From Bacteroidales bacterium (GTDB lineage: Bacteria > Bacteroidota > Bacteroidia > Bacteroidales > F082), in NCBI GenBank assembly GCA_024710405.1, contig JANJUV010000017.1, positions 62,001 through 126,000 on the forward strand: DNA of 64,000 bases, written 5' to 3'. Numbering within the stretch: the first letter of the stretch is position 1; each line of letters opens with the position of its first letter. This document shows, in pieces, positions 1-64,000 of the stretch. The notes under the pieces are model-generated. The model worked only from the letters and a program-made list of their open reading frames with translations, did not search any database and had not been told where the DNA came from. The position numbers were made by a program, and so were the translations under genes.

Positions 1-1046
1 TTTCCGACGAACACAGGGCCATCTGGGAGGGCAAAGGCCTGAGTGCAGATGATGCACGCACAATTTCGGGGATAGAAAAAGTGATGCAGGAAGACCAGTT
101 CGGCGCAGTGCTTCAGGAGGTGATGAACTATGCCGTTGAGGTGTACCTCAACAACAACGAATACATCAAATATCAGTCGGATACGCAAACCAACAGCCAG
201 CGCTTTGCCCGCAGTCTGATGGAAAAATATCCCATGCATACTATCCGACGGGCGGCACCGCTGCTCGAAAAACTGCGGACAATCAAATCGTCCGAAGAGG
301 TGGAATTGATCCGCGAAGCCTGCCGCATCACAGGCCGCGCCTTCGACCGTGTGTTGAAAACAACACGTCCGGGTAAGTTTGAATTTGAAATTCAGGCCGA
401 GGTGGATCATGAGTTCACCATCAACAGGACTCAAGGGCATGGTTACCAGCCCATCATCGCATCGGGCGAAAACGCCTGCACATTGCATTATACAACAAAC
501 AACAGCCAACTGGCCGATGGGCAGCTGATGCTGCTTGACATTGGCGCCGAATACGCAAACTATTCGGCCGACCTGAGCCGGACCATTCCCGTAAACGGAC
601 GATTCAGCCCACGCCAGCGACAATGCTACGATGCCGTGCTGCGTGTGTTTCGTCAGGCAAAGGGCTTCTACAGACCCGGAGCCACCATCGAACAAATCAA
701 CCATCAGGTGTGGCAACTGCTCGAAGCCGAAATGACCGGTCTGGGGCTTTTCACAACTGATGACATAAAAAAACAACCCAAAGACGCCCCGCTCTACCGA
801 AAATACATGATGCATGGCGTGGCACATTATCTTGGCCTCGATGTACATGATGTAGGATCGAAATTCGATCCTCTGGCACCGGGCATGGTACTAACACTCG
901 AACCCGGAATCTATATACGCGAAGAAAAACTGGGCATACGCATCGAAAACGACCTGCTGATTACCAGCAACGGAGCTGTCGACCTGATGGAAGACATCCC
1001 GGTTGAGGCCGAAGAAATTGAATCGATCATGGCAACGAAACAATAA
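1..1046 (+). CDS. Xaa-Pro aminopeptidase (M24), 5'-truncated by window edge
   Basis: Metallopeptidase of the aminopeptidase P/M24 family, expected to remove N-terminal residues before proline. The frame is open from base 3, so only the last 347 residues are present. The pita-bread metal ligands are visible: DIGAEYANYSAD (two Asp), HGVAHYLGLDVHD (His), EPGIYI (Glu) and IRIENDLL (Glu). A GTG at 81 is only an internal codon. The gene ends 22 nt before a second, longer M24 gene on the same strand, so the two are probably cotranscribed paralogues. Family assignment is secure; the N-terminal AMP_N domain lies mostly outside the window. Confidence 0.9.
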   Translation, partial: SDEHRAIWEGKGLSADDARTISGIEKVMQEDQFGAVLQEVMNYAVEVYLNNNEYIKYQSDTQTNSQRFARSLMEKYPMHTIRRAAPLLEKLRTIKSSEEVELIREACRITGRAFDRVLKTTRPGKFEFEIQAEVDHEFTINRTQGHGYQPIIASGENACTLHYTTNNSQLADGQLMLLDIGAEYANYSADLSRTIPVNGRFSPRQRQCYDAVLRVFRQAKGFYRPGATIEQINHQVWQLLEAEMTGLGLFTTDDIKKQPKDAPLYRKYMMHGVAHYLGLDVHDVGSKFDPLAPGMVLTLEPGIYIREEKLGIRIENDLLITSNGAVDLMEDIPVEAEEIESIMATKQ

Positions 1047-1068
1047 TATCAAAATAAATAAGACGACT

Positions 1069-2490
1069 ATGTTTGCACAAGAAGTGTATGCCGAAAGGCG
1101 CAGAAAACTCAAGGCGGAAATCAATTCCGGTATTGCCCTTTTTCCGGGCAATCCCGAAGCCTCGTTCAACTATCCGGCGAATACCTATCATTACCGGCAG
1201 GACAGTCATTTTTCCTATTTCTTCGGAATCAACCATCCCGGATTTGCCGGTCTGATTGATTTTGAATCAGGTGAAGAGATTTTGTTCGGCACCGATTTCG
1301 ATATTGACGACATCATCTGGATGGGCGATCAGCCTTCGGTAGCCGACCAGGCCGCAGAGGCAGGCATCAAGACCACATATGCTTATTCCACCCTCGCAGA
1401 TTGGATAACCAAAGCCCTGAAACAAGGACGCACGGTACATTATCTCCCGCCCTATCGCGGCAAGGTGATGATCGAACTGGGCAGGTTGCTCAACAAAGCT
1501 GCCCATGAGGTGAAAGCAGGGGCCAGTGTTTCGCTGATCAAAGCTGTTGTGAAACTCAAAGAAATTAAGGAACAGCTTGAAATCAGCGAAATTGAAAAAG
1601 CAGTGGATGTGGCCTGGCTGATGCATACGACCGCCATGAAAATGGCCAAACCCGGCAGGATCGAACAGGAGATTGCCGGTACCATCGAAGGTATTGCCCT
1701 CGCACATGGCGGCCCTGTTTCTTTTCCGGTAATCCTGAGCGTCAACGGTCAAACCCTGCACAATCATTATCACGGCAACATACTCACCGAAGGACGGATG
1801 CTGGTGGTTGATGCTGGTGCAGAGCTCCCCTCACTGTATTCAAGCGACATCACCCGAACCATCCCCGTTGGTGGCAGGTTCAATGCCCGCCAAAAAGACA
1901 TTTACGAAATTGTGCTGAAAGCCAATGTGGAAAGCATTAAGGCAACAGCACCGAGTTTACCCTATCGCGACATGCACTTCATTGCTGCGCGTACCATTGC
2001 CGAAGGACTAACCTCCCTTGGCCTGATGAAAGGCAATCCCGAAGATGCCGTAGCAGCAGGCGCGCACACCCTGTTTTTTCCTCATGGACTGGGCCATATG
2101 CTCGGCATGGATGTACACGACATGGAAGGAGTGGGCGAAAATCATGTTGGATATGATGAAGAAACAAAGAGGTCGGATCAGTTTGGCACAGCATACCTGC
2201 GCATGGGCAAACGCCTCAAACCGGGCATGGTAATGACCAACGAGCCGGGCATTTATTTTATTCCTGCGTTGATAGACAAGTTCAGGAACGAAAAGAAATT
2301 CATGGATTTTGTCAACTACGACAAGGTGGAACAGTTTAAGGATTTTGGAGGTATCAGAATCGAAGACGATATTCTGATCACCGAACAGGGTCACCGCATT
2401 TTGGGCAGACCCATCCCCAAAACTGTAGCAGAAGTGGAAGCCACAGCTGCCGAAACGCGCCAATGGATTAAAATGAACGGAATCTACTGA
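1069..2490 (+). CDS. Xaa-Pro aminopeptidase (aminopeptidase P, M24B)
   Basis: Full-length aminopeptidase P of 473 residues. An N-terminal AMP_N-like domain (about 1-150) precedes the M24 catalytic domain. Metal-binding signatures are DAGAELPSLYSSDITRT, HGLGHMLGMDVHD, NEPGIYF and GGIRIEDDIL. The open frame extends back to 1003 inside the preceding gene, but the ATG at 1069 gives the typical N-terminus MFAQEVYAERR and leaves a 22-nt gap. Between the fourth and fifth motifs there is an insertion rich in Lys and Phe (IDKFRNEKKFMDF), as in PepP proteins of about 470 residues. It probably recycles proline peptides in the cytoplasm. It is a paralogue of the preceding gene, not a duplicate. Confidence 0.93.
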   Translation: MFAQEVYAERRRKLKAEINSGIALFPGNPEASFNYPANTYHYRQDSHFSYFFGINHPGFAGLIDFESGEEILFGTDFDIDDIIWMGDQPSVADQAAEAGIKTTYAYSTLADWITKALKQGRTVHYLPPYRGKVMIELGRLLNKAAHEVKAGASVSLIKAVVKLKEIKEQLEISEIEKAVDVAWLMHTTAMKMAKPGRIEQEIAGTIEGIALAHGGPVSFPVILSVNGQTLHNHYHGNILTEGRMLVVDAGAELPSLYSSDITRTIPVGGRFNARQKDIYEIVLKANVESIKATAPSLPYRDMHFIAARTIAEGLTSLGLMKGNPEDAVAAGAHTLFFPHGLGHMLGMDVHDMEGVGENHVGYDEETKRSDQFGTAYLRMGKRLKPGMVMTNEPGIYFIPALIDKFRNEKKFMDFVNYDKVEQFKDFGGIRIEDDILITEQGHRILGRPIPKTVAEVEATAAETRQWIKMNGIY

Positions 2491-2613
2491 TCTGTTGCCT
2501 GTTTCAGGAAGATTCGCTGCCCAGGGTAAAGTGATTAGGGTGTCGGATCGCATCTCTGGTTTCCTTGGCATGCTAAAAGATCAGCAATATCAACTAATGA
2601 CGAATTACTCAGG

Positions 2614-3414
2614 ATGAAAAGAGCCCTTCTGGATCGCAAAGAAATAGCCTACCATGTAAGTGGCGATGGCCCCTGTCTGTTGCTGGTGCATGGTTTTCCG
2701 ATGGACCACCGGGTATGGGAAGGCTTCGTCGGGAGACTTTCGCCATATTTCAAAGTCATCTGCCCCGACCTTCCCGGTTTCGGCGATACGGCCATGATGG
2801 GCGAAGCCCACAGCATGAACCTTATGGCCAGAGCTGTGAAAGCGGTGCTGGACGAAGAAAAAGTCAGTCGCTGTGTCTTTGCCGGACATTCGATGGGAGG
2901 ATATGTGGGATTGGCTTTTGCCAAGCATTTTCCGGAGACCCTGGCCGGACTGGTGTTGTTTCACTCGCAGGCTGCGGCCGATGACGAGCAGGCCATCGTT
3001 AAACGCAACGAAGCTGTTCTGCAAGTGATTACCGACAAACACGCTTTTCTTGATCAGTTTTTACCCGGATTGTTCGACCCGGCATTCCTGAGCGCACACG
3101 CCGCCACCGTTTCTACATTCGACAGCATTGTCAAATCACAAAGCGAAAAAGCCATAGTGGCTGCGCTTGTGGGCATGCGCGACCGCGAAAGCCATATCAG
3201 CCTGCTTACCCGCATCGCCAGCCCTGTTTTGTTTATTCTGGGCAAAAGCGACACCCGTATGCCCGCAGTCAAAATCATGGCGCAGGCCGGTCTTCCGCTC
3301 CATGCCGAAATGTTGATGCTCGAACATGTGGGTCATATGGGCTTTGTTGAAACACCCTTGCTCACGGCAACAACGATCAGGTATTTTGCCGAAAAATGCT
3401 ATCTCATCCAATAA
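2614..3414 (+). CDS. alpha/beta hydrolase
   Basis: Cytoplasmic alpha/beta-hydrolase-fold enzyme of 266 residues; substrate unknown. The oxyanion region HGFPMDHRVW (26-35), the nucleophile elbow GHSMGG with Ser93, a likely acid Asp213 in GKSDTRMP and the catalytic His241 in HVGHMGF are all present. No signal peptide. It is followed after 16 nt by a TMTC-like membrane protein and then a KAS III gene on the same strand, so it may belong to a lipid or glycoconjugate operon. A metabolic esterase or a C-C hydrolase is equally possible from sequence alone. Confidence 0.85.
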   Translation: MKRALLDRKEIAYHVSGDGPCLLLVHGFPMDHRVWEGFVGRLSPYFKVICPDLPGFGDTAMMGEAHSMNLMARAVKAVLDEEKVSRCVFAGHSMGGYVGLAFAKHFPETLAGLVLFHSQAAADDEQAIVKRNEAVLQVITDKHAFLDQFLPGLFDPAFLSAHAATVSTFDSIVKSQSEKAIVAALVGMRDRESHISLLTRIASPVLFILGKSDTRMPAVKIMAQAGLPLHAEMLMLEHVGHMGFVETPLLTATTIRYFAEKCYLIQ

Positions 3415-3430
3415 TCTCATTACTGATTGC

Positions 3431-5524
3431 ATGGCCAATAAAAACAAGGATAAGAATCCCAAAAAAACCGGCTCGCAGAGCGGTCTTCCGGAGCTTGTGC
3501 CCGGAACCAGATTATCTATCTTGCTTCTGGGATTAATTTCGGTTTTGTTCTATATCAACACTGTCCGAAACCATTATGCGCTCGATGATTATCTGGTGGT
3601 GGAAAACAACGAAACAGTAGCCAAAGGGTTAGCCGGGATTCCTGAAATCCTGACAAGTCTTTACACCGTTGAAAAAAGCAACTCATTCGGATACAGACCA
3701 ATTGCTCAGATAACTTTTGCCATTGAGCAACAATTCACTGCCGGACTGGACTGGAATGCCAACATCAGTCATTTCGTAAACGTGCTCCTTTACATGTTGG
3801 CGGTATGGCTGCTTTACCTGGTACTATTGAGGCTGCTCCGCGGATATAATCCCTGGTTTCCATTGTTGATCTCCCTTGTTTTTCTGGCACACCCTTTGCA
3901 CACCGAGGTGGTGGCAAGCCTCAAAAACCGTGAGATTCTGCTGGAGTTCATTTTCTCGCTGCTGGCACTCAGAAGTCTGGTCAACTGGGCAGATACGCAG
4001 AAAAAAACTGCCTTGTTTGCAGGTATGTTTTATTATGCCCTTGCACTTCTTTCGAAGGAAACCGCCATTGCACAAATCGCCGTTTTTCCGCTGGTGCTTT
4101 ATTTCTTTACCCCGGCCCGACCCAAACAAATGAAATGGGTGATTGCGGTTGGTGCTCTTATCATGATTCCAGTAATACTGGGCCCCCGAATGATGCTTCC
4201 GGAGATGGACCGCAATTTCAGACTGATGGAAAACCCCCTGTTTGTTGAAGAGAATTTCTTCGTGCGCATGGCCACAGCGGTGTACATCCTGGGATACTAT
4301 CTGAAACTGCTTTTGTTGCCCTTCCCGCTACGTTATTATTACGGCTTCAACATGATACCTCTGACCAACTGGGCCGACCCATTGGTGTGGCTTTCTCTGG
4401 TTATTCATCTGAGCTTGTTGTATCTGGCCATCAGGGCATTCCTGAAAAAGTCAGTGCTTTCGTTTTTTATCCTCTATTATTTCATCAACATCTCCATGTA
4501 TGCCAACATCGTTTCACCGGTTCCGGGCATTGTTGGTGAACGCTTTATGTTCTTTTCTTCGCTTTCCTTTGCTGCATTGACGGCTTACCTCATCCACCGC
4601 ATCAGCGGTATTCCCTTGACAGAAGGAAAAACAAAACTGCTGCCCGTTGTTGTCAGCTCAATGTTGCTGCTGGCCGTGCTGATTCCTTACGGATATCTAA
4701 CAGTTAACCGGAATGCTGAATGGCGGACACATTTTACTCTCTATCAGGCCGACATGCGCAAACTCAATCAATCCGTTAAAGCCAACGATCTGTTTGCCGG
4801 CGAACTGATGAAGCAGGTGAATACCGAGCTCGCCAAACCTGTGAATCCATATAAATTCATCGTTCCCCTGATTGAAAGGGCTACGAATCATTACAAACAG
4901 GCATTGCTTATCGATTCAACCCATTGGTCATCATACAACAATCTGGGAATCATCAGTCAAAGGATACACGGCGCTCAGTATATGCTTCGTTCACGAAGCC
5001 TCTTCAGCAACGGCGACACACTGAAAGCCCGCCAGGAGTATGAAGGAGGTGTTGCTGAGACCTACAAAGCCATTGAATATTTTAAAAGAGCATTACATTT
5101 CAAGCCCAACTACGATGCAGCTTTGTTTAACATCGGCATGTCATTCGACCAGTTGAATATGCCTGATTCATCTATTGTGTATTACCGCAGATCACTTGCG
5201 ATAAGCCCATCGGTAATAAACACGCGGTCGCGATTGGCGAATGCCCTGTTCCGGACAGGACAAATGGAAGAGGCTGTGCGCGAAAACATGAGCATCATCG
5301 AATCCGACCCGGCTTCGGACCTGCCCTACATCAACCTCGGAAACTACTATTACTCACTGGGTGAACGCGAAAAAGCAGTGAATTACTATCTTGAAGCATT
5401 CTCGCGAAATCCCAAAAAAGAGATCGCACAGGTTCTGAGCACTTATTATCACGAAACAGGTGATGCCGGGAAAGCAGCGTATTATAAGCAGGCAGCAGAA
5501 AATCCTGTTGAAACCCGAAAATGA
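3431..5524 (+). CDS. TMTC-like integral membrane protein with C-terminal TPR repeats
   Basis: Protein of 697 residues. The ATG at 3431 is preferred over an upstream in-frame codon inside the hydrolase gene. After a basic N-terminus (KNKDKNPKK) come about ten hydrophobic segments to residue 455, then TPR units (about 470-690) typified by HWSSYNNLGIIS, YDAALFNIGMSFDQL and DLPYINLGNYYYSLG. The luminal-type motif LDDYLVVENN near the first membrane segment and HPLHTEVVASLKNRE resemble those of TMTC protein O-mannosyltransferases, which suggests a GT-C fold with an Asp-Asp catalytic pair. Whether it glycosylates exported proteins is inference. Its stop overlaps the next start (ATGA). Confidence 0.78.
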   Translation: MANKNKDKNPKKTGSQSGLPELVPGTRLSILLLGLISVLFYINTVRNHYALDDYLVVENNETVAKGLAGIPEILTSLYTVEKSNSFGYRPIAQITFAIEQQFTAGLDWNANISHFVNVLLYMLAVWLLYLVLLRLLRGYNPWFPLLISLVFLAHPLHTEVVASLKNREILLEFIFSLLALRSLVNWADTQKKTALFAGMFYYALALLSKETAIAQIAVFPLVLYFFTPARPKQMKWVIAVGALIMIPVILGPRMMLPEMDRNFRLMENPLFVEENFFVRMATAVYILGYYLKLLLLPFPLRYYYGFNMIPLTNWADPLVWLSLVIHLSLLYLAIRAFLKKSVLSFFILYYFINISMYANIVSPVPGIVGERFMFFSSLSFAALTAYLIHRISGIPLTEGKTKLLPVVVSSMLLLAVLIPYGYLTVNRNAEWRTHFTLYQADMRKLNQSVKANDLFAGELMKQVNTELAKPVNPYKFIVPLIERATNHYKQALLIDSTHWSSYNNLGIISQRIHGAQYMLRSRSLFSNGDTLKARQEYEGGVAETYKAIEYFKRALHFKPNYDAALFNIGMSFDQLNMPDSSIVYYRRSLAISPSVINTRSRLANALFRTGQMEEAVRENMSIIESDPASDLPYINLGNYYYSLGEREKAVNYYLEAFSRNPKKEIAQVLSTYYHETGDAGKAAYYKQAAENPVETRK

Positions 5525-6543
5525 TACAGGAAAACGTGAATATCAAAGCACTGGCCACCTATCTTCCTGAGCGTGTGCTGAGCAACGAGGATCTTTCTGT
5601 GCTTTTTCCCGACCTTAAGGTGAAGGAACTGACACGGCTAACAGGTGTGTATCAGCGCCATATCTCAGCCCCCGATGAAACATCAGCCGACATGGCTTTC
5701 CGGGCAGCAGAAACCCTTTTTGGCCAGAATGAAGCACTTCGCGAAAGCATCGACTTTATTATACTATGTACGGCCGGAGGTGACTACAACACACCGGCTT
5801 CGGCTTGTATTCTCCAGCACCGATTGGGTTTAATCCATGATTGTGGTGCTTTTGACTTTAATCAGGGATGCACCGGATATCTTTACGGGCTCAGCTTAGC
5901 TAAGGGCCTTATTATGAACGGGTCGGCCACGAATGTGCTGCTGCTCACTGCCGAAACCATCACCAAAACCATTCATCCTGAAGATAAAAGCAACCGGGCC
6001 ATCTTCGGCGACGGTGCCACAGCAAGTATCATCAACCGTTCGGATGAACAACAGGCAGGCCTCGGTGAATTTGTGTTTGGTACTGATGGCAGCCGCTATG
6101 AAGAAATCATCATCCGCCACGGACGCGAACGATATCCCCTGCCCGAGTCGGCACAACCTGATTTTACCGATGCTTACGGTAACATCAGGAACCACGCCAG
6201 ATTTTATATGAACGGACAGGCAGTTTTTCAGTTTTCGGTGAGCAAAGCCCCCGAAATGGTGCGCCAACTCCTCGAAAAAAACAAGCTTGCTCCCGAACAG
6301 ATCGACCTCTATATCTTTCATCAGGCCAACCAGGTAATTCTGGAAACCATCGGAAAAAAACTGCGCATCACTTCCGATAAGAATCTGATATGCCTCGCCA
6401 ATACCGGAAATACTGTTGCTTCCACAATCCCCTTTGCGCTTGAGTCTGCCCGGAAACAAGGTCTTCTCAAAAAAGGAACAAGGGTGTTGCTCGGAGGCTT
6501 CGGCGTTGGATTCTCCTGGGGCGGAACGGTTTTGACGATATAA
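5521..6543 (+). CDS. 3-oxoacyl-ACP synthase III family protein (FabH-like)
   Basis: Ketoacyl synthase III-fold condensing enzyme of 340 residues, expected to join an acyl-CoA or acyl thioester to malonyl-ACP. The triad is complete: Cys117 in NQGCTGYLYG, His267 in FHQANQ and Asn297 in NTGNTVAS. Its first four bases overlap the preceding stop codon, so translation is probably coupled. Because it sits beside a hydrolase and a membrane glycosyltransferase-like gene rather than in a fab cluster, it may be a specialised KAS III and not the housekeeping FabH. Sequence alone does not decide this. Confidence 0.88.
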   Translation: MIQENVNIKALATYLPERVLSNEDLSVLFPDLKVKELTRLTGVYQRHISAPDETSADMAFRAAETLFGQNEALRESIDFIILCTAGGDYNTPASACILQHRLGLIHDCGAFDFNQGCTGYLYGLSLAKGLIMNGSATNVLLLTAETITKTIHPEDKSNRAIFGDGATASIINRSDEQQAGLGEFVFGTDGSRYEEIIIRHGRERYPLPESAQPDFTDAYGNIRNHARFYMNGQAVFQFSVSKAPEMVRQLLEKNKLAPEQIDLYIFHQANQVILETIGKKLRITSDKNLICLANTGNTVASTIPFALESARKQGLLKKGTRVLLGGFGVGFSWGGTVLTI

Positions 6544-6544
6544 T

Positions 6545-6586
6545 CTGGTTTCTTGTTTCTTGCTTCTTGTTTCTTGTTTCTGGGTT
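6545..6586 (+). repeat. 7-bp tandem array, six units
   Basis: Six head-to-tail heptamers of the type CTTGTTT/CTGGTTT fill the gap between two convergent genes (stops at 6543 and 6597). The period is exactly seven with no slips. It belongs to the same family as arrays near 24.1, 34.7, 49.4 and 59.5-59.8 kb. The array reads CTGGTT on the strand of the gene it follows. Confidence 0.85.
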
Positions 6587-6596
6587 TCTCCTTCAT

Positions 6597-7655
6597 TTAT
6601 TCAACTACTTTATAAACAGTCTTTTTACGGTACACTTTTCTGATCCAGCGGGGCAATACGATGGCGCCGATGAAAAGATAGGGATAATAACTGAGGAAGC
6701 GCCAGAGCAGGGCAAGTGGTATGGCCCAGGCAAGATTGGGAATCATGTCGCCCAGAAAGTCGGTGAAAATGAATTCGGCTACACCACTTCCGCCAGGTGT
6801 CGGGCTCACCAGAAGTATGATCCACATGGTCAGCTGACGGGCATAAACCAGCAAATGGTCAGCAAAACTCAGGTGGCTGAAGAAAAAGGCCATGAACATG
6901 AAATTAACCACCCAATAGCGACTTGTCCACGACAAAAATGTAGCCAGACCCGAACCAAACCAGTATTTCCATGATTTTCCTCTGATCTGTTGTGAGGTGA
7001 CAATCAGCTGGTTGGCTAATTTTCGGGCACGCATCCGCCACCGTCTCAGAAAAGGAATCATGAACACAAAAGAAAGAAGCCATTTAAAGAAATAGGGATT
7101 GAAAAACAGAGTGTAGTAAAGCAATAATGTATAAATCAAGATCAATCCATATCCAATATAAAGTGCCGTGCGCACCCCTTCGGCGAATGGAAGTCCGTCG
7201 GGCGGAAAAACCTGACTGCCAAATATCAGATACAAAACAGGCACCATCAGTATGAAAAACACCTCATCGAGAAAGATGGCGGTGAGCACAACTGCAGTAC
7301 TCTTGCCCGAATTAAGGCCCTCTTTATAAAGAAAATAAATGGCCGGGCCAGTGCCACCAACCACCGAGGGCGACACAGCCGAACTGAATTCCCAAAGCAT
7401 AATCACCTGAAACGCCTGCCGCCAGCCTATTTCACCATCTGTAAGTATTCTGATGCGGATCATATAAGCCAGGTCGCGCACACCCATCATCATCAAAGCA
7501 ACAGACAACCAAAACACCGCTGCCCAAGTCCACTGAAAAAAACCAAAAGCCTCAGGGTCGAAATTGCGGTAAAGCATCCAGAAAGCCACACCCAAACCCA
7601 GTACTATTGGGTAAACAATACGTCCGGGCCGCAATGATTTCCTCAGATCTTCCAT
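6597..7655 (-). CDS. lysylphosphatidylglycerol synthase TM-region/UPF0104 family membrane protein
   Basis: Integral membrane protein of 352 residues with about eight hydrophobic segments, of the AglD/MprF-flippase-like family. The signature SAVSPSVVGGTGPAIYFLYK (about 96-115) and the later SPTPGGSGVAEFIF are the family's paired glycine-rich loops. The ATG at 7655 gives MEDLRKSLRPG; a start at 7691 is possible but would overlap the predicted promoter at 7672-7679. The family usually moves lipid-linked intermediates or lipids across the inner membrane; the substrate here is unknown. It ends convergently with the KAS III gene, separated by a heptamer array. Confidence 0.85.
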   Translation of the reverse strand: MEDLRKSLRPGRIVYPIVLGLGVAFWMLYRNFDPEAFGFFQWTWAAVFWLSVALMMMGVRDLAYMIRIRILTDGEIGWRQAFQVIMLWEFSSAVSPSVVGGTGPAIYFLYKEGLNSGKSTAVVLTAIFLDEVFFILMVPVLYLIFGSQVFPPDGLPFAEGVRTALYIGYGLILIYTLLLYYTLFFNPYFFKWLLSFVFMIPFLRRWRMRARKLANQLIVTSQQIRGKSWKYWFGSGLATFLSWTSRYWVVNFMFMAFFFSHLSFADHLLVYARQLTMWIILLVSPTPGGSGVAEFIFTDFLGDMIPNLAWAIPLALLWRFLSYYPYLFIGAIVLPRWIRKVYRKKTVYKVVE

Positions 7656-7671
7656 GATGCTAAAATTACTG

Positions 7672-7679
7672 CAAAAATA
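7672..7679 (-). promoter_or_regulatory. TAnnTTTG-type -7 element for the flippase-like gene
   Basis: On the minus strand this reads TATTTTTG, matching the Bacteroidota -7 consensus, 16 nt ahead of the ATG at 7655. No clear TTTG -33 box is seen at normal spacing, so the call rests on the -7 box and position. Confidence 0.4.
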
Positions 7680-7759
7680 CAGTTTAGGCAATCACCTACT
7701 TGAATCTTAAATAAATAATTGATATATAAATTGTTAAGAAATCTGAAAAAATTCACTAA

Positions 7760-7808
7760 CTGTCATTATGTCATGTTGATTTTTTAACAAGCTGTCATTA
7801 TGGCGTGT
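7760..7808 (+). promoter_or_regulatory. paired direct repeats upstream of hsp20 (possible activator sites)
   Basis: CTGTCATTATGTCATGT (7760-7776) and CTGTCATTATGGCGTGT (7792-7808) match at 15 of 17 positions with start points 32 bp apart, about three helical turns. The second copy runs into the sigma-54-type promoter. The arrangement suits binding of an enhancer protein or repressor on one face of the DNA; the protein is not identified. Confidence 0.5.
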
Positions 7809-7816
7809 ATATTGCT
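7801..7816 (+). promoter_or_regulatory. sigma-54-type promoter for hsp20
   Basis: TGGCGTGTATATTGCT fits the -24/-12 consensus TGGCACG-N4-TTGC(A/T) with two mismatches and the exact spacing between the invariant GG and GC. Transcription would start near 7827, leaving a leader of about 74 nt that ends in a strong ribosome site. No good TAnnTTTG box lies in the gap. Confidence 0.6.
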
Positions 7817-7900
7817 GAATATTTTGAGTGGAACAAAATTTGAACGGTCGATGGTTGTAAACATAAAATTAAATAACCCAAAAAATAGGAGGACTAAACC

Positions 7901-8332
7901 ATGAACTTAATCAGATTTAATCAGCATCCGGTGAGTTTGCTCAGCGAACTAATGGAAGATTTCGACAGGAACTTTTTCGCCCGCACCCCCGAAACAAGGG
8001 GAATGGTTCCGGCTGTGAACATCCGCGAAAGTGAAGACAACTTTGTGCTTGATGTGGCTGCACCCGGATTGAAAAAGGAAGACTTTAAGATCAACCTCGA
8101 CAACAATGTGTTGACAATCAGTTCGGAACAGAAGAACGAAAACGAAGAGAAAAACGAGAAGTACACCCGTAAAGAGTTCTTCTTCAACGCCTTCTCTCGT
8201 TCGTTTACCCTGCCCAAGACCATTGATCTCGACAAGATCAGGGCCGACTACAAAGACGGCGTACTGTCCATCAGCCTGCCGAAACGCGAAGACGCCAAAG
8301 TAGCTGTAAACCGCGAGATTGCCATCGCATAA
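7901..8332 (+). CDS. Hsp20/alpha-crystallin small heat-shock protein
   Basis: Small heat-shock chaperone of 143 residues that would hold unfolding proteins in large oligomers. The alpha-crystallin domain spans about 35-135, from VPAVNIRESEDNFVLDVAAP to DYKDGVLSISLPKRE; the terminal IAIA is the kind of tail used for oligomer contacts. The start is well supported by AGGAGG at 7887-7892, a Shine-Dalgarno match rare among its neighbours. It appears to be a single-gene unit, from the sigma-54-type promoter at 7801 to a terminator at 8364. Confidence 0.95.
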   Translation: MNLIRFNQHPVSLLSELMEDFDRNFFARTPETRGMVPAVNIRESEDNFVLDVAAPGLKKEDFKINLDNNVLTISSEQKNENEEKNEKYTRKEFFFNAFSRSFTLPKTIDLDKIRADYKDGVLSISLPKREDAKVAVNREIAIA

Positions 8333-8363
8333 GCCGGCACATTACACCACTTGATGACACAAG

Positions 8364-8399
8364 CCCATGCTCAGACGAGTGTGGGTTTTTTGTTTTTTT
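8364..8399 (+). terminator. rho-independent terminator after hsp20
   Basis: Nine-base-pair stem (CCCATGCTC with GAGTGTGGG, two wobble pairs) around the loop AGAC, followed directly by a run of 13 T in 14 bases. It lies 31 nt after the hsp20 stop. Confidence 0.8.
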
Positions 8400-8519
8400 A
8401 TGTTTTATGCCTGAGCAAAACGATCAAAGACATTTTTTCATTGACTTGAAAATAATTAGAAGGATATCAGAAAGTTTTATGTGTATTTTTATGCTTGCAA
8501 AAAACCAAAAACAAAACAC

Positions 8520-10136
8520 ATGAATACCTTAATTCAACTAAACTTCAGGGTATCTTTAATCTTTATTTCGTTGTTTGTTAATTACCTCTCTTTCTCCCAG
8601 ACAGGCCAGTTCGACAAGGTATTCTACAATGGTGAGAGATTTATTTCTATAAGAGCAATGGCACAATCAGAAAGTGGTTCTATTCTGCTGATCGGTGCTG
8701 TTTCCAATCAGGGTGCACCAAATCAAATAAATGGGGCACTGATACAACTTGGACCGGAAGGCACGGTTGAATGGATGCGTGCATTGCAGTCGCCCGGAAC
8801 TACTTATAATATTCATTCGACTGCATCAAATGATGGATGGTTCGTTATTGCATCACAATTCGACACAGATGTTTTCGTTTTAAAATATTCTATTGAAGGC
8901 AACCTGTTGTGGCAGCGAGGGATTGATTTTCCTGTGAAAGTAACGCCTTCGGCGGTTTGTCACGACGGAGCCGGGGGTTGTGTGCTCATCGGGTCATACG
9001 ACTATTCAAACGGGGATGACGGACAATCCATGATGCTCGCTGCACGGTTTGGTCCTTCGGGCAATCTTTTGTGGTCACACACTTATTCGGGCGATTTTCC
9101 CAAAAGTCGCGGTGTGGCTGTCAGACATTCCGGTGATGAAAACTATCTGCTTGCCGGTTTTCTGTCAGAAACCTCAGGTGTTGCACCTTTGATCGCAAAG
9201 ATCACCGGCGACGGAAACGCCTTGTGGGGTAAAAAATATCATTCGCCGGATGTTGTTTTTGGAGGAGTTTATGATATGATCAACACCGAAATGGGATTAG
9301 CTTTACATACCTACCAAAACGAAAATTCGAATGATTGGGATGTGGTATTCTGCACCGATCAGGAAGGAGAACCTTTATGGGCAGGTAAATATGAATACTT
9401 AACCCAATGGGGATGGACAAATTTTGATTTTTTCGGCAATATTCGTCCTTTGCTCAACACAGATTATGAAGGAAACCTGGTAGTGTCCGGTAACACTTAT
9501 CAATCTCAGTTCATCCACATAGGCTCAGAAGGCGAAGTAATCCGTGCCAATATGTATGAAATGTATGGAATTGGTTCCTTAACCTCGCCCGAAGGCAATA
9601 TGATTGTCATCGGCAATGGTCCCGTTATTTATGTTAAGGGATATCAGGATTATACTGATCCTCATTCAGGTTTAAGCAAGCTAAGTCCGGAAGGCCAAAG
9701 CGAAATGTGTATGGCTTATAGTTCATATTCTGAATTTCAAACAGTTCAACTGGAAACTGTCCCAATAGATTTGTTTCACAGTCCGGCGGGGGAGGTTTTC
9801 GATGCAATGATGGAAAGCAATGAATTGCTGCTTACAGTCAGAGACACTTGTCTTTCAATCATTGGCAATATATCAGCACTCGATGCTGAACCAGGTGAAC
9901 AATTAGTCGTCACACCCAACCCCGCCACCACCGAAGCCTGGCTGCAACTGCCTGCAAATATTCCCTTAACAGACATGCAAATAGAGCTTTACAGCCCCAC
10001 AGGCAGGCTGCTTTATAAGGCACAACCAACAAGCAACTTTCATAAGATTGAAACCGCGAAGCTTCCAGCAGGCTTGTATGTCGTCAGGCTGTGGGATGGA
10101 AGAAGCTGGCAGAGTGGGAGGTTGGTGGTTAAGTAG
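8520..10136 (+). CDS. secreted repeat protein with T9SS type A sorting domain
   Basis: Exported protein of 538 residues with no identified activity. The ATG at 8520 gives a signal peptide (NFRVSLIFISLFVNYLSFSQ), cleaved near residue 27. The body consists of repeated strands with a recurrent G.(L/A).W pattern (GTVEWMRAL, GNLLWQRGI, GNLLWSHTY, GNALWGKKY, GEPLWAGKY), typical of a beta-propeller. Residues from about 463 on (VVTPNPATTEAW, then LPAGLYVVRLWDG to RLVVK) form a type A sorting domain that directs export through the type IX system. Probably surface-anchored or released. Confidence 0.85.
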   Translation: MNTLIQLNFRVSLIFISLFVNYLSFSQTGQFDKVFYNGERFISIRAMAQSESGSILLIGAVSNQGAPNQINGALIQLGPEGTVEWMRALQSPGTTYNIHSTASNDGWFVIASQFDTDVFVLKYSIEGNLLWQRGIDFPVKVTPSAVCHDGAGGCVLIGSYDYSNGDDGQSMMLAARFGPSGNLLWSHTYSGDFPKSRGVAVRHSGDENYLLAGFLSETSGVAPLIAKITGDGNALWGKKYHSPDVVFGGVYDMINTEMGLALHTYQNENSNDWDVVFCTDQEGEPLWAGKYEYLTQWGWTNFDFFGNIRPLLNTDYEGNLVVSGNTYQSQFIHIGSEGEVIRANMYEMYGIGSLTSPEGNMIVIGNGPVIYVKGYQDYTDPHSGLSKLSPEGQSEMCMAYSSYSEFQTVQLETVPIDLFHSPAGEVFDAMMESNELLLTVRDTCLSIIGNISALDAEPGEQLVVTPNPATTEAWLQLPANIPLTDMQIELYSPTGRLLYKAQPTSNFHKIETAKLPAGLYVVRLWDGRSWQSGRLVVK

Positions 10137-10140
10137 GTTT
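10122..10140 (+). repeat. direct repeat, copy 1 (end of T9SS gene)
   Basis: TTGGTGGTTAAGTAGGTTT encodes the last residues LVVK and stop of the T9SS gene. The identical 19 bases recur at 10554-10572 with no open gene in front. Confidence 0.8.
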
Positions 10141-10150
10141 AAAAGTTAGA

Positions 10151-10254
10151 AGGTTTGAAGGTTTGAAGGTTTGAAGGTTTGAAAGTTTGAATGTTTGAAT
10201 GTTTGAAAGTTTGAAAGTTTGGAGGTTGGAAGGTTTGGAAGTTAGGAGGTTTGA
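10151..10254 (+). repeat. 8-bp tandem array, 13 units
   Basis: Thirteen contiguous octamers, mostly AGGTTTGA with variants AAGTTTGA and ATGTTTGA, begin 14 nt after the T9SS stop. Degenerate units continue to about 10320 after an interruption. The period is eight, unlike the 7-bp arrays elsewhere in the window. Confidence 0.8.
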
Positions 10255-10553
10255 ATGCTTCGACTATCGCTCAGCACAGGTGTTTGAAAGGTTGGAGGGT
10301 TAAAGGTTTGGAGGTTTGACAGTTACCCTAAAGTCAACGATCCAGTCGCTCCCCCATTTTTGGGGGTTGCGGGGCAAAAAGAAGAGTATGTAAACGCTGA
10401 TTTTTTAGCGACTCTCCTTCAGGGGTCGAGGAAAAACGCTGAAAATCAGCTATCCTAAATATAGCTTGATTAATTTTTGCCAGGCAAAAGATTACCTTCA
10501 GCGAGAAAAGTTCGTGCGGCAGCGATGGTGAAAGTAATGGGCAAAGTTGAAGC

Positions 10554-10572
10554 TTGGTGGTTAAGTAGGTTT
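10554..10572 (+). repeat. direct repeat, copy 2 (orphan T9SS-gene end)
   Basis: Exact second copy of the 19 bases at 10122-10140. In the coding frame a TGA stands two codons upstream, so it is at most the relic of the end of another sorting-domain gene or a recombination footprint. Confidence 0.7.
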
Positions 10573-10591
10573 TTATTGTTTTTACTTAAAA

Positions 10592-10599
10592 CCCTCTGC
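10592..10599 (+). promoter_or_regulatory. TAnnTTTG-type -7 element for the sirtuin gene
   Basis: TATCTTTG lies 33 nt before the ATG at 10633. A TTG 23 bp upstream could be the -33 box, at slightly long spacing. Confidence 0.5.
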
Positions 10600-10632
10600 C
10601 GTATCTTTGTCACCGGCAAACACACAACCGGG

Positions 10633-11322
10633 ATGAAACATCTGGTCATTCTCAGCGGCGCGGGCATGAGTGCCGAAAGCGGCATCAAAACCTTCAGGGA
10701 CGATGACGGACTGTGGCGCAAACACCGTTTCGAAGACCTTGCCAGTCCGCAGGCATGGGAAAACAACCCTCAACTGGTACTCGAATTTTATAACGAACGC
10801 CGGAAGCAACTCTTTGAGGTAGAACCCAACGAGGGACACAAGGCATTGAAAAGGCTCGAAGAGAGGTTCGAAGTGCAGATCATCACCCAGAATGTTGACG
10901 ACCTGCACGAAAGGGCCGGCTCGGGCCGGGTGCTGCACCTGCATGGCGAACTGAAAAAAGTCAGGAGTACTGCAAATCCTTCATTGGTGTACACCCTAGA
11001 CCACTGGGAACTGAAACTGGGTGACTGCTGCGAAGAAGGTGCTCAGCTCAGACCGCATATTGTGTGGTTTGGTGAGCCGGTGCCCAACATCAGCGAAGCC
11101 ATAAGGCTGGTGAAAAAGGCTGATATGCTGGTTGTGGTCGGCACCAGCCTTCAGGTATATCCCGCCACCGGACTCATTGATTATGCCCCACACGGAATTC
11201 CTGTGGTGTTGATTGACCCCAAAGCGAACCCTGCCGCACACCAAAGCCATGTACGCGTGATCCGCGACACCGCCGCACAAGGCCTGCCCAAACTGGTTGA
11301 CGAACTCCTGCAACAACAATAA
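10633..11322 (+). CDS. Sir2-family NAD-dependent protein deacylase (CobB/SIRT5-like)
   Basis: Sirtuin of 229 residues that removes acyl groups from lysines using NAD. Motifs: GAGMSAESGIKTFR (9-22), TQNVDDLHERAG, the catalytic His in LHLHGEL, VWFGEPVP and GTSLQVYP. Tyr53 and Arg56 in FYNERRKQL match the pair that selects succinyl/malonyl-lysine in SIRT5 and CobB, so desuccinylase activity is likely. The structural zinc site looks incomplete: one cysteine pair (GDCCEEG) remains and the usual first CxxC is absent after the LKKVR segment. The ATG at 10633 follows a predicted promoter; the longer upstream frame is not conserved-looking. Confidence 0.92.
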   Translation: MKHLVILSGAGMSAESGIKTFRDDDGLWRKHRFEDLASPQAWENNPQLVLEFYNERRKQLFEVEPNEGHKALKRLEERFEVQIITQNVDDLHERAGSGRVLHLHGELKKVRSTANPSLVYTLDHWELKLGDCCEEGAQLRPHIVWFGEPVPNISEAIRLVKKADMLVVVGTSLQVYPATGLIDYAPHGIPVVLIDPKANPAAHQSHVRVIRDTAAQGLPKLVDELLQQQ

Positions 11323-11328
11323 ACCAAT

Positions 11329-11781
11329 ATGAAAATCTATAACCTGCTGATTATTTTCCTTATTGCACTGGTCTCGTGCGGCGAAAACAAAGTGGTTGAT
11401 CAGGCCGCCATTGACAAGCAGAAGATAGAAGATTACCTGGCCGAAAAACAGCTTGATGCCTTAAGCACAACCTCCGGCTTGTATTATATCATCACGGAAG
11501 CCGGAACAGGCAACAAACCCGGGCCGGAGGCAACGGTAACCGTCACCTACAAAGGCTATCTGCTCGATGACCGCGTGTTCGATCAGGGAGATTTTTATAC
11601 CGGCGCCCTTCCTTCGCTCATCAAAGGCTGGCAGGAAGGAATACCGCTGATCGCCCCGGGAGGAAAGATCAGACTGATCATCCCTTCAGCCCTTGGCTAC
11701 GGAAACAGAGCTGCCGGCAGTATTCCGCCCAACTCAGTGCTGGTTTTCGACGTCAGCCTGCATTATTTCTCCGGAAAATAA
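11329..11781 (+). CDS. FKBP-type peptidyl-prolyl isomerase lipoprotein
   Basis: Envelope-anchored prolyl isomerase of 150 residues. An N-terminal signal ending in the lipobox LVSC (Cys17) precedes an FKBP domain (about 45-149) with TVTYKGYLLDDRVFD, LIKGWQEGIPLI and a C-terminal PPNSVLVFDVSL. It would speed folding of exported proteins in the periplasm or at the outer membrane. It begins 6 nt after the sirtuin stop, so it is likely cotranscribed with it. Confidence 0.92.
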   Translation: MKIYNLLIIFLIALVSCGENKVVDQAAIDKQKIEDYLAEKQLDALSTTSGLYYIITEAGTGNKPGPEATVTVTYKGYLLDDRVFDQGDFYTGALPSLIKGWQEGIPLIAPGGKIRLIIPSALGYGNRAAGSIPPNSVLVFDVSLHYFSGK

Positions 11782-11859
11782 CCGAAAAGTTCCACCACTT
11801 TAATGAAACTCAATAACCGCCAAAGGTCATACAGGGCATTGGCGTTCGTCCGAAAGCAT

Positions 11860-11867
11860 TACCTTTG
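11860..11867 (+). promoter_or_regulatory. TAnnTTTG-type promoter for the LOG-kinase-deaminase unit
   Basis: TACCTTTG with a TTG box 18 bp upstream (11839-11841), 17 nt before the ATG at 11885. One of the better-formed promoters of this type in the window. Confidence 0.55.
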
Positions 11868-11884
11868 TCCGGAAGCAACAAACG

Positions 11885-12484
11885 ATGAAACGAATTTGTG
11901 TTTTCTGCGGAAGCAGCATGGGATACCAGCGGGTGTACCGCGATGCGGCAGCCGGTTTGGGCCGCCTGCTCGCCGAACGCGGGCTTGGCCTGGTGTATGG
12001 GGGTGCCAGTGTTGGCCTCATGAAAGTGCTTGCCGATACGGTGATGGAACATGGGGGAGAGGTAGTGGGCATCATGCCGCAACACCTGGTGGACAAGGAA
12101 GTGGCCCATCCGGGCATCCACAAACTTCATGTGGTGGACGATATGGCCGAACGCAAAGCCATGATGATCGCCCTTTCTGATGGCTTTATTGCCCTTCCGG
12201 GAGGATTTGGCACTTTGGATGAGCTTTCAGAAGTGCTTACCTTTAACCAGTTGCGTCTTATTGATAAACCTCTTGGTTTGCTCAATACCAACGGATACTT
12301 CGACTTTCTGCTGCGCTTCTTCGATCAGGGGGTTTCCGACGGATTCATCCGCGACGAGCACCGCAACAGCCTTATTGTTTCCTTCGAAGCTTCAGCCCTG
12401 CTCAACAAGATGAAACAGTGGCAACCGGTAGCTATGGGCAAATGGATTGACGAGCTAAAAGCTGAAAGTCAAACAAATAAGTAA
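11885..12484 (+). CDS. LOG-family protein (TIGR00730; nucleotide phosphoribohydrolase)
   Basis: Rossmann-fold protein of 199 residues of the LYSINE DECARBOXYLASE-like/LOG family, which hydrolyses (N6-substituted) AMP to base and ribose 5-phosphate. MKRICVFCGSSMG opens the fold, GGASVGLM binds the phosphoribosyl moiety, and PGGFGTLDEL (about 102-111) is the diagnostic PGGxGTxxE motif. The bacterial role is probably nucleotide salvage or clean-up, which fits the following kinase and dCMP deaminase genes, 1 nt apart and overlapping respectively. Confidence 0.92.
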   Translation: MKRICVFCGSSMGYQRVYRDAAAGLGRLLAERGLGLVYGGASVGLMKVLADTVMEHGGEVVGIMPQHLVDKEVAHPGIHKLHVVDDMAERKAMMIALSDGFIALPGGFGTLDELSEVLTFNQLRLIDKPLGLLNTNGYFDFLLRFFDQGVSDGFIRDEHRNSLIVSFEASALLNKMKQWQPVAMGKWIDELKAESQTNK

Positions 12485-12485
12485 T

Positions 12486-13049
12486 ATGGTCATCATCGGC
12501 ATCACAGGCACACTTGGGGCAGGCAAAGGAACCATTGTTGATTATCTGGTCAGCGAAAAAGGCTTCAGGCATTTTTCGGTGCGCGCGTTCCTGGTGAAGG
12601 AGATCGAACGCAGGGGCATACCCGTGAACCGCGACAGCATGACCTCTGTGGCCAACGAACTCAGAGCACGATTTTCGCCCAGTTATGTCACCGACTGTCT
12701 GTACGAGGAAGCACTGAAAGGACAACAATCCTGTGTGATCGAGAGCATACGCACACCCGGCGAGATTGCCTCGCTCAGGCAAAAGGGACGTTTCCACCTC
12801 TTTGCCGTGGATGCGGACCCAAAACTACGCTTCCAAAGAATCAGTCTGCGCCGGTCAGAAACCGATTCGGTGAGCTATGAAACTTTTCTGGCCAACGAAG
12901 CCCGCGAAATGACTTCCGACGACCCGAACAAGCAAAACCTTGCAGCCTGCATCAGCCAGGCCGACTTTCTTTTTTTAAACAATGGCAATGTTGCTGAACT
13001 ACACGATCAGATCGCACAGGCATTAAAAATTATCGAAAAACATGAGTGA
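12486..13049 (+). CDS. P-loop nucleotide kinase-like protein
   Basis: Protein of 187 residues with a P-loop at the extreme N-terminus, GITGTLGAGKGT (5-16), followed by features of nucleoside monophosphate or dephospho-CoA kinases (VIESIRTPGEI, FAVDADPKLRFQRI). It is not a clear member of any named kinase family. Its stop overlaps the ATG of the dCMP deaminase by 8 nt. The order kinase-like then deaminase matches the domain order of the fused proteins Dcd1 (yeast) and AvcD (bacterial anti-phage dCTP/dCMP deaminase). A regulatory or substrate-phosphorylating partner of the deaminase is a reasonable inference. Confidence 0.75.
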   Translation: MVIIGITGTLGAGKGTIVDYLVSEKGFRHFSVRAFLVKEIERRGIPVNRDSMTSVANELRARFSPSYVTDCLYEEALKGQQSCVIESIRTPGEIASLRQKGRFHLFAVDADPKLRFQRISLRRSETDSVSYETFLANEAREMTSDDPNKQNLAACISQADFLFLNNGNVAELHDQIAQALKIIEKHE

Positions 13050-13548
13050 TTCTTCGAACGAAAAACCAAAACACCTGCGGCCCAGCTGGGACGAATATTT
13101 CCTGAAACTGGCCGATTCGGTGGCTACCAGAGCAACATGCGACCGCGGCCGCAGCGGTTGTGTGATTGTTAAGGATAAACAGATTTTGGTTACAGGATAT
13201 GTGGGTTCGCCACGCGGATTGGCCCATTGCGATGAGGTAGGACATCTGATGAAGAAAGTGATCCACGAAGACGGCAGCATTACCCAGCATTGCGTACGCA
13301 CCGTTCATGCCGAGCAGAATGCCATCACACAGGCCGCCAGACGAGGCATAGCCCTCGACGGTGCCACACTCTATTGCCGCATGACACCCTGCCGCACCTG
13401 TGCCATGCTCATCATCAACTGTGGCATCGAAAGGGTTGTGTGTGAAAAAAAATACCATGCCGGAACCGAATCAGAGGCCATGTTTGCCGAAGCCGGAGTG
13501 AAACTGGAGTTTGCCAGCGAAGAGGTGCAGCAGTACGAGAAACAGTAA
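13042..13548 (+). CDS. deoxycytidylate (dCMP) deaminase
   Basis: Zinc-dependent deaminase of 168 residues that converts dCMP to dUMP for thymidylate synthesis. The catalytic motif HAE (His89, Glu91) and the two zinc cysteines in TPCRTCAM (Cys117, Cys120) are present, as is VHAEQNAITQAA. The segment CVIVKDKQILVTGYVGSPRG is typical of ComE/dCMP deaminases. It overlaps the upstream kinase-like gene, suggesting coupled translation. Housekeeping pyrimidine metabolism is the default role. Confidence 0.93.
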   Translation: MSDSSNEKPKHLRPSWDEYFLKLADSVATRATCDRGRSGCVIVKDKQILVTGYVGSPRGLAHCDEVGHLMKKVIHEDGSITQHCVRTVHAEQNAITQAARRGIALDGATLYCRMTPCRTCAMLIINCGIERVVCEKKYHAGTESEAMFAEAGVKLEFASEEVQQYEKQ

Positions 13549-13593
13549 TCAACCAGTGGTGGTTTACTCTGCGAACGTGAGTTTCTGACCGTA

Positions 13594-13790
13594 ATCAGGG
13601 TCTGCTGAACAATCCGGATGGATGGTGATTCGCTTCTAACCGCAAAGGACGCAGATTTTTTTATCGCAAAGGACGCAAAGGAGGCGCAAAGAGCGCAAAG
13701 GGACTGCGCCTAACCAAATTTTACGGATATCAAATATTTCTCTGCGTTCTTAGCGCATTCTCTTTGCGCTCTTTGCGGTTAAACGCCGCG
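13594..13790. repeat. inverted-arm spacer element R1
   Basis: The left arm AACCGCAAAGGACGCAG (13638-13654) is answered by CTCTTTGCGGTTAA (13769-13782), with further CGCAAAG/CTTTGCG units between. The block is preceded by CAGGGTCTGCTGAA (13597-13610), a sequence also found at the ends of the element near 30.9-31.2 kb. It fills most of the 288-nt gap between the convergent deaminase and galactanase genes. No gene is seen in it. Confidence 0.65.
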
Positions 13791-13836
13791 CTCGCCGCGA
13801 GAAATTTAACGACGCGCCCGATGCGAGAAAAAGAAA

Positions 13837-14922
13837 TCAATCATACAGTGCTGTTTCAAAAGCCTCCAAAGCCGGTAGAGCCTTGTTGTTAAAATCCCAC
13901 AGCGCCTGATTCTCCCAGCTTGAGCCCTGAGTTGACTGGCTTCCCTTGAACGAAATCCACTCTGCACCCCAGTAACAAAAACCTTTTCCTGTTGAAACAC
14001 TATCAACAGCAGACCTTATTCTGAGCAGAAAATCCAGTTGTCCCTGCTCCGATGCCGGAAATTCATCCAGTATCTGGTCACTACTCCCGATGATGTTGTT
14101 GGTCCAGTCGTTCCATCCGAAGGTAAACGGATAGGAGGTTTCGGCGATGAGTACTTCTTTTCCGGTTTGCGATGACAATTCGTGCAACGATTCTTGCAAA
14201 GCGTTTATGTCGCGGCCATGCCAGATGGGGTAGTAAGAAATGCCAACCTGATCATAATCCAGCTGTTGCATTTGGTTAAAAAAGGATGGGGCATCGGTGT
14301 GGCCTGCATAATGCAGCATAATCCGGATGGAAGTATCTGATTCCCTGACAGCTGTAATTCCGCTTTCGAGCAGGGACCTGAAGCCCGTCATGTTGCCTGC
14401 GCTGCCATCCGGCCACAGAAAACCGTTGTTGATTTCGTTGCCGATCTGGATAATGTCTGGCTGAATATGTGTAACGGCTTGTTGTGTAAATGCATAAACA
14501 CTGTCTTTCAAAGCGTTGAAGGAGATGTTTTGCCATAAGGCAGGCTTGAGTTGGTTTCCGGGATCGGCCCAGGTATCGGAATAATGCACCGTAAGCCAGA
14601 CCTTCATCCCCAATTGCCTGATCTCTTCTGAAAGTGCTGCCACCTCTTCAAGACCTGAATGTCCATCGGAGGGATTGTTCCACAGGCGGAGTCTTACACA
14701 ATTGACACCTGCATTTTTCAGGCTTGTGAGCATATCTTCCGTATGGCCTTCGCGGTTATAAGTGCTGATGCCCGAGGCGCGTATTTGTGGCAGAAACGAA
14801 ATATCAACAGCCCGTACAAAGCTGTCTTCAGCAACCGGGGGCTCGGGCTGTTGGTCTTTGTCGCAGCCCGCCAGAACATACAGCAGCAGCGCGAGGAGAA
14901 TCAGATTTCTATGCGGTTTCAT
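13837..14922 (-). CDS. GH53 arabinogalactan endo-beta-1,4-galactanase, lipoprotein
   Basis: Glycoside hydrolase family 53 enzyme of 361 residues that cuts beta-1,4-galactan side chains of pectin. A signal peptide ends at the lipobox VLAGC (Cys19), so it is membrane-anchored. Family signatures: GADISFLPQ-like VRAVDISFLPQ, VNCVRLRLW, VHYSDTWADPG, the acid/base Glu in IQIGNEINNG and the nucleophile Glu in VLIAETSYP. It lies 17 nt downstream of the isoaspartyl peptidase gene on the same strand. There is no SusC/SusD pair nearby, so it is not part of an ordinary polysaccharide utilisation locus in this window. Confidence 0.93.
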   Translation of the reverse strand: MKPHRNLILLALLLYVLAGCDKDQQPEPPVAEDSFVRAVDISFLPQIRASGISTYNREGHTEDMLTSLKNAGVNCVRLRLWNNPSDGHSGLEEVAALSEEIRQLGMKVWLTVHYSDTWADPGNQLKPALWQNISFNALKDSVYAFTQQAVTHIQPDIIQIGNEINNGFLWPDGSAGNMTGFRSLLESGITAVRESDTSIRIMLHYAGHTDAPSFFNQMQQLDYDQVGISYYPIWHGRDINALQESLHELSSQTGKEVLIAETSYPFTFGWNDWTNNIIGSSDQILDEFPASEQGQLDFLLRIRSAVDSVSTGKGFCYWGAEWISFKGSQSTQGSSWENQALWDFNNKALPALEAFETALYD

Positions 14923-14939
14923 TGAAGCAGATTGCTGTT

Positions 14940-15983
14940 TTAGTCGAGCTGGATTTCGTCGGGGTAGATGGCGACAAAGGGTTCACTGCCTGCTTTCACA
15001 AAACCCCTGAACATACCGGGAGTATTAAAAGGCATGGCGATGTTTCCGTTTTTGTCCACCGCTATGATGCCCCCACCTGCATCCAATGCAGATAGTTTTT
15101 GCATCACCACTTCATCGGAAGCTTGCTTCAGGCTTTTGTTTCCATAGAGCATGCGTGCTGAGATGTCGCTGGCTACTGCATTGCGGATAAAATATTCTCC
15201 ATGTCCGGTGGCCGAAACAGCACAACTGTTATTGTCGGCCCATGTTCCGGCACCTATAACAGGCGAGTCGCCCAGCCGGCCCACCCTTTTGTAGTGCATG
15301 CCTCCGGTGGATGTTCCGGCGGCCAGGTTTCCGTTTTTGTCAAGTGCTGCTGCGCCAACCGTTCCTTTCGGTTGAAGAGGAAACTCACGTTCGAGGCGGC
15401 TGTTGCGGGTTTTTTCATAGCTTTCCCATCGTTCCGGAGTGATGAAAAATGTCGGACTGATGGTGTCCACACCCTGACTCAGTGCAAAAGATTCGGCTCC
15501 TTTGCCGACAAGGAAAACATGCCGGCCTTCGTCCATAATTGCCTTTGCGGCCAAAATGGGATTACGGATTGTCTGCACTGCTCCTACAGCTCCAGCCCTG
15601 CCTTCACTGCCTTCCATGAGCGAAGCATCGTGTGCAATGTCGCCTGCTTCGTTGAGCACAGCCCCTTTTCCGGCATTGAACAGAGGGTTGTCTTCCATCA
15701 AAACAATAGCTGCTACCACTGCATCCACACTGCTGCCTCCCGACCTGAGAACAGCTTCGCCTGCTTCGAGCGACTCAAGCAGCCCCTGTCTGTATGCGGC
15801 CTCAGCCTCAGGACTCATCAGCGAGCGTTCCATCGCACCGGCACCTCCGTGAATGACAAGTACATATTCAGGACGTTCGGCTTCTTCAGCTTTTTGTCTT
15901 GTGCATCCCGAAACCAGCATCGCTGTCGCCACGACGAATAGCATCAGCAGCAAAATGCCCTTTAATTGCCTCATTTGAATCAT
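14940..15983 (-). CDS. isoaspartyl peptidase/L-asparaginase (Ntn hydrolase), lipoprotein
   Basis: Type 2 asparaginase-like enzyme of 347 residues that cleaves isoaspartyl dipeptides and possibly asparagine. The autoproteolytic site is GTVGAAALD, where the Thr becomes the N-terminal nucleophile, followed by NLAAGTSTGG. The N-terminus is a lipoprotein signal (LFVVATAMLVSGC), so the mature enzyme faces the periplasm or surface. Starts at 15983 or 15974 both fit; the former is given because a TAnnTTTG box lies 18 nt ahead. An upstream frame to 16040 is less likely. Confidence 0.9.
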   Translation of the reverse strand: MIQMRQLKGILLLMLFVVATAMLVSGCTRQKAEEAERPEYVLVIHGGAGAMERSLMSPEAEAAYRQGLLESLEAGEAVLRSGGSSVDAVVAAIVLMEDNPLFNAGKGAVLNEAGDIAHDASLMEGSEGRAGAVGAVQTIRNPILAAKAIMDEGRHVFLVGKGAESFALSQGVDTISPTFFITPERWESYEKTRNSRLEREFPLQPKGTVGAAALDKNGNLAAGTSTGGMHYKRVGRLGDSPVIGAGTWADNNSCAVSATGHGEYFIRNAVASDISARMLYGNKSLKQASDEVVMQKLSALDAGGGIIAVDKNGNIAMPFNTPGMFRGFVKAGSEPFVAIYPDEIQLD

Positions 15984-16001
15984 AATCCGGATTTGTTTCT
16001 G

Positions 16002-16009
16002 ACAAATGT
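16002..16009 (-). promoter_or_regulatory. TAnnTTTG-type -7 element for the peptidase-galactanase unit
   Basis: The minus strand reads TACATTTG 18 nt before the ATG at 15983. No -33 box at standard spacing. Confidence 0.4.
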
Positions 16010-16137
16010 ACGTTTTTGCTCCATAGTAATGCCGTTTCAATAGTAATTACGACAGTTGCATTGGGTGTTTTAACTAAGTGCAAATGCTTGCTGTTGTCCG
16101 GTAAATAGGATAATCGGAAACTACTTATAGGTGTTGA

Positions 16138-16198
16138 ATTGAAGGAATTTCATTAAATTGCTTCAATACGTTGAAGGAATTATCATGAATTGCTTCAA
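16138..16198. repeat. two tandem imperfect palindromes
   Basis: ATTGAAGG...TGCTTCAAT (16138-16167) and TTGAAGGA...TTGCTTCAA (16171-16198) are each imperfect palindromes of about 28-30 bp with the shared half-site TTGAAGGAATT. They lie between the permease stop (16211) and the peptidase promoter (16002). They could be RNA hairpins ending the permease mRNA or a double operator for the peptidase gene. Confidence 0.6.
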
Positions 16199-16210
16199 AA
16201 CTCTGCTATC

Positions 16211-17005
16211 TTAGCTTTTTCCCATCATAAAGCTGATCAGTTCGCCGATGTCATATATGCCAATCAGTTGGCCGGATGTGAGAACAATAACCACCACAAT
16301 CACCCATTTCACGAAGGTGATGCCTTTTTGAACAGCCATATGCGATGCGATGTACGCTCCGATGATGTTGCCGATGGCATGAATGAGCCCGAATTTCCAG
16401 TCAACGGCATTATTACCGACAAAAACTGCCAGTGCAAAAACGGTGTAGAGCAGCACTATCCACACTTTCAGGGCGTTGGCGCGAATCAGGTCGAAACCGG
16501 CACCGGCTACTAAGGCAGCGAGCAGGAAATAGCCCACACCAACCTGAAACATTCCACCGTATATGCCAATAAAGAAAAAGATGACAAACTGCACCCAGCT
16601 TACTTTTTTTGCCATGAGTTCGGGACGACCTTTCAGGAATTTTTCGGTTTTAAAGAACATAAAAAAGATCATCAGCAGCATGACCACAGCAATGGCTTTG
16701 CCAAAGGATTCGCGGTCAATGTCAACGGCAAGCCAGGCACCCAGTATTGAGCCAAGGATTGCAGGAAGGGCAAGCCAGCTCCCTTTTCGGATGTCGAGAA
16801 CCTTTTTCTGGTAAAAGGCATGGCTTGAAGTCATGTTCTGCAGTATGACGGCAATTCGGTTGGTTCCGTTGGCAACATCAATGGGCAAGCCCATGATCAG
16901 GAACACCGACAGGGAGATGATGGTGCCACCACCGGCAAGGGTGTTGATAAACCCAACCATCACACCCGTCACAATCAGGGCGGTGATTTCGATCCAGTTC
17001 AGCAT
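16211..17005 (-). CDS. TauE/SafE family sulfite/organosulfonate exporter-like permease
   Basis: Inner-membrane permease of 264 residues with about eight hydrophobic helices. The family hallmark is the glycine-rich first helix, GFINTLAGGGTIISL (18-32), with its duplicated counterpart GIYGGMFQVGVGYF (about 148-161). Members export sulfite, sulfoacetate or other small anions; the substrate here is not determined. It follows the NhaC-type gene after 29 nt, so both may be cotranscribed. Cysteate synthase, a sulfite-using enzyme, is encoded elsewhere in the window but is not linked. Confidence 0.88.
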   Translation of the reverse strand: MLNWIEITALIVTGVMVGFINTLAGGGTIISLSVFLIMGLPIDVANGTNRIAVILQNMTSSHAFYQKKVLDIRKGSWLALPAILGSILGAWLAVDIDRESFGKAIAVVMLLMIFFMFFKTEKFLKGRPELMAKKVSWVQFVIFFFIGIYGGMFQVGVGYFLLAALVAGAGFDLIRANALKVWIVLLYTVFALAVFVGNNAVDWKFGLIHAIGNIIGAYIASHMAVQKGITFVKWVIVVVIVLTSGQLIGIYDIGELISFMMGKS

Positions 17006-17034
17006 TGGGACTGATTTGCGTTCAAAGGTAGTGT

Positions 17035-19053
17035 TTAGGGTGTTTCAGGGATGCTGCCACTGTTGATTTTTTTACCAAAAACACGGACGACAAGCACAAG
17101 CAAGAACACCGAAAATGGCAGCAGCAGCCACATGGACAGCCCGAAGGCTGCCGGGATGGTTCCTGCCAGCAGTGCCACGCTGCCTACTGTCAGGGCATAG
17201 GGCATCTGGGTGCGAACATGTTCAATATGGTTGCACTGGCTTGCCAATGAACTGAGAATGGTGGTGTCAGATATTGGCGAACAATGATCTCCGAGCACAG
17301 AACCGGCCAGCACTGCCGAAACCACATTGTAGAAAATCAGCAGGGCATGTTCATGCTCCATACCTTGCTGGTGTGTGAGCATCCATGCCGATGGGAGGAT
17401 GAGCGGGTACAGAATAGCCATTGTGCCCCAAGACGAACCCGTGGAAAAAGCCACAAGGGCACCCAGAATAAAAGTCAGTGCAGGCACCAGGTAGGGGGAG
17501 AAAGAAAGCCGGAGCAACAGTTGAGAGATAAATTCAGCTGTGTGCAGGTGTTTGGTAATCAGCGCTACAGACCATGCAAGTGTAAGGATCAGCACCGCCG
17601 GAAGCATACTTTTGAATCCGTCAACGACACTTTCAATGGTTTCCTTCAGGCCCAGCAGCCGCTGCGCCAGTGTCATAGCCACTGCTACTACAAGAGCCGA
17701 AAGTGACGACCACAGTAGTGCAGCATAAGAATCAGCTGCACCAATGGTTTTGGAAATCTTACTCACAAGACCATGACTGCCATCGTCCCAAACCGACTGA
17801 TCCCAGCCTGTGTAAACCAGCCCGGTAATCGTCCCGACAATGATCACAAGCACTGGTATCAGGGCGTTGAACGATCTGGCTTTCTTTCCCTGAATCATCA
17901 GAGGCATTTCAGCCTGTATTCCATTTTCTGATTCTTTAAGTTGCTTGATTTCCTGATTACCCGAACGGGCTTTCGATTCGGCATTGTACATCGGACCAAA
18001 TTCGCGATTTGAAAAAATCAGTATAAGAATAAAAATCAGGGCAAGAAATGGGTAGAAACTGTAGCCTAATGAATGGAGAAACACATTGTAAGCTGACTCA
18101 TCAATGCCTATGGTGGCAATACCGTCCTGAATATAACTCAGCTCGGCCCCGATCCAGGTTGTCACAAATGCCACAGATGCGACAGGCGCAGCTGTTGAAT
18201 CTACGATATAGGCAAGCTTTTCGCGTGAAATGCGCAAGCGGTCAGCTACAGGCCGCATTGTGTTGCCAACCACAAGTGTATTGGCATAATCGTCGAAGAA
18301 AATGGCAATTCCCATCGCCCAGGTGGCCAGCTGTCCTGATCGTGCTGTGGTGGCATAGCGAGAAATCCTGTTCACCACGCCCTGCATGCCGCCGTTGCGG
18401 GTGATCAGATGAACCATCCCTCCTATCGTAGTCGAAAAAACTATGATTGCCATGTGTCCGGGGTCTGTCAGGGAGTCCAGAACATAGGTGTCAATAAGTG
18501 CAAGCATGCCTTTGAACAGGGCTGCAATAAAATGATGTCCCTGATAGTAGTATATAATTGTGGTTCCGCTGAGAATACCCAGAAATAACGAAACAAACAC
18601 CTCTCGAAGCAACAAGGCCATCAGAATGGCGATCAGCGGAGGCAAAACCGACATCCACAGCGGAATAGGATGCACCGGAATATCCAACCGACCAGCTCCG
18701 ATGGCAACAGTCAGAATTTCTGTTGCCGGAAAATCGTAACTGAAGATTGCTTCATTGTTTTTGAACTGTATGGCCACCGGATAACCATTCAGCAAAACCT
18801 CAGTTTTGTTGGCAACAACGCTATCGTGGAAGGCAATATCTTCAAAATGTACCACAACATTTTGATGCACATGGCTTACGATGATATCCGGCAGCCTGAG
18901 CGTAAAACCTGCAGTTGTGTTCTGATTCGCGTTTGCGATAAGACTCAAAAGCAAAACGAAAACCAATAAAAAGAAATAGACAGACGGGTGTAAAGACTTA
19001 TTTTTTCTGAAACCGCGGTGATGCAACCGGCCGGTTAATGTGCCTTCCTTCAT
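17035..19053 (-). CDS. NhaC-family Na+/H+ antiporter with N-terminal exported extension
   Basis: Cation antiporter of 672 residues. The transport core starts near residue 135 (HPIPLWMSVLPPLIAILMAL) and carries NhaC motifs such as GGMVHLITRNGGMQG, IFFDDYANTLVVGNTMRP, FSTGSSWGTMAIL and LGDHCSPISDTTILSS. Ahead of it lies a signal-like helix (FFLLVFVLLLSLIANA) and about 80 residues of beta-rich sequence probably placed in the periplasm, an extension not found in the shortest NhaC proteins. The ATG at 19053 is chosen because CATCTTTG, one base off the -7 consensus, lies 19 nt ahead. Expected role: sodium and pH homeostasis. Confidence 0.88.
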   Translation of the reverse strand: MKEGTLTGRLHHRGFRKNKSLHPSVYFFLLVFVLLLSLIANANQNTTAGFTLRLPDIIVSHVHQNVVVHFEDIAFHDSVVANKTEVLLNGYPVAIQFKNNEAIFSYDFPATEILTVAIGAGRLDIPVHPIPLWMSVLPPLIAILMALLLREVFVSLFLGILSGTTIIYYYQGHHFIAALFKGMLALIDTYVLDSLTDPGHMAIIVFSTTIGGMVHLITRNGGMQGVVNRISRYATTARSGQLATWAMGIAIFFDDYANTLVVGNTMRPVADRLRISREKLAYIVDSTAAPVASVAFVTTWIGAELSYIQDGIATIGIDESAYNVFLHSLGYSFYPFLALIFILILIFSNREFGPMYNAESKARSGNQEIKQLKESENGIQAEMPLMIQGKKARSFNALIPVLVIIVGTITGLVYTGWDQSVWDDGSHGLVSKISKTIGAADSYAALLWSSLSALVVAVAMTLAQRLLGLKETIESVVDGFKSMLPAVLILTLAWSVALITKHLHTAEFISQLLLRLSFSPYLVPALTFILGALVAFSTGSSWGTMAILYPLILPSAWMLTHQQGMEHEHALLIFYNVVSAVLAGSVLGDHCSPISDTTILSSLASQCNHIEHVRTQMPYALTVGSVALLAGTIPAAFGLSMWLLLPFSVFLLVLVVRVFGKKINSGSIPETP

Positions 19054-19114
19054 GCTGCGGACATTTGAAGGACAAAGATGCACAAAAGAACACAAAGGCC
19101 GATGCAAATGTTTG

Positions 19115-20908
19115 TCAGTGGAAATGTTCTCTGATGGTTTTCTCTATACCGTCGGCATCAAAACCGCAGAGTGCATATAATTCATGGGGTTTCCCATGCG
19201 GTATAAAGGCATCAGGAATCCCTAAAGTAATGACCTTCCCTGCAAATCCAAAGCGATTGGCTTCCAAGGCTATTTCGCTGCCCAGACCCGAGGTTATCAC
19301 TCCGTCTTCGACCGTAATGATGGTGTGGTGCTCTTCGAAAAGTTTTTGAACCAAGGCTGTGTCCAAAGGTTTGAGAAAACGCATGTCGGCATGGGTACAG
19401 CTGATTCCCTCCGACTGAAGCTTGTCGAGGGCTTTGGTAACAAAATTACCGGGATGCCCGATGCTGGCCACAGCAATGCCTTTTCCTTCCCTAAGCACCC
19501 TGCCTGTGCCTGTTTCAACTGCATCAAATGGTTGTCGCCAATCCGTAGTGGTTGCTGCACCCCGGGGATACCTGATGGCGATCGGTAAAATTGCGGATTC
19601 AAGTTGAGCGGTAAACATCAGGTTTCTGAGTTCCTTTTCGTTCATGGGTGCTGCTATGGTAATTCCGGGAATGGCTTTTAGATAGGCCAAATCGAAAGCC
19701 CCATGGTGAGTTGCTCCGTCTTCACCCACCAGTCCTGCCCTGTCGATGCAAAAAACCACCGGAAGTTGCTGCAGGGCCACATCATGGATCAATTGATCGT
19801 AGGCACGCTGGAGAAAAGTGGAATAAATGGTACAGTATGGGATAAGTCCTTCGGCGGCAAGTCCGGCGGCAAAGGTTACAGCATGCTGCTCGGCTATGCC
19901 TACATCAAAGCAGCGATCGGGAAAACGCGCTAAAAAAGGGCCCAAATTACTTCCGGTTACCATGGCCGGTGTGATCGCCACGATGTTTGGGTTTATTTCA
20001 CCAAGTTCAAGAAGAGTTTGCCCAAACACTTCCTGATAAAGGGGAATCTTGTTAATATCAGTGTTATGCACGATGGCTCCAGTCTGTCGGTCGAAGGTTC
20101 CGGGAGCATGATATCGTACCTGATCGAGTTCGGCTTTTTCAAAACCTTTTCCTTTGGTGGTAAGCACGTGAAGCAAACGAACACCTTCCTGCTTACTGAT
20201 AGCTTCAATGGACGGAATCAATTCGTCGAGGTTGTTGCCGTCAACCGGACCGCTGCAACTGATGTTGAATGCCTCGAAAAGTGGGTTGGCAAACTCAGCA
20301 AGTCCGGTTTTTTCGGCCTGCAACTGCAGGTAATCTTTGAGTGCTCCCGTGCTGTGATCAATGGAAATGCCGTTATCGTTGAGAACAATGAGCAGATTCA
20401 CCTTGCTGTTTCCTGACTGATTCAGCGCTTCGAAAAACATGCCCCCTGTGATGGCTCCATCGCCCACAACGGCTATATGCTGCCGCCTGATCTTGCGGAT
20501 TCGGGCTGCTTCGGCCATGCCTAAGGCTGCAGACAAAGCCGTAGATGCATGTCCGGTTCCGAAAGCATCATAAACACTTTCCGTCATCACCGGAAAACCA
20601 CTTAATCCGCCCAACTTACGAAGGCTTTCAAACTGTGTACGCCTGCCTGTCAAAATTTTATGTCCATATGCCTGATGGCCAACGTCCCAAATGAGCTTGT
20701 CATCAGGTGTGTTGAAGCAATAATGCAGTGCAATGGTCAGTTCCACCACACCTAAAGAAGCCCCCAGATGACCAGGATTCGCTGATACCACATCCAGAAT
20801 GAAACTGCGCAACTCCCCGGCAAGCATCCTGAGTGATGTCTTACTCAACTTTCTGAGATCGGAAGGTGAACTGATCGTTGCCAGAAGCTTGCCCGGTATT
20901 GATGTCAT
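19115..20908 (-). CDS. dxs: 1-deoxy-D-xylulose-5-phosphate synthase
   Basis: First enzyme of the MEP isoprenoid pathway; condenses pyruvate and glyceraldehyde 3-phosphate using thiamine diphosphate. Length is 597 residues, slightly below the usual 620. Visible motifs: NPGHLGASLGVVELT, DVGHQAYGHKIL, GDGAITGGMFFEALN (thiamine-diphosphate site), FDVGIAEQHAVTFAAG (with the catalytic Glu) and DRAGLVGEDGATHHGAFD. The ATG at 20908 is used; the frame extends to 21001, but a -7 element lies between at 20923. The NhaC gene follows after 61 nt. Confidence 0.97.
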   Translation of the reverse strand: MTSIPGKLLATISSPSDLRKLSKTSLRMLAGELRSFILDVVSANPGHLGASLGVVELTIALHYCFNTPDDKLIWDVGHQAYGHKILTGRRTQFESLRKLGGLSGFPVMTESVYDAFGTGHASTALSAALGMAEAARIRKIRRQHIAVVGDGAITGGMFFEALNQSGNSKVNLLIVLNDNGISIDHSTGALKDYLQLQAEKTGLAEFANPLFEAFNISCSGPVDGNNLDELIPSIEAISKQEGVRLLHVLTTKGKGFEKAELDQVRYHAPGTFDRQTGAIVHNTDINKIPLYQEVFGQTLLELGEINPNIVAITPAMVTGSNLGPFLARFPDRCFDVGIAEQHAVTFAAGLAAEGLIPYCTIYSTFLQRAYDQLIHDVALQQLPVVFCIDRAGLVGEDGATHHGAFDLAYLKAIPGITIAAPMNEKELRNLMFTAQLESAILPIAIRYPRGAATTTDWRQPFDAVETGTGRVLREGKGIAVASIGHPGNFVTKALDKLQSEGISCTHADMRFLKPLDTALVQKLFEEHHTIITVEDGVITSGLGSEIALEANRFGFAGKVITLGIPDAFIPHGKPHELYALCGFDADGIEKTIREHFH

Positions 20909-20922
20909 GACCTGATTTTGCG

Positions 20923-20930
20923 CAAAAATA
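20923..20930 (-). promoter_or_regulatory. TAnnTTTG-type -7 element for dxs
   Basis: The minus strand reads TATTTTTG 14 nt before the ATG at 20908. A TTTG (minus strand, 20955-20958) stands 24 bp upstream, a little far. Confidence 0.5.
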
Positions 20931-21027
20931 CCAAACTTATCCCTTGGAACCACCCAAAGGTTGTCAGACAATAACCAAATGTCCGGGGGATCGGAAAACA
21001 AAGTTTACCAGAATCTATTCCCTTATA

Positions 21028-21042
21028 TGAAAATTTTTCATA
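21028..21042. promoter_or_regulatory. short perfect palindrome in the dxs divergent gap
   Basis: ATGAAAATTTTTCAT is self-complementary around its central T and sits 27 nt before the small gene at 21070. It could be an operator for that gene, or chance in AT-rich DNA. Confidence 0.35.
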
Positions 21043-21069
21043 AAATTGTAGCCAAATCAACCAAAACTC

Positions 21070-21345
21070 ATGGAACACTACATCATAAGGGCAGTTTTCC
21101 AGGATTTTTTTGCTCATCTTAAAGCCCATATGAAACCCACCGACAGGGTAAAACTGTGTCTGGTGTTTAAAGATCATGACCAGATCCAGGACATTCATCT
21201 TTCTACTGCTGAAAGGGAAATACTTGACATAGTGCGGATGAAGTATGAACTGCATCCCGGCAAACACCCTTATCTGATCATGGAGGCAGAACCGGGGTTG
21301 TTTACTGTGTTGGGCAATAAGGCTTACGCCGAAACAAAATCCTGA
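21070..21345 (+). CDS. small protein of unknown function leading the adenylation-acyltransferase unit
   Basis: Soluble protein of 91 residues with no signal peptide or membrane segment and no family I recognise. It has a mixed helix-strand pattern (VFQDFFAHLKAHMK, TAEREILDIVRMKYELHPG). It lacks the NEEQYSLWP-type pattern of MbtH proteins, so it is not an ordinary NRPS chaperone. It ends 5 nt before the adenylation gene, so it is almost surely translated with it. Its codon use and spacing make a real gene likely. Confidence 0.7.
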   Translation: MEHYIIRAVFQDFFAHLKAHMKPTDRVKLCLVFKDHDQIQDIHLSTAEREILDIVRMKYELHPGKHPYLIMEAEPGLFTVLGNKAYAETKS

Positions 21346-21350
21346 CTGTT

Positions 21351-23168
21351 ATGGGCTTCCCAGCTGCTAATCAACTCCCGTTGTCATACAACGAACCACT
21401 ACCTACAATACATGGAAGATTCGAATCTGTGGTGTCGGCCGGCCCCGAAAGGATTGCGGTTACTGACGAAAGTCTGAGTTTTGACTACAAAACCTTGAAC
21501 CGTATATCAAATGCCCTTGCAAAAAACCTAACAGACATTTACGGTGCGGAGAACATTGCCATATTTCATGAGAATACCGTCTGGCAAGTTGTCAGTATTC
21601 TGGGCATCCTCAAAGCAGGCAAAACCTATGTGCCGCTTGACACCACCTTTCCGCCCGATCGAAACCGGGCCATCATGCAAGAAGCGGGTACAAGACTTAT
21701 CCTGACCGAAACCGGCCTGACCGCGAAACATCAACACTTCCTGAATGGGTTTGAGGTTGTTTGTTCAGATCAATTCATTGATAAACATGATGTTGATGCT
21801 CCAGAAGTTGCAGTTTGTCCAGGGGACCGTGCCATTTTGCTGTTTACTTCAGGTTCGACCGGCAAACCTAAAGGCGTTATTCAGACCCATGAAAACATGG
21901 TTCATTTCATCGGTCGCCTGACTTCGTTCTGTGACATCAAACCGGATTTTCGCTTTGCCCACTATCTTTCTACCGGCTTTTCGGCCCATGCCCTGCCCTT
22001 GCTCGCTGCACTGCTCAATGGAGGCCATCTGATGCTTTTCAACGTGAAAAAAGATGGAATAACCGCTTTTACAGACTGGTTCACAGCACAAGAAATTAAT
22101 GCCGCATTGGTACTGCCTTCATTTCTGCGACATTGGCTGGATGTCATTGAGAAAGGAACAACATTCCCCGATCTGAAACTCTTACTTTTCGGCGGTGAAA
22201 CCCTTTATCGTGGTGATGTGGAAAAAGCCCGGAAAGTATTTGCTCCGCACAACCGGATGATTAATATACTGGCAAGTACCGAAGCCTATCTTTCAAGGGC
22301 ATTCATCATCAATCATGATACTCCGCTTGTTGGAAACATAGTCCCTGTGGGCTATCCTGTCGAAGGCGTTGATCTGGTTCTCCGCGACGAAGAAGGCAAT
22401 GACTGTGCACCGGGCGAAACCGGCGAGATCTATCTGCGCAGCAAGTATGTGAGTCCGGGATATTGGAACAACCCTGTCCAAACCAATGCAGATGTGGTGA
22501 GGGATATATGGGACAACAACTTGAAAACCCTCAGGACTTACGACAAAGGAGTGATGCGGGCCGATGGATGTGTAGTGCATCTGGGCCGTAAAGACCACAT
22601 GGTGAAAATAAGGGGCTTCCGTATTGACCTTGCTGAAATTGAAAGTGTGCTCCTGACCGAACCAGAAGTGAAAGAAGCTGTTTGTGCCGTAAAACAGAAC
22701 TACCTAGGTGTAGAACACCTCATCGCCTGGATTGTGCCTTCCACCGGCCACATGCCCGATCTGAGTTTCCTCAAAGCAAAAGCCGCCAAAGTATTGCCCG
22801 ATTATATGGTTCCCTCACGAATCATGCAAATTTCAGAGCTGCCGAAAAACGCAAGCGGCAAAACCGACCGCACCCTGATACCCGAACCGGAATGGAATAC
22901 TGCGGATGTTGCCGGACAGAAAGAACTTCCGATAGATGATACTGAGAAAAAGCTGTTAATGCTATTCGAAAAAAGCCTGCAGATAAGTCCGGTCGGTGTT
23001 ACCGACAACTTTCTTGAACTTGGTGCCGATTCCCTGCGTCTTTTTGTGGCTTTCAACAGCATCGAAAAGGAGTTTGGCCGCAGAATTCCTGTTGATGTCC
23101 TGCTGCAGCATCCCACCATCAGGCAGATTGCGGGGTTAATCCTAAAACCAATGACTGATGAACATTGA
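21351..23168 (+). CDS. NRPS-like adenylation-carrier (A-T) didomain protein
   Basis: Protein of 605 residues. An adenylation domain (about 20-510) carries the ATP loop LFTSGSTGKPKG (164-175), the A5-like ASTEA (308-312), RTYD (395-398) in the position of the usual RTGD, GRKDHMVKIRGFRIDLAEIE (412-431) and the catalytic Lys504 in NASGKTDR. A carrier domain (about 530-600) has the phosphopantetheine Ser561 in LGADSLRLF. There is no condensation or thioesterase domain. It would activate an amino or other carboxylic acid as adenylate and hold it on its own carrier. The substrate cannot be read with confidence. It overlaps the acyltransferase gene by 11 nt, pointing to transfer of the carrier-bound group to a lipid-type product. 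Confidence 0.88.
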   Translation: MGFPAANQLPLSYNEPLPTIHGRFESVVSAGPERIAVTDESLSFDYKTLNRISNALAKNLTDIYGAENIAIFHENTVWQVVSILGILKAGKTYVPLDTTFPPDRNRAIMQEAGTRLILTETGLTAKHQHFLNGFEVVCSDQFIDKHDVDAPEVAVCPGDRAILLFTSGSTGKPKGVIQTHENMVHFIGRLTSFCDIKPDFRFAHYLSTGFSAHALPLLAALLNGGHLMLFNVKKDGITAFTDWFTAQEINAALVLPSFLRHWLDVIEKGTTFPDLKLLLFGGETLYRGDVEKARKVFAPHNRMINILASTEAYLSRAFIINHDTPLVGNIVPVGYPVEGVDLVLRDEEGNDCAPGETGEIYLRSKYVSPGYWNNPVQTNADVVRDIWDNNLKTLRTYDKGVMRADGCVVHLGRKDHMVKIRGFRIDLAEIESVLLTEPEVKEAVCAVKQNYLGVEHLIAWIVPSTGHMPDLSFLKAKAAKVLPDYMVPSRIMQISELPKNASGKTDRTLIPEPEWNTADVAGQKELPIDDTEKKLLMLFEKSLQISPVGVTDNFLELGADSLRLFVAFNSIEKEFGRRIPVDVLLQHPTIRQIAGLILKPMTDEH

Positions 23169-24081
23169 TATCCGCAACTTCTTGTTTACAAAGCTGATGA
23201 AGCTTTATAACTCGCCTGTTGGAGCTGCACGGATTCCCTATGTACCCGGTTCGGCACTGATCCGAAGAATTGCCGCCTCTAACTATGCCCGCAAGGAATA
23301 TCTGCTCCACAGAGCAGCACCGTTCAAAGAGTTCTTGGTACATATCGGGTATAAAGGTGACCATGAAGCTATGCTGACGGCTTTTCTGCAAACCCATTTT
23401 CACCATGGTTGGCGAACAGCGGCACTATCGCATCTCAGTAACCATGGGCTCAACAAAATGATCCGTTTCGATGGAAAGGAAATTTTTGATGAACACTACA
23501 GCAGTGGCAAAGGGATTGTGCTGGTGAACAGTCACTATGGGTGGCCTTCTGTTGCATTATGGCTTTTTACGCGCATGGACTATACCAACTATTACTCTAT
23601 CATTGGTGAAAAAGGTTCCGAAAGCCTCAAAGTTGCAGGCATCAGAAAAGACTGCCTGCCTCAGTTTCTCTCTGTAAGCAGGGAGTCGAACACAGAGGCT
23701 TTCCGGCTACTTTTTCAGGCAAGGGAAAAACTTGAGTCGGGCGGGATTGTGCATATTCTGGGCGACGGTCAGCACGGCCGGGCACATGTTTCACTACCTT
23801 TTGGCGGAAAAATAAGGGGTTTCAGGGCCAGTTTTGCCGAACTGGGACTAATCACCGAAGCTGCTCTGATACCTGTTTTTGTACTTCCAGGCGAAGGTCA
23901 TGGGGCTATTATTCAGTTTCACAAACCCCTCGATAAAGGTACAGACGAAATGGAACATCAGCAGCGCATAGCAAATATCATCGAACAGTACGCCCGATTG
24001 CTCGAAAGTAAATGGCTAAGCGCACCACATCTTGTCAACGGAGGTTTTGTGGAAGTGCATATCAGACAGGTAGGAGTGTAA
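23158..24081 (+). CDS. LpxL/HtrB-like acyltransferase
   Basis: Protein of 307 residues resembling the lysophospholipid/Kdo2-lipid IVA acyltransferase family. Diagnostic segments: GKGIVLVNSHYGWPSV (117-132), where His126 aligns with the catalytic His of the HX4(D/E) motif, and GDGQHGRAHVSLPFGG (202-217) with the family's second conserved block, followed by LIPVFVLP. The residue four after the histidine block is Ser131 rather than the usual acid, so the catalytic dyad is altered. No obvious N-terminal membrane anchor. Its start lies inside the adenylation gene, so the two are translationally coupled and probably act in one pathway. Confidence 0.78.
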   Translation: MNIDIRNFLFTKLMKLYNSPVGAARIPYVPGSALIRRIAASNYARKEYLLHRAAPFKEFLVHIGYKGDHEAMLTAFLQTHFHHGWRTAALSHLSNHGLNKMIRFDGKEIFDEHYSSGKGIVLVNSHYGWPSVALWLFTRMDYTNYYSIIGEKGSESLKVAGIRKDCLPQFLSVSRESNTEAFRLLFQAREKLESGGIVHILGDGQHGRAHVSLPFGGKIRGFRASFAELGLITEAALIPVFVLPGEGHGAIIQFHKPLDKGTDEMEHQQRIANIIEQYARLLESKWLSAPHLVNGGFVEVHIRQVGV

Positions 24082-24144
24082 CTGGGTTCTGGTTACTGGG
24101 TTCTGGTTACTGGTTGCTGGTTGCTGGTTACTGGTTGCTGGTTA
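24082..24144 (+). repeat. 7-bp tandem array, nine CTGGTT(A/G)-type units
   Basis: Nine heptamers in perfect register (CTGGGTT, CTGGTTA, CTGGTTG) begin at the base after the acyltransferase stop. This is the left half of a convergent-gene gap. Confidence 0.9.
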
Positions 24145-24158
24145 ACGGGCTCTCTGAA

Positions 24159-24207
24159 CCCGAAACCCGAAACCCGAGACCCGAGACCCGAGACCCGAGA
24201 CCCGAAA
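24159..24207 (-). repeat. 7-bp tandem array, seven CCCGA(A/G)A units with G4 potential
   Basis: Seven heptamers CCCGAAA/CCCGAGA in perfect register. On the minus strand this is seven GGG runs with four-base spacers, a regular G-quadruplex pattern. It starts two bases past the stop of the minus-strand DUF59 gene, so it would lie in that mRNA's 3' end. Confidence 0.85.
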
Positions 24208-24209
24208 CA

Positions 24210-24530
24210 CTACAAAAACCCAAGTTCAAGCTTTGCTTCTTCCGACAACATGCTTTGGTCCCAGGGCGGTTCAAAAGTGAGCTCCACATCGGATGAGCGT
24301 ACGCCCGTTATTCCGGCAATCTTTTGCTGTACTTCAACAGGCAGACTTTCGGCTACCGGACAATTGGGGGATGTGAGGGTCATCAATATCTTTACATCGG
24401 CATCGTCGCTGATGGCTATTTCATAAATCAAACCCAGTTCGTAAATGTTCACAGGTATTTCAGGATCGTATATGGTTTGAAGCACACTGATGACATCCAG
24501 TTCAAGTGCTTTTTGGTGTGTTGTATTCAT
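24210..24530 (-). CDS. DUF59/MIP18-family Fe-S assembly protein (SUF-associated)
   Basis: Protein of 106 residues of the DUF59 family (SufT/PaaD/MIP18-like), which assists maturation of Fe-S proteins. The family core IYDPEIPVNIYELGLIYEI and the conserved cysteine region LTSPNCPVAESLP are clear. It lies 1 nt downstream of sufE on the same strand, and in many Bacteroidota these two follow sufS directly. Here they are separated from sufS by about 6.3 kb. Probably cytoplasmic. Confidence 0.92.
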   Translation of the reverse strand: MNTTHQKALELDVISVLQTIYDPEIPVNIYELGLIYEIAISDDADVKILMTLTSPNCPVAESLPVEVQQKIAGITGVRSSDVELTFEPPWDQSMLSEEAKLELGFL

Positions 24531-24531
24531 A

Positions 24532-24957
24532 TCAATTGTTCATTTTAAGTTTGAACACCTGGGCATACAATTTTATCTGTTTGATCATCGACAACAGTCC
24601 GTTGGAGCGTGTTGGCGACAGATGCTCTTTGAGACCAATCTTGTCGAGAAAACCCAGATCAGCCTGCAGTATCTCTTCAGGGCTGCGGCCCGAAAGCACC
24701 CTGATGAGCAGGTTTATAATTCCTTTAGTGATCACAGCATCGCTGTCGGCACTGAAAAACACCTTTCCGTCCCTGAATGATGCATGCAGCCATACCCGCG
24801 ACTGACAACCCGAGATCAGATAATTATTGGTTTTGTAATGTCCATCAATCATGGGTATATCCCTGCCCGTCTCAATCAGATAGTTGTATTTGTCGAGCCA
24901 GTCTTCGAACACCGAGAACTCCTCAACAATCTGCTGTGCGGTTTCTTCAATCGTCAT
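24532..24957 (-). CDS. sufE: SufE family sulfur-acceptor protein
   Basis: Sulfur-transfer partner of SufS, 141 residues. It takes the persulfide from cysteine desulfurase onto the conserved cysteine in LISGCQSRVW and passes it to the SufBCD scaffold. The opening MTIEETAQQIVEEFSVFEDW and later SNGLLSMIKQIK are typical. ATG at 24957 is chosen; the frame continues to a TTG at 24975. CATCTTTG on the minus strand (24973-24980), one base off consensus, may be its -7 box, so it can be expressed apart from sufBCDS. Confidence 0.93.
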   Translation of the reverse strand: MTIEETAQQIVEEFSVFEDWLDKYNYLIETGRDIPMIDGHYKTNNYLISGCQSRVWLHASFRDGKVFFSADSDAVITKGIINLLIRVLSGRSPEEILQADLGFLDKIGLKEHLSPTRSNGLLSMIKQIKLYAQVFKLKMNN

Positions 24958-25206
24958 GGCAGTTTTTTTTTGCAAAGATGCAAATCTTTATGTTAGTGAT
25001 TTCTTCAAACAAACCTGAGTCAATCCTAAAAAGAAAGGCAGAGTCAACTTTACCTGCACACAACACCACCATAACCCGATATGCAATTCTAAGGCAATGT
25101 CTACTAATATAATCAAATACAGACTATTGCCAATTTCACCTACAGGATTTCAGACCAGAACATTTTATTGTTAATTTTTTCACAAAAAAATGCTTGACAC
25201 TTGAAC

Positions 25207-25229
25207 CGTTATGCTAATTTTGCATATCG
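25207..25229. promoter_or_regulatory. ModE-box-like operator 1
   Basis: A 23-bp near-palindrome: CGTTATG, nine bases, CATATCG. It contains the whole -7 element TAATTTTG. The same layout recurs at 29746-29768 before the second transcription unit. The end sequence CGTTAT facing ATAtCG resembles the E. coli ModE box (CGTTAT...ATAACG). Binding would block the promoter. Confidence 0.65.
25215..25222 (+). promoter_or_regulatory. TAnnTTTG-type promoter of the lipoprotein-TonB receptor unit
   Basis: TAATTTTG with TTG at 25194-25196, 18 bp upstream. The ATG follows at 25261. Embedded in the palindromic operator. Confidence 0.65.
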
Positions 25230-25260
25230 AAATTTAATCATTATTAAAACCCCAAACGAA

Positions 25261-25836
25261 ATGAAAACCATTACCCTGAATCTGATTTTGTTGTTTGCAG
25301 CCGCCATGCTTGTGTTCACCTCTTGCAAGAAAGACGAGGATAACGAACCGGCTAAAAACATTGTTACACTGGGTGCTCAGGAAAACACCACTCATGGCGC
25401 ATTCTTATCTGTGACCGAGAAGAAAGTGTATAAACAGGCCGATGCTTTCGCTGCCTCTGACAAAATTGATATTCTCTGCTTCTTTGAAGAAGCCGGTGGA
25501 AACAACATTGCCATCGCTGCTCCCGGAACCGGTATTAATGGCATTTACACAGGCGAAACCGCACCTGAAAACTGGGCCACCAAAAACCAGACTTATTTCA
25601 CAGATCCTGCTACAGAAATAACTGTTGCGCAATTCGATCAGCTGAAAGACGGCGATGCCATCATCCAAAGCTATTATGACGAAACCGTAACCAGCGGCAA
25701 CCGCAAAAAGAAAGACATGAAGGTGGATGACATTTATGCATTCAAAACTGTTTCCGGAACATACGGATTATTTAAAGTAACTGCCGTTGAGCAGGGCGCA
25801 ACGGGTCTTGTCACTTTCGAGTTCAAAACCAAATAA
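25261..25836 (+). CDS. surface-type lipoprotein of the ModE/TonB module (paralogue 1)
   Basis: Lipoprotein of 191 residues of no family I can name. The signal peptide ends at the lipobox VFTSC, and the mature end CKKDEDNEP fits the acidic signal that sends Bacteroidota lipoproteins to the cell surface. The rest (about 38-191) is one domain that is also found in the next gene: GAQENTTHGAFLSV, FDQLKDGDAIIQSYY and a closing FKTVSGTYGLFKV. It is the first gene after the operator-promoter and is separated from the next by a strong hairpin, so it may be made in excess. A ligand-binding partner of the TonB receptor is inference. Confidence 0.8.
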   Translation: MKTITLNLILLFAAAMLVFTSCKKDEDNEPAKNIVTLGAQENTTHGAFLSVTEKKVYKQADAFAASDKIDILCFFEEAGGNNIAIAAPGTGINGIYTGETAPENWATKNQTYFTDPATEITVAQFDQLKDGDAIIQSYYDETVTSGNRKKKDMKVDDIYAFKTVSGTYGLFKVTAVEQGATGLVTFEFKTK

Positions 25837-25859
25837 TTACCACTTATTGAAGATATTGT

Positions 25860-25901
25860 TATTCAACTGCACCGGCAAAAAGTTTCCGGTGCAGTTGAAT
25901 A
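25860..25901. promoter_or_regulatory. perfect 16-bp hairpin between the two lipoprotein genes
   Basis: TATTCAACTGCACCGG (25860-25875 begins with T) pairs with 25886-25901 with no mismatch around a 10-nt loop. No T-run follows, so it is not a standard terminator; it may protect the upstream mRNA end or attenuate read-through. A second weaker palindrome ATTCAAC-TGCAAT-GTTGAAT overlaps 25917-25936, repeating the same arm sequence. Confidence 0.75.
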
Positions 25902-25968
25902 TCACGTTTAAGATAATTCAACTGCAATGTTGAATTCAGGTATTCTGTCAAACCAACACCAAACTGAT

Positions 25969-26895
25969 ATGAACCGGCGAACATTGCTTTTTATGTTTTT
26001 CAACCTGTTGCTGATGTTTGTTCTGGCCATCGTAACGGCATGTGAAAAGACTGAACCTGCGGTCAGCAAACCCTTTGTGGCACTCAAAACCGGCGAATTC
26101 ACCGCCGATGGTACCGAAGTGCCTGTCGGCGGCAAGCTCACCTTCGGAATTACAGCCACGGAAGGAAGTGCCCCTTTGACAAACATTGTGATCAGACGTG
26201 TTGCCGACGGAATTGTGTCAACAGAACTGGATCAGGGCATCTATCTTCCTTCCGGGGGCCTCGATTACACCTTTAGGGCCACCAAGTCAGCTGCACAGCG
26301 CGAAGAATGGCATTTTAAGGTAATGAATGCACGGCGCGATACGGCTTCTGTTACAATAACAGTTCATCTGGGCGAAGGCTCCGCCTACAGCCCAATCAAC
26401 CATTATCCTTCGCTGATTATCGGAATGCAGCACAATACCGGATTGCCGCAATATGTCGACCTTCGGACGGGCAACGTATTTACAACCGAAACAGTAGGCG
26501 GAAACGAAGCCTCCGTTGACATGGTAGCCTTTGTGTATTTCACAGGTGGTGTGATGTCGCCGACACTTTGCTGCCCTGCTTACTCAGGCAGCAGTTCGGT
26601 CACAGGGCACTATCCCGACATCGCCGGCTGGCCTGTGCGTAATTCAACACTGTACGACTATTACACCAGCGACAACGACCTCATTGATCCAGCCGATTTT
26701 GAAGCAGCCGTCAACGACAGCCTGCTGGTGCAAGCCTACAAACCGGGCAATGTAAGCGGACTGTGCAAATTTATGTTCACAGGCCGTATTGTCCCATTTA
26801 AAACATCCGATGGCAAATACGGATTGATCAGGGTGAAACATGCTGATACTGTATCAGAAGGTTTTATGGAAATTGAAATAAAAGTACAGCAATGA
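25969..26895 (+). CDS. lipoprotein of the ModE/TonB module (paralogue 2)
   Basis: Lipoprotein of 308 residues with signal peptide and lipobox IVTAC. After an N-terminal beta-rich region (about 30-130; FVALKTGEFTADGTEVPVGG, then TFRATKSAAQ) it carries a C-terminal domain related to the preceding gene's: GMQHNTGLPQYVDL aligns with GAQENTTHGAFLSV, and FKTSDGKYGLIRV with FKTVSGTYGLFKV. A Cys pair (TLCCPAYSG) and a further Cys (GLCKFMF) are unique to this copy. Its stop overlaps the TonB receptor start (ATGA), which implies equal production and probably a complex at the outer membrane. Confidence 0.82.
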   Translation: MNRRTLLFMFFNLLLMFVLAIVTACEKTEPAVSKPFVALKTGEFTADGTEVPVGGKLTFGITATEGSAPLTNIVIRRVADGIVSTELDQGIYLPSGGLDYTFRATKSAAQREEWHFKVMNARRDTASVTITVHLGEGSAYSPINHYPSLIIGMQHNTGLPQYVDLRTGNVFTTETVGGNEASVDMVAFVYFTGGVMSPTLCCPAYSGSSSVTGHYPDIAGWPVRNSTLYDYYTSDNDLIDPADFEAAVNDSLLVQAYKPGNVSGLCKFMFTGRIVPFKTSDGKYGLIRVKHADTVSEGFMEIEIKVQQ

Positions 26896-29207
26896 ACAGG
26901 ATATTGACGTGTACCATAGCCATTATGCTGACGGCATTTACGGTTCAGGGGCAGGAACTTCTCAGGGGTCAGGTTTTGGACGCACAAAATCAAATAACCG
27001 TACCCGGAGCACATATTTATATAGGCAATAAATTAGTAGGTGTCAGCGATTTTCAGGGCTACTTCAGTCTTGATGATGTTTCACCAAAAAACCAACTGGC
27101 TGTCACTGCGATCGGATACAATCGTTTCACCCATATCCTTACAAAACAAGATCTTAACGGCCGACTGTTTGTGGCAGAGTTGCAATCTTCCGACATTGGA
27201 CTTGATGAGTTTGTTGTGACAGCCACGCGCAACGAACAGCGCATCAACGAGATACCTGGACGTATTGAATTGATTGGAGCCGAACGGCTGTCCTTTGCGG
27301 CTGCTCCTTCAGCGGATGAGGCTATTTCCACCCTTCCCGGTGTTCACAGCGGCCGTTCTTTCGGACTTTTTTCGCACCGTGCAACAGTAAGTATGCGGGG
27401 TGTGAGCGGGAAAGAGCAGGCGCGTACTCTTGTGCTGCTTGATGGTGTGCCCATGAACAAAGCCGATGGAGGTTCTGTAAACTGGAATCTATTTTCGACA
27501 GGCGATATTGAACGGATCGAAGTGGTCAAGGGGCCGGGTTCGGCACTATACGGAGGCAATGCGATGGGTGGTGTGATCAATATCGTCAGGCGTAAGCCCG
27601 GCAAGCCATTGGAAGGCCATATTGCTGCTTCAGGAGGAACCTATTTCACACGCGGGTTCAGGGGAAACCTTGGTGGGCGCAAAGGGGCATTTTACTGGCA
27701 GGCTTCGGGATTGTGGCGCGCCAGCGATGGTTATATTACCCAATCGGAGGCCGACCGTAAAGCGAATCCACATATCATTAAGTCGGATTTTCACGAAAAA
27801 ATGGCTACACTAAGAGCCGGCTACAGCCAGAGCGAAAAGTTTGAAGCAGAGGTGGTTTTTTCCGCTTTTGATGACACCCGCGGTACAGGCGAAAAAGTAT
27901 ATCAACCCGAAGGCAACACCACCGACCACGACACCTACAGCGTTCATGCCAGTTTCAAAGGCAGATCTGGGCTTGCTTCATGGAATTCAGTGGTATTTTT
28001 TAACCGCGAAGATTACAAAAGAGTCAGCGAATGGTTTAAAGACGATTACACATGGTATGACGTCAGGTCAGCACGGCTTGACTATGGAGCACTCACCGGG
28101 ATACACCGTCAAACGGGCCGACACCTGCTATCTGCCGGTGTCGACATCAGGATGGGCGAGGTTGATGCAGCAGATATTTATTTCACTTCAACAGATCAGG
28201 TGGATAACTTCGGAAAAAACAGTTTCTATGGAATGTATGCCCAGGATCAGATCAGGTTTTATGACAGCACGATTGTGCTTGTTGCCGGACTTAGGTATGA
28301 CTATGCCACTTTTTATGAAAGCGGGTTCCGTATTCACGACCCTTCGGCTGAGACAAAATTTATGCGCCCGTATGAGTTCAGTGGCTTGCCTGCCCAAAGC
28401 TGGGGAGCGTTAAGCCCAAGAATATCATTGCAATATAAACCCGGAGACAGGTTCAGGTTGTATGCCGCATATGGCAGGGGTTTCAGGCCAGCTGTACTCG
28501 ACGACCTTTGTCGTTCGGGCAGGGTAAGGGGAGGATTCAAAGTCGCCAACCCCAGGTTATTGCCCGAGTTTCTCAATAGCTTTGAAACTGGCGCCGATTT
28601 TCGTCCGACCGAAAAACTAAGGCTTTCGGCCAGCGCATATGCTTCATCAGGAAAAGATTTTCTGTATTATGTCTCAACAGGTGACAGCATCGATATGGGT
28701 TTTGGCAACAGACCGGTAATGATCAGAGCCAACATTTCCTCTGTCAGGATGTACGGCATCGAGACTGATTTCATGCTTACGGTGTCGCCAGCCCTGCTCA
28801 TCTTTGGAAACTACGCGTTTAATATTTCTGAAATAACTGATTTTGAGGCACTGACCATGACAGATGGAGCTGATCTGACTGGCAAATACCTCACTGATGT
28901 GCCTTTCCATTCAGCCAATATGGGACTTCAGCTGCGAACACCCTATGTTGATGCAGGCGTATTGTCGAGGTTTACGGGAGCCATGTATGTCAACGACCAG
29001 AACATCACCGACGAAATCGTGGGGAGTAAGACTTATCCTGATGTTTTTACGGTTGATCTGAAACTCAGCAGGCTATTTGCTTCGCGCTATTCGGTCTCGC
29101 TTTCTGTACAGAATGTCTTCGACAGAAAGATTTATGAAAGCAAAGGAGCTGTTGGCCCCGGAAGGTTTATCATGCTCGAAGCAGGAGTTGCCCTTGGCAA
29201 AATGTAA
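26892..29207 (+). CDS. TonB-dependent outer-membrane receptor
   Basis: Outer-membrane active transporter of 771 residues. Order: signal peptide (1-19), CarboxypepD_reg-like domain (about 22-100), TonB-box region, plug domain (about 115-225; ISTLPGVHSGRSFG, TLVLLDGVPMNKADGG, GPGSALYGGNAMGGVINIV) and a 22-strand-type barrel ending in an aromatic-poor GRFIMLEAGVALGKM. There is no SusD partner, so it is not a SusC glycan importer; size and plug are of the siderophore/cobalamin/metal class. It is translationally coupled to a lipoprotein and lies behind a ModE-like operator. The cargo is probably an oxyanion, a metal chelate or a cofactor; this is inferred only from the regulator. Confidence 0.93.
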   Translation: MNRILTCTIAIMLTAFTVQGQELLRGQVLDAQNQITVPGAHIYIGNKLVGVSDFQGYFSLDDVSPKNQLAVTAIGYNRFTHILTKQDLNGRLFVAELQSSDIGLDEFVVTATRNEQRINEIPGRIELIGAERLSFAAAPSADEAISTLPGVHSGRSFGLFSHRATVSMRGVSGKEQARTLVLLDGVPMNKADGGSVNWNLFSTGDIERIEVVKGPGSALYGGNAMGGVINIVRRKPGKPLEGHIAASGGTYFTRGFRGNLGGRKGAFYWQASGLWRASDGYITQSEADRKANPHIIKSDFHEKMATLRAGYSQSEKFEAEVVFSAFDDTRGTGEKVYQPEGNTTDHDTYSVHASFKGRSGLASWNSVVFFNREDYKRVSEWFKDDYTWYDVRSARLDYGALTGIHRQTGRHLLSAGVDIRMGEVDAADIYFTSTDQVDNFGKNSFYGMYAQDQIRFYDSTIVLVAGLRYDYATFYESGFRIHDPSAETKFMRPYEFSGLPAQSWGALSPRISLQYKPGDRFRLYAAYGRGFRPAVLDDLCRSGRVRGGFKVANPRLLPEFLNSFETGADFRPTEKLRLSASAYASSGKDFLYYVSTGDSIDMGFGNRPVMIRANISSVRMYGIETDFMLTVSPALLIFGNYAFNISEITDFEALTMTDGADLTGKYLTDVPFHSANMGLQLRTPYVDAGVLSRFTGAMYVNDQNITDEIVGSKTYPDVFTVDLKLSRLFASRYSVSLSVQNVFDRKIYESKGAVGPGRFIMLEAGVALGKM

Positions 29208-29224
29208 TCGACAGCGAAAAAATG

Positions 29225-29596
29225 CTACTCGTGCTGCTTTAACTGCTGCAGGCTGCTGATCATGTCTTCAAACAGTTTATTGATCTCCGGACTGGCGCGT
29301 TCATAAAGGTGGTCGAAGAAGTACACCATTTTTTCGCCCTCAGCAGTGAGAATGGTGTGTCCGCCTTTTTCGCCTCCACGTGTTTTCTCAATCAGCGGAA
29401 ACCCAAGTTTCGACTCTATCTTTTTCAGGTTCTCCCAGGTTTGCCGGTAGGTATAGCCCAGTTGATTCACAGCTGCCTGCAAAGAGCCGGTTTCCTTTAT
29501 TGCCTTGAGGAGCATCCACTTGCCTTCTCCCAGAATGCTTTCGCCATTGGATTTCTCTATCCAGAATTTGAATTTTAACTGAAGGTCATCATTCAT
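29225..29596 (-). CDS. ModE-type winged-helix regulator without molybdate-binding domain
   Basis: DNA-binding protein of 123 residues. The winged helix-turn-helix (about 18-85) has the ModE features: KWMLLKAIKETGSLQAAV (helix 1-2), GYTYRQTWENLKKIE (recognition helix) and the wing TRGGEKGGHTILT, matching the ATGGKGGGGAVLT-type wing of E. coli ModE. The TOBE/Mop molybdate domains are absent, so the signal must be sensed in the short C-terminal helix or by another protein. ATG at 29596 is preferred to an upstream codon at 29632. It lies between the two units that carry the 23-bp palindromes and ends convergently with the receptor gene. Confidence 0.88.
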   Translation of the reverse strand: MNDDLQLKFKFWIEKSNGESILGEGKWMLLKAIKETGSLQAAVNQLGYTYRQTWENLKKIESKLGFPLIEKTRGGEKGGHTILTAEGEKMVYFFDHLYERASPEINKLFEDMISSLQQLKQHE

Positions 29597-29630
29597 GTCA
29601 GTTATGTTGCTTCTGAGGTGCAAGTTAATC

Positions 29631-29711
29631 AATAGTTATGACGCAAACCTGTTTCCATGACCTGCCAGAAGGGAATCCGTGCGAATTTAGAATCGATATA
29701 AATAGTTATGA
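29631..29711. promoter_or_regulatory. direct repeat AATAGTTATGA in the modE-like divergent gap
   Basis: AATAGTTATGA occurs at 29631-29641 and 29701-29711, exactly 70 bp apart. The core GTTATG is also the arm of the palindromic operators, and another GTTATG lies at 29601, so these may be extra half-sites for autoregulation. Confidence 0.45.
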
Positions 29712-29745
29712 TTGGTTGGTACCATCACGAATAGGTCGAAATTTG

Positions 29746-29768
29746 CGATATGTTAATTTTGCATGTCG
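29746..29768. promoter_or_regulatory. ModE-box-like operator 2
   Basis: CGATATG, nine bases, CATGTCG: the same 23-bp layout as 25207-25229 with 19 of 23 identical positions, and again containing TAATTTTG. It precedes the SUOX-like lipoprotein gene by 15 nt. Confidence 0.65.
29754..29761 (+). promoter_or_regulatory. TAnnTTTG-type promoter of the SUOX-like lipoprotein gene
   Basis: TAATTTTG inside operator 2, 22 nt before the ATG at 29784. Confidence 0.6.
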
Positions 29769-29783
29769 GATAAATTCAGTATT

Positions 29784-30854
29784 ATGAAAACCATGAGATA
29801 CTTTACGTTAGCAATCTGTTTTCTGGTAATGGCTATTGGTTTTTTTTCCTGTTCAGGTCCATTGGGCACTGATGCACTAACCGGAGCCAGCAAGAATTTC
29901 GCTTCGGGTGGTAACAGTTTGTTTCACCGGACAGAGCCGGTTCGAATGCAGCAGGGCACCCTTATGCTGGCAGGTGAAGTTACGGTGGCAGGACCGATTG
30001 ACCTGAAGGGCCTTTACGAACGTGAAACAGTTGTCAGGGAAGCCCGTCATGATTCGTCGGGAATGGCACTGGTCGGAGCCTATCGCTACAAGGGTTATTC
30101 TTTGCTCGACCTGCTCAACGACAATGTTTTGGCCAAGAAGAATGCTGAACTGTTCAGGCCGGCAATAGATCTGTATCTTATTGTCGAAAATGAGACGGGC
30201 CAGCGGGTTGTATTTTCCTGGTCGGAGATTTTCCACACCGCACGCCCACATCAGATCATGATTGCAACTGCTGCAGCTCCTGTGCTGCCCTACAAGCGCG
30301 AAGTAACCTATCCTGTTTCGCCAATCTGGAGGATCGTGGCAGCCGACGACCTGAACAACGAACGTTTTCTTGAGAATCCGAGCAAAATTACGGTTGTGTC
30401 ATTTGATAAAAAAGAGTATCCGATCAACCGTGAAATCAAGCCTTTGTTCAGTTCTGCGATTGACGTCCGCTTGCACGACAGCATCGTAGCTGTTTTGGGG
30501 CCTGATCAAGCATCACAGGAGCACCTGCATTACGAAACTACATTTTACGGAATGGGCATGGGATATCATTCTGTTGACGGCTTCTCCGGACCATCGGTTG
30601 AAGTTTTGCTGAAGCCTTTCACAGCACATCTGCACGATGAACTTTCGGGCAGTGGACTGGTGTGTTTTTCCGGACTCGATGGATACAGAACAGTGTTCAG
30701 TTACAGCGAGTTGTTCAATCGTGCTGATGGAATAAAGGCGATCCTTGCCGTGAATGAAGAAGAAGGGGGAATGTTCAGGCTGTTTCACCCGGCCGATTTC
30801 TTTGCCGACCGCTCAGTGAAAGCTTTGCAGGAAGTGTATATCTTTCAGCCCTGA
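29784..30854 (+). CDS. lipoprotein with two SUOX-fold-like (molybdopterin-binding-type) repeats
   Basis: Lipoprotein of 356 residues (lipobox FFSC, Cys22). The mature protein contains two related halves. Half 1: LAGEVTVAGPIDLKGLY, YRYKGYSLLDLLN, TGQRVVFSWSEIFHTARP, FLENPSKITVVSF. Half 2: DGFSGPSVEVLLKPF, DGYRTVFSYSELFNRADG, FADRSVKALQEVYIF. The pattern resembles the oxidoreductase molybdopterin-binding (sulfite-oxidase) fold, but no cysteine sits in either half where sulfite oxidase binds its cofactor, so it is probably a binder rather than an enzyme. The ATG at 29784 is used because the upstream codon at 29763 lies inside the operator. It shares the ModE-like control of the TonB receptor unit. 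Confidence 0.7.
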   Translation: MKTMRYFTLAICFLVMAIGFFSCSGPLGTDALTGASKNFASGGNSLFHRTEPVRMQQGTLMLAGEVTVAGPIDLKGLYERETVVREARHDSSGMALVGAYRYKGYSLLDLLNDNVLAKKNAELFRPAIDLYLIVENETGQRVVFSWSEIFHTARPHQIMIATAAAPVLPYKREVTYPVSPIWRIVAADDLNNERFLENPSKITVVSFDKKEYPINREIKPLFSSAIDVRLHDSIVAVLGPDQASQEHLHYETTFYGMGMGYHSVDGFSGPSVEVLLKPFTAHLHDELSGSGLVCFSGLDGYRTVFSYSELFNRADGIKAILAVNEEEGGMFRLFHPADFFADRSVKALQEVYIFQP

Positions 30855-30870
30855 GTTACCTTTTAAAGAG

Positions 30871-31217
30871 GGGTCTGCTGAAAAATTCCTGATATCGAAG
30901 TTTTCTTAATATTTCAGTTTGAAAGCAATTCAAATTTAACCGCTAAGAACGCAGAGTAATACGCGAAGACCGCTAAGTTAGTGTTAGTATGATAAAGTGT
31001 AGATGAATTATTTGCGCCCTTTGCGGTTGATTCCTTTGCGTCCTCTGCAGTTAAAGCCTGAATGTTAACTCAGGAAATTGTTTCACTCACATTCGAAATC
31101 GAATTCTGAAGTCTTTGCAGGCTTTTTGAAACGAATGGATGGGAACACTTGCACAAAATGTTTAGAATTTATTTTTTTAAATTGATAATGATAGGCTAAA
31201 GTGCTTTAGAGCAGACC
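30871..31217. mobile_element. MITE-like element with short terminal inverted repeats
   Basis: GGGTCTGCT at 30871-30879 is repeated inverted as AGCAGACCC at 31209-31217, enclosing 347 bp with no gene. Inside are arms of the spacer-repeat type: TAACCGCTAAGAACGCAGA (30938-30956) against TTTGCGCCCTTTGCGGTT (31011-31028) and CTGCAGTTAA (31045-31054). The same terminus, CAGGGTCTGCTGAA, occurs at 13597 beside another such block. No transposase and no clear target duplication are visible. Confidence 0.45.
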
Positions 31218-31232
31218 CTGAATATCCGCGGC

Positions 31233-32462
31233 TTAAAGAAGCATTTTTGCGGCCTTTTGCACGGCATCGCAGAGCATATCAACTTCCTCAAAGGTATTAT
31301 ACAAAGCAAATGAGGCCCTTACGGTTCCGGGAATGCCGTAAATATCCATCACCGGCTGAGCACAATGATGGCCAGTTCGTACCGCAATACCCATCTTGTC
31401 GAGCAAGGTTCCGGCATCGTAAGGGTGTGAATCGCCGAGTAAAAATGATACCAGCCCACTGCGTTGCGTTGGATGTCCGACAAACCTGATTCCGGGTATT
31501 TCCGAAAGTTTTCCGACAGCATAATCAAGCAAACGGTGCTCATAGGCATGAACCTGAGCTATATCCTGTAGATTCAGAAATTCGAGGGCGGCCCCAAGAC
31601 CAAGAACAGCACCCACATTGGGTGTTCCGGCCTCAAATTTGAAAGGAAGCTCGTTAAATGTTGTTTCGGCAAAACTTACCTGATCCACCATCTCGCCTCC
31701 AAACTGCCAGGGTTCCATTTGCTCCAGCCATCTCTGCTTGCCGTAGAGCACTCCTACTCCCATCGGGGCATACACTTTATGTCCTGAATACACATAAAAG
31801 TCACAGTCCAGTTCCTGCACATCCACCTGCATATGGGCCACAGCCTGAGCCCCGTCAACCAGCACCGGGATACCAGCTTCATGGGCCATACGCGTCATCT
31901 CTTTTGCGGGATTCACTGTTCCCAGGGCGTTGGAAATATGCGTGAAGGCAGCCATCACAGGGCGTTGCTGAAGCAATTCGCTAAAATGGTTCAGATCAAC
32001 TTCTCCCGTGTCGGTGAGACGGGTCACAAGCAAACGTCCGTTGTAATTACGGCATAGTTGCTGCCAGGGAACCATGTTTGAGTGGTGTTCCATAGCTGTA
32101 ACCAATATGCTGCTTCCGGGTTTCATCAGCAGCTTACCCATAGAATGACTTACAAGGTTAACAGATTCGGTAGTGCCTTTGGTGAAAATGATCTCGTGTG
32201 CAGCTTGTGCATTTAGGTTGCGTGCCACATGGCCCCGGGTTTGCTCAAAAGCATCGGTTGCCTGCTGGCTGAGGTAGTGTACTCCGCGATGAATATTGCA
32301 GTTTTCCTGTTCGTAGTATCTTGTGAGCCGGTCAATGACTATCCGTGGTTTTTGCGTTGTTGCCGCATTATCGAGATAAACAAGGGGTTTGCCATACACC
32401 TTCTGGTGTAAGGCAGGGAAATCATCCCGCACACTGTGGGCATCAAAGGCGGGTGTTTTCAT
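31233..32462 (-). CDS. sufS: cysteine desulfurase SufS
   Basis: PLP-dependent desulfurase of 409 residues that draws sulfur from cysteine for Fe-S assembly. YLDNAATTQKP opens the fold, the PLP Lys is in YSGHKVYAPMG, and the persulfide Cys367 is in RTGHHCAQP, the SufS/CsdA class II motif. The ATG at 32462 lies 1 nt after the sufD stop; a longer frame into sufD is rejected. Normally followed by sufE and a DUF59 gene, which here lie 6.3 kb downstream beyond the TonB module. Confidence 0.97.
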   Translation of the reverse strand: MKTPAFDAHSVRDDFPALHQKVYGKPLVYLDNAATTQKPRIVIDRLTRYYEQENCNIHRGVHYLSQQATDAFEQTRGHVARNLNAQAAHEIIFTKGTTESVNLVSHSMGKLLMKPGSSILVTAMEHHSNMVPWQQLCRNYNGRLLVTRLTDTGEVDLNHFSELLQQRPVMAAFTHISNALGTVNPAKEMTRMAHEAGIPVLVDGAQAVAHMQVDVQELDCDFYVYSGHKVYAPMGVGVLYGKQRWLEQMEPWQFGGEMVDQVSFAETTFNELPFKFEAGTPNVGAVLGLGAALEFLNLQDIAQVHAYEHRLLDYAVGKLSEIPGIRFVGHPTQRSGLVSFLLGDSHPYDAGTLLDKMGIAVRTGHHCAQPVMDIYGIPGTVRASFALYNTFEEVDMLCDAVQKAAKMLL

Positions 32463-32463
32463 A

Positions 32464-33879
32464 TCAAAGCTTACTGTAATCGATATCGAAATGGTATTCC
32501 TTTTCGGGTGAGCCGCAATGCAGCACACATTTCTCGCAAACAGACAGTTCACCACGTAACCTTTTTTTAACCATGTCATCAATTCGGTTGCGCAATGGTT
32601 CGATGGAGATCTCGCTGATGATGTCGGATGCAAAGGCATACATAAGTAACAGACGGGCATTAGCCTTGCTGATACCCCGCGAACGCAGGTAAAACATAGC
32701 ATCCTGATCAAGTTGTCCGATGGTGGCCCCGTGGCTGCACTTTACGTCATCGGCATAGATTTCAAGAAAAGGTTTTGTGTTGATGGTTGCCGTTGGCTTC
32801 AACAGGATGTTGTTGTTGTTCTGGTAGGCGTTGGTTTTCTGGGCATCACGAGCCACATGGATATAGCCGTTAAACACGGCTGATGCCTGATCGTCGAGAA
32901 TCCCCTTGAACAGTTCGTTGCTGGTGCAGTTGGGTTGGTTGTGGTTGATTCTTATTTGGTTGTCAACATGTTGCGACTTATCCATCAGGTACAGGCCCAG
33001 CACATCGGCATGGGCTCCACTGCCATCGAGATTGATGTGTATGGTGTTGCGTATCAGGCCACAGTTGAAGGTCAGCGTATTTGTCTTTACGGTACTGTCG
33101 GCCATCTGACGGATAAAGGTGGTGTTCACGAGGCCCGACTGATCGTTGAGGTTTTGAAGTTTATACAATTCAAACCTTGCACCTTCGGAAACAAATATTT
33201 CGGTTACAGTGTTAACCAGGCTGCTGTGCTGGTTGATGGAATCGTCGCAATGCATGAGGCTCAGGCTGCTGTTTCGTCCAAGGATAATCAGGTTGCGGTT
33301 TTGTACAAAAAGATTCTCCTCAAGGTCAATCATTTTGATGATCTGCAGTGTTTTGCGGGCGTTCACTCCATCGGGCACATAGATAAACACACCGTCCTGT
33401 ACCAGAGCCGTGTTGATGGCCGTGAAACCATTGAGTGTGTTTTGGGCTATCTCGCCATAATACTGTTCAAAAAGTGCGGGATAAGCATTCATGGCTGCTT
33501 TAAAACTTCCCACAACTACACCATCGGGCAGCGTTCTTAGCTTTTCGTTACTATCATGATACCAACCATTAAGCATCGAAACTATTTCGGTGTCGAAGTT
33601 ATGCACTTCGCAGCGGAACAGTTCGTCCATGTTGCGGTCGGCCTGAGCCGGCTCAATCAACTGAACAAAGTCTTCACAGGTAAGGTTTTCTATTTCAGTG
33701 TTTTTCCACTTTTCATGGGTGCTGTCGGGGAATCTGTTTGTTTTGAAATGCTGCAAAGCTGTGTCGCGCATTAATTCAACCTTGGAAATATCACCCCGCA
33801 CGATTGTTTCCCGGCTCATTTCGTAACTGCTGATGAGCATTTCATCGAGCGGCAACTGATTTGATTCAATTGGGTTCAT
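32464..33879 (-). CDS. sufD: Fe-S cluster assembly protein SufD
   Basis: Scaffold subunit of 471 residues that pairs with SufB on the SufC ATPase dimer. The C-terminal beta-helix core carries KCSHGATIGQLDQDAMFYLR and SRGISKANARLLL, with the diagnostic histidine in the first. The ATG at 33879 lies 17 nt after the sufC stop; the upstream codon at 33924 is within sufC. The C-terminal tail CEKCVLHCGS has three cysteines close together, which is unusual and could contact metal or sulfur. Confidence 0.95.
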   Translation of the reverse strand: MNPIESNQLPLDEMLISSYEMSRETIVRGDISKVELMRDTALQHFKTNRFPDSTHEKWKNTEIENLTCEDFVQLIEPAQADRNMDELFRCEVHNFDTEIVSMLNGWYHDSNEKLRTLPDGVVVGSFKAAMNAYPALFEQYYGEIAQNTLNGFTAINTALVQDGVFIYVPDGVNARKTLQIIKMIDLEENLFVQNRNLIILGRNSSLSLMHCDDSINQHSSLVNTVTEIFVSEGARFELYKLQNLNDQSGLVNTTFIRQMADSTVKTNTLTFNCGLIRNTIHINLDGSGAHADVLGLYLMDKSQHVDNQIRINHNQPNCTSNELFKGILDDQASAVFNGYIHVARDAQKTNAYQNNNNILLKPTATINTKPFLEIYADDVKCSHGATIGQLDQDAMFYLRSRGISKANARLLLMYAFASDIISEISIEPLRNRIDDMVKKRLRGELSVCEKCVLHCGSPEKEYHFDIDYSKL

Positions 33880-33896
33880 GTGAATTACGATAGTTA

Positions 33897-34652
33897 TTAA
33901 ACGAGGTGTTCCTGTTTGATCCACTCATATCCCTTTTCCTCGAGTTCGAGGGCCAGGTTTCTTCCTCCCGATTTGATGATCTTTCCGTCGAACAGCACAT
34001 GCACAAAGTCGGGAACAATCAGTTCGAGAAGCCTTTGATAATGTGTGATGACCACAAATGCATTTTCGGAGGTGCGCAGTTGGTTTACGCCGCGGGCAAC
34101 AACTTTCAAAGCATCAATGTCAAGGCCCGAGTCGGTTTCGTCGAGTATGGCAAGTGTTGGCTCCAGCATGGCCATCTGAAAAATTTCGTTCTTCTTCTTC
34201 TCACCTCCCGAAAACCCTTCATTCACCGAGCGGTTGGTGAGCTTCTCGTGGATATCGACAAGTTTTTTCTTTTCCTCCATCATCCTGAGGAAGTCGCCTG
34301 CCTGAATTGGTGCCTGACCACGATATTCGCGCTGTGCGTTGATGGCAGTGCGCATAAAATTGGTCATGCTCACCCCCGGTATCTCCACAGGATATTGAAA
34401 ACTAAGAAAGATACCCTCGTTGGCCCTTTCTTCGGCCGGCATTTCAACAATGTTTTTGCCTTTGTACCAGATTTCGCCCTGAGTGATGTCGTATCCTTCC
34501 CTTCCTGTGATGGCCGCAGCGAGTGTGCTTTTTCCGGTTCCGTTAGGCCCCATAATCGCATGAACTTCGCCTTTGTTCACGCCCAGATTGAGTCCTTTGA
34601 TAATCTCTTTGCCGTTGATGGCTACATGTAGGTTTTTTATATTCAGTAACAT
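33897..34652 (-). CDS. sufC: Fe-S cluster assembly ATPase SufC
   Basis: Soluble ABC-type ATPase of 251 residues that drives conformational change of SufB-SufD. Walker A GPNGTGKST, signature SGGEKKKNEI (the Suf variant of LSGGQ), Walker B LAILDETDSGLDID and the H-loop VVITHYQ are all present. It is separated from sufB by 59 nt, 42 of which are a 7-bp repeat array. Confidence 0.97.
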   Translation of the reverse strand: MLLNIKNLHVAINGKEIIKGLNLGVNKGEVHAIMGPNGTGKSTLAAAITGREGYDITQGEIWYKGKNIVEMPAEERANEGIFLSFQYPVEIPGVSMTNFMRTAINAQREYRGQAPIQAGDFLRMMEEKKKLVDIHEKLTNRSVNEGFSGGEKKKNEIFQMAMLEPTLAILDETDSGLDIDALKVVARGVNQLRTSENAFVVITHYQRLLELIVPDFVHVLFDGKIIKSGGRNLALELEEKGYEWIKQEHLV

Positions 34653-34663
34653 GGGTTCTTTTT

Positions 34664-34705
34664 CTGGTTACTTGTTTCTGGTTTCTGGTTTCTGGTTTCC
34701 GGTTA
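34664..34705. repeat. 7-bp tandem array inside the suf operon
   Basis: Six heptamers (CTGGTTA, CTTGTTT, three CTGGTTT, CCGGTTA) fill the sufB-sufC gap. On the transcribed strand they read AAACCAG, the opposite sense to the arrays that follow the KAS III and acyltransferase genes. Confidence 0.85.
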
Positions 34706-34711
34706 ATAGGA

Positions 34712-36163
34712 TTAGCCGACGCTTCCTTCGAGGGTGATGGATAGGAGTTTCTGGGCTTCGACGGCGAATTCCATCGGAAGTTTGTTGAGTACTTCACGGG
34801 CATAGCCGTTTACAATCAGGCCAATGGCTTTTTCTGTATCAATGCCACGCTGGTTACAGTAGAACAACTGGTCTTCGCTGATTTTTGATGTTGTAGCCTC
34901 ATGTTCGATGATGCTCGACTCGTTGCGGGCTTCGATGTAGGGGAAAGTATGAGCTCCGCAGCGGTCGCCCAGCAGAAGCGAATCGCACTGTGAGAAGTTG
35001 CGGGCATTTGTTGCACCGGGAAGGATTTTGACCAGTCCGCGGTAAGCATTGTTGCTTTTGCCGGCTGAAATGCCCTTGGAAATAATGGTGCTGCGTGTGT
35101 TCTTGCCGATATGGATCATTTTGGTGCCTGTGTCAGCCTGCTGAAAATTATTGGTGACGGCCACTGAATAAAACTCGCCGACAGAATTGTCACCGAGTAA
35201 CACACAACTGGGATATTTCCATGTGATAGACGAGCCTGTTTCTACCTGTGTCCAGGCAATTTTTGAGCTCCGGCCCTTACACAACCCGCGCTTGGTAACG
35301 AAGTTATACACTCCTCCTTTGCCTTCCTTATCGCCCGGATACCAGTTCTGTACGGTGCTGTATTTCACCTCGGCATGATCCATGGCTACAATTTCAACGA
35401 TGGCTGCATGCAACTGGTTCTCATCACGCATGGGAGCCGTGCAGCCTTCCATATAACTCACGTAGCTGCTTTCTTCAGCTACAATAAGGGTGCGTTCAAA
35501 CTGACCCGTGTTGGCTGCATTGATCCTGAAATAGGTGGATAGCTCGAGCGGGCAGCGTACACCTTTGGGAATGTAGCAGAAAGAACCGTCACTGAAAACT
35601 GCTGAATTGAGAGCGGCAAAGAAATTGTCGGTGTAAGGCACAACACTTCCCATGTGTTTTCGCACAAGTTCGGGATGATTGCGGACAGCCTCGCTGAAGG
35701 AACAAAAAATGATTCCGTGTTTGGCTAAGGTGTCCTGAAAAGTTGTTTTCACCGAAACGCTGTCGATTACGGCATCTACAGCCACCCCTGAAAGTCGTTT
35801 TTGCTCGTCGAGCGAAATGCCAAGCTTATTGAACGTCTCGAGCAGTTCAGGATCTACTTCATCCAGACTGCTGAGCTCTTTTTTCTTCTTAGGTGCAGCA
35901 TAGTAAATGATATCCTGATAGCTGACAGGTGGATACTGAATGTGTGCCCATTCAGGTTCGCTAAGGGTGAGCCAGTGCCTGAAAGCCTTCAGCCTGAATT
36001 CGAGCATCCAATCAGGTTCCTCCTTCTTGGCCGAAATAAAGCGTATGGTGTCTTCGGTAAGCCCGGGAACAGCCATTTCGGTTTCAATGTCTGTGTAAAA
36101 ACCGTATTTGTATTCCCCTGTGGTTACCTCTTCAAGTATATTGTTGTTCGGATTGTTGTCCAT
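34712..36163 (-). CDS. sufB: Fe-S cluster assembly protein SufB
   Basis: Scaffold subunit of 483 residues on which the nascent cluster forms. [40 protein letters not shown] and the acceptor region [14 protein letters not shown] (with the conserved cysteine) are characteristic. First gene of the sufBCDS run. Length is normal for the family. Confidence 0.97.
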
Positions 36164-36202
36164 GGAACAGAAACTTATTTAGAATAAATTTAAATAAGAT
36201 TG

Positions 36203-36210
36203 CAAAGATA
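36203..36210 (-). promoter_or_regulatory. TAnnTTTG-type -7 element for sufBCDS
   Basis: The minus strand reads TATCTTTG 39 nt before the sufB ATG. No -33 box at normal spacing and no obvious IscR- or Fur-like palindrome in the 150-nt gap. Confidence 0.45.
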
Positions 36211-36313
36211 CACAATTAAGGCATGCCGATGCGCATTCTGTGGTTTCAGTTAAACGGTTGAGGCAATAGATTGTTCGCCACCGTGGACGAAAATTATGTC
36301 TACAGGTATCCTG

Positions 36314-36670
36314 TCAGTTTGCAGGATAATCGGCGCGGATGTCGGTCTGCGCCCTATCGAGCATTGCCTTTAAATCACGAATCATATCCGGCAGCAAATG
36401 GTGGTTTTCGCTTGACTTGGCGATGGTTTCAATCTTTTTAATCAGTTCGAAGGCTTTGTCGAGGCCGAAAATATCGAGGCTTGGCTTGAGCATATGGGCA
36501 TATTTGCCCACAGCGGTGATGTCGCTTTTTTGAAGCGAGTCGTTGATGTTGCCGAGTAATTCCGGTGTTGACTGGAGGAAAATACCGACCATGCTGGAGA
36601 CAGCGGCTTCATCATTGCCGATAAACTCGATTAGTTTATCGAGGTTGTAGGATTTGTCATGTTTGTTCAT
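36314..36670 (-). CDS. Hpt-domain phosphotransfer protein
   Basis: Histidine phosphotransfer protein of 118 residues consisting of one Hpt four-helix domain. The phospho-accepting His59 lies in GKYAHMLKPSLDIFG, a variant of the usual AHxLKGSS. It follows the sigma-54 activator gene by 18 nt, so it probably relays phosphate to that receiver from a hybrid kinase encoded elsewhere. Confidence 0.85.
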   Translation of the reverse strand: MNKHDKSYNLDKLIEFIGNDEAAVSSMVGIFLQSTPELLGNINDSLQKSDITAVGKYAHMLKPSLDIFGLDKAFELIKKIETIAKSSENHHLLPDMIRDLKAMLDRAQTDIRADYPAN

Positions 36671-36688
36671 TTGTCCGACGAGGTTTTG

Positions 36689-38032
36689 TTACAACAGATT
36701 TTCCTTGATCATACGATAAATGGTCGATTTTCCGATATCTAGTTTCTTGGCAACGTGCAACACATTGTTGTTGTATTTCTGAAGATAATAACGGATAATT
36801 TTCCGGTTATATTCTTCCAGTGTGCTTTCCACGAGCAGGAAGTTACCCGGCGAATCGCTTGCGGTGTAGGAAATATGTTTGTCGTCAATCTGTTCGCCAT
36901 CGGTTAGCACGGCTGCAAGCTCCATGATTGCTCTTAATTCGCGTACATTACCCGGAAAATGATACTGCATGAGCTTTTTCTGGGCCGGTTCGGAGATGCT
37001 GAGCTTGGGCATTTTGTTTTCGGCGCAGAAGTCGTCCACGAAATACTTGGCCAGCATCAGGATGTCGTTTCCGCGGAAACGCAGTGGTGGCAACTCGATC
37101 GGGAGTCCGAGCAGCCTGTAGTAAAGGTCTTCGCGGAACCTGCCTTTCTGCACATCATCAGCTAAGTTTCGGTTGGTAGCCACAATCAGCCGTACATCAA
37201 TCTTCACTAGGTCGTTGCCCCCGACACGGGTGAGTTCGCGTTCCTGAAGCACACGAAGCAATTTCGATTGCATATTGAGGTCCATTTCACCGATTTCGTC
37301 CAGAAAAATGGTTCCACCCTGAGCCTGTTCAAACTTTCCGATTTTGCGGGTAATGGCTCCGGTAAAAGAACCTTTCTCGTGCCCGAACATTTCACTTTCG
37401 ATCAGATCGGTAGGTATGGCTGAAACATTTACGGCAACAAAAGGATATTTTGCCCGTGGCGAGTTATAGTGTATGGCTTTGGCAACAAGCTCTTTGCCTG
37501 TGCCTGTCTCGCCGGTGATGGAAACCGAAATATTGGTGCGTGTGGCTTTTTCTATCAAGCTGAAAATATTCTTGATGGCCGGACTGTTTCCTTTAATCAC
37601 CTTCCGGAATTCATATTTCTTCCCGATTTCCTCTTTAAGATAGCTGATTTCGCTTTTTAACTGCAGGTTCTCTCTGATTTTCTTGATAATGTTCCACAAC
37701 CTGTCTTTTACGTCATCATCCTTAACGAAATAATCATATGCCCCTTCGCGAAGCAAACGCACCGCAGTGGAAATATCATCCTGACCCGAAACAATCACTA
37801 CCGGAACTTCGTTGTTCTCCTTTTTGATGGCCTTCATCACCTCAAGACCCGACATATCGGGCAGGCTGTAGTCGAGCGATACAAGCGCCGGCGACTTGTA
37901 TATGTTTTTCAGGCATTCGGCTCCCGTTTTAAACAAATGCACTTCATTGTCTGGGTTCAACGATAAATGATGCCGCAGCATCTCGCCGTAAAAAAGATCA
38001 TCTTCTACGATAAAAATTCTAAAAGCCTCCAT
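36689..38032 (-). CDS. sigma-54-dependent response regulator (NtrC family)
   Basis: Enhancer-binding protein of 447 residues: receiver domain (1-120) with phospho-accepting Asp54 in SLDYSLPDMSG; AAA+ domain (about 145-385) with Walker A GETGTGKE (174-181), the sigma-54 contact loop GSFTGA (221-226, Ser instead of the commoner Ala) and Walker B TIFLDEIGEM; and a C-terminal Fis-type helix-turn-helix (VAKKLDIGKSTIYRMIKENL). Its presence shows that sigma-54 transcription operates in this organism, consistent with the promoter in front of hsp20, although no direct link is shown. Confidence 0.95.
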   Translation of the reverse strand: MEAFRIFIVEDDLFYGEMLRHHLSLNPDNEVHLFKTGAECLKNIYKSPALVSLDYSLPDMSGLEVMKAIKKENNEVPVVIVSGQDDISTAVRLLREGAYDYFVKDDDVKDRLWNIIKKIRENLQLKSEISYLKEEIGKKYEFRKVIKGNSPAIKNIFSLIEKATRTNISVSITGETGTGKELVAKAIHYNSPRAKYPFVAVNVSAIPTDLIESEMFGHEKGSFTGAITRKIGKFEQAQGGTIFLDEIGEMDLNMQSKLLRVLQERELTRVGGNDLVKIDVRLIVATNRNLADDVQKGRFREDLYYRLLGLPIELPPLRFRGNDILMLAKYFVDDFCAENKMPKLSISEPAQKKLMQYHFPGNVRELRAIMELAAVLTDGEQIDDKHISYTASDSPGNFLLVESTLEEYNRKIIRYYLQKYNNNVLHVAKKLDIGKSTIYRMIKENLL

Positions 38033-38129
38033 AACGTAAAGGTTGGTTGTTCAGAAAACAGTTCCAAAAATGAGAAGCAGAGAAAAATTCAGGCTGATTC
38101 GTTATTTATTCTCAATCGTGGAATAAGTG

Positions 38130-38137
38130 CAAAAATA
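38130..38137 (-). promoter_or_regulatory. TAnnTTTG-type promoter for the NtrC-type regulator gene
   Basis: The minus strand reads TATTTTTG with TTG 19 bp upstream (38157-38159), about 97 nt before the ATG at 38032. Confidence 0.5.
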
Positions 38138-38224
38138 GTGAATTTAAAAAATTTGTCAAGTGCATTGGCTTATAAATTAGTAATTTGATCAATGTTCTTT
38201 CACTTCAGATCTGCAAAGCTGTTG

Positions 38225-38232
38225 TATCTTTG
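38225..38232 (+). promoter_or_regulatory. TAnnTTTG-type -7 element for the PHP-GT39 unit
   Basis: TATCTTTG lies 42 nt before the ATG at 38275; no standard -33 box. Confidence 0.45.
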
Positions 38233-38274
38233 CCCCGCAAATATTGCCAGTCGAAACGCTTATCCGCTTTTAGC

Positions 38275-39501
38275 ATGAAGTTGAAACGCACTTTGTCCAA
38301 ACTCTTCGTCACTATTATCCTTCTGCCTTTTGCCATTTTTGGAATATTGCATCTTTTCTTTTTGTGGTTCTATGTCTCCGCTCCCGTTTATCGTTTTTCG
38401 GAACCAGAACCCTTCAGCGGCCCCAACCTGATCAACCCTTATCAGGACATGCACCCCGACCACTGGCGCAAGTATAATTTTCAGGTTCAATCAAAAGCCT
38501 GGTGGGGCATCACCGATGGGCGACTGAACAGCAATGTGCTGATTGATAGCATGTATTCTCTGCTCGATTATGACTATGTGGCCACATCTGACTACCAGAA
38601 AATCAACCGCCACCGCGAAAACGAAGCACTTTTTATCCCTACCTACGAACATGGGTATAGCATCAGAAAAACACATCAGGTGTGCATTGGCGCTGAGAAA
38701 GTCCTGTGGCGGGACTATATCTACATACAGACGCTCAGCCACAAACAACATATCCTCGACTTGCTCAGACCTGACAACCGTATTGTTGCTCTGGCACATC
38801 CGCTGCTCCTTGATGGCTATTTGCCCGAAGACCTTCGCTACCTGAGTGGCTACGACCTGATCGAAGTGCTCAACAATATGCGCATCAGCACAGCACACTG
38901 GGATACTGCCCTGAGCAACGGTCATCCGGCCTTTATCCTGGCCAACGACGACGCGCATGATGTAAGCAACAGCAACGAAGTTGGCCGGCGTTTTACCATG
39001 ATCAACGCAGCCAATACTGAGCGCGAACTCATTCTTTCGTCCCTCGAGAAGGGAAACGCCTACGGTTTCGACTTCTTCAGGGTAGATGACGAGCCCTGGC
39101 CGGATAAAATTGACCGTTCACGCAGCATCCCCCACCTGACATCAGCTACACTCGACAGCAACCGATTCACCGTAAGTTTCAGCAAACCTTTCAGCAGGCT
39201 CAGTTTTATTGGACAACATGGGCGTGTGCTGGCAACGGCCAATGATTATCACACGGCTTCCTACTCTATTGCACCCACGGACACTTATGTGCGCACCGAA
39301 GTGATGTTTTACGACAGTTCGGCCATCTACCTCAACCCCGTCACACGATCGCAAGACGGTGAACCTGCAAGCGGCCGCCTCGCCGAAATTGACCAAAGAG
39401 CCACACTGTTGTTCAGGGCAGCCATTGCCGGAATCGGTTTTTTGCTTATCATTACCGTGTTATTCTTCATCAGATTACGTAAAAAGAAGATCAGACAATG
39501 A
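38275..39501 (+). CDS. membrane-anchored protein with degenerate PHP domain
   Basis: Protein of 408 residues with an N-terminal membrane helix (11-35), a large exported domain and a C-terminal helix (about 378-398) followed by a basic tail. The central domain follows the PHP phosphoesterase layout: FQVQSKAWWGITDGRLNS (69-86) where active enzymes have HxH...SDG, DYVATSDYQ (100-108) for the usual TDH, PTYEHG (122-127), LAHP (173-176) and NDDAHD (224-229). The first metal ligands are thus lost while later ones remain. It is coupled by ATGA overlap to a GT39 glycosyltransferase. ATG at 38275 gives a good signal anchor. Confidence 0.72.
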   Translation: MKLKRTLSKLFVTIILLPFAIFGILHLFFLWFYVSAPVYRFSEPEPFSGPNLINPYQDMHPDHWRKYNFQVQSKAWWGITDGRLNSNVLIDSMYSLLDYDYVATSDYQKINRHRENEALFIPTYEHGYSIRKTHQVCIGAEKVLWRDYIYIQTLSHKQHILDLLRPDNRIVALAHPLLLDGYLPEDLRYLSGYDLIEVLNNMRISTAHWDTALSNGHPAFILANDDAHDVSNSNEVGRRFTMINAANTERELILSSLEKGNAYGFDFFRVDDEPWPDKIDRSRSIPHLTSATLDSNRFTVSFSKPFSRLSFIGQHGRVLATANDYHTASYSIAPTDTYVRTEVMFYDSSAIYLNPVTRSQDGEPASGRLAEIDQRATLLFRAAIAGIGFLLIITVLFFIRLRKKKIRQ

Positions 39502-41036
39502 AGACTGATTTCCGCAAAGAACTGGGCTGGCTCATCGTAATTTCGCTGCTCGTCAGGACATGGCTCGCCTGGCAGCTTGAGCTGGGCAACGACGAAGTGT
39601 ATTATTGGACTTATGCGCTTTATCCCGACTGGAGCCACTACGACCATCCGCCCATGCTCGGTTGGGTAATGCAGTTGTTCAGTCTCAATCTTTTGTTTGA
39701 CAGCGAATTGGCTTTAAGGCTTTCGTCACTTGTATTCTTTTCGCTGAACACCTGGCTGATGTTCACTGCCGGGAAAATCATCCGTGACGCACGCACAGGA
39801 TGGTATGCTGCCCTGCTTTACAACGCCTCGGTCTATGCCTCGATAATCACAGGTGTGCTCATCCTGCCCGATACCCCGCAGAACCTGTTCTGGATGCTGT
39901 CCCTTGTGCTGCTGCTTAAAATATTTGTTTCAGAAAAAGCTGACACACGGCTCATGCTGCTTTTTGGACTGGTGGCCGGACTGGGCATGATTTCCAAATA
40001 CACCAGTGTTTTTCTGTGGTCGGGTGTGCTGCTCTACATCCTCATTTTCGACCGGAAATGGTTTGCCCGGCCTTCACTCTACCTGGCCATGCTGATTTCG
40101 GCACTCTGCGGGCTGCCGGTACTTATCTGGAACATGCAGAATGACTTTATCAGTTTCGCCTATCAGGGAAGCCGTGTCAACATATTCGAGTCCGGCCTCA
40201 GGCCTGACCTGTTTATTACTGAGCTTTCGGGACAGGTTTTTTACAACAATCCTGTCAACTGGGTATTGACCATAATGGCTCTGATTGCTTATTTCAAGGG
40301 AAAAATCCTGCTGCCTAAAGCCCACAGCCGCCTGTTGCTGTTTGTGGCTCTGCCGCCGATACTATTGTTCCTGCTGTTTTCACTGTTCAGGCCGACTTTA
40401 CCCCACTGGACGGGGCCTGCCTACAACAGCCTGTTGCTGCTTACGGCAGCCTTTCTGGCCGGACGACATCACAAACCCGTGTTGGTTCCGGCTGTGCTGA
40501 AGGTTTCCCTGGGAATTGTTGCGGCTATTATGCTGCTGGGTAACATGCAGATTAATTACGGCATCATTCCTGTTCCCGACAAAAACCCCTTCCACCGGCT
40601 CGGAAGGCACGACCTTACGCTGGATATGTACGGCTGGAAAAAAACGGCGGAAGCCTTTGCTCCCGTCAGAGAGCGAATCATCCGCGAAGGTTTGATGCAG
40701 CCGACAGATGCTTTGGTGGCCGAAAACTGGTTTCCTTTGGCAAACCTCGATTATTATGTTGCCCGTCCGCTTGGCATGAAAGCCCTCGGGCTGGGCCGCC
40801 CCGACCGCCTGCATAAATACATCTGGATCAACCAGGAAAGAGGCGGGCTGCATGCAGGTGATGACTACTGGTACCTCACCGACAGCCGGAATTACAAGCA
40901 CCCTGAGGATATTTATGATGGAAAGTTTCGTGAGGTTGTTGCCACCGATACCCTCACCATCAGCAGAGGCGGAAGGCCTGCAAAACACGTGTTCTTGTTT
41001 TTGTTAATGGATTATATGCCAGAACAGGAGCAATAG
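39498..41036 (+). CDS. GT39/ArnT-like membrane glycosyltransferase
   Basis: Polyprenyl-phosphate-sugar glycosyltransferase of 512 residues with about eleven membrane helices. The catalytic loop GNDEVYYWTYALYPDWSHYD (Asp-Glu after the first helix, then a HPP motif) is typical of the GT-C family to which PMT and ArnT belong. A periplasmic C-terminal domain follows. It probably transfers a sugar to a lipid or polysaccharide outside the membrane; the acceptor is unknown. Overlaps the PHP-like gene by 4 nt. Confidence 0.88.
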   Translation: MKTDFRKELGWLIVISLLVRTWLAWQLELGNDEVYYWTYALYPDWSHYDHPPMLGWVMQLFSLNLLFDSELALRLSSLVFFSLNTWLMFTAGKIIRDARTGWYAALLYNASVYASIITGVLILPDTPQNLFWMLSLVLLLKIFVSEKADTRLMLLFGLVAGLGMISKYTSVFLWSGVLLYILIFDRKWFARPSLYLAMLISALCGLPVLIWNMQNDFISFAYQGSRVNIFESGLRPDLFITELSGQVFYNNPVNWVLTIMALIAYFKGKILLPKAHSRLLLFVALPPILLFLLFSLFRPTLPHWTGPAYNSLLLLTAAFLAGRHHKPVLVPAVLKVSLGIVAAIMLLGNMQINYGIIPVPDKNPFHRLGRHDLTLDMYGWKKTAEAFAPVRERIIREGLMQPTDALVAENWFPLANLDYYVARPLGMKALGLGRPDRLHKYIWINQERGGLHAGDDYWYLTDSRNYKHPEDIYDGKFREVVATDTLTISRGGRPAKHVFLFLLMDYMPEQEQ

Positions 41037-41097
41037 ATCCCGTTGCATGAACCGTTTAACTGATCTTTCGTCGAAAAACAATGATATCCGCTGACTG

Positions 41098-41886
41098 ATG
41101 AATAATCCTGAATCGAACTCAATTAAAGAAAGTGTCGTGTTTGCCATGGACGGTACCGACACCGGATTGTATCCATTTCTGCCGTATATCATGCAGGACA
41201 TCTGGGAATTTGGTGCTTCGCCCGAAGTGGTCATTTCCCTGATCAAAAAACTGTTCGGCCAAACGGCTTCCTTACGCCTGCTCGATCTGGGCTGTGGTAA
41301 AGGGCCAGTTTCGGTGAAAGCAGCCCGGTCCCTCGGATGCCGCTGTCATGGAGTTGATGCTGTGCCTGAATTTATCGCCGAAGCCAAACACAAAGCAAAG
41401 GAGTTTGGGGTGGATCATTTGTGCACTTTCGAAACCGGCGACATCAGGGAAGCCGTCAGCAATTGCAGAGGATACGATGTGGTTGTGCTGGGAGCCATCG
41501 GCCCGGTGCTCGGAACGATGTATGAAACCCTTCAAACTGTTGTTCCTTGCCTGAGCCGGCAAGGTGTGGTGGTTGTTGACGATGGATATACCATTGACAA
41601 ACAGAATGATGCCCTGTCTTCTGTAAGCAATTTGGGTGATCTGTTGCTTCAGATTGAAGCCGCCGGAATGCAGCTTCTCGATAATGAAATCATGCAACCA
41701 GATATGATTCGCGTATCGAACAGAGAGATATTCGGGAAAATGAAGCAAAGGTGCCTGCAGCTTGCCGAATCTCAACCTGACCAACGCAGTTTGTTCCTCG
41801 ATTATCTTGCCATGCAGCAGGTGGAGAACGAGGTACTGGAGAACAAAATCGTATGCGCTACTCTGGTCATTGGTCGCCGGACCTAA
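41098..41886 (+). CDS. class I SAM-dependent methyltransferase
   Basis: Cytoplasmic methyltransferase of 262 residues; substrate unknown. Motif I is LLDLGCGKGPVSVKA (about 62-76), followed by the acidic residue in GVDAVPEF, GDIREAV, and the motif IV-like VVLGAIGP. The ATG at 41098 lies 61 nt past the GT39 gene. A very small membrane ORF begins inside its 3' end. Confidence 0.85.
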   Translation: MNNPESNSIKESVVFAMDGTDTGLYPFLPYIMQDIWEFGASPEVVISLIKKLFGQTASLRLLDLGCGKGPVSVKAARSLGCRCHGVDAVPEFIAEAKHKAKEFGVDHLCTFETGDIREAVSNCRGYDVVVLGAIGPVLGTMYETLQTVVPCLSRQGVVVVDDGYTIDKQNDALSSVSNLGDLLLQIEAAGMQLLDNEIMQPDMIRVSNREIFGKMKQRCLQLAESQPDQRSLFLDYLAMQQVENEVLENKIVCATLVIGRRT

Positions 41887-42002
41887 ACCGGCAAGAGGAG
41901 AACTTTTGGCTCATAATGCTTCCGTTTGCCATACCGCTCAGCCTGCTTGAGGTTGTTGTCGCTGCCTACATCATCCGCAGACTGTCAGGCAGAAAAGCCT
42001 GA
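41853..42002 (+). CDS. small putative membrane protein, 49 residues
   Basis: Short open frame overlapping the methyltransferase end by 34 nt. It encodes a polar N-terminus (WSPDLNRQEENFW) and one 20-residue hydrophobic helix (MLPFAIPLSLLEVVVAAYII) ending in a basic tail RRLSGRKA, a convincing single-pass topology with the tail inside. An internal ATG at 41916 preceded by GAGGAG is an alternative start. No recognised family; could be real or chance. Confidence 0.4.
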   Translation: MRYSGHWSPDLNRQEENFWLIMLPFAIPLSLLEVVVAAYIIRRLSGRKA

Positions 42003-42036
42003 GGGAGGATCAAGCTCCTTTCTGATGGTTTTCGTG

Positions 42037-42044
42037 TATTTTTG
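42037..42044 (+). promoter_or_regulatory. TAnnTTTG-type -7 element for cysteate synthase
   Basis: TATTTTTG lies 21 nt before the ATG at 42066, supporting that start over the codon at 42042. Confidence 0.5.
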
Positions 42045-42065
42045 CGGCTGATACACCGTCAAGGC

Positions 42066-43364
42066 ATGAACCATAACTTTCGACCCACCCGCTACAGGCT
42101 TCAGTCAGTGGCCACCGGCAAAGTGTTCGACGACACCGGCTGGCTGCTCGAAGCTACGGACGAAGATAAGCCCACACTCGTCAGGGCAGTTTACAATGAC
42201 CCCCGGCTTAACTTGTTTGATGACAGCTTTGGGTTGTACCGATACGCATCCTGGCTCCCCGTCAACCGAATGCTTCAAGGCTCTTCGGCTCCTGTGACCT
42301 ATAAAAGTGAAGGCCTGGCTGCTCATCTGGGACTAAAAAATCTGTACATCACCTTCAGCGGCTGGTGGCCCGAGATTGGCGCTGTCATGCCCACATGCTC
42401 GTTTAAGGAAACCGAAGCCTATGCTGTTTGTGGCCGTATGACACCGGAGATGTCGCAAAAGGTTTTGGTAGTAGCCTCGGCCGGGAACACAGCGCGTGCT
42501 TTTGCCAAAGTTTGCTCCGATAACCTTATTCCCCTTTTGCTGTGTGTTCCCGAAGACAACCTCGATGCCCTGTGGTTCGACAAGCCTTTGAACGACTGTG
42601 TGAAGCTGGTGTGCACGGCTTCGGGCAGCGACTATTTCGACGCCATCCACCTGTCGAACCTCATTTGTGGTTTTGAGGGATTCTATGCCGAAGGCGGCGC
42701 AAAAAATGTGGCCCGGCGCGATGGAATGGCCACCACCATGCTCTCAGCTACTACCTTCATCGGACGTATTCCCGACTACTATTTTCAGGCAGTGGGCAGC
42801 GGTACGGGGGCCATTGCCGCCTGGGAAGCCAACCTACGTTTTCTCAGCGACGGAAGGTATGGCAGCCACAAAATGAAACTTATGGTGTCGCAGAACGAGC
42901 CTTTTGTCCCGATATATGATGCCTGGAAGGCCGGCTCACGGGCCATGCTGCCCTATGACGATGACCAGGCCCGGCGCGATGTGGAACAGATCAATGCCAA
43001 GGTGCTCAGCAACCGCAAACCACCTTATCCCATCACCGGCGGGCTCTTTGATGCCCTTAGCGACACCAGTGGCGAGGTGCTCACCGTAAGCAATGAAGCT
43101 GCTGATGCAGCCGCTGAACTGTTTGAACGAACCGAAGGAAACGACCTGCATCCGGCTGCTTCTGTGGCCACCGCTTCTTTGGTGCAGGCAGTCGCCGACA
43201 AAAAGATTGAGCCCGAAGCTGTGGTGATGCTCAACATCACCGGTGGAGGCGAAGCACGATACAAAGCAACGCACAAACTACATTATCTGAAACCAAAGAT
43301 CGTTTTCGATATTGATGCAGCTTCTGAATTTATACAAAGTGCAGTTTCCCGGATGAAGTTTTGA
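42066..43364 (+). CDS. cysteate synthase (threonine synthase-like PLP enzyme)
   Basis: PLP enzyme of 432 residues that makes L-cysteate from O-phosphoserine and sulfite. The stretch SEGLAAHLGLKNLYITFSG, WPEIGAVMPTCSFKETEA (PLP Lys114) and WLPVNR match the cysteate synthase family known from Methanosarcina coenzyme M biosynthesis and not canonical threonine synthase. In Bacteroidota the same reaction feeds capnine-type sulfonolipids, which is the likely role here; the acyltransferase that would use cysteate is not in this window. It appears to be a single-gene unit with its own promoter. Confidence 0.85.
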   Translation: MNHNFRPTRYRLQSVATGKVFDDTGWLLEATDEDKPTLVRAVYNDPRLNLFDDSFGLYRYASWLPVNRMLQGSSAPVTYKSEGLAAHLGLKNLYITFSGWWPEIGAVMPTCSFKETEAYAVCGRMTPEMSQKVLVVASAGNTARAFAKVCSDNLIPLLLCVPEDNLDALWFDKPLNDCVKLVCTASGSDYFDAIHLSNLICGFEGFYAEGGAKNVARRDGMATTMLSATTFIGRIPDYYFQAVGSGTGAIAAWEANLRFLSDGRYGSHKMKLMVSQNEPFVPIYDAWKAGSRAMLPYDDDQARRDVEQINAKVLSNRKPPYPITGGLFDALSDTSGEVLTVSNEAADAAAELFERTEGNDLHPAASVATASLVQAVADKKIEPEAVVMLNITGGGEARYKATHKLHYLKPKIVFDIDAASEFIQSAVSRMKF

Positions 43365-43423
43365 TGGAAAAATAAACTTTGTTTAATTCATTAGCTATTC
43401 AACCATCCGTCACTAGTAGTCTG

Positions 43424-43681
43424 CTAATCAAAGAGCTCGCTTAGCCAGTGCTTTTTCCGGTAGTGATGATACTCTTTTTGATCCTTGTACCTGAAGTCAC
43501 GACTCTGCTGCTGATTCTGTAGTGAAACAGCCCCTACATCGTTAGATACAGCTTTGTCAATAATTTTATCCAATTCGCCCCTGTCGAGCCAGATTCCGCG
43601 ACAGCTTGGACAATAATCGATTTCAACACCCTGGCGCTCTGACATTACCAGGTCAACATTGGAACAGATCGGACATTTCAT
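43424..43681 (-). CDS. TFIIB-type zinc-ribbon protein (zf-TFIIB family)
   Basis: Small protein of 85 residues. An N-terminal zinc ribbon (CPICSN at 3-8 and CPSCRG about 24-29, four Cys ligands) is followed by the family signature IWLDRGELDKI and a charged tail (YKDQKEYHHYRKKHW). Function in bacteria is not established. Stands alone between the cysteate synthase and VOC genes. Confidence 0.9.
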   Translation of the reverse strand: MKCPICSNVDLVMSERQGVEIDYCPSCRGIWLDRGELDKIIDKAVSNDVGAVSLQNQQQSRDFRYKDQKEYHHYRKKHWLSELFD

Positions 43682-43784
43682 ATGAATGTAATTTTGTACA
43701 AAAACAAATAATCAAGCCGGAAGTTCGAAAACAGAGTTATAAAACTCTAGGGGAATAATGCGCTATACCTGCTGGAATTTGATA

Positions 43785-44177
43785 TTACTTCATTGAGTGC
43801 AGTCCGATTGTGTTGCCTTCGGTGTCCATCACGATGGAGCAAAATCCGTATTCACCGATCTGAAATTTGTCCTGTAGCACCTGACCTCCGGCTGCTTCCA
43901 CCCGCGATGTTTCTGCAGCACAATCCTCGCAGGTGAAATACACCACCGTGCCTCCGGTGCCGGGCTGCATCGCGCTGGTTTTGCAGAGTGCGCCGCTGAT
44001 GTTGGCTTCGCCTTCGGCCCAGGGAAAACTCAGCATCTCGAGGTCGCTGCCTTCGCCCGGAGTTTGCATGGGAATCATTTCGATCTGCAGCACGGTTTCA
44101 TAAAACTGACGGGCACGGTCCATGTCGGCCACATATATTTCTACCCAGGTAAACGGGTTTTTGGGTTGTGTTGTCAT
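43785..44177 (-). CDS. VOC-family (glyoxalase-like) protein
   Basis: Single-domain protein of 130 residues of the vicinal-oxygen-chelate superfamily: two beta-alpha-beta-beta-beta modules, starting FTWVEIYVADMDRARQFYETVL and ending with GFCSIVMDTEGNTIGLHS (Glu would be a metal ligand in active members). Similar to the PhnB/YdfO-like group. Substrate unknown. Confidence 0.85.
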   Translation of the reverse strand: MTTQPKNPFTWVEIYVADMDRARQFYETVLQIEMIPMQTPGEGSDLEMLSFPWAEGEANISGALCKTSAMQPGTGGTVVYFTCEDCAAETSRVEAAGGQVLQDKFQIGEYGFCSIVMDTEGNTIGLHSMK

Positions 44178-44278
44178 TGTGATTAATTATTAGATGATTG
44201 TATGATTATTGAATAGTCTAAAAACAAGTTTTTGTTTAAGTCCCTGATTAACTTCACCATTAATTTGAAGCAAGTGTT

Positions 44279-45028
44279 TTACTCCAGAAAAAACACAATC
44301 GTGCTCACTACCCTGGCTTTCTGGATGTAGGGTTCTTTGGGAATATCACCCGATTCTTCGCCGTAGTAATATCTTCCGGCTATAGTGATTTGTCCCTGCG
44401 AAGCGGTTTTGATCTTCCCCAGTTTTGCCTGCGAATCGTTGGCAAACTGCTCGCCGGCAATGCGTGCGTTTTTGGTGCTCTCGGCAATGAGTTGCGGTTT
44501 GATGTCGTTCAGTTCGGGGAAGATGTAGTCGGTGTATATGTTGCAGGTTAAGTCCCTGCTGACCAGGTCAAGTTTGATCTGTGCGGTTTTGTTTTCGGTG
44601 TTCTGCACATCTTTCGACTGAACGGTAAGGCTTTGAAACACCGTGTATCTGTCAATTTTCACCTGCACTGTCTTTCCGTCCATCCATTGGTTTTCGTAGT
44701 AGCGTTGCCTGTCGGTGACATCAAGGTTGTTGATGGTTATTTCGTCACGGGTAATTCCGTTGCCGGTCAGGTAGTCAATGATGGCGTTTTTCTTTGTTTC
44801 CGTTTGTTTCATCAGTGCTTGCAGGTCATCGCCCGAGAAGGAGTAGTCGAGGGTGATGGTGGCAGCGTTGGCCGTCATATTCATTTCGGCCAGACCTTTT
44901 ACGGTAACCACACGGTCTTTGTCGCTGAAGGTTTTCATGCCCTTGAACACAAAGAATCCCAGTAAGATAAGCCCCAGCAGCAGGGCAAAAGAATGAAGGA
45001 TTGATTTGAATCCGTTTTTGTCGTCCAT
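44279..45028 (-). CDS. SIMPL-domain (DUF541) protein
   Basis: Membrane-anchored protein of 249 residues: one N-terminal helix (FALLLGLILLGFFVFKG, 13-29), then a SIMPL domain facing the periplasm, with VTVKGLAEMNMTANAATITL and the closing ARVVSTIVFFLE. Family members are linked to envelope or oxidative stress but have no firm biochemical role. Confidence 0.88.
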   Translation of the reverse strand: MDDKNGFKSILHSFALLLGLILLGFFVFKGMKTFSDKDRVVTVKGLAEMNMTANAATITLDYSFSGDDLQALMKQTETKKNAIIDYLTGNGITRDEITINNLDVTDRQRYYENQWMDGKTVQVKIDRYTVFQSLTVQSKDVQNTENKTAQIKLDLVSRDLTCNIYTDYIFPELNDIKPQLIAESTKNARIAGEQFANDSQAKLGKIKTASQGQITIAGRYYYGEESGDIPKEPYIQKARVVSTIVFFLE

Positions 45029-45092
45029 GGTTGTCAGGTTTTAATATTTCAGGGGTTAAAAGTATCCAAATTTCCGGTTGTGCAGTCTGCAT

Positions 45093-45100
45093 CAAAGATA
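45093..45100 (-). promoter_or_regulatory. TAnnTTTG-type -7 element for the SIMPL gene
   Basis: The minus strand reads TATCTTTG about 64 nt before the ATG at 45028. Confidence 0.4.
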
Positions 45101-45180
45101 TTTGGCTGAAGTAATAAACGCATGTGTTTTGTCGGCTTTGTGTTGTTCGCCAAAATGATTATTGGTGCGTGGTTTTTTCT

Positions 45181-45273
45181 GCCACAAAGACTCTAAGGCA
45201 CTAAGCAACAACAAGAATATGTTATTGAACAACAACACTTTGTGCCGCTTTGTGTCCTGGTGCCTTAGTGGCA
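45181..45273. repeat. inverted-arm spacer element R3
   Basis: GCCACAAAGACTCTAAGGCA (45181-45200) is answered by inverted CTTTGTG and TGCCTTAGTGGC (45261-45272), enclosing about 60 bp. It has the same design as R1 (13.6 kb) and the block at 30.9-31.05 kb, built here on CACAAAG/CTAAGGCAC units. Confidence 0.6.
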
Positions 45274-45439
45274 TTACAAAGACGTGGTATTGTATCATTG
45301 TCGCCTCAACAACAAAACTATTTAATGATAACCTGCCCGATGGGGGAGCTATTGAAAAGCACCCCCCCAGAAACACCAACGGCCGAAGACGTATTGTCCC
45401 CGGCCGCCAGTTTGCTTATGTAAACTGTTTTTGGCCTGT

Positions 45440-46825
45440 TCAGATCATTTTTTTGGGGTCGACCCATTCGGTGAACTGCTCGTCGGTGAGCAAACCGAGT
45501 TCCAGGGCGGCCTGGCGCAGGGTGCTGTGCTCCGTATGGGCTTTCTTGGCTATTTTGGCGGCATTGTCGTAGCCGATGTGGGTGTTGAGCGCGGTGACCA
45601 GCATCAGCGAGTTTTCGAGGTTCTGTTTGATGCGTTCTTCGTTGGCTTCGATGCCGTCAATGGCGTGTTCGGTGAAGCTCACACAGGCGTCGCCCAGCAA
45701 GCGTGCGGCCTGCAGCAGGTTGTAGATCATCACGGGCTTAAACACATTGAGCTGGAAATGGCCGTGCATTCCCCCGGCAGTGATGGCGGCGTCGTTGCCG
45801 ATCACCTGCGCACACACCATCGAAAGACTTTCGTTCTGCGTGGGGTTCACCTTGCCGGGCATGATGGACGAGCCGGGCTCGTTGGCCGGCAGGATCACCT
45901 CGCCTATGCCGCAGCGCGGGCCGGAAGCCAGCAGGCGGATGTTGTTGGCAATGTGCATCAGACTTACGGCCAGTTGCTTCAACGCGCCCGAAGTTTCCAC
46001 GATGGCATCATGGGCCGAAAGGGCTTCAAATTTATTGGGAGCGGTCACAAAAGGAAGTCCGGTGAGTTTGGCAATGTTTGCAGCCACTTTTTCCGAATAG
46101 CCTTTTGGGGTGTTGATGCCGGTGCCCACGGCAGTGCCGCCAAGGGCCAGTTCGCTCAGGTGCGCTAAGGTGTTTCTGAGCGCTTTGATGCCGTAGTCGA
46201 GCTGGGCCACATAGCCCGAGAACTCCTGTCCTAAAGTCAGCGGGGTGGCGTCCATGAGGTGGGTGCGGCCAATCTTCACGATGTCTTTAAAAGCTACAGC
46301 CTTGTTATGCAAGGCATTGCGGAGCATCTCCACGCCCGGAAGGGTGGTTTCCACCACCATTTTGTAAGCGGCAATGTGCATGGCCGTGGGGTAGGTGTCG
46401 TTTGATGATTGTGATTTGTTCACATCATCGTTGGGGTGGATGGATTTTTTGGCATCATCGAGGCTGCCTCCGCCAAGCACATGGGCGCGGTTGGCAATCA
46501 CCTCATTCACATTCATATTGCTTTGCGTGCCCGAACCCGTTTGCCAGATGACCAACGGAAAATTGTCGTTGAGTTTGCCTGCGAGGATCTCATCGGCGGC
46601 GGCGGCAATGAGGTCGCACTTCTCTTTGGGCAGCACCCCCAGTTCCATATTGGTGATGGCTGCGGCTTTCTTCAGGTAGGCAAATGCCATGATGATTTCG
46701 GACGGCATCGAGCCTTCGGGGCCGATGCGGAAGTTGTTGCGCGAACGCTCGGTTTGCGCGCCCCAGTACTTGTCGGCAGGAACCTCAACAGGTCCCATGG
46801 TGTCTTTTTCGATTCTTACTTTCAT
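45440..46825 (-). CDS. fumC: fumarate hydratase, class II
   Basis: Iron-independent fumarase of 461 residues that interconverts fumarate and malate in the citric acid cycle. The superfamily signature [15 protein letters not shown] holds the catalytic serine loop; [27 protein letters not shown] and [16 protein letters not shown] are the other two conserved regions. Starts [20 protein letters not shown], as usual. Length normal. Confidence 0.97.
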
Positions 46826-46881
46826 GATATTTGTTTTTATGAGGTTGTGGTTTTCGGTGACATTATCAAAGTTTCCGGACC

Positions 46882-47253
46882 TTACTTCAGGTTTCTGTTG
46901 ATCTTGCTGCTGAGTTGGGAGAGTTCTTTACTGATGGTAAGGATTTTGTCTTTGAGGTCTTCACATTCGCGGTCTTGCAGAAAAGCCAGATGGCGGCATA
47001 CGAGCAGCAGGGTTTCGGTTTCGTGGAGAGCCTGAGCCGCCTGTGCGATGTGGTTTCTGGTTTCGGGACTGAGTTTGCCGTTTGTGCCTGAGGCAAAAAG
47101 CACGGGAATTTCAACGGCTTTGTCGCGCAGTTTGCGGGTCAGTCCGTCTTTTTCGTCGCCCGGAAACCTTGCAGTGAGCTGATAAATGGTTCTGACATAG
47201 TCCATCAATTGTTCCCAGATGGGCAGGCTGGTGTAGTTGCGGTCGGATTTCAT
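46882..47253 (-). CDS. four-helix-bundle protein (S23-type)
   Basis: Helical protein of 123 residues of the four-helix-bundle family first known from 23S rRNA intervening sequences: [22 protein letters not shown], then [20 protein letters not shown] and a long C-terminal helix. Free-standing copies are common in Bacteroidota; the function is unknown. It starts 13 nt after the ArsC-like gene. Confidence 0.85.
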
Positions 47254-47266
47254 TCGGTTTGTGTTG

Positions 47267-47611
47267 TTATTTAATTAATGCTTGAATATTTTCGGGCGGG
47301 TCGGCCCAGACGGCTTTGTTGCCGGCCTGCACCAGCGGGCGCTTGATCAATTGGGGATGCTGCAGCATCAGGCTGATCCAGGCTTCATCGTCCAACGCTT
47401 TGCTTTTGAGCTCTTTCTTGTAGATTTCTTCCTGTTTTCTGACAAGTTCTCCAGCTTTCAGGCCTGTGTTGCGTATCAGCGTACGGAGGGTTTCGGCATT
47501 CAGTGGTGTTTTCATATAGTCAACCACCTCGAAGGGCAGCTTGCATGCCTTCAGGTATTCGAGGCCGGCTCTGGATTTGCGGCAGCGCGGATTGTGGTAT
47601 ATGGTGATCAT
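47267..47611 (-). CDS. ArsC/Spx-family thioredoxin-fold reductase
   Basis: Protein of 114 residues of the arsenate reductase-like family. HNPRCRKSR places the reactive Cys10, and LIKRPLVQ is the conserved second motif. No ars genes are nearby, so a general glutathione/thiol reductase (YffB-like) role is as likely as arsenate reduction. It lies 13 nt after prfB in the same direction. Confidence 0.88.
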   Translation of the reverse strand: MITIYHNPRCRKSRAGLEYLKACKLPFEVVDYMKTPLNAETLRTLIRNTGLKAGELVRKQEEIYKKELKSKALDDEAWISLMLQHPQLIKRPLVQAGNKAVWADPPENIQALIK

Positions 47612-47624
47612 CTTGCTTATGAGT

Positions 47625-48714
47625 TTAGTCGCGTCCGTATTCCATCAGAAAGGCTTTGATAAAGTCGTTGAGTTGTCCGTCCATCACAGCCTGCACGTTT
47701 GAGGTTTCGTGGCTGGTGCGGTGGTCTTTGACCATTTTGTAGGGGTGCATCACATACGACCTGATCTGTGAGCCCCATTCGATCTTTTTCTTGGTGCCTT
47801 CTATTTTGTCTTTGGCTTCCTGTTTTTTACGCAGTTCCAGTTCATAGAGTTGCGATTTAAGCATCTGCATGGCTTTTTCGCGGTTCTGAAGCTGGGAGCG
47901 TGTCACCTGGCACTCGATCACGATCCCGGTAGGGGCATGTTTCAACCGTACGGCGGTCTCAACTTTGTTCACGTTTTGTCCGCCGGGGCCGCTCGACCTG
48001 AAGGTGTCCCAGGAAATGTCGGCCGGGTTGATCACGATGTCGATGTTGTCGTCCACCACGGGATACACATAGACTGAAGCAAATGAGGTGTGTCTGCGGT
48101 TGGCCGAGTCGAAGGGTGACAGGCGCACGAGGCGGTGCACACCGTTTTCGCTTTTCAGGTAGCCAAAGGCGTAGTCGCCTTCAAACTCCAGCGAAACGCT
48201 TTTGATACCGGCCACTTCGCCTTCCTGTATATCCAGTTCACGCACCTTGAAACCGTTGTCTTCGGCATACATCATATACATGCGCATGAGCATCTGTGCC
48301 CAGTCCTGACTTTCGGTGCCACCTGCACCTGCATTGATGTTCACAATGGCCGAAAGTTTGTCTTCCTCGCCGCTGAGCATGTTCCAGAACTCGAGTTCTT
48401 CAATTTTCTTTACGCAGTTGTCGTAAGCTTTGTCCACCTCGTCTTCGGAGGCATCGCCCGAATCGTAGAACTCGAAGGCGAGACTAAGTTCATCATACAG
48501 AGCCATAGCCTCTTCGAAGCCATCGGTCCAGCGTTTCTTCTCCTTGATGGATTTCAGCAGTGTTTCGGCTTTTTTGGGATCGTCCCAGAAATCGGGAGCG
48601 TGGGTGCGTTCTTCTTCTTCTTCTATCTCGACCTTTTTACGGTCCACGTCAAAGATACCTCCTCAAGGCATCGAGCCTTTTGCGCAGTTCCTTATAATGT
48701 TCGGTTGTGATCAT
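47625..48714 (-). CDS. prfB: peptide chain release factor 2, programmed +1 frameshift
   Basis: Class I release factor reading UGA and UAA; 362 residues after frameshifting. Translation begins at the ATG 48712-48714 ([21 protein letters not shown]) and meets an in-frame TGA at 48649-48651. The slip site CTTTGAC (48648-48654) is preceded at three bases by AGGAGG (48658-48663), as in the E. coli autoregulatory site. Decoding resumes with GAC and runs to 47625. The GGQ motif ([11 protein letters not shown]) and the stop-codon recognition SPF tripeptide ([11 protein letters not shown]) are present. Confidence 0.96.
48648..48663 (-). promoter_or_regulatory. prfB programmed frameshift signal
   Basis: On the minus strand AGGAGG-TAT-CTT-TGA-C: internal Shine-Dalgarno, slippery CTT codon and weak UGA-C stop. 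Low RF2 lets the ribosome shift +1 and make more RF2. Confidence 0.95.
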
Positions 48715-48750
48715 GAATAATGTGTTTTCGGATGTTTGAAAAACAGACTG

Positions 48751-48758
48751 CAAAAGTA
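48751..48758 (-). promoter_or_regulatory. TAnnTTTG-type -7 element for prfB
   Basis: The minus strand reads TACTTTTG 36 nt before the prfB ATG. Confidence 0.45.
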
Positions 48759-48782
48759 GGGCTAATTATGGTTGGGTGTGCA

Positions 48783-49235
48783 TCAGACTCGTTCGTTAAT
48801 GATGTCCCAGACAAGAGCAGGCTGAAAACCTTTCTGGATGGCATAGGTTGCCAGTTTGGCATTTTTGCGGTATGGGTCGGTTTCGTCCACTTTTTTCGAA
48901 GAGAGCACCTCTTTGAGCACCTGCACATATTCTTCGCTGTCTATCTCCTGCAGACCAATTTCGATGATCAGGTCAGGCACTTTCTTTAACCGCAGGGCAT
49001 ACATGATTTTATTGCGTCCCCAGTGGTTGTTACGAAGCTTTCCCAGTGCATAAGCCCTGACGAAACGGTCCTCATCGATCAGTCCCTCGCGTTCAAGCTG
49101 AAGAATAATCTGTTCGGCTACTTCCGTACGGGCTTTCCATGAAGTCAGTTTTTCTTTCAATTCGCTGATGCAGCGTTCCTGATAGTCGCAGAAATGCCTT
49201 GCTTTGTCGAGGAGGTATTGGTATTCGGTGCCCAT
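48783..49235 (-). CDS. recX: RecX-family regulatory protein
   Basis: Protein of 150 residues made of three-helix RecX repeats, which bind RecA filaments and restrain recombination. Characteristic segments: ARHFCDYQERCISELKEKL, LEREGLIDEDRFVRAY and NHWGRNKIMYALRLKKV. ATG at 49235 is chosen over the codon at 49286. recA is not in the window. Confidence 0.9.
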   Translation of the reverse strand: MGTEYQYLLDKARHFCDYQERCISELKEKLTSWKARTEVAEQIILQLEREGLIDEDRFVRAYALGKLRNNHWGRNKIMYALRLKKVPDLIIEIGLQEIDSEEYVQVLKEVLSSKKVDETDPYRKNAKLATYAIQKGFQPALVWDIINERV

Positions 49236-49391
49236 ATGATGCGTAGCTTGAAGGTTTACAGGCTGCAAGATACGAAAAAATAGCACGAAAGATGATTGTT
49301 GATTCGTTGATTCGTTGACCCCCGCCTGGTCAGTCGGGAAAGTTCGTTGATTCGTTTATGGAGGCTGACAGATTTGTTCTAAAAACACAGA

Positions 49392-49447
49392 CCCGGAACC
49401 AGAAACAAGAAACAAGAAACCAGAAACAAGAAACAAGGAACCAGAAT
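49392..49447. repeat. 7-bp tandem array, eight units
   Basis: Eight heptamers in register: CCCGGAA, CCAGAAA, CAAGAAA (repeated), CAAGGAA, CCAGAAT. Unlike the others it lies between divergent genes. Confidence 0.85.
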
Positions 49448-49529
49448 CCGCAACCGTTTGCAATCTTCCGCCATTTTCATCTATTTTATTGATTTAATGA
49501 ATGTTGAGTTGATATTGAAGTATTTCTGA

Positions 49530-49562
49530 TTTGCAGAAAGCAAATGATTCTCAATAACTTTG
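49530..49562 (+). promoter_or_regulatory. TTTG-N21-TAACTTTG promoter for the GH57 gene
   Basis: TTTG at 49530-49533 and TAACTTTG at 49555-49562, spaced by 21 bp: the best full match in the window to the Bacteroidota housekeeping promoter. The ATG is at 49580. Confidence 0.65.
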
Positions 49563-49579
49563 AGAAAATTATCATTTCA

Positions 49580-52500
49580 ATGAAACGCATATTTACACTC
49601 CTTCTGTGTCTCACGCTTCTGCCGGTGCTTCTTCATGCCGGCAACGATACGGTCAGAAGTCCGAAAATATACATTGCCTTTTTGTGGCATATGCACCAGC
49701 CGATTTATTATCCATATCAGAACATTGTGCAGACCGAGCAAAGCGGTGTATTCAGTTTTTCGCTTTTCAATGTGCACCTGAGCCGCACCGGGCCTTACAC
49801 CGACTGGCCGCGCAATGCTGTGCAAAAGGGCATCAATGCCAATATGCCCCATTTTGGGGCGCAGGTGAGTTTCAGCGGCTCTCTTATCGAAAACCTGAAT
49901 AATCTGCAACAGGCAGGGGTTGGTTTCAACAATTGGAAAAGTCATTGGAACTATATTAAAAACCAGCAAACTTCGCTCGGAAACCCGCGTATGGACATGG
50001 TGGGTTTTGGTTACCACCACCCCCTGATGGGATTGATCGACTATGTCGACATCCGCAGGCAGATTCAGGACCACAAGAAAATATTCTCCGAGCAATTCAC
50101 AGGCACTTACTCCAAAGGTATCTTCCCGCCCGAAACAGCGTTTTCCCCACGAGTGATCCCCGCGCTCGTTGATGAAGGCTTCGAATGGGTGATCATCGAC
50201 AATCTGCATTTCGACCGCACAGCACTGAATGCACCTGTAAGCGACGGGTCAGGCGTACTCAGGCCGAATAAGGCCGATGTGCGCAATCCCGACCCGCAGG
50301 ACTGGAAACAACTCAACGGGCTTTGGGCACCCACTCCGGTTTCCATCCGTTGGGGACATCAACCGCGTTATGTGTCTTATACTGACCCTTCCACAGGTGT
50401 TACCAAAAAGATCATCGGCATACCCGCATCGCGTTACCTCGGTGAGGAAGACGGAAGGGGTGGCTTCGGCGCACTCAACTACGAACATGTGATGAGCCAG
50501 TTTGAGGAGTACAACACCGACCCATTACGCCCGATCCTTATTGTGCTTCATCACGATGGCGACAATTATGGCGGCGGCAGCGAAGCCTATTACAACAGCA
50601 ATTTCCAGAACTTTGTCAACTGGATTCAGGGCCAGTCGAACAGGTTCGAGTGTACAACCATTCAAGACTATCTTGAGCGTTTCCCGGTTCCGCAGAACGA
50701 CGTCATCCACGTGCAGGACGGAAGCTGGCTGGGTGCAGCCGGTGGCGATCCCCAGTTCAGAAAGTGGAACGGCGAACCCGGAAGCTATCCCGGTGCCTCA
50801 GGCCCTTACAGCCCCGACCGTAACAGCTGGGGGATCATGACAGCTGCCAAAAACATCGTCGAAACAGCCCAGCAGGTCAACCCCAATGCCACAGGCACAC
50901 AACAGGGCTGGAAGTTTTACCTCAACGGTCAGGCCAGTGACTATTGGTATTGGGACGGTACCGAAATATGGGACTCAAATCCGGTACGTGCCGCAAACCA
51001 GGCGGTAAACAATGCCCTTCCTGTGGCTCAGGGCGGCACCGACCTTACCGCACCTTCTATTTACCTGCCGCAACGTTATCCCTACAATCCGGGTGCCATT
51101 GAATGGGACGGTGCAGGTGTGATGCCTTCTGATTTCACGGTGTGGACCTATGCCTTCGACCTGAACGGAATTGGGAGCGTAAGCCTCAAATACCGCATCA
51201 GCAACTCAGAAACCGTACAATTTGACAATATGATCTATGCAGGCGGAGCAGGCACAGGCCCCTGGCAAAACTTGCCTATGACAGGTGTTTCCATCACTTC
51301 AGTCACCGATCCCATGCCTTTGCACAAAGCAAAGGAGTACTCGGCACAGGTAAACGGATATCAGAATGTACTCATTGACTATTATGTGGAAGCAGTGGAC
51401 ACCAAAGGTAATCTAGCACGCTCACCCATTCAGCATGTCTGGGTGGGCGACGGAAGCGGCGGTTCATCGGGTAATGTGAGCTGGAGCCCGCAACAACCCA
51501 ACCTAAACGAAATCATCACCATAACGGCCAAACATGCCACTTCGCAAACCTTGCTTCATTGGGGCGTGAACAACTGGGACAGGCCCATAGCAGCCTACAG
51601 GCCTGCCGGAACAACAGAACACGAGGGCAGCAATGCCGTGCAAACGCCACCCACAGGTCAAAACGAAGAAGGTCATTACTTCTGGAACCTCGGCCCATTC
51701 AACAATGTGCAACAACAGGCAGATCAGATCGCCTTTGTGCTGAAACTCAATGACACTCAGTGGGACAACAACAACGGCAACGACTGGTTCATTGCGATTG
51801 ACAACGACCCCGACCCAAACCCTGTAGGCGCCAATGGCAGTGTGAGTATGCTCATGGGTAATCCCTATTCCTTTTCGACAAATGATTTTTACTACCAAAG
51901 TCCGATTGGCAGCGGCTTTGCCGGAATCCGGGCCGAAAGTCTGCCCGACAAAGGCAGCCTGACCTACAACGGAACAGCCGTAACAACCGGACAGGACTGC
52001 CCTAACCCAGCTCTGCTCATGTTCACCCCGGCAGCAGGACAGCAAGGTGATCCTTACACCAGCTTCACATTTAAGGTTAAAGACCAGCAACAACAATACT
52101 CAACCCAAACCTACACCATGCTTCTCAGGGTGTTGTCGGGCAATCCTGTCGGACAAAACAGCACAGTAAGCATGCTGGTGAATGAAACCTTTCAGTTTGC
52201 GGCATCCCATTTTGCCTTCAGCAGTCCTGCAGGCAACACCTTCAGCGGAATCCGCATCGAAGCCCTGCCCGCCAAAGGCCAACTCCTTAAGAACGGAACA
52301 GTGGTACAGGCTGGAGAACTCATCAACAACCCGGGGCAAATGACCTTTATACCAGCAACCGGCGAAACAGGCAATCCCTACACCACATTCAGCTACCGTC
52401 TGGTGGACAGTCAGGGACTTGAAAGCATAACAGCATATCAGCTCAGTATCGTGGTTGCCGGAAATTTCCCGCCCGGAATCAGCTGGTATCCGCAAACCCC

Positions 52501-53080
52501 TTCAACACAGGATGTGATCACAGTGGTTGTTTCAGCCGATGCCAACATGTCAGCTGCTTCACGACTACATTGGGGCGTGAACCAATGGACGAAACCAAAC
52601 GAAGTGTACTGGCCGTCGGGAAGCCAGCCATGGAGTGATGGTGTGGCCGTGCAAAGTCCGTTTACACAACACGACAACGCATGGACCATACAACTCGGGC
52701 CATTCAATAACAGCCAGCAAGCTGTCAGCAAACTCGATTTCGTGATTCATTACGGAGGCGAAAACTGGAACAATAATGGCGGACTTGACTGGCACATTGA
52801 CATCGTGGATTATTCATCTGTCAATGAACAGTTTAACGTACAGGATATTTCAATTATACCCAACCCTGTGCAGACGCATGCACGCATCATGATTCCGGGC
52901 ATAGCGGGTGAGAAATACATGCTCAAATTGTTCGACATGCAAGGCAGGGTTCGCGCCCGGGCAGCTGTCACCGCAGGTGAGGAAATGATTTTACAACGCA
53001 ACGGACTTGCTCCCGGATTGTACATTCTTGAGGCAGTGAACGAAGAAAAGAGATTGATCAGCCGTATTTTAATGAATTAA
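49580..53080 (+). CDS. secreted GH57-like glycoside hydrolase with carbohydrate-binding repeats and T9SS domain
   Basis: Exported protein of 1166 residues. After a signal peptide (1-20) a GH57 catalytic domain (about 28-400) shows AFLWHMHQPIYY, the nucleophile Glu185 in IFPPETAFSP and an Asp in VLHHDGDNYGGG. The C-terminal half is duplicated: two CBM-like modules (LLHWGVNNWDRP and RLHWGVNQWTKP, each with GPFNN and a W.I.I.D end) and two modules sharing GNPYSFSTNDFYYQSP/NETFQFAASHFAFSSP and LPDKGSL/LPAKGQL. A T9SS type A domain closes it (ISIIPNPVQ). Probably acts on alpha-glucans such as starch outside the cell. Confidence 0.9.
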   Translation: MKRIFTLLLCLTLLPVLLHAGNDTVRSPKIYIAFLWHMHQPIYYPYQNIVQTEQSGVFSFSLFNVHLSRTGPYTDWPRNAVQKGINANMPHFGAQVSFSGSLIENLNNLQQAGVGFNNWKSHWNYIKNQQTSLGNPRMDMVGFGYHHPLMGLIDYVDIRRQIQDHKKIFSEQFTGTYSKGIFPPETAFSPRVIPALVDEGFEWVIIDNLHFDRTALNAPVSDGSGVLRPNKADVRNPDPQDWKQLNGLWAPTPVSIRWGHQPRYVSYTDPSTGVTKKIIGIPASRYLGEEDGRGGFGALNYEHVMSQFEEYNTDPLRPILIVLHHDGDNYGGGSEAYYNSNFQNFVNWIQGQSNRFECTTIQDYLERFPVPQNDVIHVQDGSWLGAAGGDPQFRKWNGEPGSYPGASGPYSPDRNSWGIMTAAKNIVETAQQVNPNATGTQQGWKFYLNGQASDYWYWDGTEIWDSNPVRAANQAVNNALPVAQGGTDLTAPSIYLPQRYPYNPGAIEWDGAGVMPSDFTVWTYAFDLNGIGSVSLKYRISNSETVQFDNMIYAGGAGTGPWQNLPMTGVSITSVTDPMPLHKAKEYSAQVNGYQNVLIDYYVEAVDTKGNLARSPIQHVWVGDGSGGSSGNVSWSPQQPNLNEIITITAKHATSQTLLHWGVNNWDRPIAAYRPAGTTEHEGSNAVQTPPTGQNEEGHYFWNLGPFNNVQQQADQIAFVLKLNDTQWDNNNGNDWFIAIDNDPDPNPVGANGSVSMLMGNPYSFSTNDFYYQSPIGSGFAGIRAESLPDKGSLTYNGTAVTTGQDCPNPALLMFTPAAGQQGDPYTSFTFKVKDQQQQYSTQTYTMLLRVLSGNPVGQNSTVSMLVNETFQFAASHFAFSSPAGNTFSGIRIEALPAKGQLLKNGTVVQAGELINNPGQMTFIPATGETGNPYTTFSYRLVDSQGLESITAYQLSIVVAGNFPPGISWYPQTPSTQDVITVVVSADANMSAASRLHWGVNQWTKPNEVYWPSGSQPWSDGVAVQSPFTQHDNAWTIQLGPFNNSQQAVSKLDFVIHYGGENWNNNGGLDWHIDIVDYSSVNEQFNVQDISIIPNPVQTHARIMIPGIAGEKYMLKLFDMQGRVRARAAVTAGEEMILQRNGLAPGLYILEAVNEEKRLISRILMN

Positions 53081-53922
53081 TTTCCCATTCGTTCAAGCAA
53101 GGTATAGTCTTCCGGATCCAACTTAACCGACAGGGCTTCAATATTCTCCCGGATGTGTTGTTCGCTGCTCATCTTTGGGATCGCCATCATCAATGGTTTG
53201 CTGCACAACCAGTTGAGTGCCAACTGAAAACTGCTTAACCCATACTTTTCGCCCACAGCTGCAAGCGTTGCCTGTCCGGCCAGCGTAGCATCTCCTTTCA
53301 TCACAGGCCTCCAGGCCGTAATGCTGATTCCATGTTCATGGCAAAACGGAATGATTTCCCGCTCCATTCCTGTGTTGTAACTGCCTTTGTTGCGCGTGAA
53401 CACATTGTACTCAATCTGGTTGGTAAGAATTGGTCTGTCTGTGAGTTGCATGACTTCACGGATCAGGGAAACGGGAAAATTACTCAGTCCGAAATAGAGG
53501 ATAGTTTTTTCGTCGAGAAGCCGGTTAAAGGCCTTCATGGTTTCGCTGAGCGGTACAGCAGGATTGGGCCAGTGGATCAGCAGAAGATCTATGTAGTCAG
53601 TGCTGAGGTTTTGGAGGCTTTGTGCAACCGAGCGAAGCACCTCATCATATCTGAGTTTGTCGCCCGAAACTTTTGTGGTGATCAGCAGCCGGGAGCGATC
53701 GTATGGGCGAATGGCCTTTCCGACAAGTTCTTCGGAGTGGCCGCCTCCGTAGATGGCGGCAGTGTCAATATGCCGGATGCCCGATTCAAGGGCAAAAGTG
53801 ATGGCTTTCAGCCACAAATTGTCTCTGCTGTAGTCGGGCTTGCTGCGACCGCCCATTTCCCAGGTACCGAGCCCGAGTTTTGGGAATTTGGCTGTGTTAT
53901 GGATGGTAATATCTGGTATCAT
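53077..53922 (-). CDS. aldo/keto reductase
   Basis: NAD(P)H-dependent carbonyl reductase of 281 residues. The catalytic tetrad is visible in HIDTAAIYGGG (Asp, Tyr), LLITTKVSG (Lys) and DLLLIHWPNP (His), with GLSNFPVS afterwards. Its start overlaps the aldolase stop by 4 nt, so it closes an operon with mtnA and the aldolase. It could reduce the aldehyde released by that aldolase. Its stop shares the bases TTAA with the stop of the convergent GH57 gene. Confidence 0.9.
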   Translation of the reverse strand: MIPDITIHNTAKFPKLGLGTWEMGGRSKPDYSRDNLWLKAITFALESGIRHIDTAAIYGGGHSEELVGKAIRPYDRSRLLITTKVSGDKLRYDEVLRSVAQSLQNLSTDYIDLLLIHWPNPAVPLSETMKAFNRLLDEKTILYFGLSNFPVSLIREVMQLTDRPILTNQIEYNVFTRNKGSYNTGMEREIIPFCHEHGISITAWRPVMKGDATLAGQATLAAVGEKYGLSSFQLALNWLCSKPLMMAIPKMSSEQHIRENIEALSVKLDPEDYTLLERMGN

Positions 53923-54548
53923 GGATTCATCAATTTGTCAATTGCCCTGAGTTGTTCCGGATCAAGGCGTTTGCCTCCGCCGAGCATGGTGGCTATGAGG
54001 TTGATGCGGGCACAGCTTTCAAGCACTTCGAGCCTGTCGAAGGCTTCAAGCAGATTTTTACCAGTGGTTAACACCCCATGGTTGGCCATGAGCACGGCAT
54101 GGGCATTCCGACAAGCTTCGGCAACCGTTTGGGCCAGGTCTTCGGTGCCCATCAGTTGGTATGGCGCCAGCACAGGTTGTTGCAGCAAAGCCCTTGCTTC
54201 GCCCACCAGGCTGCAATCCACCGGCTTGTGCGCTGCTGCAAATCCGGTGGCAACCACAGGGTGTGCATGCACTATGGCTGATACATCAGGCCGCACAGCA
54301 TACACAGCAAGGTGCATCCCGGTTTCCATGCTTGGTTTACCCGCTCCTTTTGCGGATAAATCTTCTATACTGATGGCCAGAATGTCTGATGCCCTCATCC
54401 TTCCTTTGTCGGTCTGGGAGGGGGTAATGAACACCAGTCCGCCCGACCGTACACTGATGTTTCCGCCCGAGGTGGTGGTGAGTCCGCGTTTGTACAAACG
54501 CCTCATGAAATAAGCGATTTCTTTACTGATGGTTGAAGCCTGCGACAT
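53919..54548 (-). CDS. class II aldolase/adducin family protein
   Basis: Zinc-dependent protein of 209 residues. TTTSGGNISVR, Glu75 in KPSMETGMHL, His94 and His96 in VHAHPVV and the third histidine in LMANHGVLTTG match L-fuculose-phosphate aldolase and methylthioribulose-1-phosphate dehydratase (MtnB). One base separates it from mtnA. No enolase-phosphatase or acireductone dioxygenase gene is in the operon, so an aldolase splitting a 5-substituted ribulose 1-phosphate to dihydroxyacetone phosphate and an aldehyde (DHAP shunt) is more likely than the full methionine salvage route. Confidence 0.85.
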   Translation of the reverse strand: MSQASTISKEIAYFMRRLYKRGLTTTSGGNISVRSGGLVFITPSQTDKGRMRASDILAISIEDLSAKGAGKPSMETGMHLAVYAVRPDVSAIVHAHPVVATGFAAAHKPVDCSLVGEARALLQQPVLAPYQLMGTEDLAQTVAEACRNAHAVLMANHGVLTTGKNLLEAFDRLEVLESCARINLIATMLGGGKRLDPEQLRAIDKLMNP

Positions 54549-54549
54549 A

Positions 54550-55602
54550 TCAGTTTTGTTTTAGAACAGCAGCAATAGATTTTTTATCGGCTCCGATAAT
54601 TCCTTTTTCGGTAATGATTCCTGTTATCAGCCCGGCAGGAGTAATATCAAAAGCCGGATTAATGGCATCGCTGCCCGGTGAACTAACACGAACTTTGATC
54701 TGGTTTCCGTTGCTGTCGATTCCGTTTTGAAAAAACACTTCATCCTTGCTTCGTTCTTCGATGGGAATCTGTTTTCCTGATGTGCATGCGGCATCGAAGG
54801 TGGAAAGTGGTGCGGCCACATAAAAAGGCAGGCCAAAATGATTGGCCAGAATGGCACGGTCGAGCGTTCCGATCTTATTGGCGGTATCTCCGTTGGCAGC
54901 AATCCTGTCGGCTCCTACAATAACCAGATCGATTTTCTTTTGTGCCATCAGACTGGCCACAGCATTGTCGGGAACAATTAAATGGGGCACGCCTTCGTTG
55001 TGCAACTCCCATGCAGTAAGTCTGGCACCCTGGCCGCGCGGACGGGTTTCGCCTACATAAACAAACACTTGTTTCCCTGCATGATGGGCGGTATAAACAG
55101 GCGACAGGGCCGTTCCGTAATCAACAAATGCCAGCCACCCGGCATTGCAATGCGTGAGTATGTTAGCTCCTTTTTTAATCAAACTGTTGCCAAACTGTCC
55201 GATGTTACGGGTATCTTCAGTGTCGCGGAGGGCCAGACGCTGTGCTTCTGTACGGGCATTCACGGCTGATAACTTCCCGGCTTCGTACACCTTTTCGACC
55301 GCATAAAACAGGTTGCGTGCTGTCGGGCGTGTGGCTTCAATATCATGGCGTCCTTCAAGGATCAGGGATGGGTTTTCAGCTTCCTGCGCTTCGAGATACA
55401 CTTGTGCCATGGCAAAACCGGCAGCAGCACCAATGGCACCCGCCCCGCGTACCGTCATATCCGTGATGGCCATACAGGTGTCCCAGTGTGTTTTACATTC
55501 ATGAATGACAAAATCAAATGGCAACAGATTCTGGTTGATCATCATCACCGAATTTCCCTCCATCCAAACCGTTTGATAGGATTTGTCGTTGACCAGCATC
55601 AA
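54550..55602 (-). CDS. mtnA: S-methyl-5-thioribose-1-phosphate isomerase
   Basis: Isomerase of 350 residues that opens methylthioribose (or 5-deoxyribose) 1-phosphate to the ribulose form. TVRGAGAIGAAAG, ILTHCNAGWLA with the catalytic Cys, and IVGADRIAANGDTANKIGT with the catalytic Asp are diagnostic and separate it from eIF2B subunits. Sits second in a four-gene run: amidohydrolase, mtnA, aldolase, aldo/keto reductase. Confidence 0.95.
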   Translation of the reverse strand: MMLVNDKSYQTVWMEGNSVMMINQNLLPFDFVIHECKTHWDTCMAITDMTVRGAGAIGAAAGFAMAQVYLEAQEAENPSLILEGRHDIEATRPTARNLFYAVEKVYEAGKLSAVNARTEAQRLALRDTEDTRNIGQFGNSLIKKGANILTHCNAGWLAFVDYGTALSPVYTAHHAGKQVFVYVGETRPRGQGARLTAWELHNEGVPHLIVPDNAVASLMAQKKIDLVIVGADRIAANGDTANKIGTLDRAILANHFGLPFYVAAPLSTFDAACTSGKQIPIEERSKDEVFFQNGIDSNGNQIKVRVSSPGSDAINPAFDITPAGLITGIITEKGIIGADKKSIAAVLKQN

Positions 55603-55609
55603 ATGAGTA

Positions 55610-56824
55610 TTAAATTATGGAATTAACTGTATTTAAACCCGTTGACAATCTTTTATACGCCATCCAGGCCATCAATCCGCTGCCCTGCTCCAGCATACTT
55701 TCGTCGATGTCAAATTCAGGCGTGTGCAGGTTGGCGGTGATGCCTTTCGCGGAATTTGCTGTACCAATGCGATAAAAACAAGCTGGGACATATTGGGTGT
55801 ACCAGGCAAAATCTTCGGCTGTCATACGGCTTTCAAGTGTCACCACCTGATCTTCGCCAAGATACTCCTTTGCTGCTTTCATAGCAGCAAGGGTGTTTTG
55901 TTCGTCGTTCACCAGCACGGGATAGCCGTCAGTGATGTCAACCTCGGCCTGAGCACCTGCAGCCTGGGCTGTGTGCATGGCAATACTTCTGATAAGGTCT
56001 ATGGCTGTTGCCCGCCACTGTTCGTCGAAGGTGCGGAAAGTACCCCTGATAAACACTTCATCGGGAATCACATTGTGGGCACCATTGCCTATGATGGCTC
56101 CAAACGAAAGCACGGTGGGCACCAAAGGTGGTGCATGACGTGAACTGATTTGCTGCAGTGCGACAACCACATGTGAAGCAGCAAGTATTGTATCTGTAAG
56201 CAAATGGGGCATGGCTGCATGCCCGCCCTTACCATAAATTCTGATGTTGATCTCATCCGAAGACGCCATAAAAGACCCCGGACGAAATCCCACCTTGCCG
56301 GCTTCGAGTGTAGGCAACACATGTTGCCCGATCATGGTTTCCACCTCCGGATTTTTCAGTACTCCGGCCTCAATCATACCGATGGCGCCACCGGGCAGCT
56401 TTTCCTCAGCGGGCTGAAAAACCAGCTTAACACTTCCTTCGAAGTGGGCACGAAGCTCATTCAGGATGCGGGCAGCTGTGAGCAACATGGCTGTGTGTGC
56501 ATCGTGTCCGCAGGCATGCATCACCCCGGGATTCAGGGAAACGTATTCATGCCTGGCATGCTCGGTGATGGGTAAGGCATCCATGTCGGCACGTAGGGCG
56601 ATGCATCCCGACTTTGGATTTTGTCCGGAAATCAACCCAATAATCCCGTTGCCGGCAATACCGGTTTGGTGCGGAATGCCCCATTGCGACAGTTTCTCAC
56701 TAATAAAAGCAGCCGTATTCTTCTCCTGAAAACTGAGCTCGGGGTGTTGGTGCAGATGTCTTCTGAAATGCACTGTTTCCGGGTAATACCTGGCAGCAAG
56801 TTCTCTGAATTTCGATGGCAACAT
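55610..56824 (-). CDS. M20-family amidohydrolase (N-acyl amino acid hydrolase-like)
   Basis: Metal-dependent amidase of 404 residues related to hippurate and IAA-amino acid hydrolases. MHACGHDAHTAMLL carries the metal ligands Cys and His, and FQPAEEKLPGGA the catalytic and bridging Glu residues; a dimerisation insert follows. No signal peptide. It lies 7 nt upstream of mtnA, so it is cotranscribed, though its link to methylthioribose metabolism is unclear. Confidence 0.92.
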   Translation of the reverse strand: MLPSKFRELAARYYPETVHFRRHLHQHPELSFQEKNTAAFISEKLSQWGIPHQTGIAGNGIIGLISGQNPKSGCIALRADMDALPITEHARHEYVSLNPGVMHACGHDAHTAMLLTAARILNELRAHFEGSVKLVFQPAEEKLPGGAIGMIEAGVLKNPEVETMIGQHVLPTLEAGKVGFRPGSFMASSDEINIRIYGKGGHAAMPHLLTDTILAASHVVVALQQISSRHAPPLVPTVLSFGAIIGNGAHNVIPDEVFIRGTFRTFDEQWRATAIDLIRSIAMHTAQAAGAQAEVDITDGYPVLVNDEQNTLAAMKAAKEYLGEDQVVTLESRMTAEDFAWYTQYVPACFYRIGTANSAKGITANLHTPEFDIDESMLEQGSGLMAWMAYKRLSTGLNTVNSII

Positions 56825-56841
56825 ATACGCAGTTGTTTGAA

Positions 56842-56849
56842 CAAAAGTA
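56842..56849 (-). promoter_or_regulatory. TAnnTTTG-type -7 element for the amidohydrolase-mtnA operon
   Basis: The minus strand reads TACTTTTG 17 nt before the ATG at 56824. Confidence 0.5.
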
Positions 56850-57132
56850 AAGATATTTGAAGTAGCTCATAAAAATGAATGAACGGGCAGGAGAATACAA
56901 CAGATTGACTTACCCCTGAACCGGGCTTTTTCGAAAATGTAAACTTGCTGTCTTTGTTAAGTTCTTATCAATCTACAAAAATGTGTTAATCCTGTCTGGT
57001 CATCCTGAAACAGCCTTAGATCAGCAGATAACCAGCGCAATCGATATAAATATGACATTCCCGACTCATTAGAATGATTATAAATTAGCAAGTCTTTTGT
57101 TTTTTTATTCACAAAAAGCCTTCCGGTTTTTG
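56850..57132. other. gene-free divergent region between amidohydrolase and maeB
   Basis: Part of a 338-nt gap. AT-rich, with the two divergent -7 elements at its ends (56842 and 57133). No repeat array, strong hairpin or gene was found. Confidence 0.5.
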
Positions 57133-57140
57133 TACTTTTG
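57133..57140 (+). promoter_or_regulatory. TAnnTTTG-type -7 element for maeB
   Basis: TACTTTTG lies 22 nt before the ATG at 57163. Confidence 0.5.
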
Positions 57141-57162
57141 AACATTATTAAAACACCAAGCC

Positions 57163-59451
57163 ATGGACAAACTCTTCAACAAAGACGCACTGAACTACCA
57201 CGCACTGGGAAGGCCCGGTAAACTGGAAGTGATTCCCTCGAAACCCCACGCCACGCAGCGCGACCTGTCGCTGGCCTACACTCCGGGGGTGGCCGATCCC
57301 TGCCTTGCCATCGACAAAAACCCCATTGATGTGTACAAATACACCATGAAAGGCAATCTGGTGGCAGTGATCTCGAACGGTACAGCAGTGCTGGGTCTGG
57401 GCGACATTGGCCCTGAAGCCGGAAAACCCGTAATGGAAGGAAAAGGCCTGTTGTTTAAGGTGTTTGCCGACATCGACGTGTTCGACATCGAAATCGATGA
57501 AAAAGACCCCGAAAAGCTCATACAGGTCATCAAGGCCATCGCACCTACTTTCGGTGGTATCAACCTAGAAGACATCAAAGCACCGGAATGCTTCGAGATC
57601 GAAGAAAGGCTGAAAAAAGAACTGCCCATCCCCGTCATGCACGACGACCAGCACGGAACGGCCATCATTACCTCTGCAGGACTACTCAATGCATTGGAAA
57701 TAAACGGCAAAAAGATTGAAAAACTCAAAATTGTTGTCAATGGTGCCGGAGCTGCCGCAATTTCATGTACCAAACTGTATATTAAATTGGGCGCCAAACC
57801 CGAAAACATCCTGATGTTCGACAGCAAGGGATTCCTGCACAAAAAACGCAGCGACCTCAACGAAACCAAGAAACAGTTTGCCCTCGACATGCCCGATATG
57901 AGTCTGGCCGAAGCCTTTAAAGGTGCAGATATGTTTTTGGGCTTATCTGTTGGCGGTGTAGTTAAAAAAGAAATGTTGCTCAGTATGGCATCAAACCCAA
58001 TTGTTTTTGCGCTGGCCAACCCCAACCCCGAAATTGCATACAATGACGCTATGGCCACGCGCGAAGACATCATCATGGCCACCGGGCGGTCTGATTTTCC
58101 GAACCAGATCAACAATGTGCTGGGATTTCCGTTCATCTTCCGCGGAGCGCTTGATGTGCGGGCCAGTGAGATCAACGATGAGATGAAGTTAGCCGCTTCG
58201 CGTGCGTTGGCTCAATTAGCCAAAGAACCTGTTCCCGAAGAAGTCAACGTGGCCTTCAACGTGAACAACCTGAAATTCGGCCGCGAATACATCATCCCCA
58301 AACCCACCGACCCGCGACTTATCGAGCGGGTAGCTCCGGCTGTGGCCAAAGCTGCCATGGAAACCGGTGTGGCCAAAAACCCCGTGAAAAACTGGGATGC
58401 TTATATCGAAGAACTCCGCAAACGGCTGAATATTGGCAATCCGTTGTTGCGCCAAATCAAGACCAGAGCCAAATATAACCCCAAAAGAGTGATTCTGGCC
58501 GATGCCGAAGACTACAAGATGCTGAAAGCAGCCGAGATCGTGCTGAACGAAAAACTTGCCGAACCTATTCTGCTGGGCAATGTGAACAAAATCAAATCGC
58601 TGATCAAAGAAAACGACCTCGAACTGCACGGGGTAGAAATCATTGATCCACGCTCACCCGAACAGAACGGCCGACGCAAGCAGTTTGCCGAAGCACTCTT
58701 CCACAGAAGAAACCGCAAAGGCATGACGTTTAACGCCGCCCGCAGCTACATGACCCACCGCAACTATTTTGCGCCCATGATGCTCGAAACAGGCATGGCC
58801 GACGCCATGATATCGGGTCTCACCCGTAACTACCCCGACACCATACGACCGGCACTTCAGGTGATCGGGCGCTGCGAAGGCAACAAGGTGGTTTCGGGCA
58901 TGTATATCATCATCACCAAAACAGGACCGGTTTTCTTTGCCGACTGCACCGTGAATAAAAACCCCACAGCCGAGGAACTTGTGGAGATCACCCTCCAAAC
59001 CTGCAGGGCTGTCCGCGAATTCAAGATCACACCAAGGGTAGCCTTACTATCCTACTCCAACTTTGGCTCCTCCGAAGGCGAAGGCCCCGACAAACAGCGC
59101 AAAGCCGTGGAATACCTCCACAAAAACCACCCCGAACTGATCGTTGACGGCGAAATACAGGTGAATGCCGCCCTGAATCCCGAACTGTTGTCTGACCTCT
59201 TCCCCTTCTCGAAACTGCTTGGAGGACCGGCCAACACCTTCATTTTCCCCAACCTCGAAGCCGGTAATATAGCCTATAAACTGATGCAGGACATGGCACA
59301 TTTTGAAGTCATCGGCCCGGTACTCAACGGATTGAATAAATCGGTGCATGTGCTGCAGATGGGAAGCGGAGTGACGGAAATCGTCAATATGATTACCATT
59401 GCCGTGCTGGGTGCACAATGCCAGCAGGAAAAAGATTACACCAAGGGATAG
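57163..59451 (+). CDS. maeB: NADP-dependent malic enzyme with phosphotransacetylase-like domain
   Basis: Oxaloacetate-decarboxylating malate dehydrogenase of 762 residues that turns malate into pyruvate, CO2 and NADPH. The N-terminal malic domain (about 15-420) has [39 protein letters not shown] and the NAD(P) site [11 protein letters not shown]. The C-terminal part (about 430-755) is the phosphotransacetylase-like domain of MaeB ([40 protein letters not shown]), which acts in regulation. Single-gene unit with its own promoter and terminator. Confidence 0.96.
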
Positions 59452-59465
59452 GCCCCAAACCAAAT

Positions 59466-59527
59466 AAACCCCCTTTCGAGGGAACAAATAAACCTCCATG
59501 CACTCACCGTGTTGCGGGGGTTTTTTG
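59466..59527 (+). terminator. terminator after maeB
   Basis: AAACCCCC (59466-59473) pairs with GGGGGTTT (59516-59523), closing a 42-nt loop that itself contains a CCCT-TTCG-AGGG tetraloop hairpin; TTTTTTG follows. The long loop is unusual but the G/C stem plus T-run is terminator-like. Confidence 0.6.
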
Positions 59528-59530
59528 TTG

Positions 59531-59600
59531 CTGGTTCCGGGTTGCGGGTTGCGGGTTGCGAGTTTCGGGTTGCGAGTATCGGGTTGCGGGTTGCGGGTTG
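59531..59600 (+). repeat. 7-bp tandem array, left arm of ten units
   Basis: Ten heptamers in perfect register, mainly CGGGTTG with CGAGTTT and CGAGTAT variants. It follows the maeB terminator and is the inverted counterpart of the ten-unit array at 59755-59824. Three consecutive GGG runs occur twice, so G-rich structures are possible. Confidence 0.9.
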
Positions 59601-59754
59601 GACATAATTTACAGTTCAGTTTCACCATTTTGCCTGGAGTCGTTGTTGGGAAGCTGCCACCTGATGATTCAGTTAAAGCTGATTTCTAGCGGCTCTTTTC
59701 AGCGCTAGGGGTAAAAGGCTAAAAACCTGCTGTTAATTCAGTTTGAGCTCGTAA

Positions 59755-59824
59755 CCCGCAACCCGGAACAAGAAACAAGAATCCAGGAACAAGAAACCAG
59801 TAACCAGAAACCAGTAACCAGAAA
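59755..59824 (-). repeat. 7-bp tandem array, right arm of ten units
   Basis: Ten heptamers (CCCGCAA, CCCGGAA, CAAGAAA, CCAGTAA, CCAGAAA) in perfect register, reading CTGG/CGGG-type on the minus strand and ending 5 nt before the convergent T9SS gene's stop. The 154 bp between the two arms hold no gene. Confidence 0.9.
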
Positions 59825-59829
59825 CCCTC

Positions 59830-62073
59830 CTACTCCACAACCAGCTTCAGGCTGCGCTGCTGCTTAAGCGTATGCAGGGTAACAAAATAGATCCCTTTGG
59901 ACAATTGTCTTATATCAATGGTTTCCTCATTGGTAATTCCGGTGGGCAGCAGCTTAAGCAATTGCCTGCCGTGCAGGTCGGTAATCGTGACCAAAACTAT
60001 AGACCCGGGTGCCGACACAAGGATAAAGTTTCCTGATGGGTTTGGCTGAAGTTTAAAACCGGCATCTTCAATGGATTCAATCCCGACAAACTGCACGCTT
60101 ACCCAGTCCTGTGCAGGATTTTCAAATGAAGGTGCGGCTTCCGATTCGGCTGATTCCAGTCCATTGGTGTAGCTTGCCATCACTTTGTAGCTGTATTCGA
60201 TGCCGTTAGCAAGGTTCTGGGCATCAGTGAAGGAAAAATAACTGCCTGAATTCCCGGCCTTGGTCACCATGCCGATTTGCTCATATTCACCGGCTTCACC
60301 TGTTCTTCTGAACACTTTAAAACCGGATAACAAAGACTGCACCCCACTGAGGTCCATTTCCCAGGTCAGTTCGATGTTGTTTCCCTCCTGCACGGCCATC
60401 AGTGCTTTGGGACGGCGGCAGTCCTCATAAATTCTGATGTTGTCCACATACCAGCCATTGATTTCTGCAGATTGCTGTCCGCGGGCAGCAAAGGAAATGC
60501 GAATGTTTCTTCCATTACTGTGTGTGCTGATGTCAAATTTCCTGGTCTGCCAGTCGAATGCGGCGGTATTTTGTACCTGTTCAAGAACAACGAATGTGTT
60601 GTCAGGGAATAAGATCATCGCCATAAGCCTTTCCGTGCCGCTGGTGCCGCTGGTGTTCAGTTTCAAATCATACTCCAGCACAAGGGGCAGAAACGATTTA
60701 TATTTGGTTTGGTACAAAGATGATGTCAAACCGAACTGATACTGCCCATTTTGGTCCGGAACAGGCTTCATGCGGGCAAAGTTCTCCGCCGACCGGCTTT
60801 CCTGCACTATAGCCCAGTGCGGTTCGTCGGCCTGCCAGCCCTGTGCTGAAAATGTTCCCGATTGCCAGCTTTCTTCATTGGGCAGATAAAGGCCTTCGGC
60901 TACTTCAAGGGAAAAAGTTTCATATGTGCCCGAACTTCCGATGCCGGTCAATCCGAATGCCGAAAGATCGTAATAAGCCTTGATGCCAATTTGATGTACA
61001 CCAGCGGGCAATTCATCCATAACAGTACTAAGCTGAACAGAAGGAACGGTAATGCCGGGTTGTCCGTTGATCAGAACCTCATAATGGACAATCCCGAAAG
61101 CATCCGATCCATCGCAGCGCAAAGGTGTGTCCCAGGATATCAGATGGTTGTTTCCGGCATAAGTCATCACGCATGAAACGCCGGATGGTGCCGGCAAAAA
61201 GCCCGAGCGGAAATGAGTTACCGAAGGTTCAGAGTTTCCCCAGGGATATACGGCAACAACACTAAGCTGATGTTGTGTTGTACTTATGTCAATACAAGGG
61301 AGTTGAAGTCCGGGTTCTGTGGGTGCGGCTATTTGCACACCATCAAGATAAACTAAGTATGAAAGCACAAGATCGGAGGGAGCTTCCCAATCTGCCACAA
61401 GATTCAGGGTATCCACCGAAATTGTTGCAACAGGTGACATGCCTGCCTGTGCGACAATAACAATTGTAGTGTCAGAAGAAATTTCAATCGCAGGATCAAA
61501 ATAATCCAGAAAATAGTCTTCATACTCCACCAGCAGCGAATAGGTTCCGGGCATCAGGTTAGCGAATACAGTTTCGTCTTCGTAGTAAGGACCTAAAGAC
61601 CGTATAAATGAAAATTCAGCACCGCAAACATCTGTAGCGGTGAGGGTAACTGTCTTGTTTACATAGTATGGCTCGCCCAATTCAATCTGCAAGGTGAAGT
61701 CATAGGGGCCTTTAAATACGATATTAGAATAGCACCATGGTGTGTATTCAAGGTTTGGAAGTTTGGCGCGAACGGCATATGCATAAAAGCCATTGGGTAA
61801 GTTTATATAACTATTATCAACATAACTCCAATTAGATGTTGATCCAATAATTGTAGGACTTCCATGGTTCTGAGGCGTTTCGCCTTCACAGGGGTTAAAA
61901 CCCGAAAAACGTGCTATCTGAAAATGAAGCGCTTCGCCTTCAAATTCAAAGGTAAACTCAAAAGCATTTTCTGTTGGACTTACAGTTGCATAGCAGTTGG
62001 AAAAACCCTGTCCGGAAGCGGTAAGACCGAAAACCGTCAAAATAGCAAGCAGAAGAACGGTGGATGCTTTCAT
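59830..62073 (-). CDS. secreted Fn3/MAM-like protein with T9SS type A domain
   Basis: Exported protein of 747 residues; no enzyme motif recognised. The ATG at 62073 gives a signal peptide (STVLLLAILTVFGLTASGQ). The body contains repeated fibronectin III-like beta domains (VADWEAPSDLVLSYLVYLDG, HLISWDTPLRCDGSDAFG, IELTWEMDL...GFKVFRRTG) and, around 400-555, a jelly-roll region (SWQSGTFSAQGW, INGWYVDNIRIYEDC) like the MAM/cleaved-adhesin domain of gingipain-type proteins. A T9SS sorting domain ends it (GFKLQPNPSG to SLKLVVE). Probably an adhesin or matrix protein. Confidence 0.82.
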   Translation of the reverse strand: MKASTVLLLAILTVFGLTASGQGFSNCYATVSPTENAFEFTFEFEGEALHFQIARFSGFNPCEGETPQNHGSPTIIGSTSNWSYVDNSYINLPNGFYAYAVRAKLPNLEYTPWCYSNIVFKGPYDFTLQIELGEPYYVNKTVTLTATDVCGAEFSFIRSLGPYYEDETVFANLMPGTYSLLVEYEDYFLDYFDPAIEISSDTTIVIVAQAGMSPVATISVDTLNLVADWEAPSDLVLSYLVYLDGVQIAAPTEPGLQLPCIDISTTQHQLSVVAVYPWGNSEPSVTHFRSGFLPAPSGVSCVMTYAGNNHLISWDTPLRCDGSDAFGIVHYEVLINGQPGITVPSVQLSTVMDELPAGVHQIGIKAYYDLSAFGLTGIGSSGTYETFSLEVAEGLYLPNEESWQSGTFSAQGWQADEPHWAIVQESRSAENFARMKPVPDQNGQYQFGLTSSLYQTKYKSFLPLVLEYDLKLNTSGTSGTERLMAMILFPDNTFVVLEQVQNTAAFDWQTRKFDISTHSNGRNIRISFAARGQQSAEINGWYVDNIRIYEDCRRPKALMAVQEGNNIELTWEMDLSGVQSLLSGFKVFRRTGEAGEYEQIGMVTKAGNSGSYFSFTDAQNLANGIEYSYKVMASYTNGLESAESEAAPSFENPAQDWVSVQFVGIESIEDAGFKLQPNPSGNFILVSAPGSIVLVTITDLHGRQLLKLLPTGITNEETIDIRQLSKGIYFVTLHTLKQQRSLKLVVE

Positions 62074-62428
62074 GATTTTGTTTGTTTGGTTTGCTACAAA
62101 AATCACATATTTTATGGATTGTAAAAATAGTCTTTTTTATATTCACAGGCAAATGTTTAGCAGTATTCCAGGGGGAATATTTTCATTACCTGAAAGAAGG
62201 CCAAAAACTACTTTGCGGGCGATGATCAATGTCTGAAACAGCCTGAACATATGCACGTAATTACATTTTTGCACCTGCATGTCGGACTATTGCATCAATT
62301 TGTTACTTTTGATCGCTTATTGGGGTCTGATGCAGCTTAATAACCTGCACTTAAACCAAATAAGTTTGGTTGGAATCAGGAATAGATGGATTGCATTAAT
62401 TGTCTAAAAACTAAAGCTGAAGGCAGGT
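62074..62428. other. 355-nt divergent gap
   Basis: Between the T9SS gene and the sigma factor gene. Holds a small hairpin TATTCC-AGGG-GGAATA (62164-62179) and the sigma-gene promoter at 62304. No other gene or repeat seen. Confidence 0.5.
62304..62311 (+). promoter_or_regulatory. TAnnTTTG-type -7 element for the sigma-factor operon
   Basis: TACTTTTG about 117 nt upstream of the predicted start; the leader would be long and no -33 box is at standard distance. Confidence 0.35.
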
Positions 62429-62983
62429 TTGAAGAATCTTGACGAGTCGGAATTGGTGGGGTTGATCAGGAGTGGCGACGAACGTGCCTTCGCTGAGTTG
62501 GTTGCCAGGCACCGCGAGGCTGTTGCCCGAATCATCGGCAGCATGCTGGGCAATGTACCGGAAGCCGACGATATCGGGCAGGAAGTGTTTGTGCGCTTCT
62601 GGCGGTCTGTGGAAAACTACAGGCATGAAGCTGAGGTGCGGACCTACCTGACCCGGATTGCGATCAATTTGTCCATCAATGAATTAAACAGGAGGAAGCG
62701 TAAGTTGAGTTATTTGATTCCCTTCGCCCTGAACCAGCAGGAAAGCGAGCAGGTGAAACTGGATTCGCACGAGAAGGCGTTCAGCGATGCTGAAGTTGTT
62801 TCGGCTGCGCTTCAACGTTTAGACCCTGTGCACCGCAGTGTGATTGTGCTCCGTTTGGTAGAAGGATATTCAACAAAAGAAACAGCTGATATTCTGGGCG
62901 TACCGCTCGGAACTGTGCTTTCGCGCCTGGCCAGGGCACAGGAAAAACTGCGTAACATCATCGAAAAACTTTCAAAGTCATGA
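62429..62983 (+). CDS. ECF-type RNA polymerase sigma factor
   Basis: Sigma-70 family factor of 184 residues with region 2 (EADDIGQEVFVRFWRSVENYR, the -10 recognition helix) and region 4 (LDPVHRSVIVLRLVEGYSTKETADILGVPLGTVLSRLARAQEKLR). The start is probably TTG at 62429 after AGGCAGG, since no in-frame ATG exists before the upstream stop. It overlaps the next gene by 4 nt; that gene encodes a likely membrane anti-sigma factor. Confidence 0.92.
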   Translation: MKNLDESELVGLIRSGDERAFAELVARHREAVARIIGSMLGNVPEADDIGQEVFVRFWRSVENYRHEAEVRTYLTRIAINLSINELNRRKRKLSYLIPFALNQQESEQVKLDSHEKAFSDAEVVSAALQRLDPVHRSVIVLRLVEGYSTKETADILGVPLGTVLSRLARAQEKLRNIIEKLSKS

Positions 62984-63384
62984 AAAATACAGAGCTAAAA
63001 GAATTGTTGATCAAATCGTTCGATTCGGAATTGTCCGGACACGAACAAGCCATTCTTGATCAGGCCCTGAACGAGCATCCTGAACTCAGGCAAATGAACA
63101 ACGAACTCGCCCAAATGCGTTACACCCTGATGCATCTCCCGCAAGCGATGAAACCTGTTAGTGAAACTGCCGTTTTATCGAGAATCGAAAGATTCAAAAT
63201 CAGCGAAACGGAACAACGCAGGTTTGTCATCAAACTGTATAATTTCAGCATGACTGCCGCTGCCGCCATATTATTGCTGGCATTTATCCTGTTTTGGAAA
63301 GAGCACTCGTTTAACCTCGACAGCCTGTTTGGCTATGCCGGATTGAGCCAGGAAGAAATGAGCAATTTATTTGCCAACTATTAA
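62980..63384 (+). CDS. putative anti-sigma factor, single-pass membrane protein
   Basis: Protein of 134 residues: a helical cytoplasmic part (1-85; LIKSFDSELSGHEQAILDQA resembles the zinc-less anti-sigma pattern), one membrane helix (SMTAAAAILLLAFILF, about 90-105) and a short periplasmic tail. Position directly after an ECF sigma gene, with ATGA overlap, supports an anti-sigma role. No CxxC zinc motif is present. Confidence 0.75.
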   Translation: MKNTELKELLIKSFDSELSGHEQAILDQALNEHPELRQMNNELAQMRYTLMHLPQAMKPVSETAVLSRIERFKISETEQRRFVIKLYNFSMTAAAAILLLAFILFWKEHSFNLDSLFGYAGLSQEEMSNLFANY

Positions 63385-63395
63385 CCTGTTAACCT

Positions 63396-63863
63396 ATGAA
63401 AACCAGAATCATACTCTTAACCTTTGTTTCCCTGGTGGTTGGCTTCGTGATCGGCATGTCGGTCTCGGGCTACCTCAACCGTCAGAAGGTTAATAAATGG
63501 AGGGAGGGAAGCTCCCCGCAGGGAATGTACCAGAAGTGGGTCGACCTGTTGCAGCCCCGCCCCGATCAGGCCGATACGCTTGAAGTACTGCTGAAAGAAT
63601 ACATCCGTAAGAGCTCTGTTTCCATGTCAAAATCATTTATGGAACAAGGTGTTTTGTTTCGTGAGATGGAAAGCCAGATTGACCCTTTGCTTGATTCCGG
63701 GCAAATTCAGCGCAAGGAAGAGTTCAAGCAGAAATTCAGAAAATGGGAAAAGTCATTCAATAAAAAATCGGGTGACTCACTGCGCCCCGACTGGCAAAAG
63801 TCAGACACGGTAACAAAAGCTGAAGAAACTCAGAAACCTGATTCTGTTGTTGTTATTGAATAA
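63396..63863 (+). CDS. membrane-anchored helical protein of the sigma-factor operon
   Basis: Protein of 155 residues with an N-terminal membrane anchor (ILLTFVSLVVGFVIGMSVSGYL, 5-26 region) and a charged, helical periplasmic domain (DQADTLEVLLKEYIRKS, LDSGQIQRKEEFKQKFRKW). Its size and helix pattern recall Spy/CpxP-like stress sensors, but no LTxxQ motif is seen. Third gene of the sigma-factor run, 11 nt after the anti-sigma candidate. Function unknown. Confidence 0.75.
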   Translation: MKTRIILLTFVSLVVGFVIGMSVSGYLNRQKVNKWREGSSPQGMYQKWVDLLQPRPDQADTLEVLLKEYIRKSSVSMSKSFMEQGVLFREMESQIDPLLDSGQIQRKEEFKQKFRKWEKSFNKKSGDSLRPDWQKSDTVTKAEETQKPDSVVVIE

Positions 63864-63892
63864 TGCCAGACAGCTCTAATGTCCAGGCAACC

Positions 63893-64000
63893 TTATTCGG
63901 ACTGCACATGCACTTCTTCAACCTGAAGAATTTCGAAATCTGATCCCCTGTACACCCAGGCCACTACCGAAAGATGCTGGGTCTTCCATCCTGCGTCAAT
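63893..64000 (-). CDS. C-terminal end of an unidentified exported-type protein
   Basis: An open minus-strand frame runs in from the window edge and stops at 63893-63895, giving 35 residues ending WKTQHLSVVAWVYRGSDFEI, then LQVEEVHVQSE. The ending resembles the C-terminus of Omp28-like or thiol-disulfide lipoproteins of Bacteroidota (SVVAFV...VLQVEEV). It is convergent with the preceding gene, 29 nt away. Too short for a firm assignment. Confidence 0.5.
   Translation of the reverse strand: MDAGWKTQHLSVVAWVYRGSDFEILQVEEVHVQSE

Follow-up and report, generated by a model that had tools for sequence, protein, structure and literature searches.

An adenylation-carrier (A-T) protein and an LpxL-like acyltransferase constitute a genuine conserved pair in Bacteroidales, which is more than a chance arrangement because the A-T gene is located directly upstream of the acyltransferase gene, and on the same strand, at all 17 loci (12 genomes, two Bacteroidales families) retrieved by a survey whose query was the acyltransferase alone and in which A-T adjacency played no part. 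Both partners are known kinds of enzymes; searches of open-licence literature gave no description of an A-T/LPLAT pair. As our best, albeit tentative, explanation we propose that the pair is a two-protein module, in which a self-loaded acyl group without an amino function would be passed on to an envelope glycoconjugate, where a hydroxyl of either a sugar or a lipid would receive it.

The pair was encountered in a stretch of 64,000 nucleotides from a Bacteroidales bacterium (contig JANJUV010000017.1; referred to as the window), where it is part of a three-gene operon. The operon encodes a 91-residue protein (21070..21345, +), the A-T didomain protein composed of adenylation domain and carrier (21351..23168, +; 605 aa) and the acyltransferase with an LpxL/LpxM/PatA fold (23158..24081, +; 307 aa). 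Inspection of the open reading frames reproduced the gene positions reported in the initial annotation, as well as the 5-nt gap between the first two genes and the 11-nt overlap (23158..23168, +) of the A-T stop region with the acyltransferase start. The operon is solitary, with a divergent dxs gene on one side and convergent genes, which by eye are PaaD/DUF59- and SufE-like, on the other.

Conservation of the A-T/acyltransferase pair

Wherever both gene ends are visible, the A-T and acyltransferase genes overlap or sit a few nucleotides apart. The acyltransferase family is rare, a statement that refers to the sampled Bacteroidota: it was detected in 4 of 173 genomes of the window's family (three weak matches with E about 1e-4 were left out of the count) and in 4/393 sampled genomes of the window's order (leaving out weak matches above E 1e-16), the window's genome being counted in both samples. 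Among 395 genomes sampled from the phylum (E<=1e-10), the window's genome was the only one with a member, and in a second family the acyltransferase is present in eight of nine genomes. Scanning of contigs with patterns built from only two sequences returned one locus, whose contig is, by its length, the one that carries a G753 locus. The plasmid search gave no match for the acyltransferase, and the best plasmid match of the A-T protein, from Nostoc, was set aside, as its A4 motif is not the same and its neighbourhood showed no LpxL-like gene.

The two proteins also show signs of co-evolution. Mirror-tree analysis of 16 pairs revealed a correlation of A-T and acyltransferase distances (r=0.842; Mantel p=0.0001) that is partly due to shared descent, and both trees split cleanly into two types, designated I and II (support 100/100 for the A-T proteins and 100/99 for the acyltransferases). 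In these trees, the type I side comprises the window and the genomes G753, G907 and G763. A fifth type I copy, whose locus is cut by a contig end in genome G954, was typed by identity, its acyltransferase being 65% identical to the type I enzyme of G907 and 41% to type II. Thus, the adjacency at 17 of 17 loci and the congruent trees bear out the earlier notion that carrier and lipid-type acyltransferase form a unit. Co-occurrence of all three genes in further genomes, whose absence had been named as a refutation, was observed in G753 (same genus) and in G907 (another family).

Substrate of the adenylation domain

Pfam analysis of the 605-aa protein revealed AMP-binding (7.9e-57), AMP-binding_C (7.7e-11) and PP-binding (8.8e-13) and no other domain; the protein is thus an A-T didomain without condensation, thioesterase or reductase domain, as annotated initially. 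In domain architecture and core catalytic motifs it equals the A-T units of the NRPS enzymes GrsA and LgrA, from which it differs by the absence of a condensation or release domain and by its tie to an acyltransferase. The catalytic residues are kept, i.e. TSGSTGKPKG (A3), the A5 Glu, the A7 Asp, A8, the A10 Lys and the carrier Ser. The claim of full catalytic motifs therefore holds as far as catalysis is concerned, but not for the amino-acid pocket, as A4 reads FSAHALP instead of FDxSxxE and A5 reads ILASTE instead of YGPTE. The Asp at position D235 of GrsA is the residue that holds the amino group of the substrate. Its equivalent, located by motif and by a profile alignment to LgrA, is a Ser in 11/11 tabulated A domains, where it resides inside an invariant F-S-A-H, and the A5 GPTE is changed to A-S-[ST]-E in all eleven. 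Motif-based mapping of the window pocket, from sequence alignment rather than from a structure, yielded S-A-L-V-L-F-I-L-S plus the A10 Lys; beside the Ser at the D235 position, this pocket is hydrophobic, and none of its residues is acidic. With 288.2 bits, the domain scores below the cutoff (317.4) of the NCBIfam model AA-adenyl-dom, and neither the A-T protein nor the acyltransferase falls in a named NCBIfam equivalog. In other Bacteroidota, those top-scoring A-domain matches that were read are without FSAH and mostly have an FD-type A4.

Because the amino-anchoring Asp is replaced by Ser and the mapped pocket lacks an acidic residue, a non-amino carboxylic acid is the more likely substrate, and activation of an amino acid appears unlikely. 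These features speak against the aminoacyl or acyl-amino lipid favoured in the initial annotation. In line with them, A domains for alpha-keto (StsA), alpha-hydroxy and aryl acids have another residue in place of D235, and in the alpha-keto domain StsA the A5 Pro is replaced as well (PMC11253843). Yet, the A domain overall resembles the amino acid-activating LgrA, GrsA and DltA, and McyG, which has a Val at the D235 position, is described as a Phe-activating domain (PMC11253843). One could thus envisage an aminoacyl lipid, with the acyltransferase placing on a lipid an amino acid that the A domain has activated; with both the Ser and the altered GPTE found in all eleven tabulated domains and no acidic residue in the mapped pocket, we consider this rather unlikely. 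As to loading of the carrier, the genome has a single detectable phosphopantetheinyl transferase, which could modify the A-T carrier and, for want of another, would need to serve it too.

The hydrophobic pocket without Asp would also suit an aromatic acid, in which case the pair would yield an aryl ester lipid, much as in the loading and the attachment steps of aryl polyene clusters. Aryl polyene clusters indeed offer a parallel enzyme set, as they encode a 4-hydroxybenzoyl-ACP synthetase together with ACPs and lysophospholipid-type acyltransferases (PMC8253772), and aryl polyene, xanthomonadin and flexirubin systems have in common with the pair the combination of adenylating enzyme, carrier and LPLAT for an envelope lipid. 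However, they differ in that no polyketide chain-extension enzymes are found beside the pair: no linked ketosynthase, dehydratase or ACP genes were seen next to the window operon (by eye) or at the other pair loci, and a FabH-like ORF (5521-6543) lies 15 kb away from the window operon. Moreover, the A domain is of the NRPS type and aryl specificity cannot be read from its code, making an aryl-acid lipid improbable.

Type I and type II loci

The best clue to function is a second copy of the pair in the window's genome (G000). Here, a second A-T protein (P0005; 39% identical) is encoded next to an acyltransferase paralogue (41% identical) within an operon (G000:C5 about 269473-277360; L008 14470-19366, -, and L009 1-2860, -) that has the order Wzm-like permease, Wzt-like ATPase, sulfotransferases, sulfotransferase-GT4 fusion, A-T protein and acyltransferase, the gene families having been checked on orthologous loci. 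This copy is of type II, which comprises 12 loci, one in each of 12 Bacteroidales genomes. The sulfotransferase-GT4 fusion gene is located directly upstream of the pair at all 12 (two of them cut by a contig start), and Wzm-Wzt heads the operon at all eight loci free of contig-end cuts, where more sulfotransferases are present. The type II operon is a candidate locus for a sulfated envelope glycan, and the envelope setting assumed at the outset is supported in so far as the paralogues of carrier and acyltransferase sit in an envelope-glycan context. On its other side, the type II operon is often flanked by a TonB receptor. In several genomes, it is adjoined by two genes that are conserved as a pair, one for a Peripla_BP_6-type lipoprotein and one for a TonB-dependent receptor (L008 10574-14458, +; L025 8925-12809, -; L037 5812-9669, +; L038 3-3698, +; L084 4994-8925, -; L109 596-4458, +), and that are possibly linked to the glycan.

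Type I comprises five loci including the window, and no glycan genes adjoin them, a circumstance which at the window locus counts against the best explanation. A neighbouring dxs gene is shared by G753 and the window locus, whereas the remaining type I copies have other surroundings. The gene for the 91-residue protein is present at three of the four type I loci with visible upstream DNA and was not found at type II loci, including those added later. Its homologues lie directly upstream of the A-T gene in G753 (58% identity) and G907 (34-38%; E 4e-17 and 6e-20), at L036 7403-7675 and L082 4891-5160. Because homologues occupy the same operon position in these two other genomes, the 91-residue ORF is, as judged from sequence conservation, a real gene. 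No such gene is present in the 465-nt gap upstream of the A-T gene in G763, and in G954 the contig ends before any corresponding position. The protein matches no Pfam family at E<=1, consistent with its first description as a small unknown protein. The AlphaFold2 model displays a confident beta-alpha fold (pLDDT 89.4), predicted to be ferredoxin-like alpha/beta, and its structural hits, with a best Foldseek E of 0.16, do not rise above noise. The best Z score, 5.5, was obtained with NusG/Spt5 NGN domains, and MecA/YpbH and ACT domains are similar. We do not claim an NGN domain of the NusG/UpxY type, as a Z of 5.5 is accompanied by neither a Pfam nor a sequence match and other ferredoxin-like folds score alike. 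An MbtH-like protein was discarded (no PF03621 match).

The type I proteins exhibit some drift. Their A7 motifs read RTYDKG and NTHDRG as compared to RSGDLG, and A-T identity between G000 and G753 is 55% for type I and 62% for type II, indicating slightly lower conservation. The window operon might accordingly be viewed as a decaying duplicate without function. Nonetheless, the frames are intact, the catalytic residues are kept, and type I is retained in five genomes from two families, three of which also have the third gene, rendering decay very improbable.

Proposed acyl transfer and relation to known systems

The 307-aa protein matches Lip_A_acyltrans (PF03279; 1.5e-6, 28.1 bits versus a cutoff of 22.3), and its model (pLDDT 83; residues 203-221 low) adopts the fold of LpxM (Z 19.6 over 256 residues) and PatA (Z 19.4 over 234), in keeping with its assignment as an acyltransferase of the lipid A type. 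It is no LpxL equivalog: the NCBIfam models for lipid A lauroyl transferase reach at best 18.0 bits versus 363 and 13.4 versus 248, missing the cutoffs. With LpxL, LpxM and PatA it has in common the fold (Z about 19), the catalytic His, the block-3 acid and PF03279, whereas identity in structural alignments amounts to 13-15%, the HX4 acid is replaced in type I and the donor is probably the partner carrier. In PatA, the catalytic pair consists of H126 and E200 and not of the HX4 acid (PMC4792965). In the alignment, these residues correspond to H126 and D203 of the window acyltransferase, and the His and the Asp are invariant at 17/17 loci. H126 is followed by S131, i.e. HX4S, and thus the canonical HX4D/E acid is missing. 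This position carries S/S/G/A/A in type I, where the acid is lost in five of five, as compared to E in 11/12 and Q in 1/12 type II enzymes. Loss of the HX4 acid thereby marks a difference between the two lineages.

We initially suspected that HX4S renders the acyltransferase dead. This suspicion was weakened by the PatA literature, by the invariant D203 and by the LPLAT VexE, in which a Tyr replaces the HX4 acid and which is nevertheless active via the His and a PatA-E200-type acid (PMC9597891). By analogy, the window acyltransferase is probably active, too. Type I chemistry may still differ from that of type II, because the HX4 acid is lost in every type I enzyme. The type I acyltransferase could even have become a docking partner, whose transfer activity is lost or changed, with the loaded group going to another acceptor, perhaps with involvement of the 91-residue protein. 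The pattern at the HX4 position and the restriction of the 91-residue gene to type I would fit such a role, but type I, too, has kept the His and the PatA-E200-type Asp without exception and VexE manages without the HX4 acid, so that we regard this as quite unlikely. As far as the sequences tell, the loaded group may also take a route that bypasses the acyltransferase.

In the acyl-transfer mechanism that we favour, the A-T protein would spend ATP on activation of a hydrophobic carboxylic acid without alpha-amino group, with hydroxy, keto, aryl and short branched acids as candidate classes, and would load it onto its own phosphopantetheine. The LpxL/PatA-fold partner would then take the acyl group off this carrier, using His126 and Asp203, and attach it, on the cytoplasmic side of the membrane, to a hydroxyl group of either a sugar or a lipid. 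For type II, the acceptor would most likely be the glycolipid end or a sugar of the sulfated glycan, which the linked sulfotransferases and the GT4 enzyme would build and Wzm-Wzt would export. For type I, the same chemistry on another envelope acceptor is probable. What the data establish are the gene architecture, the pairing and co-evolution of the two proteins, their folds, the conserved catalytic residues and the missing amino-anchoring Asp; the acid, the acceptor, the directness of transfer and the export of the product are inferred. A more specific reading, namely an undescribed module in which an NRPS-type self-loading carrier supplies a non-amino, non-standard acyl group to an LpxL-fold acyltransferase, and which exists in two paralogous versions, with type II acylating an ABC-exported sulfated glycan and type I, along with the ferredoxin-fold 91-residue protein, serving a second envelope lipid, appears less likely than not as a whole. 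Acyltransferases of the LPLAT kind that act on the envelope normally use fatty acyl-ACP or acyl-CoA. Conserved pairing with a dedicated self-loading carrier would leave the selection of the acyl group on an envelope glycolipid to an NRPS-type enzyme. The pairing further points to a glycan of uncultured Bacteroidales that is sulfated, exported by an ABC system and so far undescribed, and the pair is small and amenable to in vitro testing.

Among known systems, the module would work most like VexE supplied by its own NRPS-type loader. From acyl-ACP, VexE generates an acylated sugar destined for the glycolipid terminus of a capsule that leaves the cell through an ABC exporter (PMC9597891). In type II, as in the Vi antigen loci of Salmonella Typhi and Achromobacter, the genes for LPLAT, ABC glycan exporter and GT4 enzyme occur together (PMC9597891), and VexE and the window acyltransferase agree in their His and PatA-E200-type acid, the HX4 acid being dispensable in VexE. 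However, VexE receives a beta-hydroxyacyl-ACP from fatty acid synthesis instead of relying on a dedicated NRPS-type A-T protein, and it possesses TPR domains and no A domain, whereas the window acyltransferase consists of the LPLAT domain only. In addition, type II has linked sulfotransferases, in contrast to the Vi locus, and the type I locus of the window is without a linked ABC exporter. The Dlt system (DltABCD) is comparable in that a DltA-like A domain loads an acid onto a carrier for an envelope polymer; it differs from the window, which has no DltB or DltD, an LPLAT instead of an MBOAT, and an A domain without the Asp for the amino group of D-Ala. In G763 (L085, G763:C93), the type I pair adjoins MBOAT and DltD genes. 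A Dlt-like operon was nonetheless rejected and this neighbourhood attributed to chance, as the MBOAT-DltD-RND order recurs in G846 (L092, G846:C330), where the pair is missing, and a search of the window's genome detected no DltD-like protein. Taken together, the module lacks defining features of the Vi, Dlt and aryl polyene systems and of the LpxL equivalogs.

Comparison of G846:C330 with G763:C93 also exposes a place where the type I pair has naturally been inserted or lost. Near its MBOAT-DltD-RND genes, G846 carries a look-alike cysteate synthase ORF (L092 1933-3228). The window itself encodes a cysteate synthase (42042-43364, +; TIGR03844, 470 bits versus a cutoff of 325), suggesting production of sulfonolipids or of some other cysteate product by the organism. 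Just 3' of the window operon (24081-24208), an ACTGGTT run is followed by an AACCCGA run in roughly inverted arrangement; this array could be a terminator or a recombination site. Other intergenic arrays of 7-nt (or 3x7) repeats are located at 6544-6581, 34661-34704, 49397-49446, 59527-59600 and 59753-59826.

Follow-up and report, generated by a model that had tools for sequence, protein, structure and literature searches.

The stretch of DNA analysed here (64,000 nucleotides from a Bacteroidales bacterium; hereafter the window) probably encodes, as judged from its sequence, a system for active uptake of tungsten (or molybdenum) across the outer membrane, under a ModE-type repressor. This reading draws on computed evidence, namely the genes present, conservation of the operators, the match of an E. 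coli operator, synteny with wtp, Moco, and aldehyde:ferredoxin oxidoreductase (AOR) genes, AOR co-occurrence, and predicted folds. One plus-strand unit comprises lipoprotein A (191 aa; 25261–25836), lipoprotein B (308 aa; 25969–26895), and a TonB-dependent receptor (771 aa; 26892–29207). The other plus-strand unit encodes a lipoprotein with two predicted SUOX/PruR-fold domains (SUOXlip; 356 aa; 29784–30854), and a ModE-type winged-helix regulator (123 aa; 29225–29596) is encoded between them on the minus strand. The initial annotation had described both the lipoprotein–lipoprotein–TonB receptor unit and a ModE-type winged helix without a TOBE domain between the two units; open reading frames, gene calls, and profile matches confirm this layout.

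Each unit is preceded by a candidate ModE-type operator with no strand assigned, located at 25207–25229 before lipoprotein A (CGTTATGCTAATTTTGCATATCG; CGTTATG-N9-CATATCG) and at 29746–29768 before SUOXlip (CGATATGTTAATTTTGCATGTCG; CGATATG-N9-CATGTCG). Both contain TAATTTTG (25215–25222 and 29754–29761), which we take, by the Bacteroidota promoter consensus, to be a −7-like promoter element; the two 23 bp near-palindromes around −7 elements reported initially were located again with this element inside. Scanning the window at up to two mismatches revealed five pattern matches (0.99 expected; five reached in 0/100 shuffles), i.e., both sites on each strand and one other. Across the whole genome, the spacer-9 pattern showed no enrichment at up to one mismatch (6 places versus 13 for the reversed control), and the genome count was therefore not used as evidence. 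The two window sites are distinguished by context and conservation, not by a genome-wide count.

TIGR00637 was the best family for the regulator (4.9e-18, 65 bits), which stays below the cutoff of 98.5; a second ModE-type paralogue in the same genome reached 82.8 bits. No TOBE/Mop domain was found in the regulator, none of 23 aligned regulators had TOBE as a Pfam match, and within the genome a TOBE domain was found only in WtpC. As the regulator lacks TOBE, the proposed system gives no account of metal sensing, which we count against it. The kind of palindrome is shared with E. coli ModE/modABC, and the winged helix appears to be of the same type (by its below-cutoff TIGR00637 match). However, E. 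coli ModE differs from the window regulator, which is devoid of TOBE/Mop and faces operators with a 9-base spacer, and the predicted targets are an outer-membrane receptor and lipoproteins rather than those of the modABC regulon.

Conservation of the motif was assessed in 80 related SUOXlip loci (1.26 Mb; the best 80 of 215, with L021 and L022 omitted). At up to one mismatch, 54 sites were found, 14 with a spacer of 9 and 40 with a spacer of 10 bases; spacers of 8 or 11 gave none and a spacer of 12 gave one, and the reversed control yielded 0, 1, and 1 sites at spacers 9, 10, and 12. Forty-two of the 54 sites lay within −40 to 350 bp of a system gene start, although such windows make up only 7.7% of the DNA. 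Several of the 12 sites not counted as near (e.g., L057:5651 and L065:5597) adjoin lipoprotein-B genes for which the start was called upstream of the site. In the relative L020, one site occupies the same place before lipoprotein A and another precedes SUOXlip. Eight of 23 loci with lipoprotein and receptor had no site in the counted windows, and three of these (L028, L044, and L071) had none anywhere at up to one mismatch, which counts against the proposed system. Conservation upstream of orthologous units, the test suggested initially, thus applies to many loci but not to all.

The window operators measure 23 bp with a 9-base spacer, and the spacer-10 class measures about 24 bp; CGNTAT...ATANCG ends at about 24 bp are found in the latter. 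The E. coli K-12 modA operator (CGTTATATTGTCGCCTACATAACG) matches CGWTATG-N10-CATAWCG with one mismatch. Among 100 related genomes, 45 exact spacer-10 sites occurred in 28 (control pattern: 6 sites in 6 genomes); of the 45, 23 have an AOR within 10 kb and 11 are found where a lipoprotein-B gene starts. Furthermore, a one-mismatch site is located about 90–100 bp before the AOR match in 5 of 12 relatives' stretches (L113, L114, L115, L118, and L120).

The receptor combines a CarboxypepD_reg-like N-terminal domain with a plug (PF07715; 5e-24, 85 bits, cutoff 23.9) and a barrel (PF00593; 3.8e-39, 136 bits, cutoff 27). No substrate subfamily (heme, siderophore, B12) could be assigned, as the best 25 of 30 matching NCBIfam models were all below cutoff. 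The best of them are heme/siderophore receptors (top TIGR01785, 189.8 bits, cutoff 316.85), which speaks against the proposed system. Among solved structures, the receptor comes closest to colicin I, heme, and ferrichrome receptors, with most of the alignment in the plug. Surface lipoproteins are known to accompany TonB-dependent metal receptors for heme, siderophores, and B12. Like these, the system described here has plug, barrel, and companion lipoproteins, and in many of its lipoproteins acidic residues follow the cysteine; in contrast, regulator and gene company indicate tungsten or molybdenum rather than iron or cobalamin, and the lipoproteins match no curated family.

In lipoprotein A, the cysteine is followed by an acidic run (CKKDED), presumably a surface-export-like signal; window lipoprotein B lacks an acidic pair after its cysteine, a point against the proposed system. 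Lipoprotein A has a relative in the C-terminal domain of lipoprotein B (23% over 163 residues of its C-terminal half, E = 1.5e-5), a relatedness missed in the initial annotation. Lipoprotein B consists of this domain and an N-terminal Ig-like domain. Its AlphaFold2 model (pLDDT 93.8) has as nearest solved structure DUF4466 from Parabacteroides merdae (PDB 4ei0; Z 16.2, 241 residues), which itself has no known function; the rmsd of 18.8 looks as though the domains were set differently. In the Pfam scan, the lipoproteins had no match above any curated cutoff, lipoprotein A reached DUF4466 below cutoff (E = 0.0043), and no member of set A5 matched DUF4466 at E ≤ 0.1. The lipoprotein B profile gave 0 matches at E ≤ 1 to sequences of solved structures. 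At E ≤ 1e-60, the lipoprotein B family is present in 26/100 related genomes; matches above this threshold in 29 further genomes, some near full-length (1e-29 to 1e-40), were left out of the genome counts.

SUOXlip carries a lipobox cysteine (Cys23), and its predicted model (pLDDT 91.1) has the SUOX fold. Likeness to chicken sulfite oxidase (Z 11.7, 3.2 Å, 137 residues) was tied in Z with that to the pterin-binding PruR (7kom; Z 11.5, 2.6 Å, 117 residues), and structures outside the SUOX/PruR group stayed at Z ≤ 4.9, except 9a64 at 8.6, the fold of which was not checked. Foldseek alone was weak (best E 2.9e-3). PF00174 (Oxidored_molyb) did not match the window protein; among the 46 members, two matched it, with E 0.029 at best, and the SUOXlip profile gave 0 matches at E ≤ 1 to sequences of solved structures. 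The "duplicated SUOX-fold-like lipoprotein" of the initial annotation holds at the level of the predicted fold; the duplication is weak by profile (E = 5e-4, probability 31%), and a Pfam match is missing. Cysteine columns occurring in at least 10 of the 46 members were the lipobox position 23 (31 members), 294 (25), and 337 (13); by alignment columns, not residue-by-residue structural equivalence, no invariant metal-ligating cysteine was found among them. Unlike PruR and sulfite oxidase, SUOXlip joins two domains in a single lipoprotein, and its gene is frequently linked to wtp genes.

Gene neighbourhoods connect these proteins with WtpABC. WtpA or WtpB occurs in 31 of the 80 SUOXlip loci, and ModE, WtpA, lipoprotein, receptor, SUOXlip, WtpB, and WtpC are all together in eight. 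Seven loci (L052, L054, L057, L065, L066, L082, and L101) hold lipoprotein, receptor, and SUOXlip between wtpA and wtpB. MoeA, MoaC, and MOSC/Mog clusters were found in 14 loci each, MoaA in 13, and AOR in 7, these cluster labels being verified on one representative each. WtpA neighbours of two relatives exceed the TIGR03730 cutoff of 242.75 bits (298 and 276 bits), as does WtpA of the window's own genome (275.4 bits). WtpB (281 of 340 bits) and WtpC (310 of 440 bits) of this genome have Wtp as best families but stay below the cutoffs, and are thus called Wtp-like. An exact spacer-10 operator lies 34 bp before the second ModE-type gene, which overlaps wtpA, and an AOR is encoded two genes upstream of this pair; PF01314 matched at two places in the genome (338.5 and 327 bits, cutoff 27). 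The WtpB- and WtpC-like genes are located on another contig, near genes that resemble MOSC, MoaC, MoaA, and MoeA (named by resemblance, not by family scan). Compared to WtpABC, which provides the inner-membrane step, the genes described here would add an outer-membrane step to the same clusters.

Several observations on synteny count against the proposed system. At up to two mismatches, no site was found at the wtpBC locus of the window's own genome. In three of the first eight relatives' loci (L017, L022, and L023, the last with only a fragment), no other uptake gene lies close to SUOXlip, and 13 SUOXlip loci are housed in glycerate-kinase clusters. By tblastn thresholds, 30 of the 80 loci lack other system genes, although L048, L072, and L086 have cluster-labelled ones. 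Before counting, a 24-residue SUOXlip fragment in G014 was excluded.

Across the related genomes, the system co-occurs with AOR. AOR was present in all 28 genomes with an exact spacer-10 operator and in 13 of the 72 without one (p = 3.5e-15; 13/13 versus 8/43 by genus, p = 1.1e-7), and the control pattern showed no bias (3/6, p = 0.69). Likewise, AOR was found in 26/26 lipoprotein-B genomes and in 15 of the remaining 74 (p = 9e-14); the contrast was weaker for the broad molybdopterin family PF00384 (26/26 versus 54/74, p = 0.0014). These Fisher p-values are inflated by common descent of the genomes. Seven of 26 lipoprotein-B genomes and 13 of 41 AOR genomes are without an exact spacer-10 site, and 9 of 28 operator genomes are without lipoprotein B, all of which weighs against the proposed system. 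In PMC11980592, WtpABC is described as transporting both tungstate and molybdate, and virtually all W-type oxidoreductases as using tungsten, with one possible exception. Because of the AOR association and WtpA, tungstate is favoured among the three ligand classes (molybdate, tungstate, or a molybdopterin-like ligand) named initially; we infer that it is clearly the likelier of the two oxyanions, with a substantial minority chance left to molybdate.

We consider it likely that a tungsten (or molybdenum) regulon is governed by a ModE-type repressor, and that the TonB receptor and lipoproteins form the outer-membrane arm of this regulon, feeding WtpABC and AOR. The one-domain repressor would bind the two operators over the −7 elements, shutting off both units when the cell holds enough tungstate (or molybdate) and allowing their expression upon starvation. 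Lipoproteins A and B may then capture the oxyanion or its complex at the surface and pass it to the receptor, which would drive it across the outer membrane. A periplasm-facing SUOXlip could hand the oxyanion on to WtpA, or buffer it for WtpA, and WtpABC would import it for the pterin cofactor of AOR. The initial reading as an acquisition or sensing system is supported by motif conservation, the wtp/Moco/AOR neighbours, and the modA operator fit. As tungstate can pass porins, it must be explained why active uptake would be needed, e.g., by a chelated form, and we count this against the proposal. The chances are about even for a complete envelope-spanning tungsten machine, in which the lipoproteins feed tungstate or a tungsten chelate to the receptor, the SUOX/PruR relay passes it to WtpABC, and the TOBE-less ModE senses sufficiency, perhaps via the TOBE domain in WtpC; a secreted protein with a T9SS tail may also feed the receptor in relatives.

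Alternatively, the receptor could scavenge pterin or ready-made tungsto- or molybdopterin, with the two SUOX/PruR-fold domains binding pterin in the periplasm. The tie between sulfite oxidase and PruR suits this idea, and the lack of an invariant cysteine would be expected of a binding protein more than of an enzyme. However, MoeA, MoaA, and MoaC share clusters in 13–14 loci and in L114, L115, and L118, and WtpA adjoins the regulator in many loci, all pointing to metal rather than cofactor; moreover, L114, L115, L117, and L118 have lipoprotein B and receptor in genomes without SUOXlip. We regard this alternative as improbable. A similarly small chance is given to import of another nutrient for running AOR (iron, heme, a siderophore complex, or an aldehyde-type substrate) that is merely co-regulated, as the receptor's best models and nearest solved relatives would suggest; the seven loci in which lipoprotein, receptor, and SUOXlip are flanked by wtpA and wtpB and the 11 exact operators at lipoprotein-B starts argue against it.

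Uptake of mainly molybdate, with tungsten incidental, is a sub-case of the proposed tungsten (or molybdenum) system, with which its odds overlap, and appears rather unlikely, if less so than the two preceding alternatives. Transport of both oxyanions by WtpABC and the PF00384 proteins in all 26 lipoprotein-B genomes are in line with it, but the AOR association (26/26 versus 15/74) is far stronger than that of PF00384, and W-type oxidoreductases use tungsten almost throughout. It is hardly credible that the palindromes are chance repeats overlapping promoters, with the regulator acting at other sites: the genome-wide spacer-9 count agrees with it, whereas motif conservation and control counts in relatives, and the sites before both units in L020, contradict it.

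Iron chelates, cobalamin, other metals, and sugars are known substrates of active transport across the outer membrane, and the general assumption for tungstate and molybdate is entry through porins, i.e., passively; we know of no other TonB-dependent system for a group 6 oxyanion. Judged by titles and abstract openings, the open-licence literature yielded no TonB-dependent or outer-membrane receptor for tungstate or molybdate. The only other dedicated outer-membrane molybdate step met was T6SS-ModA-IcmP of P. aeruginosa, which differs in that ModA and IcmP are secreted; the passages drawn on (PMC8602904) name no TonB receptor. If true, the proposed system would be, to our knowledge, the first TonB-dependent one for an oxyanion of group 6, and would raise the question of how a ModE-type repressor senses without TOBE. 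It would also give several unnamed protein families a likely function. With receptor, lipoproteins, and operator linked to a tungstoenzyme regulon through sequence conservation, competition for tungsten at the outer membrane of anaerobic community members would become directly testable.

The initial annotation had proposed two palindromic operators, and both are present in the window (25207-25229 and 29746-29768; CG(T/A)TATG-N9-CAT(A/G)TCG), each containing the -7-like element TAATTTTG of a plus-strand unit. The gene order was likewise described correctly: the first unit comprises lipoprotein A (25261-25836), lipoprotein B (25969-26895), and a TonB-dependent receptor (26892-29207), the second consists of the SUOX-like lipoprotein SUOXlip (29784-30854), and a divergent ModE-type winged-helix protein of 123 aa is encoded between them (29225-29596, minus strand). 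Allowing ≤ 2 mismatches, the window holds five matches to the motif (0.99 expected). Across the genome (GCA_024710405.1), the spacer-9 motif was not enriched at one mismatch (6 matches vs. 13 for the control), and the operator case therefore rests on cross-genome comparison. The putative uptake system is flanked by an iron–sulfur assembly set (24210-24957 and 31233-36163) with SufE and FeS_assembly_P identified by Pfam, and with ORFs which we take to be SufS-, SufD-, SufC-, and SufB-like. Relatives of SufE and/or FeS_assembly_P also adjoin SUOXlip at four loci of related genomes (L024, L030, L036, and L039).

A first search of 61 genomes, including the own genome, revealed SUOXlip in nine, one being a 24-residue fragment, and yielded eight loci other than the window. 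At L020, the set is complete, its gene order is that of the window, and a perfect site precedes each of the two units. L019 runs to the contig end and up to there includes the regulator, the two lipoproteins, SUOXlip, and a site with one mismatch. At L016 and L018, a WtpABC-type operon (tungstate/molybdate ABC transporter) ends with SUOXlip and is preceded by a perfect spacer-10 site (CGWTATG-N10-CATAWCG); at L021, WtpA and WtpB flank SUOXlip. No other uptake gene was found at L017, L022, and the fragment locus L023. A wider scan covering named genomes returned 215 relatives, and we kept the best 80, nearly all from Bacteroidales or Bacteroidetes MAGs. In the fullest clusters (L082 and L101), the aldehyde:ferredoxin oxidoreductase (AOR) gene is followed by a divergent dehydrogenase gene, an operator or ModE, WtpA, lipoprotein B, a T9SS-tailed secreted protein, the TonB receptor, SUOXlip, WtpB, WtpC, MoeA, MoaA, MoaC, and MOSC/Mog. 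ModE, WtpA, lipoprotein, receptor, SUOXlip, WtpB, and WtpC occur together in 8 of the 80 loci, WtpA or WtpB in 31, and the lipoprotein–receptor pair in 23. Among these loci, L043 belongs to a cultured relative, Perlabentimonas gracilis M08_MB, and combines lipoproteins, receptor, and SUOXlip with an operator at one mismatch.

These 80 loci (1.26 Mb) contain 54 sites with ≤ 1 mismatch at spacers 9 and 10, compared to none at spacers 8 and 11 and one at spacer 12; the reversed control pattern gave 0, 1, and 1 sites at spacers 9, 10, and 12. Forty-two of the 54 lie near the start of a system gene, in windows making up 7.7% of the DNA. The expected recurrence of the motif upstream of related units was borne out at 15 of the 23 lipoprotein–receptor loci, with no site counted at the other eight. 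Such sites were likewise present at 16 of the 31 Wtp loci, compared to 2 of the 30 at which SUOXlip stands alone. At spacer 10, the consensus matches the modA operator of E. coli with one mismatch, a tie between the motif and ModE that does not depend on the initial annotation.

We further profiled 100 related genomes, of which 41 encode AOR (PF01314), a tungstoenzyme, and 80 encode PF00384. AOR was present in all 26 genomes with full-length lipoprotein B, in all 28 with exact spacer-10 sites (control pattern: 6 of 100), and in 13 of the 14 with SUOXlip, a further genome having a fragment. Collapsed to genus, the only correction for shared descent in these association tests, all 13 genera with lipoprotein B have AOR, compared to 8 of 43 others. 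Exact sites lie ≤ 10 kb from AOR in 23 of 45 cases, and in 11 cases at the start of a lipoprotein-B gene (29 such genes). Counting against a common regulon, the exact site is absent in 7 of the 26 lipoprotein-B genomes and 13 of the 41 AOR genomes. Among twelve further stretches, four from genomes lacking SUOXlip (L113, L114, L115, and L118) show the order AOR, operator, ModE, operator, lipoprotein B, followed in the latter three by receptor and Moco genes, and L120 shows AOR, operator, ModE, WtpA. All five have a one-mismatch site ~90–100 bp before AOR itself. L116, L117, L119, and L124 contain lipoprotein B, receptor, and secreted protein with AOR absent from the stretch, and L117 and L119 hold no operator site.

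The own genome carries a third operator, an exact match at spacer 10, located 34 bp upstream of a further ModE-type gene. This gene overlaps wtpA, and an AOR gene is found two genes upstream. A separate contig encodes WtpB- and WtpC-like proteins close to MOSC-, MoaC-, MoaA-, and MoeA-like genes, and this locus has no site at ≤ 2 mismatches. WtpA scores above its curated cutoff, WtpB and WtpC below theirs. An operator-like sequence, CGATATGCAAATTCAATGCATATTG (L108:13632-13656), lies 72 bp upstream of AOR and was left out of the operator counts owing to its 11-base spacer and one mismatch; in the congener stretch L120, AOR is preceded by a spacer-10 site.

Lipoprotein B (pLDDT 93.8) is predicted to combine an Ig-like N-terminal domain with a C-terminal domain common to lipoprotein A, its best solved relative being the DUF4466 protein 4ei0 (Foldseek 1.1e-10; Z 16.2). 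SUOXlip is modeled as a two-domain SUOX-fold protein (pLDDT 91.1), with sulfite oxidase (Z 11.7) and PruR (Z 11.5) tied and other folds at Z 4.9 or less, except 9a64 (8.6; its fold unchecked). Foldseek alone gave weak matches, similarity between the two halves is weak (E 5e-4, probability 31%), and no cysteine is invariant among aligned family members. A lipobox was recognized in 33 of 40 lipoprotein A/B members and 34 of 83 SUOXlip ORFs. By the Bacteroidota lipoprotein export signal, lipoprotein A and many B members would be surface-exposed and SUOXlip periplasmic, because adjacent acidic residues directly follow the lipobox cysteine in 22 of the 33 A/B members vs. 0 of the 34 SUOXlip ORFs; of the two window proteins, lipoprotein A shows this feature and lipoprotein B lacks it.

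At the tblastn thresholds applied, 30 of the 80 SUOXlip loci hold no other system gene (three of these hold cluster-labelled ones), and 13 loci have a glycerate-kinase setting; SUOXlip is therefore not exclusive to the metal system. The latter subgroup (L047, L051, L053, L059, L061, L063, L067-L070, L087, L090, and L095) is found in clusters encoding glycerate 2-kinase. Gluconate-permease-like genes are present in most of them and tungsten genes are absent nearby, so that the fold would have a second role there. SUOXlip also occurs on contigs labelled Aminicenantes, Elusimicrobia, and Chitinivibrionales (L048, L072, and L086), which suggests transfer or binning error; at L072, WtpB, WtpC, Moco genes, and AOR are adjacent by cluster label. 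A conserved ~289-aa protein, possibly a secreted metal-capture protein, is encoded beside lipoprotein B and receptor at ten loci, including L052:6716-7585 and L066:2409-3278; the single member scanned (L066) has a T9SS sorting tail. A gene pair between ModE and lipoprotein B (L118, 3451-4723; L114, 12198-13473; L028; L091), also beside lipoprotein–receptor units in L043 and L094, encodes a ~248-aa protein weakly resembling methanogenesis marker 11/TiaS (L118 member; TIGR03280, 3.6e-15, below cutoff) and a membrane-like ~191-aa protein that belongs to no family; the pair may form another inner-membrane route.

The window receptor belongs to the TonB-dependent receptors, and none of the listed models places it in a named substrate class. 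In titles and abstract starts of open-licence papers, tungstate or molybdate was not named as the substrate of any TonB-dependent receptor. The closest outer-membrane counterpart among the papers covered is the T6SS-ModA-IcmP route (PMC8602904). The window regulator would work like ModE but lacks the TOBE domain, and the only TOBE domain found in the genome is in WtpC; sensing of the metal by way of this domain is a guess. The simplest reading of the operator and gene anatomy is that the ModE-type repressor would shut the units under tungsten or molybdenum sufficiency by way of the operators over the -7 element. Tungsten is the favoured metal because of the association with WtpA and AOR. The proposed regulon would include an outer-membrane TonB receptor with its lipoproteins.
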